Source of the DNA: a bacterium
GTDB lineage: Bacteria; Myxococcota_A; UBA9160; UBA6930
DNA length: 46,430 nt
Assembly (NCBI GenBank): GCA_024228115.1
Contig: JAAETT010000563.1
Location: 1-46,430 of the forward strand
Reading direction: 5' to 3'
How positions within the stretch are numbered: position 1 is the stretch's first letter; each line of letters opens with the position of its first letter. The position numbers and the translations under genes are program-made. Below the pieces are notes generated by a model. It was not told where the DNA came from and ran no database searches. It saw only the letters and a list, made by a program, of their open reading frames with translations. Below, one piece after another: positions 1 to 46,430 of the stretch.

Positions 1-57
1 AATCTCCCGCCACTCCTCGCTCGACCGCCTCACCTTCCCGTTCGCTTGCACCCGCAT
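1..57 (-). CDS. tnpA: IS66-type accessory protein TnpA, N-terminal fragment
   Basis: An ATG at 57 is preceded by GGAGGAGG, and 19 codons follow before the window ends: MRVQANGKVRRSSEEWREI. The R-R-S-x-E-E-W motif is the usual beginning of IS66 TnpA (the small helix-turn-helix accessory protein encoded ahead of tnpB and tnpC). The reading frame is open to the edge. The gene belongs to the IS66-like element ending at 139. Only 19 residues are visible, so the call rests on this motif plus the matching terminal inverted repeat. Confidence 0.6.
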   Translation of the reverse strand, partial: MRVQANGKVRRSSEEWREI

Positions 58-139
58 GCCGCCTCCTCCCGGATTGTCATGCGGTGGGTCTACATCTCGC
101 CGGCGAGCCCGGGAAGAACGGCGATATCCGGCCGCTTAC
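1..139 (-). mobile_element. IS66-family element, tnpA-side end (partial)
   Basis: Read on the minus strand from 139, the sequence begins GTAAGCGGCCGG, the GTAAGCG terminus typical of IS66-family elements. About 80 bp further in lies a strong ribosome binding site and the start of a TnpA-like ORF that runs off the window. The first ten bases are identical to the IS66-like end at 46290. The rest of the element lies outside. The insertion sits about 35 bp upstream of the MATE start codon, so native promoter sequence of that gene has probably been displaced. The terminus and ORF are seen; the family assignment is from memory of IS66 ends. Confidence 0.7.
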
Positions 140-174
140 GTACTCCCGACCTCTTGCACCTCCTGGAATCCCAC

Positions 175-1542
175 ATGACCTCATCATCCCTGTCCCGCGC
201 GGTCCCTCCGATGACCCTGCAAGGCGGCTCCTCGGAGTTGATTCGCCTGGCCTACCCGATCGTCCTGACCCAGCTTTCGATGTCAGCGATGCAGATCGTA
301 GATTCCGCCATGGTCGGGCGCCTGGGCCCTGGCGAACTCGGCGCCGTGGGCTTCGGCGGCATCTGGCTGTGGACCGTGCTGACGCTCTTCGTCGGCACGA
401 CGCAAGGCGTTCAGACGTTCGTATCCCAGGACTTCGACGCCGGCCGGCCAGCTGCCACGGGTGCCTGGTTCTGGCAGGGGCTCTACTCGGTCCTGCCCCT
501 GACGCTGCTCGCGATCGGCACCTTCGCGCTGTGCATGCCGGCCTTCATGGACCTGCTTGCGCCGCCCGAGGAGATCCGGCCGCTGGCGACCTCGTACGTC
601 CAGGCGCGCGTGTTGGGCTCGCCCGCTGGCGTGGCATTTGCGGTGGGTGCGGCGTTCTTCCGCGGCATCGGAGATACGCGAACGCCCTTCCACATCACGT
701 TGTTCGCCGTCGGCATCAACGCCGTGCTCGACTACGGGCTGATCTTCGGCAGGCTGGGGTTTCCGGAACTCGGTGTCAGCGGTGCCGGCTATGCCACGGC
801 CGTCGCCAACTGGATCGCAGTCATCTTGATCTTCCGCGCACTGATGCGACCTGGAGTTCGGCGCCGCCATGCCACGGCATGGATTCGCCCGAATCCGGAC
901 CAGATGATCCGCTTCCTGTGGACGAGCGCGCCCGTCGGTGCCCAGTGGCTGCTCGGGATGTCGTCCTTTGCGGTGTTCTCGACGCTGGTCGCACACATGG
1001 GCAGTACCTCCATCGCCGCGAGCCAGGCGCTGATCGCTGTGCTCTCGATCTCGATCATGCTGGCGAGTGGTCTCTCCATCGCTTCGTCGACACTGGTGGG
1101 CCAATACATCGGCGCTCGCAATCTTGCCGCTGCTGAACGTGCCCACCGATCGGCGATCCGCATCGGCTTCGGCGTCAGCCTCTGCCTGGCCGCATTCTTC
1201 GTCGGTGCACCGGGATTCCTGATTCGGCTCTTCACTGAAGACCCCGGACTCCTGGAGGCTGGCGCAAGCCTCATGCTCGTCGGGGCAGTGCTGCAAGTCT
1301 TCGACACGATGGTCAACATCTCGAGTGGAAGCCTGCGCGGCGCCGGGGATACCCGTTGGCCGCTCCTGGCAACGACCAGCCTGGCATGGCTGGTCTATCT
1401 GCCGCTGGCCTATTTCCTGGGTATCACCCTCGAGGGCGGCTTGTTGGGCGCGTGGATGGGCTGCGCAGTCAATTCGTTCCTTGCCGCGATGGTCTTGCTC
1501 GCCCGCTTCCGGCGCAGGACCTGGCAGACGATCACCATCTGA
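175..1542 (+). CDS. MATE family efflux transporter (multidrug/Na+ antiporter type)
   Basis: An inner-membrane antiporter of the MATE (NorM/DinF-like) family, 455 residues, about the usual size, with roughly twelve hydrophobic segments in two homologous halves. The N-terminal region has the family pattern LIRLAYPIVLTQLSMSAMQIVDSAMVGRLG; each half carries a motif of the type FRGIGDTRTP (near residues 160-170) and LRGAGDTRWP (near residues 385-395). The frame stays open back to 46, but those codons lie inside the IS66-like end, so the ATG at 175 is preferred. It has no strong ribosome binding site. Substrate cannot be predicted. It stands alone: the next gene is convergent. Confidence 0.93.
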   Translation: MTSSSLSRAVPPMTLQGGSSELIRLAYPIVLTQLSMSAMQIVDSAMVGRLGPGELGAVGFGGIWLWTVLTLFVGTTQGVQTFVSQDFDAGRPAATGAWFWQGLYSVLPLTLLAIGTFALCMPAFMDLLAPPEEIRPLATSYVQARVLGSPAGVAFAVGAAFFRGIGDTRTPFHITLFAVGINAVLDYGLIFGRLGFPELGVSGAGYATAVANWIAVILIFRALMRPGVRRRHATAWIRPNPDQMIRFLWTSAPVGAQWLLGMSSFAVFSTLVAHMGSTSIAASQALIAVLSISIMLASGLSIASSTLVGQYIGARNLAAAERAHRSAIRIGFGVSLCLAAFFVGAPGFLIRLFTEDPGLLEAGASLMLVGAVLQVFDTMVNISSGSLRGAGDTRWPLLATTSLAWLVYLPLAYFLGITLEGGLLGAWMGCAVNSFLAAMVLLARFRRRTWQTITI

Positions 1543-1734
1543 TCGGTTCGCTCTCCGGATCGTCCAGTCCCGCCTTGTCGCAGCGCTTGCTCGCCCGTGC
1601 GGTCAAGCTCGCTCCACTCGATCATGGCGAATAGAAGATGGCAGCTCTCAGGAATCCGAATCACTACGACACTGACGGGGGTGGCGCCCTGCGCTTGGAT
1701 GCGGTGCGGCTGCACGGCACCAGGGCAGGCAACA

Positions 1735-3420
1735 TCATCGCTGCGGGCTCAGCTTCACGATCACTGTCGCGCCCCCTTCGATGCTCGCTGAGGGCACATT
1801 GGAGTAGCTGGTCCAGACGTTGCCTTCTGGGTCGAAAGAGATCTCCCTGCAGAAGGTCACCTGAGAGGGCAGGCGATACGTGGTGAAGCCTTCCGTCTTC
1901 GGATCGAAGTGCAGCATCGTGTCGGAATTGGAGCCGCAGCCCCACACGGTATCGTCGATGGGGTCGACGCCAATTGCATAGACGCTGTCGCCGCTGCCGG
2001 TGGGAAGGTCGTAGCCGGTGAATTTGTCTGCTGCCGGCTCGTACTTGTAGATGCGACCGTCCGTGAACGCCGGTATCCACAAATTGCCCTGGGAATCTGC
2101 GCGGAAGCGACGAGGGCCACCAAAGGGCGTGTCTACCATCTTGATCTCTTTGCTGTGCTTGTCGTAGTAGCCAATGCGCCGGTTGTTGTATTGGCTGAAC
2201 CAGACTTTGCCGTCGGGGGTAACGTCGATGCCGTAGGCGATCGGTCGCAGCTCCCGATCGAACACGAGGGAGTAGGAGCTGTTGCGTTGAATCTGGGCAA
2301 CGATCGCCGCGACTGGAGGCCAGGCGTATAGGCTCTGCATCCAGTTGCGCGTCGGCAGGTCGATCAACTCCAGCTCAGCCGTCTCCGGATTGACCGTGCC
2401 GAGCTGGTTGGTCAGGGTGACGGTGAACCACACCTGCCCATCACCATCAAAGCGCAGCGTATGGGGATAGATGCCATCGAGGTAGGAGAGATTCCATACT
2501 TTCATGGTGTCGCTGGGTATGTCGTAGCGTGAGAGGACATTGCCCTGGGCATAGGTGAACCACATGCTGGTGCCATCGGGTCCCGGAAGAACCGTATGCA
2601 GCCCAAGGGCATCGCCTACGAAGCTGTTCCCTTCGGGCTTGACGTGAGTCATCTCCTGACGCTCACTGGTCTTCGGGTCGAGACGCCAGATCTGGTTGTC
2701 CTTCGTGCCCGCTCCGTAGATGAGTCCATCGGGTCCTACGGAGATATCGTGCATGATGCCACCCGGCTCCATGCCCCACTCCGTCACAGTGGCCGTGGTT
2801 TCCTTGCCGCGAGGCATCGGTGGGATGCGTGGCAGGTCGTCATCACCTCGTAGTACGTAGGCTGCCAGGAGCGCATCGATGGTCTGCTCCCTGGTGTCGT
2901 CGGAAACCATCGCGTTCTTGTGTGCCATCCGGTCGAAGACCGTGTACCACTGCTCGCGGTTCGTCGGCCATCTGGCAAGGTTGTTGCCCTGTTGGTGGCA
3001 CATCATGCATTCGATTCGAAACTCGCGGTCGATGTCAGGGGAGATCCTGGCAATGCGCTCTGCCCAGATGTTGGCAGGCAGTTGCTGCCGAACCTCCTCC
3101 TTGCTGGCCGGTGTGAGTTCGAAATCGATGCTGGCGTCCTGCGTCGGGTCATCGATGGCGCGAACCTGATCTGCAAACGTGAAGTACCTGGCCCGAATCT
3201 CGATTGGACCGGTCGCATCGGAGTCCGTCTTGTAACGGCCATTCGCGTTGGTATACACGCTGACCTTCTTGTGCTGCTGCCCGTCGATGAGGGTCACGAT
3301 GGCCCCTTCGAGGGGGGCGTTGCCGTCGGTGACAGTCCCAGAGAATGTGGCCGCATTCGCGAGGCACGGAAGCATGATCAACAACATGCTTGCCTGTTTC
3401 AGCTTTCTCGAGTCGTACAT
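1735..3420 (-). CDS. Secreted fusion: carboxypeptidase-regulatory-like domain + single-heme c motif + Vgb-type beta-propeller
   Basis: 561 residues. A signal peptide (about 1-23, cleavage near ANA-ATF) is followed by a carboxypeptidase-regulatory-like beta-sandwich (about 25-105). A heme c motif CMMCH at 138-142 follows within a small helical segment. A long repeat region (about 210-560) with recurring DGxVWFT/DPxTxx blades resembles the streptogramin lyase (Vgb, COG4257) propeller, for example VSVGPDGLIYGAG, DGDGQVWFTVT, VTPDGKVWFSQ and DSQGNLWIPA. True Vgb is cytoplasmic and resistance-related; here export and heme attachment suggest a periplasmic or surface redox/binding protein rather than an antibiotic lyase. 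The domains are seen; the role is inference and the substrate unknown. Confidence 0.85.
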   Translation of the reverse strand: MYDSRKLKQASMLLIMLPCLANAATFSGTVTDGNAPLEGAIVTLIDGQQHKKVSVYTNANGRYKTDSDATGPIEIRARYFTFADQVRAIDDPTQDASIDFELTPASKEEVRQQLPANIWAERIARISPDIDREFRIECMMCHQQGNNLARWPTNREQWYTVFDRMAHKNAMVSDDTREQTIDALLAAYVLRGDDDLPRIPPMPRGKETTATVTEWGMEPGGIMHDISVGPDGLIYGAGTKDNQIWRLDPKTSERQEMTHVKPEGNSFVGDALGLHTVLPGPDGTSMWFTYAQGNVLSRYDIPSDTMKVWNLSYLDGIYPHTLRFDGDGQVWFTVTLTNQLGTVNPETAELELIDLPTRNWMQSLYAWPPVAAIVAQIQRNSSYSLVFDRELRPIAYGIDVTPDGKVWFSQYNNRRIGYYDKHSKEIKMVDTPFGGPRRFRADSQGNLWIPAFTDGRIYKYEPAADKFTGYDLPTGSGDSVYAIGVDPIDDTVWGCGSNSDTMLHFDPKTEGFTTYRLPSQVTFCREISFDPEGNVWTSYSNVPSASIEGGATVIVKLSPQR

Positions 3421-3601
3421 CGGTTACCTCATCATGTGCATGTGGTCGAAGGCCAGGTGGCCGTCCTCGACCCGGCACTCATTCTTTCTCGCCAAGATCC
3501 CGCAGACCCCTGTGCAAGATCGCACCCGGCCGTCAATTTCGTTCGGCGGCTGCGATTGCGCGGGGGGACGGACACTCCGCGAGGCTGATCGTCCAGAGCG
3601 A

Positions 3602-4453
3602 CTAGTGCAGCTCGGCGAAGAGGAGGACGCCTGTGTAAGCGAGCGCTGCCGTCGTCGGAAGGTAGACCTGGAAGGACGGACGCAGCGCCCCCCCGCCACC
3701 AAGTCGATGGGCAGTCGCAAATCCGAACCCGAGCGCAAGGGGGGCGAGGATCGGCGGGAGCACTCCGATGGCGAAACCCGCGACGCCTGTGACAACCACG
3801 GCCAGGGTGGTCACCCGCAGACACGTCACTGTCGCAGGCAGGCCGACCGTCGTCGCGAAGTTCCGGTCGGTGCGCGAGTCGCGATCGAAATCCCGCACCT
3901 GTTGGGCAAGTTGCCCCGATAGCGACGCCAGGAAGTTGATCGCCAACAACCAGGCATCGAGTCGCAGCCATTCGACGCCCGTCAGGAACACACAGATGAA
4001 GTACGCGAAGGTCTGCACGAAGAGCGCATGGGTCAGCAGATCGAGGCCGGGTATCGCCTTGAGCCGGAGGGGAGGCGCCGAGTAGGCCCAGATCACGAGG
4101 ACGCAGGTCACCGCGACCAGGACGCCCCGAGCGCCGAAGCTGGCAAAGACGCCGAGCGGAACAGCGGCCGCGAACAAGGCCGTCGCGCGGAAGGGTCCGA
4201 GGCGATGTCGGACGAAGAGGTTGTGCCGGGCCTTGGCCTCTTCCTGCGCGTCGAAGGCAGAGTCGAAGTAGTCGTTGACGACGTAGCCGAGACCGAAGGC
4301 AGCGGTGACGGCCAACACGAGCAGCAGGTTCGCCGGAGTGACGGCGTCGTGGACCAGCAGCGCGATCGAACAAACGATCAGTGCCACACCCCAGGCGTCG
4401 ATCCGGTGCAGCGCGGACCGCGCGACGTCGCGCAAGAGTGTCGGCATCTGCAA
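3602..4453 (-). CDS. UbiA family prenyltransferase
   Basis: 283-residue integral membrane protein with about eight hydrophobic helices. The two Mg-diphosphate binding motifs of the UbiA superfamily are visible: NDYFDSAFD at 60-68 and DFDRDSRTD at 188-196. These enzymes move a prenyl chain onto an aromatic or other acceptor (quinone, heme O, chlorophyll or decaprenyl-ribose pathways). The second motif and the general pattern resemble the 4-hydroxybenzoate/menaquinone and digeranylgeranyl branches, but the acceptor cannot be settled from sequence. No pathway partners adjoin it; a polyprenyl diphosphate synthase lies at 31450. An ATG at 4453 gives a full-length protein. Confidence 0.85.
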   Translation of the reverse strand: MQMPTLLRDVARSALHRIDAWGVALIVCSIALLVHDAVTPANLLLVLAVTAAFGLGYVVNDYFDSAFDAQEEAKARHNLFVRHRLGPFRATALFAAAVPLGVFASFGARGVLVAVTCVLVIWAYSAPPLRLKAIPGLDLLTHALFVQTFAYFICVFLTGVEWLRLDAWLLAINFLASLSGQLAQQVRDFDRDSRTDRNFATTVGLPATVTCLRVTTLAVVVTGVAGFAIGVLPPILAPLALGFGFATAHRLGGGGALRPSFQVYLPTTAALAYTGVLLFAELH

Positions 4454-4761
4454 TCTGGGCCTCCGCGTCGGCTCGGCTTCGCCGAGCGATATTCTGAGGC
4501 AAGGATGTCAGTTCCTCAAGAACCGTCCTGGTTCGCGGGTTGGCCCCAGACGGGGCGGACTGGCGCGCCCGGCAACCCCAGTTCCGCGAGCTGACTTCGA
4601 GCTTGAAGGCTCGGGAACTGCGGGGACTTGAAGGCGGCCGGATCGCTCCTGGTGGGTCCCGTTGCGCCAGCCCGGATGCACCTTGGGAAACACCACAGAC
4701 CCATTGGGTTGCACCGTTGGAGATGAGCCTCGGTCTCCCCGAGGGGTCAGTTCCCCGTTTG
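4454..4761. other. Intergenic region between gyrA and the UbiA gene
   Basis: No credible gene in 308 bp. Three hairpins can be drawn: GCTCGGC-ttc-GCCGAGC (4471-4487), just upstream of the UbiA start; an 11-bp stem with one bulge (4580-4591 with 4609-4619); and CCTCGG/CCGAGG (4728-4744), 18 bases past the gyrA stop in the direction of transcription. None has a T-run, so an intrinsic terminator for gyrA is not proven. Confidence 0.4.
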
Positions 4762-7326
4762 TCAGGCGTCGCCGGCTCCAGCGTCGTCGTCTGCCAGGCG
4801 GGCCATCGAGACCAGCCCTTCGCCGCTGCCGAGGTCCATCATGCGCACGCCTTGGGTTGCGCGGCCCATGGTCGAGATCGTCTTCACCTTGCAGCGCAAG
4901 ACCTTTCCGCCGTTCGTGATGAGCATGACTTCGTCGTCATCGACGACTTGCGCGATACCCACGACCTGGCCATTTCGACTGCTCGTACGGATGGTGATGA
5001 TGCCCTGGCCACCTCGGCGCTGGATCCGGTAGTCGTCCAGCGGCGTGCGCTTTCCGTAGCCGTGTTCGGTGACCGTCAGGACGGTCGCGCCAGGAGAGAG
5101 AATCTCCATACCGACGAGTTCGTCGTCCCCTGACAGGTTCATCCCGCGTACACCTGCCGCCGTGCGGCCCATGGCGCGAACCTGATCCTCGGGGAAGCGG
5201 ATCGCCTTACCCGCCTTCGATGCGAGGATGACTTCGTTGTTGCCGCTGGTGCGGCGGGCACCGATCAGCTCGTCGTCATCGGGCAGGTTGATGGCGATGA
5301 TGCCGCCCCGGCGCGGGTTCGAATAGGCGTCGACCTTGGTCTTCTTCACCACGCCCTTGCGCGTGCAGAGCAGGACGAAATCGTCCGTGGCTTCCGCGAA
5401 ATCGCGAACCGGAAGGGTTGCTTGCACGCGCTCGCCTTCCTGCAGGGAAAGCAGGTTCACGAGCGCCTTGCCTCGCGCCGCGCGGCCCAGCTGCGGAAGC
5501 TCCCAGACCTTCTTCCAATGCACGCGCCCACGGTTCGTGAAGAACAGGATCGTCGAGTGCGTCGAAGCCACGAAGAGGCTCGAAACGAAATCCTCTTCCT
5601 TCGTCTGCATGCCCTTCAGACCCTTGCCACCGCGGCGCTGCGCGCGGTACTGGGTGATCGGGTTTCGCTTCACATAGCCACGGTGGGACACGGTGACGAC
5701 CATGTCCTCCTCGACGATCAGATCCTCGGTCGAGATGCCTTCCACGGCACCGGTGATCTCCGTGCGGCGCGGGTCGGCGTACTTCTCATTGATCTCGTCG
5801 AGTTCTTCGAGGATCACCTCGAGGATCTTCTCATCGCTCGCGAGCAGGGCGATCAGCTCGGCAATCAGCGCCCGCAGCGCCTCGAGCTCGTCCATGACGC
5901 GCTGGCGTTCCATCGCCGTGAGTGACCGCAGGCGCATATCGAGGATCGCCTGGGCCTGGCGCTCGGAAAGCTCGAAGCGTGCCATCAACTCGCTGCGCGC
6001 CGCCGGCGTGTCTGCCGCGGCTCGGATGATGGCGATCACCTCATCGAGATGATCCAGAGCGATCGCGAAGCCTTCCAGGATATGGGCACGGGCTTCGGCC
6101 TGAGCCAGATCGTAGGCAGCTCGGCGGGCGACGACTTCACGGCGGAAATCCAGGAAGTGCCCGAGGCAATCGCGTAATGAGAGGAGTTGCGGGCGGCCAC
6201 CGACCAGGGCGAGCATGTTCACGCCGAAGGTGGTCTGGAGCGGCGTCAACTTGTAGATCTGGTTGAGGATCACTTCCTCGGGTGCGCCCTTGCGCAGTTC
6301 GACGACCACGCGGATTCCCTTGCGATCGCTCTCGTCTCGCAGGTCCGAGACGCCATCGACTTTGCCGTCGCGCACCAGATCGGCGATGCGCTCGACCATC
6401 GACGCTTTGTTCACCATGTACGGGATTTCGCTGATCACGATCCGCGAACCGCGCTTGGTCTCCTCGAACCCGGCGCGGCCCCGTACCGTAATCTGGCCAC
6501 GACCCGTCAGGTAGGCGGATCGGATGCCCTCCGTTCCGCAGATCATCGCACCGGTCGGGAAATCCGGCCCGGGGAGCTTCTCCAACAGATCGTCGATGGT
6601 GCAATCCGGGTTGCTGGCCAGCACCTTGAGCGCGTCGATCAGCTCGCCCAAGTTGTGGGGCGGGATGTTGGTCGCCATCCCCACTGCGATTCCCTGGGAG
6701 CCATTCGCCAGAAGGTTCGGGATGCGGGTCGGCAAGACCGTCGGCTCGACCTGGTTGCCGTCGAAGTTCGGTGCGAAATCGACGGTCTCCCGGTCGATAT
6801 CGCGCAAGAGCTCCGTTGCGATCGGACGCAGGCGCGCCTCGGTGTAGCGATACGCGGCCGGCGGATCCCCATCGATCGAACCGAAGTTTCCCTGGCCGTG
6901 GACCAGCGGGTAGCGCAGCGACCAATCCTGGGCCATCCGCGCCATGGCTTCATAGATCGAAGAATCACCGTGGGGGTGGTAGTGCTTGATCACCTCACCG
7001 ACGACACCGGCGCTCTTCTGGAATGGCCGGTTCGGCTGGAGCCCTTCGTCGTGCATGGCGTAGAGGATCCGCCGGTGCACCGGTTTCAGACCGTCTTCCA
7101 CCTTCGGCAACGCACGGCTGACGATGACCGACATCGAGTAGTCGAGGAACGAGCCGCGAACTTCGTCCTCGATATTCACCGGCAACGCGGGGTTCGCCCC
7201 GTCGCTTCCGCCGCCGGTCGGGCTGCCTCCGTCGCCGCCATTGCCGTTGCCGTCGCCACCGTTTTCGGTGGTCTCGGGCGCAGGAGTCTCCCCGATCTCG
7301 AGCTCTTCTATCGTTTCTTCGGCCAT
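4762..7326 (-). CDS. gyrA: DNA gyrase subunit A
   Basis: 854-residue ATP-dependent type II topoisomerase breakage-reunion subunit, partner of the GyrB encoded just upstream. The core is clear: catalytic tyrosine Y161 in [10 protein letters not shown], and the quinolone-determining stretch [15 protein letters not shown] with S122 matching E. coli Ser83 and E126 at the Asp87 position. The C-terminal beta-pinwheel carries a GyrA box QRRGGKG and a second QRRGGQG. Unusual is an acidic and Gly/Asn/Asp-rich extension of about 50 residues before the conserved start of the domain ([14 protein letters not shown]). The start ATG lies two bases after the gyrB stop, so the two are cotranscribed. Confidence 0.98.
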
Positions 7327-7328
7327 CT

Positions 7329-10023
<2,695 letters not shown>

Positions 10024-10052
10024 GCGCTTGCAAGACTCTTGGCCCACTCGAG

Positions 10053-11177
10053 TCAGATGCGCATGGGCATCACGATGGCCACGCTATCCGCGTCGTCCGT
10101 AGGCCGGATCTCAACCGCTGTATTGCCGTCCTGGAGGCCCAACATCACTTCCTTGGCACCCAGGGCTCCGAGCGCATCGAGCAGGTATCTCGCGTTGAAT
10201 CCGACCGAAACGGCCTCACCGGCATAGTCGAAATCGATCTCCTCGGAAGCTTCGCCGAGATCAGGATTACTCGATGAGATGAGCAGTGTGCCGTCACTCA
10301 GGTCGAGCTTGATGGCACGGCTGCGCTCTGCGGAAAGCAATGCAACACGGCGCAACGCACGAGTGAAGGGCTCCGCCGTGAGCGTGAACGGGCGCTTGAT
10401 GTCATCCGGAATGACCTGGCGATAGCTCGGAAACTCTCCCTCGATCAGTCGCATCACCAACGTGACACCGCCTTTGCGCGCCAGCCCACTATTGCCTTCG
10501 AAGCCGAGCTCGACTTCGTCCGCGTCTTCTTCATCCACCAGCCGCTTCAACTCGGCCAATCCTTTGCGTGGAATGATCACTCCACTCGCAAGCTTGCTGG
10601 CATCGCTACCGACGCTGCGATCTACCAAGGCGAGCCTGTGGCCGTCCGTCGCCACCATGCGGATCTTCTCGTCCTCTGCGAGAACCTCGAAGTAGACCCC
10701 GTTCAGGTTGTACCGCGTCTCATCAACCGACGCGGCGTACATCGTGCGCTCGATCATCTGGCTCAAGACAGCAGCTTGAAGCTTGACGAGTTGTCCCGGT
10801 GCGAATTCGGGGAGGTTCGGATACTCCTCCGCATCGGTACCTGCGAGAGAGAAGCGTGACCTTCCACAACGGATCTCGAGATAATTGTTGTCCGTTGCAT
10901 GAAGTTGGACTTTTTCGTCCGGTAGTTCACGAACGATGTCGTAGAACCTGCGAGCTGAGACTGTGACCGCACCCTCTTTGGAGATATCCGCGTTCTGCGA
11001 TCCACGGATTCCCACTTCGAGATCAGTCGCCGCAAGTTCGAGTTGGCCGTCGGCACCCTTTCCTGAGGCCGTCAGTAGGACGTTGGCCAGGATCGGCATC
11101 GAGTTCCGCTTCTCGACGATTGCCTGGAGGCGACCAAGGCCTCGTTGCAGATCGCCCTTCTCGATCACGAGCTTCAT
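10053..11177 (-). CDS. dnaN: DNA polymerase III beta subunit (sliding clamp)
   Basis: Ring-shaped processivity clamp that tethers DNA polymerase III. 374 residues, normal length, with the three repeated clamp domains and the typical beginning MKLVIEKGDLQRGL and end VAIVMPMRI (compare E. coli ...MPMRL). Conserved segments include NSMPILANVLL, EEYPNLPEF, RYNLNGVYFE, ATDGHRLAL and EGEFPSYRQVIP. The frame extends 26 codons upstream to 11255, but those codons are not clamp sequence; the ATG at 11177 preceded by GAAGAGGCGGG is the start. Downstream is gyrB on the same strand. dnaA, nearly always the upstream neighbour, is missing. Confidence 0.97.
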   Translation of the reverse strand: MKLVIEKGDLQRGLGRLQAIVEKRNSMPILANVLLTASGKGADGQLELAATDLEVGIRGSQNADISKEGAVTVSARRFYDIVRELPDEKVQLHATDNNYLEIRCGRSRFSLAGTDAEEYPNLPEFAPGQLVKLQAAVLSQMIERTMYAASVDETRYNLNGVYFEVLAEDEKIRMVATDGHRLALVDRSVGSDASKLASGVIIPRKGLAELKRLVDEEDADEVELGFEGNSGLARKGGVTLVMRLIEGEFPSYRQVIPDDIKRPFTLTAEPFTRALRRVALLSAERSRAIKLDLSDGTLLISSSNPDLGEASEEIDFDYAGEAVSVGFNARYLLDALGALGAKEVMLGLQDGNTAVEIRPTDDADSVAIVMPMRI

Positions 11178-11498
11178 TGCGTCCCGCCTCTTCTCTTGTT
11201 CTTCTTCATTCAAGAAATAAAATAATGAAGGGAATAAGGACCGACAGACCGACAAAGCGGTCGCAACGGAGCGGTTCTATTGGCCTTCAATCTTGTCAGC
11301 CAATAGCTCGTCCCCGGAGCCCATGTCGATTCACCCCCTCGGTGATCAGCGGGGGCATCATACCACTCTGTAGCCGTCTGAGGCCGATGGAAACTCGGGG
11401 TGGCTCGGAACCCGGGTTCCATTGCGTTCCCGGAATGCGAGGGGTAGGATCCCGCGCTCTCCGGGTCCCTCTGGACCTGGCCAGGAATTCCGCAGATC
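11178..11498. other. Divergent dnaN/rpmH intergenic region (possible relic or part of origin region)
   Basis: 321 bp with no gene. It holds an AT-rich patch near 11210-11235 just upstream of dnaN, the direct repeat GACCGACA twice (11239-11254), an 8-bp inverted repeat CTATTGGC/GCCAATAG (11277-11284 and 11299-11306), the perfect 14-bp palindrome GGAACCCGGGTTCC (11407-11420), and a promoter for rpmH. I looked for DnaA boxes (TTATNCACA, both strands) and found none, so it cannot be called oriC despite its position. Confidence 0.5.
11422..11450 (+). promoter_or_regulatory. Candidate sigma-70-type promoter of the rpmH cluster
   Basis: TTGCGT (11422-11427), 17-base spacer, TAGGAT (11445-11450), 48 bp before the rpmH ATG. 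A perfect 14-bp palindrome ends one base before the -35 hexamer and could be an operator. Confidence 0.5.
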
Positions 11499-11648
11499 AT
11501 GAAGCGAACTTATCAGCCGAGCCGTATCCGCCGTCTTCGTACCCATGGCTTTCGCGCTCGGATGAAGACCAAGAGCGGTCGGGCGGTGATCAAGCGACGC
11601 CGGGCCAAGGGCCGAAAGCGGCTAGCCGTCGGCGTCTCTTCCAAGTAG
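11499..11648 (+). CDS. rpmH: 50S ribosomal protein L34
   Basis: 49-residue, very basic ribosomal protein beginning [18 protein letters not shown] and containing the invariant [22 protein letters not shown] region. It is at the upper end of the family's length (44-50), with a short extra C-terminus (AVGVSSK). A small gene easily missed because of its size. It heads the rpmH-rnpA-yidD-yidC cluster, the standard arrangement next to bacterial replication origins. Confidence 0.97.
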
Positions 11649-11689
11649 GCAAGACCCGCGGCCACGGTCTCTCCTCTCCGTGGATAGCG

Positions 11690-12049
11690 ATGCCCGAACA
11701 CCTCTCCAACCTCAGAGAGGGCTCCCAGCGCCTTCGGCGGGATTCCCGCCTGCGCAACCCGAAGGATTTCCGACGGGTCCAGCGCACAGGTCAACGCCGC
11801 GTAGGGCGTCATTTCGTGCTGGTGCGAGCCAAGAGTCGGGAACCTGCCAGTATTCGGCTAGGTCTCGCGGTGAGCCGGAAAGTGGGAAATGCGGTGGCTC
11901 GAAATCATGTGAAGCGTCGAGTGCGGGATTGGTTTCGACGAAATCGCCTGCGGCTCCCCGAGGGTGATCTGGTGGTGATCGCGCGGTCTGGAGCTGCACA
12001 GCGGAGCGGTGCAGAAATCGCCAGTGAACTCGCGGAGTTGACGCAATGA
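11690..12049 (+). CDS. rnpA: Ribonuclease P protein component
   Basis: Protein cofactor of RNase P, which matures tRNA 5' ends. 119 residues from the ATG at 11690; upstream codons in the same frame overlap rpmH and are not coding. The RNase P signature [13 protein letters not shown] is present, preceded by [16 protein letters not shown], and the strand [25 protein letters not shown] matches the family N-terminus. It overlaps yidD by four bases (ATGA), which suggests translational coupling. Confidence 0.96.
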
Positions 12050-12294
12050 GAATCTGGCTGACGCGGCTCTTGACCCTCCTGGTACGTGTCTATCAAGTCG
12101 TCTTGTCTCCTCATCTCGGAGGAGCCTGTCGTTTTGCGCCCAGTTGTTCGGAGTATGCGATCTGCGCACTTCAGGAACACGGGCCTTGGCAGGGCACTGT
12201 TTTGGCTGCGCGCAGGATCGGCCGCTGCCACCCCTTCCATCCCGGCGGCTTCGATCCGGTTCCAGAGGCCGGAGGCAAACGCCATGGATCGTAA
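12046..12294 (+). CDS. yidD: Membrane protein insertion efficiency factor YidD
   Basis: 82-residue protein of the YidD (UPF0161) family, thought to assist YidC in membrane protein insertion. Hallmarks are the amphipathic N-terminus [30 protein letters not shown] and the HGPWQG...[17 protein letters not shown] block with three conserved cysteines. It overlaps rnpA by four bases and yidC by eleven. Confidence 0.96.
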
Positions 12295-13972
12295 TTTCCT
12301 CCTTGCCATGGCGCTTTCCCTCGCAGTGGTCGTCAGTTGGACGATGTACACCGATGGGAAAAGGCAACAGTATTTGGCTGAAAACCCAATTGAGGTGGAA
12401 GAGCCCCAGCAAGAGGAGAGTGCTGAATTCAAGCCCAGTGAGGCATTCGAACCTTCTGCGGCCACGGAAACAGCAAAGCCATCCACTACGGCAACGCCGA
12501 TCCCCAAGCCGGCGCAAATCGCTGAGGCACGAACGACCGTTCGCACAGAGCTCTACGAGGCGGAACTTTCGAACCGCGGAGCGTCGCTCCTTCGCTGGGA
12601 CCTCCAGAAATACGACGACGCCTCTCAGGACGGCACCCCTCTGGTCGAAGTGACGACACTCGGCGAAGGCGAGTTCGCGTTGGCGACACCTCTCGAGGGC
12701 CTCGGCTTCGGCGATCTCAGTGCTGCGCCCTATCGGTTGGAGGAGCCGGATGCGAACACACGGGTGTTCACGTTGGAGCACGAAGGCGTCACGGTTCGCA
12801 AGACGTACAACTTCGCCGACGACGACTACAGGGTTCAGCTTCGCATCGCCGTCGAGAACAACTCGGATCGGCACCTGCGGCCCGAGTTCGCAATCCGTTG
12901 GCCGGCGCGAGCTCGCGACAGCGCGGATTTCTCCAACTTTTCGATCGCTGTTCGGAGTGAAGCGGATGTCGAACTGCTGCCGATTCAGACGAACCGGGCC
13001 TTCCTCGGGTTCGGGGGCGGCGGCATCGAGGGCAGCCATTCCTATAGCGCCGTCGATTGGATCTCTGCGGATACGACCTACTTCCTGGCGGCCATCGTCG
13101 CAGAAGTACCCGAGCGAGCTTCGGCGAGCGTCGTCCCGTTAGGCGAAGATGCCGCAGTCACAGAGATGACGATCGACGGGGTGAACCTGCCGCCGGGTCA
13201 ACGCCTCGATTACGAGTATCGCCTCTACCTGGGACCGAAGGAGACCGCGCGTCTCGACGTGTTCGGTTCGCATCTCGATGAGGCCGTCCAAAAGGGCTGG
13301 TTTCCGTCGCTGACGCGCTTCTTTGGTTGGCTGCTCGAGGCTGCACATTCCGTGGTTCCGAACTACGGGGTGGCCATCATCCTGATCACGATCATGGTGC
13401 GCCTGTTGATGGCGCCGCTGATGGCGCGGCAGATGAAGTCGATGAAACGCATGAGCGACATCTCGCCGATGATGAAAGAGATCCAGGCGAAGTACAAAGA
13501 CGACCGAGAGCGACAAAGCCAGGAGATGATGGCGCTCTACAAACGGGAAGGCGTCAGCCCCTTCTCGATGTTGTCTGGCTGCTTTCCGATGTTGCTGCAG
13601 TTCCCTGTGTTCATCGGGTTCTATTTCGCCTTGCAGAGCGCGATCCAGTTGCGTCAGCAGCCGTTCGTCGGTTGGATCGATGACCTTTCCCAACCGGAAG
13701 CGTTGTTCGTCATTCCGGGGATCGATCTTCCGGTACGCGTCATTCCCATCCTGATGGGCGTGGCGATGTTCTTGCAGCAGAAGCTCACGCCGTCGGGCTC
13801 GATGGATCCCGCGCAGCAACGAATGATGATGACCATCATGCCCGTGATGTTCACGGTGATGTTCTACCAATTCGCTTCGGGCCTGGTGTTGTATTGGTTC
13901 GTCAGCACGTTGATCGGAATCGGTCAGCAGGTGGTGACGAACCGAGACAAGACGCCCGTAGTCGCCAAGTGA
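12284..13972 (+). CDS. yidC: Membrane protein insertase YidC
   Basis: 562-residue Gram-negative YidC. An N-terminal membrane anchor ([22 protein letters not shown]) is followed by a Pro/Glu/Thr-rich linker and the large periplasmic beta-sandwich domain (about 85-340). The conserved insertase core of five membrane helices begins near [20 protein letters not shown] and includes the cytoplasmic hairpin [30 protein letters not shown]. It inserts membrane proteins alone or with SecYEG; the F-ATPase c subunit is a classic client. The ATG at 12284 lies within the end of yidD; the frame is open further upstream but that part is yidD in another frame. Confidence 0.97.
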
Positions 13973-13996
13973 ATCGACCTCCAAGGAGACCTCCAC

Positions 13997-14962
<966 letters not shown>

Positions 14963-14976
14963 TCCCGACGGCTCCA

Positions 14977-14992
14977 TGTTCCACGGGGAACA
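14977..14992 (+). promoter_or_regulatory. parS-like site 1
   Basis: TGTTCCACGGGGAACA, 15 bp after jag. It matches the bacterial parS consensus TGTTTCACGTGAAACA in the outer bases, with CAC-GGGG in the centre instead of CACGTG. It is one of five near-identical sites around rsmG and upstream of parAB, the expected place for ParB nucleation. Confidence 0.85.
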
Positions 14993-15037
14993 CACGCAGC
15001 TGGGTCGATCCCGTTGGCGTGTGGCACGGGGTTGGTG

Positions 15038-15053
15038 TGTTCCACGGGGAACG
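15038..15053 (+). promoter_or_regulatory. parS-like site 2
   Basis: TGTTCCACGGGGAACG, immediately upstream of the preferred rsmG GTG start. It has the same orientation as site 1 and differs from it only in the last base. Confidence 0.85.
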
Positions 15054-15061
15054 TTCGCCTC

Positions 15062-15682
15062 GTGACCGCCGATGGTCACGGCCGTATTTGGGCCCTGTTG
15101 GGTACGGCGGCTGAGGGCCGGGCGATTCAAGAGTCTCAGTTGGAGGCTCTCGGCAGGTATGCCGAGAGCCTCCACAACTGGAACCAGCGCATCCGCCTGA
15201 CGGGGGCAGACTCCATCGAGGCGATTCTGGCCGAGCACGTTGCCGACGCCCTGCCACTGCTCGACCATCTCCCAAGCGGTCCGTTTCGAATGCTCGACGT
15301 CGGAAGCGGCGGCGGCTTCCCCGCGATCGTGCTGGCGCTACTCCGGCCCGATGCCCAGATCACGATGGTCGAGCCGATCGGAAAGAAGCATGCGTTCCTG
15401 CGCGCCATGATCCGCGAGCTTCCACTACCGAACGCCGAAGCCCTACAAGCCCGCGTCGATCATCTGTCGACCGAAGATGAGTTCGATGTCGCAATCTCCC
15501 GCGCGACCTGGCCCATCGAGGAATGGCTCGCCCGTGCCCGCCCCGGCCTCCTCCCAGGCCGCCGCATCCTGGGCCAGGCCGGAGCCAACCTCCCCGAACT
15601 CCCCCCCGACGTCACCGTTCACGCCTACGAGCACATGAAATCCCGTCGCCACGTAGTCGTGCTGACAGAAGAGCCTTCCTAG
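15062..15682 (+). CDS. rsmG: 16S rRNA (guanine(527)-N7)-methyltransferase RsmG
   Basis: SAM-dependent methyltransferase (GidB) that makes m7G527 in 16S rRNA. 206 residues from the GTG at 15062. A TTG at 15014 would lengthen it but would place parS site 2 inside the gene. Motif I FRMLDVGSGGGFPAIVLAL and the preceding SLHNWNQRIRLTGADSIEAILAEHVADAL are typical. Later family blocks are less conserved: VDHLSTEDEFDVAISRATWPIEEW takes the place of the usual DVVTSRAVA segment. mnmE and mnmG, usual upstream neighbours, are absent. It is flanked by parS-like sites on both sides. Confidence 0.93.
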   Translation: MTADGHGRIWALLGTAAEGRAIQESQLEALGRYAESLHNWNQRIRLTGADSIEAILAEHVADALPLLDHLPSGPFRMLDVGSGGGFPAIVLALLRPDAQITMVEPIGKKHAFLRAMIRELPLPNAEALQARVDHLSTEDEFDVAISRATWPIEEWLARARPGLLPGRRILGQAGANLPELPPDVTVHAYEHMKSRRHVVVLTEEPS

Positions 15683-15707
15683 CGACAAGCTCGCAGCGAG
15701 AAGCCAA

Positions 15708-15723
15708 CGTTCCCCGTGGAACA
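15708..15723 (-). promoter_or_regulatory. parS-like site 3
   Basis: Reverse complement reads TGTTCCACGGGGAACG, identical to site 2 but in the opposite orientation, 26 bp after the rsmG stop. Confidence 0.85.
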
Positions 15724-16103
15724 CGCATCCCAAGCGTTCTACAACCACGCTTCGCAACGCTGCAAGCTCCCCAGCGATCTCCCCAAGTCTCTCACTTCTC
15801 CACCCACCCAACCGAACCGGGCCTCTCCCTACACGTCGTTCGAGCGCGGCGCGTCTCACAAGGGTCACCGTGCCGCCACGCCAGCCCCGAGGCCGGGTGG
15901 GGGTACCGGAGCGAGCGACGGATCCAGACTACGAGAACCATGTGCCCCCCGGAATCATCACCGAGGCCGAGGCCCTGGAGCTCCATCCATCCCCCGGCAC
16001 CCACACGGGACCACCAAAGGGCCCCCGCCCCGCCCACCCCAGAGCCAAGGAGACCAGCGCAGGTACCCCCACCCGGCCCAAGGCAACTTATCTCATACAC
16101 CGG

Positions 16104-16119
16104 CGTTCCCCGTGGAACA
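16104..16119 (-). promoter_or_regulatory. parS-like site 4
   Basis: Reverse complement reads TGTTCCACGGGGAACG. It lies 32 bp (centre to centre) from site 5, about three helical turns, upstream of parA. Confidence 0.85.
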
Positions 16120-16135
16120 TCCCCCAAAACCAAAG

Positions 16136-16151
16136 CGTTCCCCGTGGAACA
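16136..16151 (-). promoter_or_regulatory. parS-like site 5
   Basis: Reverse complement reads TGTTCCACGGGGAACG. The closest site to parA (about 105 bp before its GTG); ParB bound here could also affect parAB expression. Confidence 0.85.
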
Positions 16152-16255
16152 CTGGACTCCCCAGAGGACCGGTGATAGAACCCCTTTGAACGGGCATCCC
16201 AGCCCAGGGTGAGAGGGACCCCATTCAGGACACCCCTGTCCAGACCAGCGCGCGC

Positions 16256-17053
16256 GTGATCGCCGTCGTCAACCAGAAGGGAGGCGTCGGCAAGACCACG
16301 ACCGCCGTCAACCTGGCTGCCTCGATTGCGGCAGCCGAGCGGCCGGTCTTGCTGGTCGATCTGGACCCGCAGGCGAACACCAGCAGCGCCTATGGCATCG
16401 CCGCCCCGGAAAGCCAACTCTACGACGTCCTGTCCGGCGAAAGCACCCTTCCCCAGGTCGCTGTCGCAACGGAACTCAGCCATCTCCAGGTGGTTCCTGC
16501 GGGTCCGGACCTGGCCGGCGCTGAGATCGAGCTGGTTTCGGCCGAAGCGCGGGAGACGCGCCTCCGCGAAGCCCTCGCCGAAGTACTGCCCTACTACGAC
16601 TTCGTGATCATCGACTGCCCGCCATCGCTCAGCTTGCTGACCTTGAACGCGCTATGCGCCGCCGATAGCGTGTTGATACCACTACAGTGCGAATATTACG
16701 CCCTCGAGGGTCTGGCGCGTCTTCAAGATACGGTAGATCGCGTGCGTGAATCCCTGCATCCGGATCTCCAGATGGAAGGGATCGTCCTCACCATGATGGA
16801 CCGGCGTGCCAACCTGAGCCGCCAGGTCGAAGACGAAGTGCGTTCGCATTTCGGTCAGCAGGTCTTCGCCACCGTGATTCCGCGGAACGTCCGGCTCAGC
16901 GAGGCGCCGAGCCACGGCAAGCCGATTCTGCTGTACGACATCGCATCCAAAGGCGCGCGGGCGTATCTCGAGCTGGCCGGTGAGTTGATGCACAAACATC
17001 CGGGCGCATCCCGCAAGCCTCCGGCACTTCCCCCCGCGCACCAAGCGAACTAA
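16256..17053 (+). CDS. parA: Chromosome partitioning ATPase ParA (Soj)
   Basis: 265-residue Walker-type ATPase that moves ParB-parS complexes during chromosome segregation. The deviant Walker A KGGVGKTTTAVNLA lies at about residues 8-21, with LLVDLDPQANTSSAYG and Walker B DFVIIDCPPSLSLLTLNAL. The GTG at 16256 begins directly at VIAVVNQKGG, with no ribosome binding site in front. An in-frame ATT at 16223 has AGAGGGA five bases upstream and would add 11 residues, giving a more usual N-terminus; the true start is uncertain. parB follows 11 bases later. Confidence 0.96.
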   Translation: MIAVVNQKGGVGKTTTAVNLAASIAAAERPVLLVDLDPQANTSSAYGIAAPESQLYDVLSGESTLPQVAVATELSHLQVVPAGPDLAGAEIELVSAEARETRLREALAEVLPYYDFVIIDCPPSLSLLTLNALCAADSVLIPLQCEYYALEGLARLQDTVDRVRESLHPDLQMEGIVLTMMDRRANLSRQVEDEVRSHFGQQVFATVIPRNVRLSEAPSHGKPILLYDIASKGARAYLELAGELMHKHPGASRKPPALPPAHQAN

Positions 17054-17064
17054 CGAGGAACACC

Positions 17065-18009
17065 ATGGCTGCACGCAGGAATGCTTTGGGTCGAGGGCTC
17101 GACGCGTTGATCCCCAGGGAGCCGGCGACCGCGGAGGCGTCTGCACCGACGCTGGCGGCGGACGAGCCCAGGCCCGTGACACAGACACGCGTCGAGCCAC
17201 CGAGCACCGGTCTGGCCGAAATCTCCGTCGAAGCCATCGTCGCCAACCCGGAACAGCCGCGCCGGATCTTCGACGACGCGGAACTCCAGCGTCTGGCTGA
17301 CTCGATTCAACGTCACGGCGTCCTGCAACCGGTCGTCGTGCGGCGTGCGCCCGACGGTGCGGCGGCGCCCTACGAACTCGTCGTCGGTGAGCGTCGTTGG
17401 CGGGCCAGTCGCCTGGCGGGCCGCCCCACGATTCCCGCAACCATCCAGGAGCTTGCACCGCGGGATCTTCTCGAAGTGGCGTTGATCGAGAACGTTCAAC
17501 GGGCCGATCTGAATCCAATCGAGTTGGCCATGGCGTTTCGGACCCTGCAGGAGCAAGGCGCAACCCAGGAAGAAGTCGGCCGGCGCGTCGGACTCGACCG
17601 CTCCACGGTCGCCAACCATCTGAGGCTTCTCGATCTGCCTCGCGAGCTTCAATCGGATGTGGAGAACGGCACCCTGACGACGGGCCATGCGAAGGCGTTG
17701 CTCGGCGTGAGCAACCCGGAACGTCGCCGTCAGCTGAGGGACCGGATCGCCACCGAGCAGCTCTCCGTTCGGGCTTCCGAGGCCCTTGCGCGTCAGATCT
17801 CTGGTCCCAGCCGCCGGCTCAAACCGCCGGCCCGTGCAGGCTCGGTGGATCCGAACCTTCAAAGCCTGATCGACGCGCTCCGCGAGCGCCTCCAAACCCA
17901 GGTGCGCATCACTGGTTCCGGAGAGCGAGGCCGAATCGAGATTGATTTCTTCGGGCCTGAGGATCTGCACCGCCTCAGTCAGGCGATTCTCGACGGATCA
18001 CGGCTGTGA
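17065..18009 (+). CDS. parB: Chromosome partitioning protein ParB (Spo0J)
   Basis: 314-residue parS-binding CTPase. The N-terminus NALGRGLDALIP (ParA-interacting) is followed by the CTP-binding fold with NPEQPRRIFDD, GVLQPVVVRR and GERRWRASRLAG. ENVQRADLNPIELAMAF comes next, then the helix-turn-helix TQEEVGRRVGLDRSTVANHLRLL, which reads parS, and a C-terminal dimerisation region ending IDFFGPEDLHRLSQAIL. The ribosome binding site is GAGGAA. It overlaps the bactofilin gene by four bases (GTGA). Its presumed targets are the five sites at 14977-16151. Confidence 0.97.
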   Translation: MAARRNALGRGLDALIPREPATAEASAPTLAADEPRPVTQTRVEPPSTGLAEISVEAIVANPEQPRRIFDDAELQRLADSIQRHGVLQPVVVRRAPDGAAAPYELVVGERRWRASRLAGRPTIPATIQELAPRDLLEVALIENVQRADLNPIELAMAFRTLQEQGATQEEVGRRVGLDRSTVANHLRLLDLPRELQSDVENGTLTTGHAKALLGVSNPERRRQLRDRIATEQLSVRASEALARQISGPSRRLKPPARAGSVDPNLQSLIDALRERLQTQVRITGSGERGRIEIDFFGPEDLHRLSQAILDGSRL

Positions 18010-18404
18010 GGCAGGGGAGCGATGAGGAAATTCCCACGGTTCTGGGAGCAGGCAGCCATTTCGAGGGCTTGTTGACCTTTCGGGGCGCCGCCCGGGTGGA
18101 TGGGAGCATTTCGGGAACGATCCACGCCACCGGCCGTCTATGGATCGGTCCCGAGGCTCATGTGGAAGCGCAGATCGACGTAGACGAGTTGGTCGTCGAA
18201 GGCCTCGTGGAGGGAGATGTTCGCGCCCATACGAGGGCTGAGCTGATGCCCACCGGGCGGGTGATTGGCGATTTGTTCTCGCCGCAGTTCAAGATGGCGG
18301 AAGGTGGCGTCCTCGAGGGCCGTTGCCGTACCACAGCACCCGATCATCCCCCCGAGAGCGACGAAGACTCCCAGACCCCCGATTCCGTGGCGGAATTCGG
18401 CTGA
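18006..18404 (+). CDS. Bactofilin (polymer-forming cytoskeletal protein)
   Basis: 132-residue bactofilin. The beta-helical DUF583 core shows the regular five- to six-residue repeats (FEGLLTFRGAARVDGSISGTIHATGRLWIGPEAHVEAQIDVDELVVEGLVEGDV) with short polar tails on both sides. Starting at GTG 18006 it overlaps parB by four bases. In Myxococcus, bactofilins scaffold the ParABS system; placement right behind parAB supports a similar role here (inference). Confidence 0.93.
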   Translation: MRQGSDEEIPTVLGAGSHFEGLLTFRGAARVDGSISGTIHATGRLWIGPEAHVEAQIDVDELVVEGLVEGDVRAHTRAELMPTGRVIGDLFSPQFKMAEGGVLEGRCRTTAPDHPPESDEDSQTPDSVAEFG

Positions 18405-18417
18405 CCCTGGGTTGAAA

Positions 18418-18453
18418 CTCGGGGCGGATCTGCAAGGATTTGCGCCGCCCGAG
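18418..18453 (+). terminator. Possible hairpin terminator after parAB-bactofilin
   Basis: CTCGGGGCGG pairs with CCGCCCGAG (one bulge), and an inner GCAA/TTGC pair extends the stem. There is no T-run, so factor-independent termination is uncertain. The rest of the 238-bp gap to atpF' holds one more GC-rich hairpin (18556-18563 with 18575-18582) and no gene. Confidence 0.35.
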
Positions 18454-18642
18454 GTCGGCCCGTTGGGGGCCCACCTCCACCCATCCCTCGCCTCCAACGC
18501 CTTCGAGCGGCGGTAATCGCGATGGTCGCGCTCGTCGCGGTCTCGTGACCGACCCGCCCGCCGAAAGCCGCGGCCGGCGGGCAGCCCACCCAGCGAAGGC
18601 TCGGCGGGTTTGGCGGGAAGGACAGGGAGTTCGAGCGAAGCG

Positions 18643-19161
18643 ATGACCCGAAGACGCATCGTGGTAATTGCCGTCGTGGTGGGCCTGCTCGCGTTTCCGC
18701 TGGCCGCGGCCGCAGCCGAAGGAGGCCTCTCGATCTTTCCGGATTGGAAAGAGCTGCTGATCTTGCTTGCGGTTTTCGCGGTGCTGATCTTCCCCTCCAA
18801 CAAACTCGTCTTCGAGCCCCTGATCGAGGTTCTCGACGAACGGGGCCGGCGCATCCAGGGCGCCCAGGCCCGCGCCCAGGAAGTCGACACCGAAGCCGAT
18901 CGGGTGTTCGGTGAGTACCAGGCGGCCGTCACGGTGGCGCGCAAACGGGCCGAGGAGGATCGTCGCGGCCGGATGGAGGAGGCGCGCCGGGAGCAATCCC
19001 GCGTCACCTCCGAAGCTCGCGGAGATGCCGAAGCCGAGATGCAGCGCGCTCGCGCCGGAGTTGCCGACGCTCTCGGCCAGGCACGCGAGGAGCTGCGCAG
19101 CCAGGCCGAAGGCCTGGCCAACGACGCCGCCAGCCAGGTGCTCGGAAGGAGCGTTTCGTGA
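18643..19161 (+). CDS. atpF': ATP synthase F0 subunit b' (second stalk subunit)
   Basis: 172 residues: an N-terminal hydrophobic stretch (IVVIAVVVGLLAFPLAAAAA), a second one (ELLILLAVFAVLIFPSNKLVFEPLIEVLDERGRRIQGA) and a long charged coiled coil. The pattern NKLVFEPLIEVLDERGRRI is the b/b' membrane-to-stalk junction. Two unequal b-type subunits in tandem are usual in Deltaproteobacteria and photosynthetic bacteria. The ATG at 18643 is preferred over the one 11 codons upstream because it leads directly into the hydrophobic segment. It overlaps atpF by four bases (GTGA). Confidence 0.92.
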   Translation: MTRRRIVVIAVVVGLLAFPLAAAAAEGGLSIFPDWKELLILLAVFAVLIFPSNKLVFEPLIEVLDERGRRIQGAQARAQEVDTEADRVFGEYQAAVTVARKRAEEDRRGRMEEARREQSRVTSEARGDAEAEMQRARAGVADALGQAREELRSQAEGLANDAASQVLGRSVS

Positions 19162-19718
19162 GCCGCCGCGCCCAACGCTTCAGTCTCATCGCCGGGTTGT
19201 GTCTGGCCCCGACGGCCGCGTTCGCCGCCAGCGAAGGTGGCATGGGCATGGTCTGGGAGGTCGTGAACCTCGCACTATTGCTTGGCGTGCTCGTCTACTT
19301 CGCGCGAAAGCCCGTGCTCGCCTATCTGAGTGAACGACGGGGCGGGATCCAGGAAAATCTGGAAGGCGCTGAGAAGCTGCTGCAGCAGGCCGAGAGCAAG
19401 CTCCAGGAATGGAGCGAACGTGCCGGGCAGCTCGATACCGAAGTCGAATCCATTCGTGCTGCTGCAAAGAAAGCTGCCGAGCAGGAGCGCGACGCCATCA
19501 TTGCCGATGCGGAGGCCACGGCTGGGCGGATCCGTTCAAGCGCGGGCTCCGTCGTCGATCGCGAGCTGCGCGCTGCCCGGGAATCCCTCCGTGAGGAGGT
19601 CGCCGATCTCGCGACCGATCTCGCCCGGACGATCCTCACCGAAAAAGTCAACGACGAGGACCGTCTGCGCCTCGTCGACGAGTTCATCAACAAGGTCGAG
19701 CACGGGGAGGCGAACTAA
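19158..19718 (+). CDS. atpF: ATP synthase F0 subunit b
   Basis: 186-residue peripheral stalk subunit. An apparent N-terminal signal-like segment (RFSLIAGLCLAPTAAFAA) precedes the membrane helix MVWEVVNLALLLGVLVYFARKPVLAYLSERR, and the remainder is a coiled coil ending DRLRLVDEFINKVE. It starts with GTG inside the end of the b' gene and overlaps atpH by one base. The extra N-terminal segment is shared with other deltaproteobacterial b subunits. Confidence 0.94.
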   Translation: MSRRAQRFSLIAGLCLAPTAAFAASEGGMGMVWEVVNLALLLGVLVYFARKPVLAYLSERRGGIQENLEGAEKLLQQAESKLQEWSERAGQLDTEVESIRAAAKKAAEQERDAIIADAEATAGRIRSSAGSVVDRELRAARESLREEVADLATDLARTILTEKVNDEDRLRLVDEFINKVEHGEAN

Positions 19719-20260
19719 TGGCGCGTTTTGCAGCCGCCGAGCGCTACGCCAAGGCACTCTTCCAGTTGGCCAAGGATCAGGGGGACGTGGCGGTCATCCG
19801 CACCGAACTGCGCGGCCTCGGATCGCTTCTCGAAGAGAATGAGGACCTTCGCGAGGTGTTGCTGCAACCGCTGCATCCCGCCGCCCAGCGGCGCGCCGTG
19901 CTGGCTTCGGTGGCCGAGCAGTTGGGCGCGAGCACTTTCTTGAAGAGCTTCTATTCCTTCTTGATCGACCAACGCAGGCTGGTCGATTTCGCAGCGATCG
20001 AAGAAGCCTACGGCGAGCTGGCCGATGCGGATGCCGGGCTGATCAAAGCCCAGGTGCGCAGTGCTGCGCCGCTCAACGATGATCAGCGCACCCGCCTTCA
20101 AAGCGCTCTCGGCGCGAGAGCCGGGGGCAATGTCGAACTCGAAGTCGAAATCGATCCGAGTCTGCTCGGAGGCGTGGTCGCGCAGATCGGCGACACCTTC
20201 TACGACGGCAGCCTCGAGAGTCAGCTTCAACAGCTGCGCGCGAGCCTTGCCAAAGGTTAG
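19718..20260 (+). CDS. atpH: ATP synthase F1 subunit delta
   Basis: 180-residue F1 delta (OSCP-type) subunit joining the stalk to the alpha/beta crown. Family features are the helical N-terminal domain ([29 protein letters not shown]), [25 protein letters not shown], and the C-terminal [27 protein letters not shown]. The length is standard. 68 bp separate it from atpA. Confidence 0.96.
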
Positions 20261-20328
20261 CCACGCGGCAGAAGAATCCATCCACCCGGCGCTGCCCAAC
20301 GAGCAGTGCTCACGCGGAGTCCCAACCC

Positions 20329-21873
20329 ATGACAGCTGAGATTCGCCCCGGCGAGATCACCGACATCCTGAAGCGCGAAATCCAGGAGTACGGCCGTGAG
20401 GTCGATGTCGCGGAGACAGGCTCCGTCCTCTCCGTGGGCGATGGCATCGCTCGCGTGTATGGCCTGCAGAGCGCCATGGCCGGCGAGCTCGTCGCGTTCC
20501 CGGGCGGCGTGGACGGGATGGTCCTCAACCTGGAGGACGACAACGTCGGCATCGCGATCATGGGCGAGGGCTCGCACATCAAGGAAGGCGATCTCGTTCG
20601 CCGGACAGGTCGCATCGTCGAGGTACCGGTGGGCGAAAGCCTGCTGGGCCGGGTGGTGGATGCACTCGGCAATCCGATCGATGGCAAGGGCCCGATTGAA
20701 TCCAGCGAAAACCGCCGCATGGAGCTCAAGGCCCCGGGCATCGTGACGCGCAAGAGCGTGCATGAGCCCTTGATGACGGGCTTGAAGGCGATCGACGCGA
20801 TGACACCGATTGGCCGCGGGCAACGCGAGCTGATCATTGGCGACCGTCAGACTGGCAAGACCGCGGTCGCCGTCGACACGATCATCAACCAGAAGGACAC
20901 CGACGTCTTCTGCATCTACGTCGCTACTGGCCAGAAGAAGTCGACGGTGGCCAATGTGGTCGAGAAGCTCACCCAGCACGGTGCCATGGATTACACGATC
21001 GTCGTGGCTGCGACTGCGGCTGAATCGGCGCCGCTCCAGTACATCTCGCCCTACACCGGTTGCGCGATGGGCGAATGGTTCCGGGACAACGGCAAGCACG
21101 CCCTCATCATCTACGATGATCTCTCGAAGCAGGCGGTGGCCTATCGTCAGCTCTCCCTCCTGCTTCGTCGCCCGCCGGGCCGCGAGGCCTACCCGGGCGA
21201 CGTCTTCTACGTCCACAGCCGGCTGCTCGAGCGCGCTTGCAAGCTCGACGATTCGCTTGGTGGTGGCAGCCTGACAGCCCTCCCGATCATCGAGACCCAG
21301 GCGAACGACGTGTCGGCCTACATCCCGACCAACGTCATTTCCATTACCGATGGTCAGATCTTCCTGGAGACGGACCTGTTCAACTCAGGCATCCGACCCG
21401 CGGTGAACGTGGGGCTTTCGGTGTCGCGGGTGGGCGGCTCGGCCCAGACCAAGGCGATGAAGGGTGTGGCCGGCACGCTCAAGCTGGGCCTCGCCCAGTA
21501 CCGCGAGATGGCGGCCTTTGCCCAGTTCGGTTCCGACCTCGACGCCGCCACCCAGGAGCAGCTGGCAAACGGTGAGCGCCAGACGGAGATGCTGAAGCAA
21601 GGCCAGTACCAGCCCTTGAAGATGGAAGAGCAGGTCGTCTCGATCTTTGCCTGCACGCCACCGAAGGGCGCCAAGAGCTGGGTGCGGGATCTCGAGACCG
21701 GCGACATCGGTCGCTTCGAGCGCGAGCTGCTTGCCCACATGCGGGCGAGCCATGCCGATCTGCTCGGCCGCATCCGGGAGACTGGCAAGCTTTCGGACGA
21801 AGACGCGGACGTGCTGAAGGGCGCGCTCGACGAATTCGGCAACATGTTCCAGCCGACCTCAACCAGCGAGTAA
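20329..21873 (+). CDS. atpA: ATP synthase F1 subunit alpha
   Basis: 514-residue regulatory/nucleotide-binding subunit. The P-loop [13 protein letters not shown] lies near residues 170-182, with family segments [47 protein letters not shown] and the alpha arginine-finger strand [34 protein letters not shown]. Length and order are normal. Confidence 0.98.
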
Positions 21874-21879
21874 CCAAGC

Positions 21880-24194
<2,315 letters not shown>

Positions 24195-24199
24195 ACGAG

Positions 24200-24607
24200 A
24201 TGGCCATCGATCTCACCGTGGTGACTCCGGAGGGCCAGGCCTTCCAGGGGGATGTGCAGAGCCTGGTGCTTCCTGGCGTCGAAGGCGATTTCGGCATCCT
24301 CGAGGGACACGAGGTCTTCATGACCAGCTTGCGTCCCGGCGAGATGCAGCTCGACACGGGCGGCGAGCTCTTGCGCGCCGCCGTCTCCAAAGGCATCGCC
24401 GAAGTCCACGAGGACAGCGTGACCGTGATGGTGGGCAGCTGCGAGTTTGCCCACGAGATCGATCTCGAGCGCGCCCAGATCGCCGCCGAACGAGCCAAGA
24501 AGCAGCTCACAGAGATGCGCGGCACGAAGAACGGCGAGGTACTCTACGAGGAGTACCAGGAGGCCTACTCCAGGGCCATCGCCCGGGTAGCGGTCTCCGA
24601 AAAGTAA
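24200..24607 (+). CDS. atpC: ATP synthase F1 subunit epsilon
   Basis: 135-residue epsilon subunit: N-terminal beta-sandwich (LTVVTPEGQAFQGDVQSLVLPGVEGDFGILEGHEVFMTSLRPGEM) and a C-terminal helical hairpin that can inhibit ATP hydrolysis. It begins five bases after atpD. The last codons Glu-Lys and the TAA stop lie within the left arm of the palindromic element at 24599-24696, so the extreme C-terminus appears to be supplied by the element. Genes for F0 a and c (atpB, atpE) are not in this window. Confidence 0.95.
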   Translation: MAIDLTVVTPEGQAFQGDVQSLVLPGVEGDFGILEGHEVFMTSLRPGEMQLDTGGELLRAAVSKGIAEVHEDSVTVMVGSCEFAHEIDLERAQIAAERAKKQLTEMRGTKNGEVLYEEYQEAYSRAIARVAVSEK

Positions 24608-24696
24608 ATCGCGGGGACGGAGTTTACAATTGACTTGTTTGGGGCAGAGCCCCCAAACAAGTCAATTGTAAACTCCGTCCCCGCGATTTACTTTTC
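24599..24696. repeat. Palindromic element E1: perfect 46-bp inverted repeat with 6-nt loop
   Basis: Arms 24599-24644 and 24651-24696 are perfectly complementary; the loop is CAGAGC. Each arm starts GAAAAGTAAATC, carries the core GCGGGGACGGAG, then TTTACAATTGACTT, and ends GTTTGGGG. The element fills the gap between convergent atpC and the MXAN_5187-like gene, and it provides the last two bases of that gene's TGA and the stop of atpC. It is the same family as 29223-29322 and 38436-38477. It could act as a bidirectional terminator; the structure suggests a mobile REPIN-type inverted dimer (inference). Confidence 0.95.
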
Positions 24697-25270
24697 AGGA
24701 CGAGATGGGGGTGGCTTTCACCTTTGCCTTGCCCGCTTCGACGACGACGCGGAACTTCACCTTTGCGCAGCCGTACTTCTTGCGGATCGCGGCTTCTTGT
24801 TTGGTGAGGACCTTGTCGAGCTTCTCGCGGGTGAGGCCGTTGGCGCCCTGCCCCGTCGAGCCGCGTGCGGTCACGTAGGCATCGAAAAGATCGTCCTTGC
24901 TCGGCCCCTTGTCGCGCACGAGCACGTCGCGCCGACGGTCCTTCGTCTCGTTTCGTTCGCGGTCGTGGAGGTTGGCCTTGAAGAGGTGTCGCTCATAGCA
25001 GCCCGCTTCGATCTTGCGCAGCGTGTCGTCCCAAAGCCGCTTGAACGTGAAGTAGCGTGAGCGCAGGTTGCCGAATTTGAAGCGGTGGCCGGTGTTGGTG
25101 AGCTGGCGGTTGGTGTAGGTCACCACCATCTTGTTCACTTCACCGCGCAGCATGTGCGGCTCGCGTTTGCGGCTGCCCAGGAAGTACTGGTCGTACTCGT
25201 TCTTGAGCTGCTTCATCTTGATCTCGATGAGCACGAGATCTTCGGCGATGTCGATGCCGAATTGGGCCAT
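24695..25270 (-). CDS. MXAN_5187 C-terminal-domain-like protein, function unknown
   Basis: 191 residues, highly charged, no signal peptide. The pattern IEIKMKQLKNEYDQYFLGSRKREPHMLRGEVNKMV followed by RFKFGNLRSRYFTFKRLWDDTLRKIE matches my memory of the family named after the C-terminal domain of Myxococcus MXAN_5187. The tail KVKFRVVVEAGKAKVKATPI also fits. The role is unknown; the helical, Lys/Arg-rich nature would suit a scaffold or nucleic-acid contact, but nothing here proves it. Its TGA stop overlaps the first bases of palindromic element E1. The downstream neighbour on the other strand is atpC. Confidence 0.7.
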   Translation of the reverse strand: MAQFGIDIAEDLVLIEIKMKQLKNEYDQYFLGSRKREPHMLRGEVNKMVVTYTNRQLTNTGHRFKFGNLRSRYFTFKRLWDDTLRKIEAGCYERHLFKANLHDRERNETKDRRRDVLVRDKGPSKDDLFDAYVTARGSTGQGANGLTREKLDKVLTKQEAAIRKKYGCAKVKFRVVVEAGKAKVKATPISS

Positions 25271-25335
25271 TCGTCAACTATCGGCCCATCCAAGGATGTC
25301 CTTGAGGGCATTTCCCCTCAAGCAATCGTACCCGC

Positions 25336-26124
25336 TCAGGGGGCCAGCCGGGCAGGGATGGGGGCACCGTCTACCCGGAAGCGCTCCAGCGCGTAGTGGT
25401 CCGTGAGCGTACTGGTCATCGTCCCCTGGGCCGTGAGTAGATCCATGCGGACGGACTCTTCTGCCATCACCAGCCCGACCCGGGGCGCGAACCAATGGGT
25501 CATCTCCATCTGGCCATCGCGAACCGGCAGACGGCCATCCTCGAGCTCGATCATGCCACTGAGGGCGCCGGTGTAGCGGACCTTGAGGCAGCGCTCGAAA
25601 GCACCCGCCGGAGTCTTGGCCGCTTGAAGTCCGAGAATCTCGCCCTGCATCTCCACCATCAAACCGTTCAGTTCGAGGGTGCCGACCTTCCAACTCATGC
25701 CACCCTTGACGCTGGCCGGCACGTAGACGAGTGGATTCTGGTGCAAGCTCAGGCCCTCGCCGGTGTCGAGGGCGAATTCGAGGAAAGCGCCCCTGCGCAA
25801 GGCTCCGAGACTGGTCGTGCGACCATCCTCGTGGTCGCCCTTCCACTCGCGCACCTCCTCGAACACGAAGACCGGAACCGGCACCTTCGCGTGCTGGCCC
25901 TGCTTGGTGATCTCGCGCAGGTAGCGGCCGGATTTCGATTCCTGGGAAACGGCCTGGCCACCGATCGCGTACTCGGCCGTCTCGGTGATCCGGTACTTCC
26001 ATTCATTGCCGACGGCTGTAGGCATCCAGATCTCGGCCGTGGCCCGGTTGGAGCTTGCGACGAGCAGGAGCAGACTCATTGCGAACGTGATCGCAAAGCC
26101 AGCGACGCGTCTGGGCCACCTCAT
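25336..26124 (-). CDS. Secreted protein of unknown function
   Basis: About 262 residues from the ATG at 26124, which has GAGGGG upstream (ATGs at 26136 and 26169 are alternatives). A signal peptide (VAGFAITFAMSLLLLVASSNRATA) precedes a beta-rich body that opens IWMPTAVGNEWKYRITETAEY and contains HWFAPRVGLVMAEES. This x-P-x-x-x-G-N-x-W-x-Y...W-x-A-P-x-V-G-L-V layout recurs in many exported beta proteins (DUF3108-like or similar). I do not recognise a named family. It lies between bioD and the MXAN_5187-like gene on the same strand. Confidence 0.75.
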   Translation of the reverse strand: MRWPRRVAGFAITFAMSLLLLVASSNRATAEIWMPTAVGNEWKYRITETAEYAIGGQAVSQESKSGRYLREITKQGQHAKVPVPVFVFEEVREWKGDHEDGRTTSLGALRRGAFLEFALDTGEGLSLHQNPLVYVPASVKGGMSWKVGTLELNGLMVEMQGEILGLQAAKTPAGAFERCLKVRYTGALSGMIELEDGRLPVRDGQMEMTHWFAPRVGLVMAEESVRMDLLTAQGTMTSTLTDHYALERFRVDGAPIPARLAP

Positions 26125-26204
26125 GCAACCCCTCATCGGCGCTTCAGAATTCGGTCTTGAGAGGAGCACGGTCGGCTGGGCCGCGCAGGTCTTGCCGCCG
26201 GCTT

Positions 26205-26873
26205 CTAGAGCCCCAGACGATCCAGGTCGATGGCTCCGTCGGCTGGCAGGGCGTGTTCGGCGAGCGGCGGAATTTCGCCAATCAACCGTTCACCGAGGGC
26301 GTCCCGCAAAACCACCAGATTCAGGGCGTCTGCGTCGACGAGTGGCCCCGTGGAATGAGAGATCACGACGCCCGCAATCGTCAGCCCGCGCCTTTCGGCG
26401 GCTTCGAGACTCAGCAATGTGTGGTTGATCGTGCCGAGTGCGGCGCGGGCCACGATGACCAGGGGCAGTTTCAACTCTCTGGCCAGGTCGGCCATCGTCG
26501 CGCCTTTCCAGAGCGGAACGAGCAGGCCGCCGGCACCTTCCACCACCATGAGCTCATGTCGCCTGGAGAGCTCACGCCAGGCGGCGCGAATGGTCTCGGC
26601 ATCCACCTCGCGTTCTTCAGCCTGGGCGGCCACGGTCGGGGCGGCCGGCAGGCTGAATGTCTGGGGGCAGATCTGCTCGAGCATGTCCGATGTGGCGGCA
26701 GCCTCTCGCAACGCGATCGCATCGAGGGGGCCCGCCTCCCCCACGCCGGTTTCCGCGGGTTTCATGACCCCCACATCGAGGCCTCGCGCTCGCAAGCCTC
26801 GCACGATTGCGCACGAGACCACCGTCTTGCCCACTCCGGTATCGGTACCCGTGACGAACCAACCTCGGCTCAA
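26205..26873 (-). CDS. bioD: Dethiobiotin synthase
   Basis: 222-residue ATP-dependent carboxylase that closes the ureido ring of dethiobiotin from DAPA, the step before BioB. The P-loop FVTGTDTGVGKT lies near the start, with MKPAETGV, VVEGAGGLLVPL and a Thr/Asn-rich nucleotide region. The open frame continues upstream within bioF, so the start is placed at the TTG at 26873, overlapping the bioF stop (TTGA). The family N-terminus fits this exactly. It is the last gene of bioB-bioF-bioD. Confidence 0.95.
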   Translation of the reverse strand: MSRGWFVTGTDTGVGKTVVSCAIVRGLRARGLDVGVMKPAETGVGEAGPLDAIALREAAATSDMLEQICPQTFSLPAAPTVAAQAEEREVDAETIRAAWRELSRRHELMVVEGAGGLLVPLWKGATMADLARELKLPLVIVARAALGTINHTLLSLEAAERRGLTIAGVVISHSTGPLVDADALNLVVLRDALGERLIGEIPPLAEHALPADGAIDLDRLGL

Positions 26874-28048
26874 GGGAGTGCCGCGGTTTCTTCCGCCACG
26901 GCCCCGATCAGGGCGTCGATGTCGGCCTCCTTGTGCGTGGCCATCGGCGTAATGCGCAAGCGAGCGGTGCCTTCGGGTACGGAGGGATGCCGGATGCCCT
27001 GGGCGTAGAAGCCGCGAGTGAGCAGCCGCTCGCAGACGGCCATGGTGCGTGCATTGTCGCCGAGCACGACGGGTACGATATGGGTGGTGCTGGGAGCGGT
27101 GGAGAGGCCGCTTCGGCTGAGTCGCTCCCGCAGGCGAGCAGCGTTCGTTTGCAACTGCTCCCGGCGCCAAGGCTCGCGATCCACCAGGCGGAGCGCAGCC
27201 CGCGCGGCTTCTACGGCCGGCGGTGCCAGGGCACACGAGAAGATGAAGCTGCGGGCCGTGTTGACGAGCAACTCGCGCAGCCGAGCCCCCCCGGCGACGA
27301 ACGCACCGAAGGAACCCAGCGATTTGCCGAGCGTCCCCATCAATACGTCGACCTGTTCCGTGACACCGCAAAGCTCAGCGCTGCCGCGCCCGGCTCGACC
27401 CAGGGTTCCGGTGCCGTGGGCGTCGTCCAGAAGTGTCATCGCTCCGTGCTGGCGCGCGAGGGCGAGGATTTCCGGAAGCGGCGCCACGTCTCCGTCCATG
27501 CTGTAGACGCCATCGATGGCGACGAGGATGCGGCGGAACTCGTTCTCCGCTCTCGCCAGTACGTCTGCCAACGCGTCTAGATCGCCATGGGGAAATATGC
27601 GGGTCTCGGCCTGGGAGAGCCGGCAGCCGTCGATGATCGACGCATGGTTGAGGGCGTCGGACACGACCACGTCGCCCTTGCCGACCAGCGCCGGAATCAC
27701 CCCGACATTCGCCATGTAGCCCGTGTTGAACGCCAATGCGGATGGCGTGCCGAGGAATGCAGCCAATTCTTCTTCGAGCGCTTCATGAATGGCCAGGTTG
27801 CCGGAAATCAGCCGTGAACCACCTGCGGCGGCGCCGTGCTCCCGTGCCGCCGCGGCTGCGGCTTCGACGACTTCAGGATGCCCGGCGAGATCGAGATAGT
27901 TGCTGCCGGCGAAGAGCAGCACGTCGCGGCCATCGACCTGCATGCGAGGCCCTTGGATGCCCTCGAGCACGCGCATTCGCCGATGGGTACCACGAGCCCG
28001 AATGGCACCCAATGCCTCGGCGGCGACCTCGGCGACCGGGTCGCCCAA
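26870..28048 (-). CDS. bioF: 8-amino-7-oxononanoate synthase
   Basis: 392-residue PLP enzyme of the alpha-oxoamine synthase family, joining pimeloyl-ACP/CoA and alanine. Motifs: AGSNYLDLAGHPEV, FNTGYMANVGVIPAL, VSDALNHASIIDGCRLS, LDDAHGTGTLG and the PLP lysine in MGTLGKSLGSFGAF. The TTG at 28048, one base after the bioB stop, gives the usual N-terminal length; a later ATG at 27976 would truncate the first helix. KBL (2-amino-3-ketobutyrate ligase) is the main paralogue, but the bioB/bioD context decides for BioF. Confidence 0.94.
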   Translation of the reverse strand: MGDPVAEVAAEALGAIRARGTHRRMRVLEGIQGPRMQVDGRDVLLFAGSNYLDLAGHPEVVEAAAAAAREHGAAAGGSRLISGNLAIHEALEEELAAFLGTPSALAFNTGYMANVGVIPALVGKGDVVVSDALNHASIIDGCRLSQAETRIFPHGDLDALADVLARAENEFRRILVAIDGVYSMDGDVAPLPEILALARQHGAMTLLDDAHGTGTLGRAGRGSAELCGVTEQVDVLMGTLGKSLGSFGAFVAGGARLRELLVNTARSFIFSCALAPPAVEAARAALRLVDREPWRREQLQTNAARLRERLSRSGLSTAPSTTHIVPVVLGDNARTMAVCERLLTRGFYAQGIRHPSVPEGTARLRITPMATHKEADIDALIGAVAEETAALP

Positions 28049-28049
28049 C

Positions 28050-29135
28050 TCAGAAGCCCCGGGTGGGCCGCCCGATCCCGGGCTTCAGGATTTCGCCGTC
28101 GCCACCACGCAAGCGGAACTCGCCTTCCGGTGTTTCCGCATGCAGTGCGTCGTAGGCAGGGTTGCCGTCTACCTCGAAGCCCGCGTCGCGAATCATCCGG
28201 TAGGTATCGATCTCGTTGTCACCCCGGGTCGTGAGATAGCCGTCGACGAAGAGCGAGTTCGCAGGCCAGAGTGCCAGCGGACCGAGGCTGCGGATGTTGC
28301 CTTCTCGCCCGCCGGCGATGCGGACTTCGGCGGTCGGGTTGATGAGCCGCACCAGCGCCAGCGCTCGCAGGCAACGCTCCGGTGTGAGGCTGCCATCTTC
28401 CATCACCGGGTTGCCATCGATCGGGATCAGGAAGTTCACGGGAATGGACGGCACCTCGAGCTCGCGCAAGCGAAAGGCGACCTCGACGATGTCCCGGCTC
28501 TCCTCGCCCATCCCAATGATCAGCCCGCTGCACGGCTGGATGCCGGCTTTCTTGGCAGCGCGCAGGGTTTCCACTCGCTCCTCGTATGTATGGGTGCTGC
28601 AGACATCCGGATAGTGGGATTGGCTCGTGTTGAGGTTGTGGTTCAATCGGTCGAGGCCGGCGTCGGCGAGGATGCGCGCCTGTTCCTCGTTGATCAGGCC
28701 CGGCGAGACGCAGACCTCGATCGGGTAGGTTTCCTTTACCGTGCGGATCAGCTCCGCCAGCTTGCGGGTGTGTGCGAGGGTTGCCGCCCTGCCCGACATC
28801 ACCATGCAATAGCGCGAGGCCCCTGCCCGGGCGGCGGCTTCTGCTTCCGCCAGGATCTCCTCGTCGCTCTTCATCGGGTACTTGCGAATCGCCGCATCCG
28901 AGTTCTTCGACTGGGAGCAGTAGCCGCAATCCTCCGGGCACAGGCCGTTCTGCACGTTGTTCAGCACATGCACCATCACCTTGCGGCCGAAATGCTTCTC
29001 CCGCGGGGCGAAGGCCGCCTGCAACAAGGGCAGGAGTTGGACGTCCTCGCCGTCCAGGATCCAACCGGCGTCGCTCTCCGACGGTGCCTCTCCAGCCAGG
29101 GCCCGATCCGCCAGCCATGCATAGTGTTCGAACAT
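28050..29135 (-). CDS. bioB: Biotin synthase
   Basis: 361-residue radical SAM enzyme inserting sulfur into dethiobiotin. The SAM cluster motif C66-x3-C70-x2-C73 lies in NGLCPEDCGYCSQS; downstream motifs include SGRAATLAH, VCVSPGLINEEQARIL, HNLNTSQSHYPDVCSTHTYEERVET, PCSGLIIGMGEESRD and the second-cluster arginine region VRIAGGRE. The ATG at 29135 with GGGAGG five bases upstream is preferred over 29156. bioF and bioD follow; bioA and bioC/H are not in the window. Confidence 0.97.
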   Translation of the reverse strand: MFEHYAWLADRALAGEAPSESDAGWILDGEDVQLLPLLQAAFAPREKHFGRKVMVHVLNNVQNGLCPEDCGYCSQSKNSDAAIRKYPMKSDEEILAEAEAAARAGASRYCMVMSGRAATLAHTRKLAELIRTVKETYPIEVCVSPGLINEEQARILADAGLDRLNHNLNTSQSHYPDVCSTHTYEERVETLRAAKKAGIQPCSGLIIGMGEESRDIVEVAFRLRELEVPSIPVNFLIPIDGNPVMEDGSLTPERCLRALALVRLINPTAEVRIAGGREGNIRSLGPLALWPANSLFVDGYLTTRGDNEIDTYRMIRDAGFEVDGNPAYDALHAETPEGEFRLRGGDGEILKPGIGRPTRGF

Positions 29136-29165
29136 GGAACCTCCCGAAAACCTCAATAGAACGGG

Positions 29166-29195
29166 ATGTTACAAGTCCGCCTCGCCCCCCGTCAA
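29166..29195 (-). promoter_or_regulatory. Candidate promoter of bioB-bioF-bioD
   Basis: TTGACG (29195-29190), 18-base spacer, TAACAT (29171-29166) on the minus strand; transcription would begin near 29159, 24 bases before the ATG. The perfect 7-bp inverted repeat TCACCCT-gcacg-AGGGTGA (29199-29217) sits directly upstream of the -35 hexamer and is a candidate operator. Confidence 0.5.
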
Positions 29196-29222
29196 CCATC
29201 ACCCTGCACGAGGGTGACAGGG

Positions 29223-29322
29223 GAAGAGTCAACCAGCGGGGACGGGGTTTACAATTGACTTCTTTGGCGGGCACCCGCCAAAGAAGTCAATTGTAAACCC
29301 CGTCCCCGCTGGTTGACTCTTC
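29223..29322. repeat. Palindromic element E2: perfect 48-bp inverted repeat with 4-nt loop
   Basis: Arms 29223-29270 and 29275-29322 are perfectly complementary; the loop is GCAC. Arms begin GAAGAGTCAACCA, share the core GCGGGGACGGGG, TTTACAATTGACTT with E1, and end CTTTGGCGG. The inner ends differ from E1 in compensating pairs on both arms. The right arm provides the GA of the TGA stop of the methyltransferase gene. It lies downstream of that gene and upstream of the bio promoter, so it would insulate the two units if it terminates transcription. Confidence 0.95.
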
Positions 29323-29941
29323 AGCCTTTGGGCAGAGCGGCGCCTCGGTAGAGGGTGGCGAAGACGCGCGGGCCCTCGATCAGCTGTTCGAGGCGTTCGA
29401 GCTGGAAGCCGGCGCGCTCGACCATTTCACCCGTCTTGCGGTTCAGGTTGCAGCCGCAGCCGATCACGTTCCAGAGCGGGTTGATGCGGTCTTGCCAGCT
29501 GGCGACCTTCGCATCGTCGCTGCGGCCGTGTTCGATGAAGAGGAGCTTGCCTTCCGGACTGAGTACCCGGTGCATCTCCTTCAGCGCGGCGTGGGCGTCC
29601 GGGATGGTGCACAGGGTCCAGGTGACGGTCACCGTATCGAACCGGCCCTGGTCGAACGGCAGGGCGCCATCGGCGGGCAGATGGTGACGTTCGACCGGGA
29701 AGTCCACCGCGTCGATGCGCGTCTGGACCTTCTCTTGGAGCGCGTCCATCGGATCGACTGTAGAGAGCTTTTCCACGCCATCCGGGTAGTACCGGAGGTT
29801 CAAGCCCGTGCCGAAGCCGATCTCGAGGACGTCCCCCTTGGCTTCAGCCAAGGTCTCCTCGCGTTGGGGGCCGAATTTCCTCATCGCCCGGTCGAGGATC
29901 GGGGGGAAGAGGCGCTGCTCGTAGAAGTCGTAGAGACCCAT
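29321..29941 (-). CDS. Class I SAM-dependent methyltransferase
   Basis: 206 residues. SAM motif I is VLEIGFGTGLNLRYYP, with VDPMDAL as the acidic strand, FDTVTVTWTLCTIPDAHAALKEMHRVLSPEGKLLFIEHG as motifs II-III, and a conserved NPLWNVIGCGCNLNRKT. This fits the UbiE/METTL7-like small-molecule methyltransferases. Cys-Gly-Cys in the late motif is typical of the METTL7-like branch. The substrate is not predictable. It is divergent from radA with only 37 bp between them. Its stop codon is completed by element E2. Confidence 0.88.
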   Translation of the reverse strand: MGLYDFYEQRLFPPILDRAMRKFGPQREETLAEAKGDVLEIGFGTGLNLRYYPDGVEKLSTVDPMDALQEKVQTRIDAVDFPVERHHLPADGALPFDQGRFDTVTVTWTLCTIPDAHAALKEMHRVLSPEGKLLFIEHGRSDDAKVASWQDRINPLWNVIGCGCNLNRKTGEMVERAGFQLERLEQLIEGPRVFATLYRGAALPKG

Positions 29942-29978
29942 GCCTCCATCTTAGGCCTCCACGGCTACATTTGCGTCC

Positions 29979-31376
29979 ATGGCCAAGCCGCGCTCCGTTT
30001 TTTGCTGTACCGAGTGCGGCACCCAGCAGCCCCGCTGGCTTGGGCGCTGCCCGGGCTGTGGGGCCTGGGAAACGCTGATCGAGGAGCCGGTGGCGGGTGA
30101 CGAGCTGGTTGCCAGTCTGGTGGCGGCTCAACCTGACGGAGCCGCGGGGAAGGCCATCCCTCTGGCGGACGTGGATACCGACGGTGCCCCGCGCCTCCCC
30201 ACCGGCATCGCCGAACTCGATCGCGTGCTCGGTGGTGGTCTGGTGCCGGGCTCGGTGGTGTTGATCGGCGGCGAGCCGGGGATCGGCAAGTCCACCCTTT
30301 CGTTGCAGCTTGCGGCCCAGATCGAACAGAAGGCCGGCCGGGTTCTGTATGTGACGGGTGAGGAGAGCCTCGAACAGGTGCGCTTGCGCGCCGAGCGCCT
30401 GGGCGAGATCCCCCGTTCCCTGATGGTTCTGTCGGAAACGCGGGTCGAGGCCTTGGCCGGGCCGTGGCGCGACCACAGCCCGGCCGTCGTCGTGGTCGAT
30501 TCGATTCAGACCTCGCGGACGGAGCGGATCGAATCCGCCGCCGGTTCCGTTTCCCAGGTGCGAGAGTGCGCGGCGTTGCTCTCGGCGACGGCGAAGAACC
30601 ACGGCACCGCGCTGGTGCTAGTCGGCCACGTGACCAAGGAAGGCACGCTGGCCGGGCCGCGCGTGCTCGAGCACCTGGTCGATGTCGTCCTGAACTTCGA
30701 AGGCGATCGCAGCACGCCATTTCGGCTGCTTCGCGCCAGCAAGAACCGTTTCGGCTCGACCCAGGAGGTCGGCATCTTCACCATGGGCGAAAAGGGTCTC
30801 AGCGCGGTGGAGAATCCCAGCGAGCTCTTCCTGGCCGAGCGTAGGCCGGGCTCGCCGGGCTCCTGCATCGTGCCCGTCATGGAAGGTACACGTCCTGTCC
30901 TGCTCGAGGTTCAAGCCCTCGTCGCGCCGGCGGGCTATGGCACGGCGCGTCGCACCTGCGTCGGCATCGATGACGCGCGCGTCGCGCTGTTGCTAGCGGT
31001 ACTCGATCGCCACAGCGAAATCGATCTGTTGTCCTGTGACGTCTACGTCAACGTCGTTGGTGGCGTGCGCGTGACCGAACCCGCCGCAGATCTCGCGGTC
31101 GCCCTGGCCATCGCATCCAGTCGTCTCGACAAGGCCATGCCCGCGGATGTCGCGGCCTGTGGCGAAGTCGGGCTAGGCGGGGAGGTGCGGCGGGTGGGAC
31201 GCCTCGACCAACGCCTGCGCGAGGCCGGCCGGCTTGGCTTCGGCCGCGTCCTGGTGCCTGCGGCGGTGGCTGCCGAAGCACCCGCGGTCGACGGTGCGTT
31301 TGGGGTCGAGGATATCGGCCAGGCGGTTCGTTGGCTCTTCGAGAACGCTGTTTCACGCCCAGGTGAACAACGGTAA
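29979..31376 (+). CDS. radA: DNA repair protein RadA (Sms)
   Basis: 465-residue RecA-related branch-migration helicase. A four-cysteine zinc finger (C10, C13, C24, C27) opens the protein; Walker A GEPGIGKSTLSLQLA follows, with VLYVTGEESLEQVRLRAERL, the RadA-specific KNRFG motif (LLRASKNRFGSTQEVGIFTM), and a C-terminal Lon-protease-like domain (VYVNVVGGVRVTEPAADLAVALAIASS). Length and order are standard. Confidence 0.97.
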   Translation: MAKPRSVFCCTECGTQQPRWLGRCPGCGAWETLIEEPVAGDELVASLVAAQPDGAAGKAIPLADVDTDGAPRLPTGIAELDRVLGGGLVPGSVVLIGGEPGIGKSTLSLQLAAQIEQKAGRVLYVTGEESLEQVRLRAERLGEIPRSLMVLSETRVEALAGPWRDHSPAVVVVDSIQTSRTERIESAAGSVSQVRECAALLSATAKNHGTALVLVGHVTKEGTLAGPRVLEHLVDVVLNFEGDRSTPFRLLRASKNRFGSTQEVGIFTMGEKGLSAVENPSELFLAERRPGSPGSCIVPVMEGTRPVLLEVQALVAPAGYGTARRTCVGIDDARVALLLAVLDRHSEIDLLSCDVYVNVVGGVRVTEPAADLAVALAIASSRLDKAMPADVAACGEVGLGGEVRRVGRLDQRLREAGRLGFGRVLVPAAVAAEAPAVDGAFGVEDIGQAVRWLFENAVSRPGEQR

Positions 31377-31412
31377 ACGCCTGCCATTACACGGGTTTTT
31401 ACGTATCGGGTT

Positions 31413-31441
31413 TTGACACCGGGGGGCACTGGCGCTAGCGT
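31413..31441 (+). promoter_or_regulatory. Candidate promoter for the polyprenyl synthase gene
   Basis: TTGACA (31413-31418), 17-base GC-rich spacer, TAGCGT (31436-31441). The start of transcription would fall almost at the ATG at 31450, implying a very short or no leader, so the call is tentative. Confidence 0.35.
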
Positions 31442-31449
31442 CGGAGACG

Positions 31450-32499
31450 ATGGCGAAGAGTTCCTCCCCTCCGCCGGCCCTTGCCACGGCGCTTGCTCGA
31501 CTCGAACCGCACCTGCAACAGGTCGAGCGGACGATGCGCGACCAGCTCGTTTCCGAACAGGCGCTGGTCGGCGCGATCGGCGAACACGTGCTCTCGTCCG
31601 GTGGCAAACGCTTGCGCCCGGTGCTGGTCATGCTTGCAGCCGAACTCTGCGGCTACACCGGACCGCGTTGTGTGCAGATCGCCGCCGCCGTCGAGTTGCT
31701 GCACACCGCCACGCTGCTTCACGATGACGTGGTCGATCTGGCAAATCTACGGCGCGGGCGCGCGGCCGCACGGGCGATCTGGGGCAACCGCCGTGCGGTG
31801 CTGGTGGGAGATTTCTTCTACGCACGTGCGTCGTCGATGGTCGTCGAAGACGGCGACCTCGATATCCTTTGGATCTTCTCGAGCACCATCCGGCAGATGG
31901 CCGAAGGGGAGCTCCTCCAACTCGAAGCGAGCTTCGATCCGCGCGTGACGGAGGCCCACTACTACTCGGTGATCGAGCGGAAGAGCGCGACCCTCCTTTC
32001 CGCCTCCGCGGAATCCGGTGCCGTGTTAGGTGGTGTGACCCGAGCCGAGCGCCGGCGCATCGCTGAGTTCGGCAAAGAACTCGGGTTGGCCTTCCAGCTG
32101 CGCGACGATGCCCTCGATTTCGCAGGCGGGGAAGAGGATCTCGGCAAGCAGCCCTTCACGGATGTTCGCGAGGGGAAGGTCACCCTTCCGCTCCTGCTGA
32201 CGCTGAAGCGTTGCGCCCCAGCCGAGCGCGAGTTGATTTCCGGTCTCTTGAAGACCGCCGCCCAGCGCACCCTCGAGCTCGAGGCCGAAGGCCCGATCGA
32301 AATCGATCAGGTGCTGAGCCCGGCAGAGCTTGCACCGATCGTCGATCTGGTGCGCCGTCACCGTGGCATCGAAGACACGGACCGGCGCGCCGAGGAGCAC
32401 GTCAGGCGCGCAGCCGAAGCCATCGCCCCGTTCCCCGACGGTGCGATCCGAGACGCCCTCGTTGCGGCCGCCGACTACTCGGTGCATCGCACGAGCTGA
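31450..32499 (+). CDS. Polyprenyl diphosphate synthase (IspB/octaprenyl type)
   Basis: 349-residue trans-prenyltransferase that builds the long chain of quinones from IPP. It has the first aspartate-rich motif DDVVD at 92-96 (LLHDDVVDLANLRRGRAAA), the second DDALD at 219-223 (FQLRDDALDFAGGEEDLGKQPFTDVREGK), GGKRLRPVLVMLAAELCG near the N-terminus and KSATLLSASAESGAVLGG. Small residues in front of the first motif favour long chains, as in IspB, over farnesyl or geranylgeranyl products; product length is inference. Its product may be used by a UbiA-type enzyme such as that at 3602. Confidence 0.93.
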   Translation: MAKSSSPPPALATALARLEPHLQQVERTMRDQLVSEQALVGAIGEHVLSSGGKRLRPVLVMLAAELCGYTGPRCVQIAAAVELLHTATLLHDDVVDLANLRRGRAAARAIWGNRRAVLVGDFFYARASSMVVEDGDLDILWIFSSTIRQMAEGELLQLEASFDPRVTEAHYYSVIERKSATLLSASAESGAVLGGVTRAERRRIAEFGKELGLAFQLRDDALDFAGGEEDLGKQPFTDVREGKVTLPLLLTLKRCAPAERELISGLLKTAAQRTLELEAEGPIEIDQVLSPAELAPIVDLVRRHRGIEDTDRRAEEHVRRAAEAIAPFPDGAIRDALVAAADYSVHRTS

Positions 32500-32531
32500 C
32501 CTCGCCCCGCTGGTCCCGGGGAAACCTCCCC

Positions 32532-32870
32532 ATGATCCTCCGAACCATGACCAAGAAGCTGGGCCTCGCCCTGGCGCTCGCCCTGGCGGCTCCGGCGACC
32601 GGCTCCGTCTGGTGGCCCCAACCGGCGGAAGCTGTTGCACCGGCCCTTCAGGGGGCGCTCAACCTGAACACCGCGAGCCCTGACCAGCTCGTGCTCCTGC
32701 CCGGCGTGGGCGAGAGCCGGGCGCGGGCCATCGTGGCGCTTCGCAAGCAGCGCGGCGGCTTCAAGAAGGTCGACGAGCTGGCAGATGTGAAAGGCATCGG
32801 TGAGGCGGCGCTCGCCAAGCTTCGGCCTTTCGTGAAGCTTGGTGGCGCCACCACGCTTCGGGTCGACTAG
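32532..32870 (+). CDS. ComEA-type helix-hairpin-helix protein
   Basis: 112 residues with a signal peptide (LGLALALALAAPATG) and a single ComEA-like double helix-hairpin-helix domain: LNLNTASPDQLVLLPGVGESRARAIVALRKQRGGFKKVDELADVKGIGEAALAKLRPFV. It lacks the membrane anchor plus linker of Bacillus ComEA and resembles the short periplasmic versions in Gram-negative bacteria, which bind incoming DNA. The ATG at 32532 was chosen; 32547 is possible. A strong terminator follows. Confidence 0.9.
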   Translation: MILRTMTKKLGLALALALAAPATGSVWWPQPAEAVAPALQGALNLNTASPDQLVLLPGVGESRARAIVALRKQRGGFKKVDELADVKGIGEAALAKLRPFVKLGGATTLRVD

Positions 32871-32882
32871 GTCCAGGGTTTG

Positions 32883-32919
32883 CCCGACCCATGCGCATTT
32901 GCGCATGGGTCGGGTTTTT
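32883..32919 (+). terminator. Intrinsic terminator
   Basis: Perfect 14-bp stem CCCGACCCATGCGC / GCGCATGGGTCGGG with an ATTT loop and five T residues (32915-32919), 12 bp after the ComEA-like gene and before enolase. The best intrinsic terminator in the window. Confidence 0.95.
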
Positions 32920-32960
32920 CTCCGCACGCGGCCGAGGCGCCCTGCAGGACGAGTGGTTAA

Positions 32961-35002
<2,042 letters not shown>

Positions 35003-35104
35003 GGGTCGGTAAAACCACCGGTTTTCTCCGGGTTTTCCCCTAAAGAAATTCCGATGTCAGCCGAATCGATGGGTGTTTCCATGGATGCGGAGGTCGTAGG
35101 AATC

Positions 35105-35710
35105 ATGGCAGGAAGCCAACCCTTGAACGTTCTCGTGGTCGAGCCCGACGTGCAGATGCGCGGCCAGTTGGCCCACTTCCTGGCTCAAGAGGGCTATGAA
35201 GCCACCGCCCTTCAGGAGCCCACCCAGGCCGCCCAGGAAGTAAGGAATGGCCGCTACCAGATGGTGCTGCTCGATCTCGGGCGCCCTGGGGACGGTGGAA
35301 TCGGCCTGCTCCAGCAGATCCGCTCCGTGGACGACGACCTCTGCGTCATCTGCATGACCGACGAGCCCAGTGTGGAAGCGGCGGTGGCGACGATGAAGCA
35401 TCGCGCTTTCGACTACCTGAAGAGGCCCACCGCCGTCGATGATCTGCGCCCGGTTCTTTCGGCCGCTGTGAAAGAGCACGGCCTGGCTGTCGATCCGGAG
35501 GAGCACCTCAACTCTGCGATCGGCGAGCGCATCCGGGGACGGCGTCACGACCTGACATTGACCCTGAAACAGGTCGCGAACCGGACGGGCCTCTCGGTGA
35601 GCTTGATTTCGCAGATCGAACTCGGGAAGAGCGCTGCCTCGGTGACGACCCTGTACAAGGTCGCGACGGCTCTGGGCGTTCCGATCGCGACGTTCTTCGA
35701 GACGGTCTAG
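35105..35710 (+). CDS. Response regulator: receiver domain fused to XRE-type helix-turn-helix
   Basis: About 201 residues from the ATG at 35105; an ATG at 35054 would add 17. A full receiver domain (acidic pocket VVEPD, phospho-acceptor Asp in MVLLDLGRP, Thr in ICMTDEP, Lys in DYLKRP) is followed by a Cro/C1 helix-turn-helix: IGERIRGRRHDLTLTLKQVANRTGLSVSLISQIELGKSAASVTTLYKVATALGVPIATFF. This pairing is less common than OmpR, NarL or Fis output domains. No histidine kinase is nearby. A short inverted repeat AAAACC-acc-GGTTTT (35011-35025) upstream could be an autoregulatory operator or a weak terminator. Confidence 0.88.
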   Translation: MAGSQPLNVLVVEPDVQMRGQLAHFLAQEGYEATALQEPTQAAQEVRNGRYQMVLLDLGRPGDGGIGLLQQIRSVDDDLCVICMTDEPSVEAAVATMKHRAFDYLKRPTAVDDLRPVLSAAVKEHGLAVDPEEHLNSAIGERIRGRRHDLTLTLKQVANRTGLSVSLISQIELGKSAASVTTLYKVATALGVPIATFFETV

Positions 35711-35760
35711 GTCGAGGCCGAAAGAACGTCCTCGCCTGCGACTCGCTAACCTTCCGGGCG

Positions 35761-36849
35761 ATGAGGACGGTCGAGGATACGCGACCCCGACCCGGGCTTT
35801 CGGTGCCCGTGGTGACGCCGTTGTCCCAAGATGGACAGCTGCTGGAGGACGATCTGCGCTCGGTCGTGCGCTTCGTCGTCCAGGATGGATATGGGGCAGA
35901 CGTCGTCTTCGCGGCTGGCACCACGGGAGAGTGGGATCGGATCGGCGCTGCGACCCAGCGGCGTGTCATTCAGGTCTGTACCGAGGAAGTCGCCAAGGCG
36001 AACGCCAAACTCGGGAGGCCCGTCGAATCCTGGGCGGGAATCACGGCTCGTACGCCTGAGGAGACCCTCGAAAATCTCGATGCCGCGATCGCCTGCGGCG
36101 TAGATGCGGCGGTGCTGGCGCCACTCTCGATCCGCGGTCTTTCGGATCCGGTGCGCTTCGTTGCTCGCGACGTGGCCGATCTGCTGGACGCACGCACGCG
36201 ACGCATTCCGGTGTATCTGTACGACAACGCGGATATCGCCGTGGATCCGAAGATCCCCCACATCCGAACGCGGCAGGTCAAGGCACTCTCACGGCTCGAT
36301 TTCGTCCGTGGCATCAAGGTGAGCGCGTCGAAGCGCGTGCTGGGGAACTACACGCAAGCTGCAAGGGGCTTTCGCGATCGCGGCGAATTCGGAATCTACG
36401 TTGGCAATGCGATGCTGATCTTCGAGATCTTCCGGCCGCGGACGGGTATCGTGGGTTCGATCTCGGAGCATTGGCAGCGCAATCGCATGCGGGGTGGGCT
36501 TCCCATCGGCGTGGTGGCCGGGCCCGCCAACGCGATGCCGCGAGAGTGGGCCCGCGCCTGGCAACTATGTCGCGCCGGTGACGCCGAGCGAATGGACAGG
36601 ATCCAACGGGTGGTGGAGGCATTTCGCCTAGGAACGCGAGCCGCAGGTGGCAAGCGCACGATTGCCTGCTTGAAGCGCGCGTTGCTTTCGCGAGGTGTGA
36701 TTCGTTGTGACGCAGTCGCGGAAGGTACACCTGCTCTTGCTCGCCCGGATGCGGAACGCTTCGATGAAATGTTCGAAGAAGTCCGGAATCAAGCCTCGGA
36801 GCTGCTCGTTCCAACCTGGGTGACACCGGAGCCCGGAGCCGCGGAGTGA
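35761..36849 (+). CDS. Dihydrodipicolinate synthase/N-acetylneuraminate lyase family aldolase
   Basis: 362 residues, longer than DapA (about 292) by a C-terminal extension. A TIM barrel with Schiff-base lysine K186 in GIKVSAS, tyrosine Y154 in VYLYDNAD and the pyruvate-binding GTTGEWDRIG loop. Family enzymes split or make 2-keto-3-deoxy acids using pyruvate. A biosynthetic DapA is unlikely: the partner is a sugar kinase-isomerase, and DN replaces the usual YN after the tyrosine. It overlaps the next gene by four bases (GTGA), so the two are coupled. Substrate unknown. Confidence 0.87.
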   Translation: MRTVEDTRPRPGLSVPVVTPLSQDGQLLEDDLRSVVRFVVQDGYGADVVFAAGTTGEWDRIGAATQRRVIQVCTEEVAKANAKLGRPVESWAGITARTPEETLENLDAAIACGVDAAVLAPLSIRGLSDPVRFVARDVADLLDARTRRIPVYLYDNADIAVDPKIPHIRTRQVKALSRLDFVRGIKVSASKRVLGNYTQAARGFRDRGEFGIYVGNAMLIFEIFRPRTGIVGSISEHWQRNRMRGGLPIGVVAGPANAMPREWARAWQLCRAGDAERMDRIQRVVEAFRLGTRAAGGKRTIACLKRALLSRGVIRCDAVAEGTPALARPDAERFDEMFEEVRNQASELLVPTWVTPEPGAAE

Positions 36850-38465
36850 AGCGCGGACGAACCCTCGGAATCGGTTCCATGGCGGTGGATCGCATCCGCC
36901 GGGTTCCGCGTATTCTCGGCAGCGAAGAGAAGGGAACGATCCACGTTCAGGGTGGTGTGGCCGAGGAGCAACGCGTTGGCGGCGTCGTACTCAATCATCT
37001 CGGTTGGGCCGCCGTGCTCGGGAATCCGACGGGCATCTTCGGCAAGCAGGCCGACGATGCGGGCGGACGTTTCCTGCGCCAGGCCATGGACGGGCTTGGC
37101 ATCGAGCGTCATCTCGTCCTGGATGGTTCCGCGAGCACCTTCGCCGACATCTTCGTCGATGATTCTGGCGAGCGGGCCATCTACATGGCACCGGGAGCCA
37201 CCTCGGAAACCACACCCGCCTTCATTCGCGAGCATTTCACGCAGTTGATCCAAGCGGCCGCACGTGTCACGACCGAGGTTTCGCAACTACCTCTCGATGC
37301 CGCGTTATGCGTCTTGGAACTCGCACGGGAGGCGGGGGTTCCGACGCTGCTCGATCTCGACCTTCCGCCGTCGGCTGCGGTTCCGGGCCTGGGCGACACG
37401 CCGACGCTCGAGAAGCTGCTGTGCGCAGCCGACGTGTTGAAACCTGCCAAGGCCGCTGCCGCGGAGCTGGTGCCCGAGGCAGCCGGCGATGTCCTTGCCG
37501 TCGCCGAGGCAATGCGTGCGCGTTATGGGAACAACGCTGTCATCGTGACCGATGGTGCGGCGGGTTGTGCGATCTCGGCAGAGGGTGTCGCATTGCGCGT
37601 TCCAAGCAAGGCCGCGAAAGAGGTGGTCGATACGACCGGGGCTGGCGATGCCTTCCTGGGAGGTCTGCTCGTGGCACTTGCCAATGGGCTTGGTTGGGAA
37701 GATACAGCGCTGCTGGCCAACGCCTGTGGTGCAGCCTGTGTCGAAAAGCTGGGAGCCTTTCCGGACGATCCAGCGGCCGCATTCGCAAGGGTTTCCGAGC
37801 TCTACGATGGTGCACCAATCGAGCTGGCCTTGCCCGAGTGCGTGGGCACCTCGGCCATTCTGGCATCCGAACGCGCGATGAATGCTCTCGGTGTGGCTGT
37901 GGACGAGTTGATCGCGCTCCGCGAGCGATACGATCCGGCCGGCTTCGATGCCGCCGCGGCTTGTATCCGCTCCTGCGAAGCGCGCGGCGGGCGACTTCAC
38001 GTCACGGGGATCGGAAAGCCGGAACACGTTGCGCACTACGCGGCATCCCTGCTCTCGTCCACCGGGACCCCGGCAACCTTTCTGCACGGAACCGAAGCCG
38101 TGCACGGTAGTGCCGGCCAGGTCGTGGCTGGAGACGTCGTGATCGCCATCAGCAACAGCGGAGCCACGGAGCTCACCGCAACCGCGAAGGCGGTCCGAGC
38201 GCTAGGTGCCGAGGTCATTGCAGTGACCGGGAATCCGGACTCGCCGCTCGCCGCAGAGGCAGCCGTCGTGCTCGACGCCAGCGTCCATCAGGAAGGCGGA
38301 GGTCTTGGCCTTGCGCCTCGCGCCAGTGTCGCCGCCGAGTTGCTCGTGCTCGCTGCCCTCTCTGCAGCCCTCGAAGAAGAACGCGGCTTCACCCGCGCCG
38401 CCTATCATGCCCGTCACCCGGCCGGCAAACTCGGTGAAAAGTCAACGAGCGGGGACGGAGTCTGA
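36846..38465 (+). CDS. Fusion enzyme: PfkB-family sugar kinase + SIS (KdsD-like) sugar-phosphate isomerase domain
   Basis: 539 residues, start GTG. Residues 1-320 are a ribokinase-fold kinase; its signature DTTGAGDAF lies at 262-270, with D268 as the catalytic base. Residues about 335-530 form a SIS domain close to arabinose-5-phosphate isomerase: VTGIGKPEHVAHYAASLLSSTGTPATFLHGTEAVHGSAGQVVAGDVVIAISNSGATELTA and the end HARHPAGKLG. The CBS pair of KdsD is missing. The last nine residues (EKSTSGDGV) are encoded inside palindromic element E3. A kinase plus isomerase on one chain behind a DHDPS-type aldolase suggests a short sugar-acid pathway (inference). Confidence 0.85.
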   Translation: MKRGRTLGIGSMAVDRIRRVPRILGSEEKGTIHVQGGVAEEQRVGGVVLNHLGWAAVLGNPTGIFGKQADDAGGRFLRQAMDGLGIERHLVLDGSASTFADIFVDDSGERAIYMAPGATSETTPAFIREHFTQLIQAAARVTTEVSQLPLDAALCVLELAREAGVPTLLDLDLPPSAAVPGLGDTPTLEKLLCAADVLKPAKAAAAELVPEAAGDVLAVAEAMRARYGNNAVIVTDGAAGCAISAEGVALRVPSKAAKEVVDTTGAGDAFLGGLLVALANGLGWEDTALLANACGAACVEKLGAFPDDPAAAFARVSELYDGAPIELALPECVGTSAILASERAMNALGVAVDELIALRERYDPAGFDAAAACIRSCEARGGRLHVTGIGKPEHVAHYAASLLSSTGTPATFLHGTEAVHGSAGQVVAGDVVIAISNSGATELTATAKAVRALGAEVIAVTGNPDSPLAAEAAVVLDASVHQEGGGLGLAPRASVAAELLVLAALSAALEEERGFTRAAYHARHPAGKLGEKSTSGDGV

Positions 38466-38477
38466 AACGGACTCTTC
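38436..38477. repeat. Palindromic element E3: 42-bp half-size copy of the E1/E2 family
   Basis: Starts GAAAAGTCAACGAGC, has the core GCGGGGACGGAG shared with E1 and E2, then diverges into GTCTGAAACGGACTCTTC. Its ends GAAAAGTC and GACTCTTC are near-complementary (one mismatch), so the copy folds as a single imperfect hairpin with the inner pair GAGTC/GACTC. It lies between convergent genes: the PfkB-SIS gene reads through it to a stop inside, and the uspA-like gene takes GA of its TGA from it. Confidence 0.85.
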
Positions 38478-38922
38478 AGCTGGGAAGCTTGACCGTGAGT
38501 ACGGGGCAGGGGGCTTTCTGGACGACGCGTTCCGCGATGCTGCCGAGGAGCAGATGCTTCAGGCCTGAGAGGCCGTGGGTTCCGAGCACGATCAGGTCGA
38601 CGCCCTCAGCCGCAGCTTCTTCCTCGATCACGGTGGCCGGGTAGCCCTCGCGTACGACGGACCGTACCTGGATGCCGCGGGAGCGGAGCGCCTCGGCGTG
38701 GGTCGCGAGGCCCTGCTGGCCCTCGTCCTTCACCGTGTCCCAGAAATCCTGGGGCAGGTAGGCACCTTCGAGCTGCTGGAACTCCACGGGCAGGTGGTAG
38801 GCGTGTAGCAGGATGATCTCGCTGCCATGCTCCGCTGCCAGGTGCGCCGCCCACTCCAAGACGGGCTCGGCGTGCTCCGAGAAATCGATCGGGACCAGAA
38901 TTCGACGAAGTTGCACGGTCAT
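38476..38922 (-). CDS. Universal stress protein (UspA family)
   Basis: 148-residue single-domain Usp. RILVPIDFSEHAEPVLEWAAHLAAEHGSEIILLHAY opens it, and the ATP-binding motif GTHGLSGLKHLLLGSIAERVVQKAPCPVLTV closes it (G-x2-G-x9-G-S pattern), so it is likely an ATP-binding type. Role in stress survival is general for the family; partners are unknown. Convergent with the PfkB-SIS gene across element E3. Confidence 0.95.
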   Translation of the reverse strand: MTVQLRRILVPIDFSEHAEPVLEWAAHLAAEHGSEIILLHAYHLPVEFQQLEGAYLPQDFWDTVKDEGQQGLATHAEALRSRGIQVRSVVREGYPATVIEEEAAAEGVDLIVLGTHGLSGLKHLLLGSIAERVVQKAPCPVLTVKLPS

Positions 38923-38995
38923 GCAGGAAGCCTGCTCTCCAGAGGCCGCCGTTGCAAGTTCCTGCGGGGACGCCTACCGTTTCTGCCTTCCCGGC

Positions 38996-39071
38996 GGGGC
39001 CGTAGCTCAATTGGGAGAGCGCCGCGTTCGCAACGCGGAGGTTGGCGGTTCGATCCCGCTCGGCTCCACCA
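38996..39071 (+). tRNA. tRNA-Ala (anticodon CGC)
   Basis: 76 nt that fold as a full cloverleaf: acceptor GGGGCCG/CGGCTCC (one G-T pair), D-arm GCTC...GAGC, anticodon stem CCGCG/CGCGG with loop TTCGCAA (anticodon CGC, reading GCG), a 5-nt variable loop, T-arm loop TTCGATC, discriminator A and encoded CCA. A lone tRNA; no integrase or repeated 3' end is seen nearby, so there is no sign of use as an attachment site. Confidence 0.96.
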
Positions 39072-39227
39072 TTCCTTCGCGGGTTTCGCCAGGCTCATCC
39101 TCGCTGCGCGTCACACCGCTGGCCGCAGCGGTCGGATTTGCAGCGATGGTTCTTGTCTCGTAGTCACGAGCGTTTACCTGGTGTGGAACGCGGGGTAGTC
39201 TGAATCGTTCGACGGGAGTCAGCTGGG

Positions 39228-40274
39228 TTGCAGGTGCCGGCCATCGTTGCCGCCGGAGGCGGGAGAGCCGCCAAGGCGGTTTACGGGGACAACAAGGCCC
39301 ACCTGGAGCTGGCGGGCCGGAGCCTCGTGGGCCACGCGGTGGCCGCTCTCCAACGGGTGCCCGAGGTCAGCGAAGTCTGGGTCGTCGGTGATGCGGCTCG
39401 GCTCGAAGCGACCCTCACTCGCGAGTTGGCGGGGGAGCTGTGCAAACCCCTCACGGTGGTCCCGGAGTTTCGCAACCTGCTCGAGAATGCCTGGGAGACC
39501 TATCGGCGGCTGTTGCCCGGTGCGGGCCCCGCGGGCCGGGATCCCACTCCCGATGAGCGGGAGAATCTCGTGCTCTTCCTCTCCTCCGACGTCCCGTTGG
39601 CCACGCCTCAGGAGATCTCCGCATTCATCAAGGAGGGCGCTGCCCAGGAGGTGGACTACTCCCTCGGCCTGGTCAGCGAAGAGAGCATGCAGCCGTTCTA
39701 TCCGGAGGTCGGCAGCCCGGGGGAGGCCGGCAAGCCAGGCATCGAGATGGCCTACTTCAATCTTCGCGAGGGAAGGATGCGTCAGAGCAACTTGCACCTC
39801 GCCAGGCCTCCGAAGCTCGGCAAGCGGCAGCACATCGAAGAGTTGTACGAGCACCGCTATCAGAAGCAACTCGGGAACGCGCTGGCCCTGGCCTGGCGCA
39901 TCTTCTGGGATGAGGGCGGTGGCCTGCGTGTCCTCTTCTACTACTCGTTGATGCATCTGGCGGGCGTGTTCGACCGCCGCCGCTGGCGTTGGCTGGCCGA
40001 CCGCTTTCGGAACTGGGTCACGATCGAGCGGGTCGAACGTGCGTTGGGCGCTCTGCTGAAGGCCCGAATCCGTGTCGTCATCACCGAAGGCGGGGGCTGC
40101 GCCGTCGATGTGGACAACGAGCGCGATTTCGACGTGATGCAAGAACGCTGGGACGATTGGCATGCCCGTCAACAAAAGACCGTCGAGGCGCTCTACGGCA
40201 CGGCACTTCTGCCCGAGCGAGCGACGGAGTTCGAGGTCCGCCGCTGGCAAGGTGGAGGAGAGGACTCGACATGA
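39228..40274 (+). CDS. Nucleotidyltransferase-family protein (GT-A/MobA-like)
   Basis: 348 residues from TTG 39228; a GTG at 39234 is an alternative. The N-terminus VPAIVAAGGGRAAKAVYGDNKAHLELAGRSLVGHAVAALQRVPEVSEVWVVGD is an NTP-transferase fold in which the usual signature GG-x-G-x-R-x-x-P-K is degenerate (AAGGGRAAKAVYGDNKAHL). LVLFLSSDVPLATPQEI supplies the metal-binding aspartate of SSDxP. The second half is mostly helical, with a hydrophobic region (RVLFYYSLMHLAGVF), ending in EGGGCAVDVDNERDFDVM. I recognise the fold, not the substrate. Operon with the next two genes through four-base overlaps. Confidence 0.8.
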   Translation: MQVPAIVAAGGGRAAKAVYGDNKAHLELAGRSLVGHAVAALQRVPEVSEVWVVGDAARLEATLTRELAGELCKPLTVVPEFRNLLENAWETYRRLLPGAGPAGRDPTPDERENLVLFLSSDVPLATPQEISAFIKEGAAQEVDYSLGLVSEESMQPFYPEVGSPGEAGKPGIEMAYFNLREGRMRQSNLHLARPPKLGKRQHIEELYEHRYQKQLGNALALAWRIFWDEGGGLRVLFYYSLMHLAGVFDRRRWRWLADRFRNWVTIERVERALGALLKARIRVVITEGGGCAVDVDNERDFDVMQERWDDWHARQQKTVEALYGTALLPERATEFEVRRWQGGGEDST

Positions 40275-41245
40275 GCGGCCTGGCCGAAAGTCTCGACGCG
40301 GTTCGAGCCGGCGCCGGGTTGTTCCGACAGGAAACTCGCGGGGTGATCGAAGTTTCCGGCAGCGAACGCTCGCGCTGGCTCGATAGCATGGTCAGCAACG
40401 ATGTGGCCTCGCTCGCGCCCAGCGCAGGTTGCCGCGCTCTGTTGCTCACACGGCAGGGACGCATCACCGCAGATCTGCGCATCCTGTGTCTCGACGAGGT
40501 CTTCTGGCTCGGACTTCCGCGGGCAGACGCGTCGCGGATCACCTCCGTTCTCGAGGGCTTCATCATCGCGGATGACGTCGACCTCTCGGATCGCAGCGCC
40601 GAGTTGGAGCGCTGGTCTCTCGACGGTCCCACCGCAGAGGACATCTTCTCAGCCATGACGGGAGGTGCGCCACCAGCCGTCGCAGGCGGCTCGGTCGTCG
40701 CGCGGATTGCGGACGAAGAGGTTCGTGTCGCCAACTACAGCCTCACCGGCTTGCCCGCGTTGCAGTTCTTCGCACCTGCGGGCAGCGGAGACGAGGTGGC
40801 AGAGGCCCTGCGCGCTGTCGGCGAAAGGCACGGACTGGTCGATGGTGACACGGAAGTCCACGAGTGCCTGCGCATCGAGATGGGCCAGGCTGCCATGGGC
40901 AAGGAGCTCGATGATTCCGTTCTGCCTGCAGAGGCACGGATGGACGAGGCTGTCTCGGAGAACAAGGGCTGCTACACCGGCCAGGAGGTCGTGGCCCGGA
41001 TGCGGAGCCGCGGTCGGGCGAGCCATCTGTTGGTCGGCTTGCGTTTCGCTGGCGAGCTTCAGGAGCGCGGGAGCGAGTTGGCGCACGAGGGCCGGAAGAT
41101 CGGCGAAGTGACGAGCAGTGTTCGCTCGCCGAGTCTTGGCCCGATCGGAATGGGCTACGTGAAGGCCGAGTTGGCGGAGGCCGGGACACAGCTGCAGGCG
41201 GGTGGTTTCGGCGCCCAGATCGTCGCTCTGCCTTTTCTTTCGTGA
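40271..41245 (+). CDS. ygfZ: YgfZ/GcvT-family folate-binding protein
   Basis: 324 residues. The signature K-G-C-Y-x-G-Q-E is present (NKGCYTGQEVVARMRSRGRASH) near residue 235, with LDSMVSNDVASLAP at the start and ALLLTRQGRITADLRIL. YgfZ uses folate to help repair or assemble iron-sulfur clusters in enzymes such as MiaB; BioB, also in this window, belongs to the same radical SAM class. The ATG overlaps the preceding stop (ATGA); the frame is open further upstream as an alternative reading of the previous gene. Confidence 0.92.
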   Translation: MSGLAESLDAVRAGAGLFRQETRGVIEVSGSERSRWLDSMVSNDVASLAPSAGCRALLLTRQGRITADLRILCLDEVFWLGLPRADASRITSVLEGFIIADDVDLSDRSAELERWSLDGPTAEDIFSAMTGGAPPAVAGGSVVARIADEEVRVANYSLTGLPALQFFAPAGSGDEVAEALRAVGERHGLVDGDTEVHECLRIEMGQAAMGKELDDSVLPAEARMDEAVSENKGCYTGQEVVARMRSRGRASHLLVGLRFAGELQERGSELAHEGRKIGEVTSSVRSPSLGPIGMGYVKAELAEAGTQLQAGGFGAQIVALPFLS

Positions 41246-41937
41246 GCGGCGATTCAGGGGACAGGGGTCCGCTGCTGATCGTCTTCGCGAAGCGCCCGGA
41301 CGCCGGTGCCGTGAAGACCCGGCTCTGCCCGCCATTCACCCTGCTTCAGGCCGCAGAATTCTACGCCTGCCTGCTCGAGGACGTGCTCGAGGCGATGGCC
41401 CGAGCGGCACCGGCGCTCGGTTTGTCCCTTCGGTTGGCAATCCACCCCGATGAGGCGGTCGAATCGCCCGGGGTTCCCGTGCCGGTCGGTTGCTCGGTGG
41501 TTGGCCAGCGCGGGCCGGGCCTCTCCGAGCGGATGGAGCACGCCATCGGGGAAGCCGCAGCCGAGGGGTTCGGACCGATCCTGGTGCGGGGAAGCGACAG
41601 CCCCGCACTGGATGGTGCCGTGCTCGAGGCCGCTCTCGTCGGGCTCGAGCAGGCCGATCTGGTGATCTGTCCGGATCTCGATGGCGGCTACAACCTGGTC
41701 GGCCTGCGCAGGCCGGCGCCCGGGATCTTCGACCATCCAATGAGCACGGCTTCGGTTCTCGGTGACACGTTGGCCCAGGCCGATCGACTCGGCCTCCGCC
41801 ACGTCGTTCTTCCGGAAGGCTTCGACATCGATACCATCGATGATCTGCGAGTGCTTCGCACCACGATGAACACAATGGGATCGTGTTCGCGTACACGGGC
41901 CTACCTGGATGAGAAGGATCTCTGGCCGCGCGATTGA
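41242..41937 (+). CDS. DUF2064 / TIGR04282-family glycosyltransferase-like protein
   Basis: 231 residues. LLIVFAKRPDAGAVKTRLCPPFTLLQAAEFYACLLEDVLE, ILVRGSDSPALDGAVLEAAL and VICPDLDGGYNLVGLRRPAPGIFDHPMSTASVLGDTLAQ are the markers of the GT-A fold family formerly called DUF2064, annotated in some genomes with arsenosugar synthesis or as cofactor guanylyltransferases. No arsenic genes are nearby, so the function is left open. GTG start overlapping ygfZ by four bases. Last gene of a tight three-gene operon. Confidence 0.85.
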   Translation: MSGDSGDRGPLLIVFAKRPDAGAVKTRLCPPFTLLQAAEFYACLLEDVLEAMARAAPALGLSLRLAIHPDEAVESPGVPVPVGCSVVGQRGPGLSERMEHAIGEAAAEGFGPILVRGSDSPALDGAVLEAALVGLEQADLVICPDLDGGYNLVGLRRPAPGIFDHPMSTASVLGDTLAQADRLGLRHVVLPEGFDIDTIDDLRVLRTTMNTMGSCSRTRAYLDEKDLWPRD

Positions 41938-42078
41938 GCGACCGGGCAGATCGTGCGCGTACCCCGTTGCCACGGCAAGACGCGTGCACTATTTCCAAGC
42001 ACGCACGCCTCCGATCGGGGCATCTCCCCGGTCCCGCTCTACGAGTTCTAAGACGAGAGGTTCCGGTCTCTGCCCAGT

Positions 42079-42094
42079 TGTGCACGAATGCACA
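42079..42094. promoter_or_regulatory. Palindrome upstream of the porin sigma-54-like promoter
   Basis: TGTGCA-cgaa-TGCACA, a perfect 6-bp inverted repeat centred about 45 bp before the predicted start of transcription. A second, wider one, GCGTGC-N11-GCACGC, is at 41982-42004. They resemble regulator-binding sites, but not the NtrC orientation. Confidence 0.4.
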
Positions 42095-42105
42095 CGCAAA
42101 GAGCC

Positions 42106-42120
42106 TGGTATGGGAGTTGC
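42106..42120 (+). promoter_or_regulatory. Candidate sigma-54 promoter of the porin gene
   Basis: TGGTATGGGAGTTGC: GG and GC ten bases apart, with TTGC followed by A, fitting the -24/-12 consensus (TGGCAC-N5-TTGC) except in the CAC triplet. The distance to the ATG is about 50 bp. It lies in a 234-bp gap with no gene. Confidence 0.5.
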
Positions 42121-42171
42121 AGCCCCGCATTCGTTCATGCAGGGGCATCATCAGTAGGAGGGATTCCCGAG

Positions 42172-43497
42172 ATGAGAATTGGATGGCTGACAGTCCTGGT
42201 GGCATCGTCGTTTTTCGTGCCGTGGAGCGCACTGGCGGCGGATGAAGACATGGAAGCGCAGATGCGCCTCATGCAGGAGCGGATGAGCCAGATGGAGGAT
42301 CGCCTCGAAGCGACCACCGATCAGCTCTCGTCCGCCAACCAGAGGCTTTCCGCTCAGCAACACGTGATCGAGCAGGTCGAACTCGACCAGCGCGGTTCGA
42401 ACGGCCTGGCCCAGTTCCTCGATACCATCGAGATCGGTGGCTGGGTTTCGGCGAGCTATCTCTACAACTTCAACGATCCGGATGGTCGGGCACTGAACGG
42501 CTCGAATACCGGCGGCTTCGCCTATCCATTCCGTCCGGATGCCAACAGCTTCTCCCTGGACCAGCTCTGGATCTGGATGGAGCGGGGCATCAGCGAGGAG
42601 AACCGCGCCGGCTTCCGTGCGGACTTCGTCTACGGCAAGGACGCCGGGTTGCTTTCCGGTGATTTCGGCGCAGGCGACGGATTCAGCGGCAACGACTTCG
42701 AGCTCTATCAGGCCTACATCCAATACCTGGCCCCGCTCGGCGAGGGTGTGGAGATGAAGTTCGGCAAATTCGCCACCTTGATCGGCGCCGAAGTGGTGCA
42801 GTCTCCCGACAACTTCAACATCACACGCGGTCACGTCTACAACCTGTTCCAGCCGATCACCCATACGGGAATCCTGGCCTCGACCGCTGTTGCGGGCCTC
42901 GACGTTTCACTTGGCTTCGTGAATGAGACGCGATCGTTCCCGGCCAACGATATCGATCGGAACAAGAACAAGGCGGTGCTGTGGTCGATCGGCGGTGGTG
43001 CTGGCCAGTTCTCCTGGTCGTTCAACGGCATCCACGGCGATTCGGACAGCGGCCTGGGCTTCGACGCACCGGCCGGCGACAAGGAGACGATCCTGGATGT
43101 GATCCTCTCCTTCAGCCCGTCCGAGAACTTCACCACCTACGTGAATGCCGACTACATCGAGACCCAGAACTCTCGTGGTCGTGATATCGAGGGTTACGGA
43201 GTCTCCTGGGCAAGTCGCCTTGCGATCAACGAGCGCACGGGTGTCGCGTTCCGCGCCGAGTACGTCGACATCGACAACTTCTTTGGTGGCGGCAGCGATC
43301 TCGACGTATGGGGCCTGACTGGAACCGTCGACTACAAGCTCACCGAGAACCTCCTGGTTCGCGGCGAGCTTCGCTACGACGACATCAGCGACGGTGGAGA
43401 CCTCTTCGTCGGAGACGACAGCTTCGCCCCGGGCGTAGCCAGCTTCGACGAGGACGATCAGCTCACCGCCGGCGTCGAGGTCATCTACACCTTCTGA
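42172..43497 (+). CDS. Outer-membrane porin (BBP2/OmpL-like beta-barrel)
   Basis: 441 residues from the ATG at 42172 (AGGAGGG upstream; the frame is open to 42088). A signal peptide ending near ALA-ADE precedes a coiled coil (about 25-65, MEAQMRLMQERMSQMEDRLEATT) that would reach the peptidoglycan or trimerise. A beta-barrel of alternating aromatic strands follows (GWVSASYLYNFNDPDG, EMKFGKFATLIGAEVVQSPDNFNITRGHVYNLFQPITHTG, NLLVRGELRYDDISDG), ending VEVIYTF with the terminal Phe of outer-membrane proteins. The barrel resembles putative porin-2 proteins. Possibly nitrogen-controlled, given the sigma-54-like promoter and glnB-glnA downstream. Confidence 0.88.
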   Translation: MRIGWLTVLVASSFFVPWSALAADEDMEAQMRLMQERMSQMEDRLEATTDQLSSANQRLSAQQHVIEQVELDQRGSNGLAQFLDTIEIGGWVSASYLYNFNDPDGRALNGSNTGGFAYPFRPDANSFSLDQLWIWMERGISEENRAGFRADFVYGKDAGLLSGDFGAGDGFSGNDFELYQAYIQYLAPLGEGVEMKFGKFATLIGAEVVQSPDNFNITRGHVYNLFQPITHTGILASTAVAGLDVSLGFVNETRSFPANDIDRNKNKAVLWSIGGGAGQFSWSFNGIHGDSDSGLGFDAPAGDKETILDVILSFSPSENFTTYVNADYIETQNSRGRDIEGYGVSWASRLAINERTGVAFRAEYVDIDNFFGGGSDLDVWGLTGTVDYKLTENLLVRGELRYDDISDGGDLFVGDDSFAPGVASFDEDDQLTAGVEVIYTF

Positions 43498-43504
43498 ATG
43501 CGAC

Positions 43505-43521
43505 CGAGGGGACGCCCCTCG
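43505..43521. terminator. Short hairpin after the porin gene
   Basis: CGAGGGG-acg-CCCCTCG, perfect 7-bp stem, seven bases after the porin stop. No T-run; it precedes a much stronger terminator. Confidence 0.5.
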
Positions 43522-43540
43522 AGGTCAAGGCAACGCAACG

Positions 43541-43583
43541 GGGCGTTGCGCTCACCGGATCCCGGTGAACGCAACGCCCTTTT
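43541..43583 (+). terminator. Intrinsic terminator of the porin gene
   Basis: 18-bp stem with one mismatch (43541-43558 with 43562-43579), ATC loop and four T residues (43580-43583). Left arm GGGCGTTGCGCTCACCGG. It sits between convergent genes and may serve both. Confidence 0.92.
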
Positions 43584-43609
43584 GCGTTGGTATCGCGCTG
43601 GCGCCCGGT

Positions 43610-43924
43610 TCAGGGCCGGACGGAGAAAGTCGGCTCGATGCCGAGCTTCTCCATCTTGGTGTAGAGCGTGCGGCGGCCAATGCCGAGTTGGCGGGCGGCT
43701 TCGGATCGGTTGCCCCGGGCCTGGCGAAGGGCGTGGAGGATGCGCCAGGCCTCGGCGAGGTCGGTCCATTCCCGCAGTGCCGGCGGCGCGCCGCCCTCCT
43801 GGGTTGATCGCTCGAAGAAACTCTGGAACAGGCGCTCGAGGTCAGGGAGATCCCGGACCAGGCTGCCTGCGGTCGATAGGGTGGATTCGTGCACGATGGC
43901 CCCTTGCTGCAAGCGACGTTCCAT
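43610..43924 (-). CDS. Small Fis-type helix-turn-helix protein
   Basis: 104 residues. The C-terminal half WRILHALRQARGNRSEAARQLGIGRRTLYTKMEKLGIE is the Fis/NtrC-type DNA-binding domain (A-R-x-L-G-I-x-R-x-T-L). The N-terminal half is unfamiliar, and no AAA+ or receiver domain is attached; the open frame continues upstream of the ATG without recognisable sequence. It could be a stand-alone regulator or a remnant of an NtrC-type activator. It is divergent from glnB, with the glnB sigma-54 promoter and a 17-bp palindrome in the 293 bp between, so autoregulation or control of glnBA is possible (inference). Confidence 0.75.
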   Translation of the reverse strand: MERRLQQGAIVHESTLSTAGSLVRDLPDLERLFQSFFERSTQEGGAPPALREWTDLAEAWRILHALRQARGNRSEAARQLGIGRRTLYTKMEKLGIEPTFSVRP

Positions 43925-43984
43925 CCAAAAGGGGTTCCGGAACGCCCGGGGCGGAGCCGATGCCCGGATCTTGAGCAGGTGCTG

Positions 43985-44001
43985 CCCATCATCTGGGCAA
44001 G
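43985..44001. promoter_or_regulatory. 17-bp palindrome, possible NtrC/Fis-type enhancer site of glnB-glnA
   Basis: TGCCCA-tcatc-TGGGCA, the same length and similar half-sites as the NtrC consensus (TGCACCA-N3-TGGTGCA), centred about 92 bp upstream of the predicted start of transcription, where enhancers act. Confidence 0.45.
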
Positions 44002-44058
44002 TCTCGGCACAAATTTGCCGGATCCGGCCGATCCGGGGATGATTGGCCCTCTCTTCGT

Positions 44059-44074
44059 TGGCACCGCGGTTGCT
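44059..44074 (+). promoter_or_regulatory. Sigma-54 promoter of glnB-glnA
   Basis: TGGCAC-CGCGG-TTGCT, a complete match to the sigma-54 -24/-12 consensus. Transcription would begin near 44085, giving a 130-base leader before glnB. Sigma-54 control of glnB/glnA is the norm in proteobacteria. Confidence 0.8.
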
Positions 44075-44136
44075 TTGTTCCAGGCCCGAGAACAGGCGAT
44101 GTCCTGAGGCCGTTGTGATACGGTCCGGCGTTCTGA

Positions 44137-44556
<420 letters not shown>

Positions 44557-44645
44557 CTCGGCTCCGCAGGCTGTGGCCAGACCGATGGAGGCGGAGCCCC
44601 CAGCCCAACCCCCAACCTCCCCCAATCAGAGGAACGAGCGAACCG

Positions 44646-46060
<1,415 letters not shown>

Positions 46061-46061
<1 letters not shown>

Positions 46062-46130
46062 GCCGAACCCGGTTCTTGTTCGGAGTGGTCGAACCCGGCT
46101 CTCGTTCGGAGAGGCCGAATCCGGTCTGAG
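46061..46130 (+). repeat. Tandem 26-bp repeat after glnA
   Basis: Two 26-bp units (46061-46086 and 46087-46112) and a partial third follow the glnA stop directly. Each full unit can form a small hairpin (CGAAC...GTTCG). The units differ at four or five positions. It lies just before the terminator and may act in mRNA 3'-end protection. Confidence 0.8.
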
Positions 46131-46136
46131 ATACCA

Positions 46137-46168
46137 GGGCCCCGTCGGCAATGCCGGCGGGGCCCTTT
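46137..46168 (+). terminator. Intrinsic terminator of glnB-glnA
   Basis: 13-bp stem GGGCCCCGTCGGC / GCCGGCGGGGCCC (one G-T pair), AAT loop and TTT at 46166-46168. Confidence 0.9.
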
Positions 46169-46245
46169 CACTCCGGCTACTTGGCCGAATCCCCTTGCCC
46201 CGAACCATCGGTAGGCGCACGATAGGGGGTTCAAGGAGGTGCAGA

Positions 46246-46293
46246 ATGGACCGCTCCCCCCGACGCTCACGCTCTTGGATCATCTTGCTGTAA
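46246..46293 (+). pseudogene. Gene start truncated by the IS66-like insertion
   Basis: ATG 46246 has a perfect ribosome binding site (AAGGAGGTG, seven bases ahead) and a possible promoter upstream (TTGCCC 46195-46200, CACGAT 46218-46223). It reads MDRSPRRSRSWIILL and then stops at a TAA whose bases are the GTAAG terminus of the IS66-like element beginning at 46290. Basic residues followed by hydrophobic ones look like the beginning of a signal peptide or membrane anchor, so this is probably an exported protein gene cut at codon 15. The rest may lie beyond the element, outside the window. Confidence 0.5.
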
Positions 46294-46430
46294 GCGGCCA
46301 GCCTCGGACGTGGTTGCAGCCCGTATCGCGGGGTCTCAGCCTGTCAGGGGCCCGAGGGGAGCGTCGGCGAAGTTCTCTTTCCAGAGGCGCGGCGTGAGTT
46401 CGGCGACCCTGGTTTGAGGGTGGACACTGA
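46290..46430 (-). mobile_element. IS66-family element, tnpC-side end (partial)
   Basis: Begins GTAAGCGGCCAGCC at 46290, with the same first ten bases as the IS66-like terminus at 139 read on the other strand. A reading frame entering from the right ends 46 bp inside, as expected for tnpC. The element continues beyond the window. Both window ends falling in IS66-like copies of the same orientation suggests the sequence is a contig bounded by a multicopy repeat (inference). Confidence 0.65.
46336..46430 (-). CDS. tnpC: IS66-type transposase TnpC, C-terminal fragment
   Basis: The last 30 codons of an open frame entering from the right edge: it reads SVHPQTRVAELTPRLWKE and ends in G-stop. HP-x-T-R-V-x-E-L-x-P-x-x-W resembles the IS66 C-terminal domain (HPxxRVDELLPWxW type). 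The fragment is short; the assignment leans on the terminus at 46290. Confidence 0.5.
   Translation of the reverse strand, partial: SVHPQTRVAELTPRLWKENFADAPLGPLTG

Follow-up and report, generated by a model that had tools for sequence, protein, structure and literature searches.

The closest described relatives of the element considered here are the REPINs of Pseudomonas fluorescens SBW25 (PMC3116915), which consist of two inverted units around a variable hairpin spacer whose changes are compensated on both sides, and which occur as dispersed copies, together with single-unit remnants (some formed by internal deletion) and a cognate single-copy transposase (RAYT). A second related group is that of the TIRYTs, which, as described in Di Nocera 2013 (PMC3733652), are RAYT-like genes flanked by terminal inverted repeats (TIRs) with the motif GGGGWSAS, some of these TIRs being dispersed as dimers in some genomes; Quentin 2018 (PMC6006769) places most TIRYTs in subclass 2.1, with a C-terminal helix-turn-helix (HTH) and with no REP found. 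Template switching is established elsewhere as a cause of compensated stems (PMC8794818; PMC6649704).

The palindrome E2, located in a window of 46,430 nt (the whole stretch of DNA that was analysed), resembles REPINs in each of the respects listed above. E2 is probably one member of a dispersed, non-autonomous mobile repeat of REPIN-like type, cognate to a TIRYT-like transposase encoded on contig C203 of the same genome, the arms of which are kept complementary by hairpin-templated copying.

Structure and setting of E2 and E1

The description of E2 as a 48-bp inverted repeat with a 4-nt loop agrees with the arms recovered here (Table 1), which lie 2 nt apart and, folded as a hairpin, give 48 pairs and the 4-nt loop. 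By length, E2 ranks first among the inverted repeats of the window and E1 (24599-24696; 46-nt arms, 100% complementary) second. As the preliminary description had stated, the two have a core in common, GGGGACGGRGTTTACAATTGACTT, and the outer and inner differences of E2 from E1 occur in both arms of E2. The window contains exactly four occurrences of TTTACAATTGACTT, one in each arm of E1 and E2, with no further site even at two mismatches (chance expectation at up to two mismatches, approximately 0.04). The predicted RNA fold of E2 has an energy of -102.8 kcal/mol compared with -37.7 kcal/mol in shuffles (z = -17.8). E2 also separates the methyltransferase gene from bioB, in line with its earlier reading as a separator, and at E1 the serine-glutamate-lysine end of the preceding gene is retained in genomes G001 and G002.

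Table 1. Positions of E2, E1 and adjacent genes in the window
Feature	Position	Strand	Remark
E2 left arm	29223-29271	+	49 nt, 100% complementary to 29274-29322
E2 right arm (inverted copy)	29274-29322	+	from inverted-repeat search of the window
E2 left core GGGGACGGGGTTTACAATTGACTT	29238-29261	+	signature of the repeat family
E2 right core (inverted)	29284-29307	-	
E2 outer stem GAAGAGTCAACCAGC	29223-29237	+	differs among copies; mirror at 29308-29322
E2 inner variable stem-loop CTTTGGCGGG-CA-CCCGCCAAAG	29262-29283	none	
E1 left arm	24599-24644	+	first bases are the final codons of the + strand gene before it (GAA AAG TAA)
E1 right arm	24651-24696	+	last bases fall in the stop codon of a convergent gene (24695-25270)
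Class I methyltransferase gene	29321-29941	-	stop codon overlaps E2 arm end by 2 bp
bioB	28050-29135	-	downstream of E2, same strand; NCBIfam bioB E 7.5e-109

Two further features of the window are recorded separately. The third strongest inverted repeat (43531-43589; 28 nt, 89% complementary, 3-nt loop) is unrelated to the E1/E2 family. Positions 29189-29221 carry GTCAACC-N14-GGGTGACAG, a motif that occurs once in the window, is conserved in G000-G003 in the gap separating bioB from its upstream neighbour, and overlaps the region's sole sigma-70-like promoter match; it resembles a BirA operator.

A dispersed repeat family linked to a transposase gene

Within the window's own genome (G000; 6.41 Mb, 700 contigs), a DNA search combined with an exact pattern search (74 half-sites) identified at least 52 copies of the E2 family, 39 of which were extracted as complete two-armed elements, the remainder being single units or cut by a contig end. 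The family consensus reads AAGTCAACnAGC-GGGGACGGRGTTTACAATTGACTT-variable stem (often GTTGAAAGGGGGC)-loop-inverse, with core-to-core lengths in classes of 57, 61, 70-71, 75 and 77-79 bp. All of the assemblies compared are fragmented, and 13 of the 52 copies lie no more than 80 bp from a contig end where approximately 1.1 would be expected, as might be the case if the palindromes were fold-back chimaeras of assembly. That they are such artefacts is extremely improbable, given that complete copies have different unique flanks on each side and that copies recur at the same sites in the assembly of another species, and the excess is itself explained by the tendency of real long hairpins to break short-read assemblies. 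At four loci (L075, L099, L119 and L120), truncated copies pass without a gap into TCTGCCTATCCGA..., which seems to be the terminus of a different repeated sequence inserted into the palindrome.

Two Y1 proteins of RAYT type are encoded in G000, on contigs C203 and C653. The C203 protein (approximately 300 aa, with a possible C-terminal HTH) contains HVH and YVCRNP motifs and passes the PF01797 cut-off (Y1_Tnp, E 2.9e-10), with a match to NCBIfam REP_Tyr_transpos (E 9e-14) that falls below the curated cut-off of that model. A possible C-terminal HTH or DnaA-C-like domain, as in subclass 2.1, is represented by sub-cut-off matches only, to HTH_23 (E 0.009) and to Bac_DnaA_C (E 0.004 in the paralogue and 0.018 in the orthologue). 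A PDB sequence search with the transposase returned no match, and a scan of named genomes returned one relative, apparently the same as G004. Nine additional weak Y1_Tnp matches in G000 (L049-L057), covering profile positions 21-86 only, form another Y1-like group.

The C203 gene has a family hairpin copy immediately upstream, within which the contig ends, and a partial copy downstream. Its orthologue in G004, a third species, is 70% identical, collinear over 2.7 kb including the neighbouring gene, and flanked by 48-nt terminal inverted repeats (88%) carrying GGGGCCGGAGTTAAGAATTCACTT, from which a G004 repeat family with that core was predicted. Half-sites with the GGGGCCGGAGTTAAGAATTCACTT core number 24 in G004, with one near-variant in G000 and none in G001-G003, and E2-type half-sites, of which G000 has 74, are absent from G004. 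Contig ends fall inside the hairpin at most of the G004 sites, but C436 holds one complete copy, which is palindromic throughout and shares the spacer GTTGAAAGGGGGC; at the positions of E1 and E2, too, G004 contigs break off only a few bases away. This species-specific matching of repeat and transposase is the strongest evidence linking the two. The C653 gene (L083, 4873-5900) is the second RAYT-type gene and is flanked by the inverted sequence GCGGGGACGTTCTTTCCGCTGTTTCCGTT, with its own terminal inverted repeats GCGGGGACGTTCTTTCC..., and has a counterpart in G003 with the same ends. A G001 gene has GGGGACGTTG variants, and the flanking inverted repeats in G001 measure 29 nt (93%). Counting against this pairing, the 90% complete assembly of G003, a genome that bears the E2-type repeat, yielded a single RAYT match, which is of the other type, and none of the type that corresponds to the repeat.

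Comparison among species revealed both filled and empty sites. The bio site has no element in G001 or G002, the C313 site is empty in G003 and G004 and the C503 site is empty in G003, while at L127 the element is present in G003 with only an end remnant in G000. The family may have been mobilised by the C203 transposase. In a separate case, 3.5 kb with a 1144-aa reading frame lies between two family copies on C540 (L149, 2184-5683); in G003 the outer flanks join at a single unit, indicating that this segment was gained or lost between the repeats.

With flanking genes called by a codon-usage gene model, the 39 copies for which both neighbours were called comprised 26 between convergent, 11 between co-directional and 2 between divergent genes, and the distance from flanking stop codon to element edge was between -40 and +20 bp in 70 of 73 cases. 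Sixteen genes end at a TGA inside an arm (distance -34), their frames entering the arm and stopping at this internal codon with tails such as KSTSGDGVYN. Dedicated bidirectional intrinsic terminators without a mobile origin would be expected in such positions, at the 3' ends of genes and between convergent ones, and the G+C-rich hairpin of such terminators is present at E2. However, there is no U-run directly after the stem on either arm of E2, a consensus terminator scan gave no call at E1 or E2 and an Rfam search of the E2 region gave no match. Further, the repeat borders a transposase gene and varies in step with it from species to species, and of 379 genomes sampled from the phylum just 2, each belonging to this genus, have it; all of this makes a purely terminator origin very unlikely. 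The elements might still affect transcript ends or act in termination.

The symmetry of the elements extends slightly beyond their repeated sequence. Past AAGTC it holds in 23, 25, 24 and 15 of 36 cases against 9, 15, 14 and 11 expected, an excess that ends approximately 4 bp into the unique host flanks, with none beyond across copies, and five copies have symmetric runs of 6-10 in host flanks. At C313 the right-hand TTACTC is host DNA, since the unoccupied site of G004 has it as well, and its inverse in the left arm, GAGTAA, is missing from the left flank of the unoccupied site. The GAAAAG on the left of E1 belongs to the host gene's conserved 3' codons and reappears in mirror image on the right. 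One tentative explanation, read from these few cases, is that the TIRYT-driven palindrome integrates where host DNA pairs with its end, or copies a few host bases into its far arm, giving a perfect hairpin that includes 3-4 host-derived bp, with the arms then kept identical by ongoing copying. The pairing of a tail with a complementary target proposed for REPINs (PMC3116915) resembles such host-derived symmetric ends.

Concerted change of the two arms

The preliminary description had proposed that the arms evolve together and not by random drift, a proposal that can be judged from arm identity within and between elements. In the inner stem, arms were identical at 378 of 387 positions (97.7%) within elements compared with 67% between elements of equal length, a match reached in none of 10,000 shuffles with re-paired arms. 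The inner arms of the 77-bp class agreed at 192 of 195 positions (at most 169 in the best of 10,000 re-pairings), the outer 13 nt matched at 450 of 481 positions within elements (mean of 325 on re-pairing), and single-base length differences (AACCAGC versus AACAGC) were mirrored in both arms. The opposing pattern, uncorrelated differences between arms, was looked for and not seen, mismatches being rare (22 in total across the 39 two-armed elements); 14 of these are G-T pairs on neither strand and 3 are wobble pairs on the read strand, showing no bias towards wobble.

The sister species G003, of the same genus, carries the same elements at the same sites as G000, in flanks that are approximately 82-90% identical. 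Across five sites that are two-armed in both species, 211 of 242 aligned pair columns were unchanged, 21 differed symmetrically and 10 asymmetrically, so that the orthologues, too, differ mainly by changes in both arms. The symmetric differences include mirrored 3-bp length changes and two blocks in which the inner stem was length-changed or replaced, and the 21 columns are therefore not 21 independent events. Ten clear single-base symmetric changes could be read from the alignment, comprising six transversions and four transitions.

These comparisons bear on how the arms came to be so similar. A core that is nearly identical in all copies would be accounted for if a few perfect master copies had spread only very recently, but the inner and outer stems vary widely among copies while matching within them, and at least five two-armed copies are common to G000 and G003 and have changed symmetrically since; this highly improbable alternative is already contradicted unless the shared sites are independent insertions. 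For the same reason, the earlier suggestion of recent dimer formation as a cause is insufficient alone, while its other suggestion, copying of one arm from the other, is favoured by the transversion-rich symmetric changes.

A different possibility is that the mobile repeat is the same but that its symmetry is maintained by selection for base pairing, as an RNA hairpin or as a transposase substrate, through ordinary compensatory mutations. The hairpin is indeed very stable, and the authors of the REPIN study reported compensatory spacer changes and proposed selection on hairpin capacity (PMC3116915). However, transversions, for which no G-U intermediate exists, make up six of the ten clear symmetric substitutions that separate the orthologues, and length differences of one and three bases occur in mirror image. 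Wobble pairs on the read strand account for just 3 of the 22 current mismatches, and a single mismatch would hardly weaken a hairpin of 48 pairs. Maintenance by selection is thus considered unlikely. With six of ten changes being transversions, G-U intermediates would be a hard route and one-arm copying an easy one, favouring arm copying by template switching over G-U-mediated compensation as the probable source of the symmetric changes.

Other sites hold only one unit in G003, E1 (GAAAAGTAAATCGCGGGGACGGAGTTTACTTTTC) and E2 among them. The one-armed G003 copies at E1, C14 and C175:23691 fit the G000 copy minus a stretch between direct repeats of 5-8 bp, whereas such a deletion fits poorly at the E2 site because the outer sequence differs; the same comparison at C424 gave no alignment. 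Turnover between one-armed and two-armed states does occur at the same site and may reflect loss or gain of an arm.

Under the preferred reading of a mobile repeat with hairpin-templated copying, the basic unit would be a short stem-loop with GGGGACGGRGTTTACA(ATTGACTT), and the full element two inverted units around a variable stem-loop spacer. The C203 transposase, a Y1/HUH RAYT of TIRYT-like type, presumably acts on the repeat in its folded, single-stranded form, which it would recognise and then copy or move. Copies established at gene 3' ends, mostly between convergent genes, would then persist at the same sites across species splits. Replication template switching, or mismatch repair in the extruded hairpin, may transfer a mutation from arm to arm, such that differences from copy to copy appear in both arms, and slippage involving short direct repeats within an element (TTGACTT, or TTTAC/GTAAA) could convert two-armed elements into one-armed ones, or the reverse.

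Comparison with described repeats and transposases

The E2 family is best filed as a TIRYT-linked, REPIN-like repeat and not as a GTAG REP. Inverted pairs able to form a hairpin, as in REPINs, are present as 39 complete pairs, and a cognate RAYT flanked by the same repeat is found at C203, with a variant pair in G004, but the 5' GTAG tag is absent from the consensus unit. The family also differs from REPINs in being an almost perfect palindrome throughout, spacer and outer stem included, in its different core and in the size and possible C-terminal HTH of its transposase. Nor does it match CGTC-tagged REPs, in which an 8-9 bp stem has an unpaired tag at one of its ends, since CCGTCCCC is internal to the arm and base-paired when both arms are present.

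As in the TIRYT/TIRtron arrangement outlined in PMC3733652, a Y1 HUH transposase lies between long inverted repeats with a GGGG-rich motif (in G004, G001 and C653, and at C203 with a full copy upstream and a partial one downstream). The TIR motif GGGGWSAS itself is not matched in full, GGGGACGG at C203 fitting seven of eight positions with one mismatch and C653 and G001 carrying GGGGACGT. This arrangement probably corresponds to TnpA_REP subclass 2.1 (PMC6006769), to which the transposase of the E2 family may belong. In contrast, arm co-evolution, sites shared between species and a repeat exchanged along with the transposase orthologue are not described in the available text of PMC3733652 and PMC6006769. 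The family bears on how REP-type repeats move and on what the TIRYT branch of domesticated transposases acts upon, one transposase locus in two species being able to pair with two repeat families whose core changed as a set.

Joint change of inverted-repeat arms, and perfect palindromes kept as such over time, are likewise known from quasipalindrome correction and template switching (PMC8794818, PMC7202029) and from the concerted inverted repeats of Nematomorpha mitochondria (PMC6649704). Those cases concern RNA genes, reporter loci and coding repeats, whereas the family described here is linked to a transposase and offers approximately 50 natural replicates, which, together with the sister-species orthologues, provide a replicated test of DNA copying against selection for perfect palindromes.
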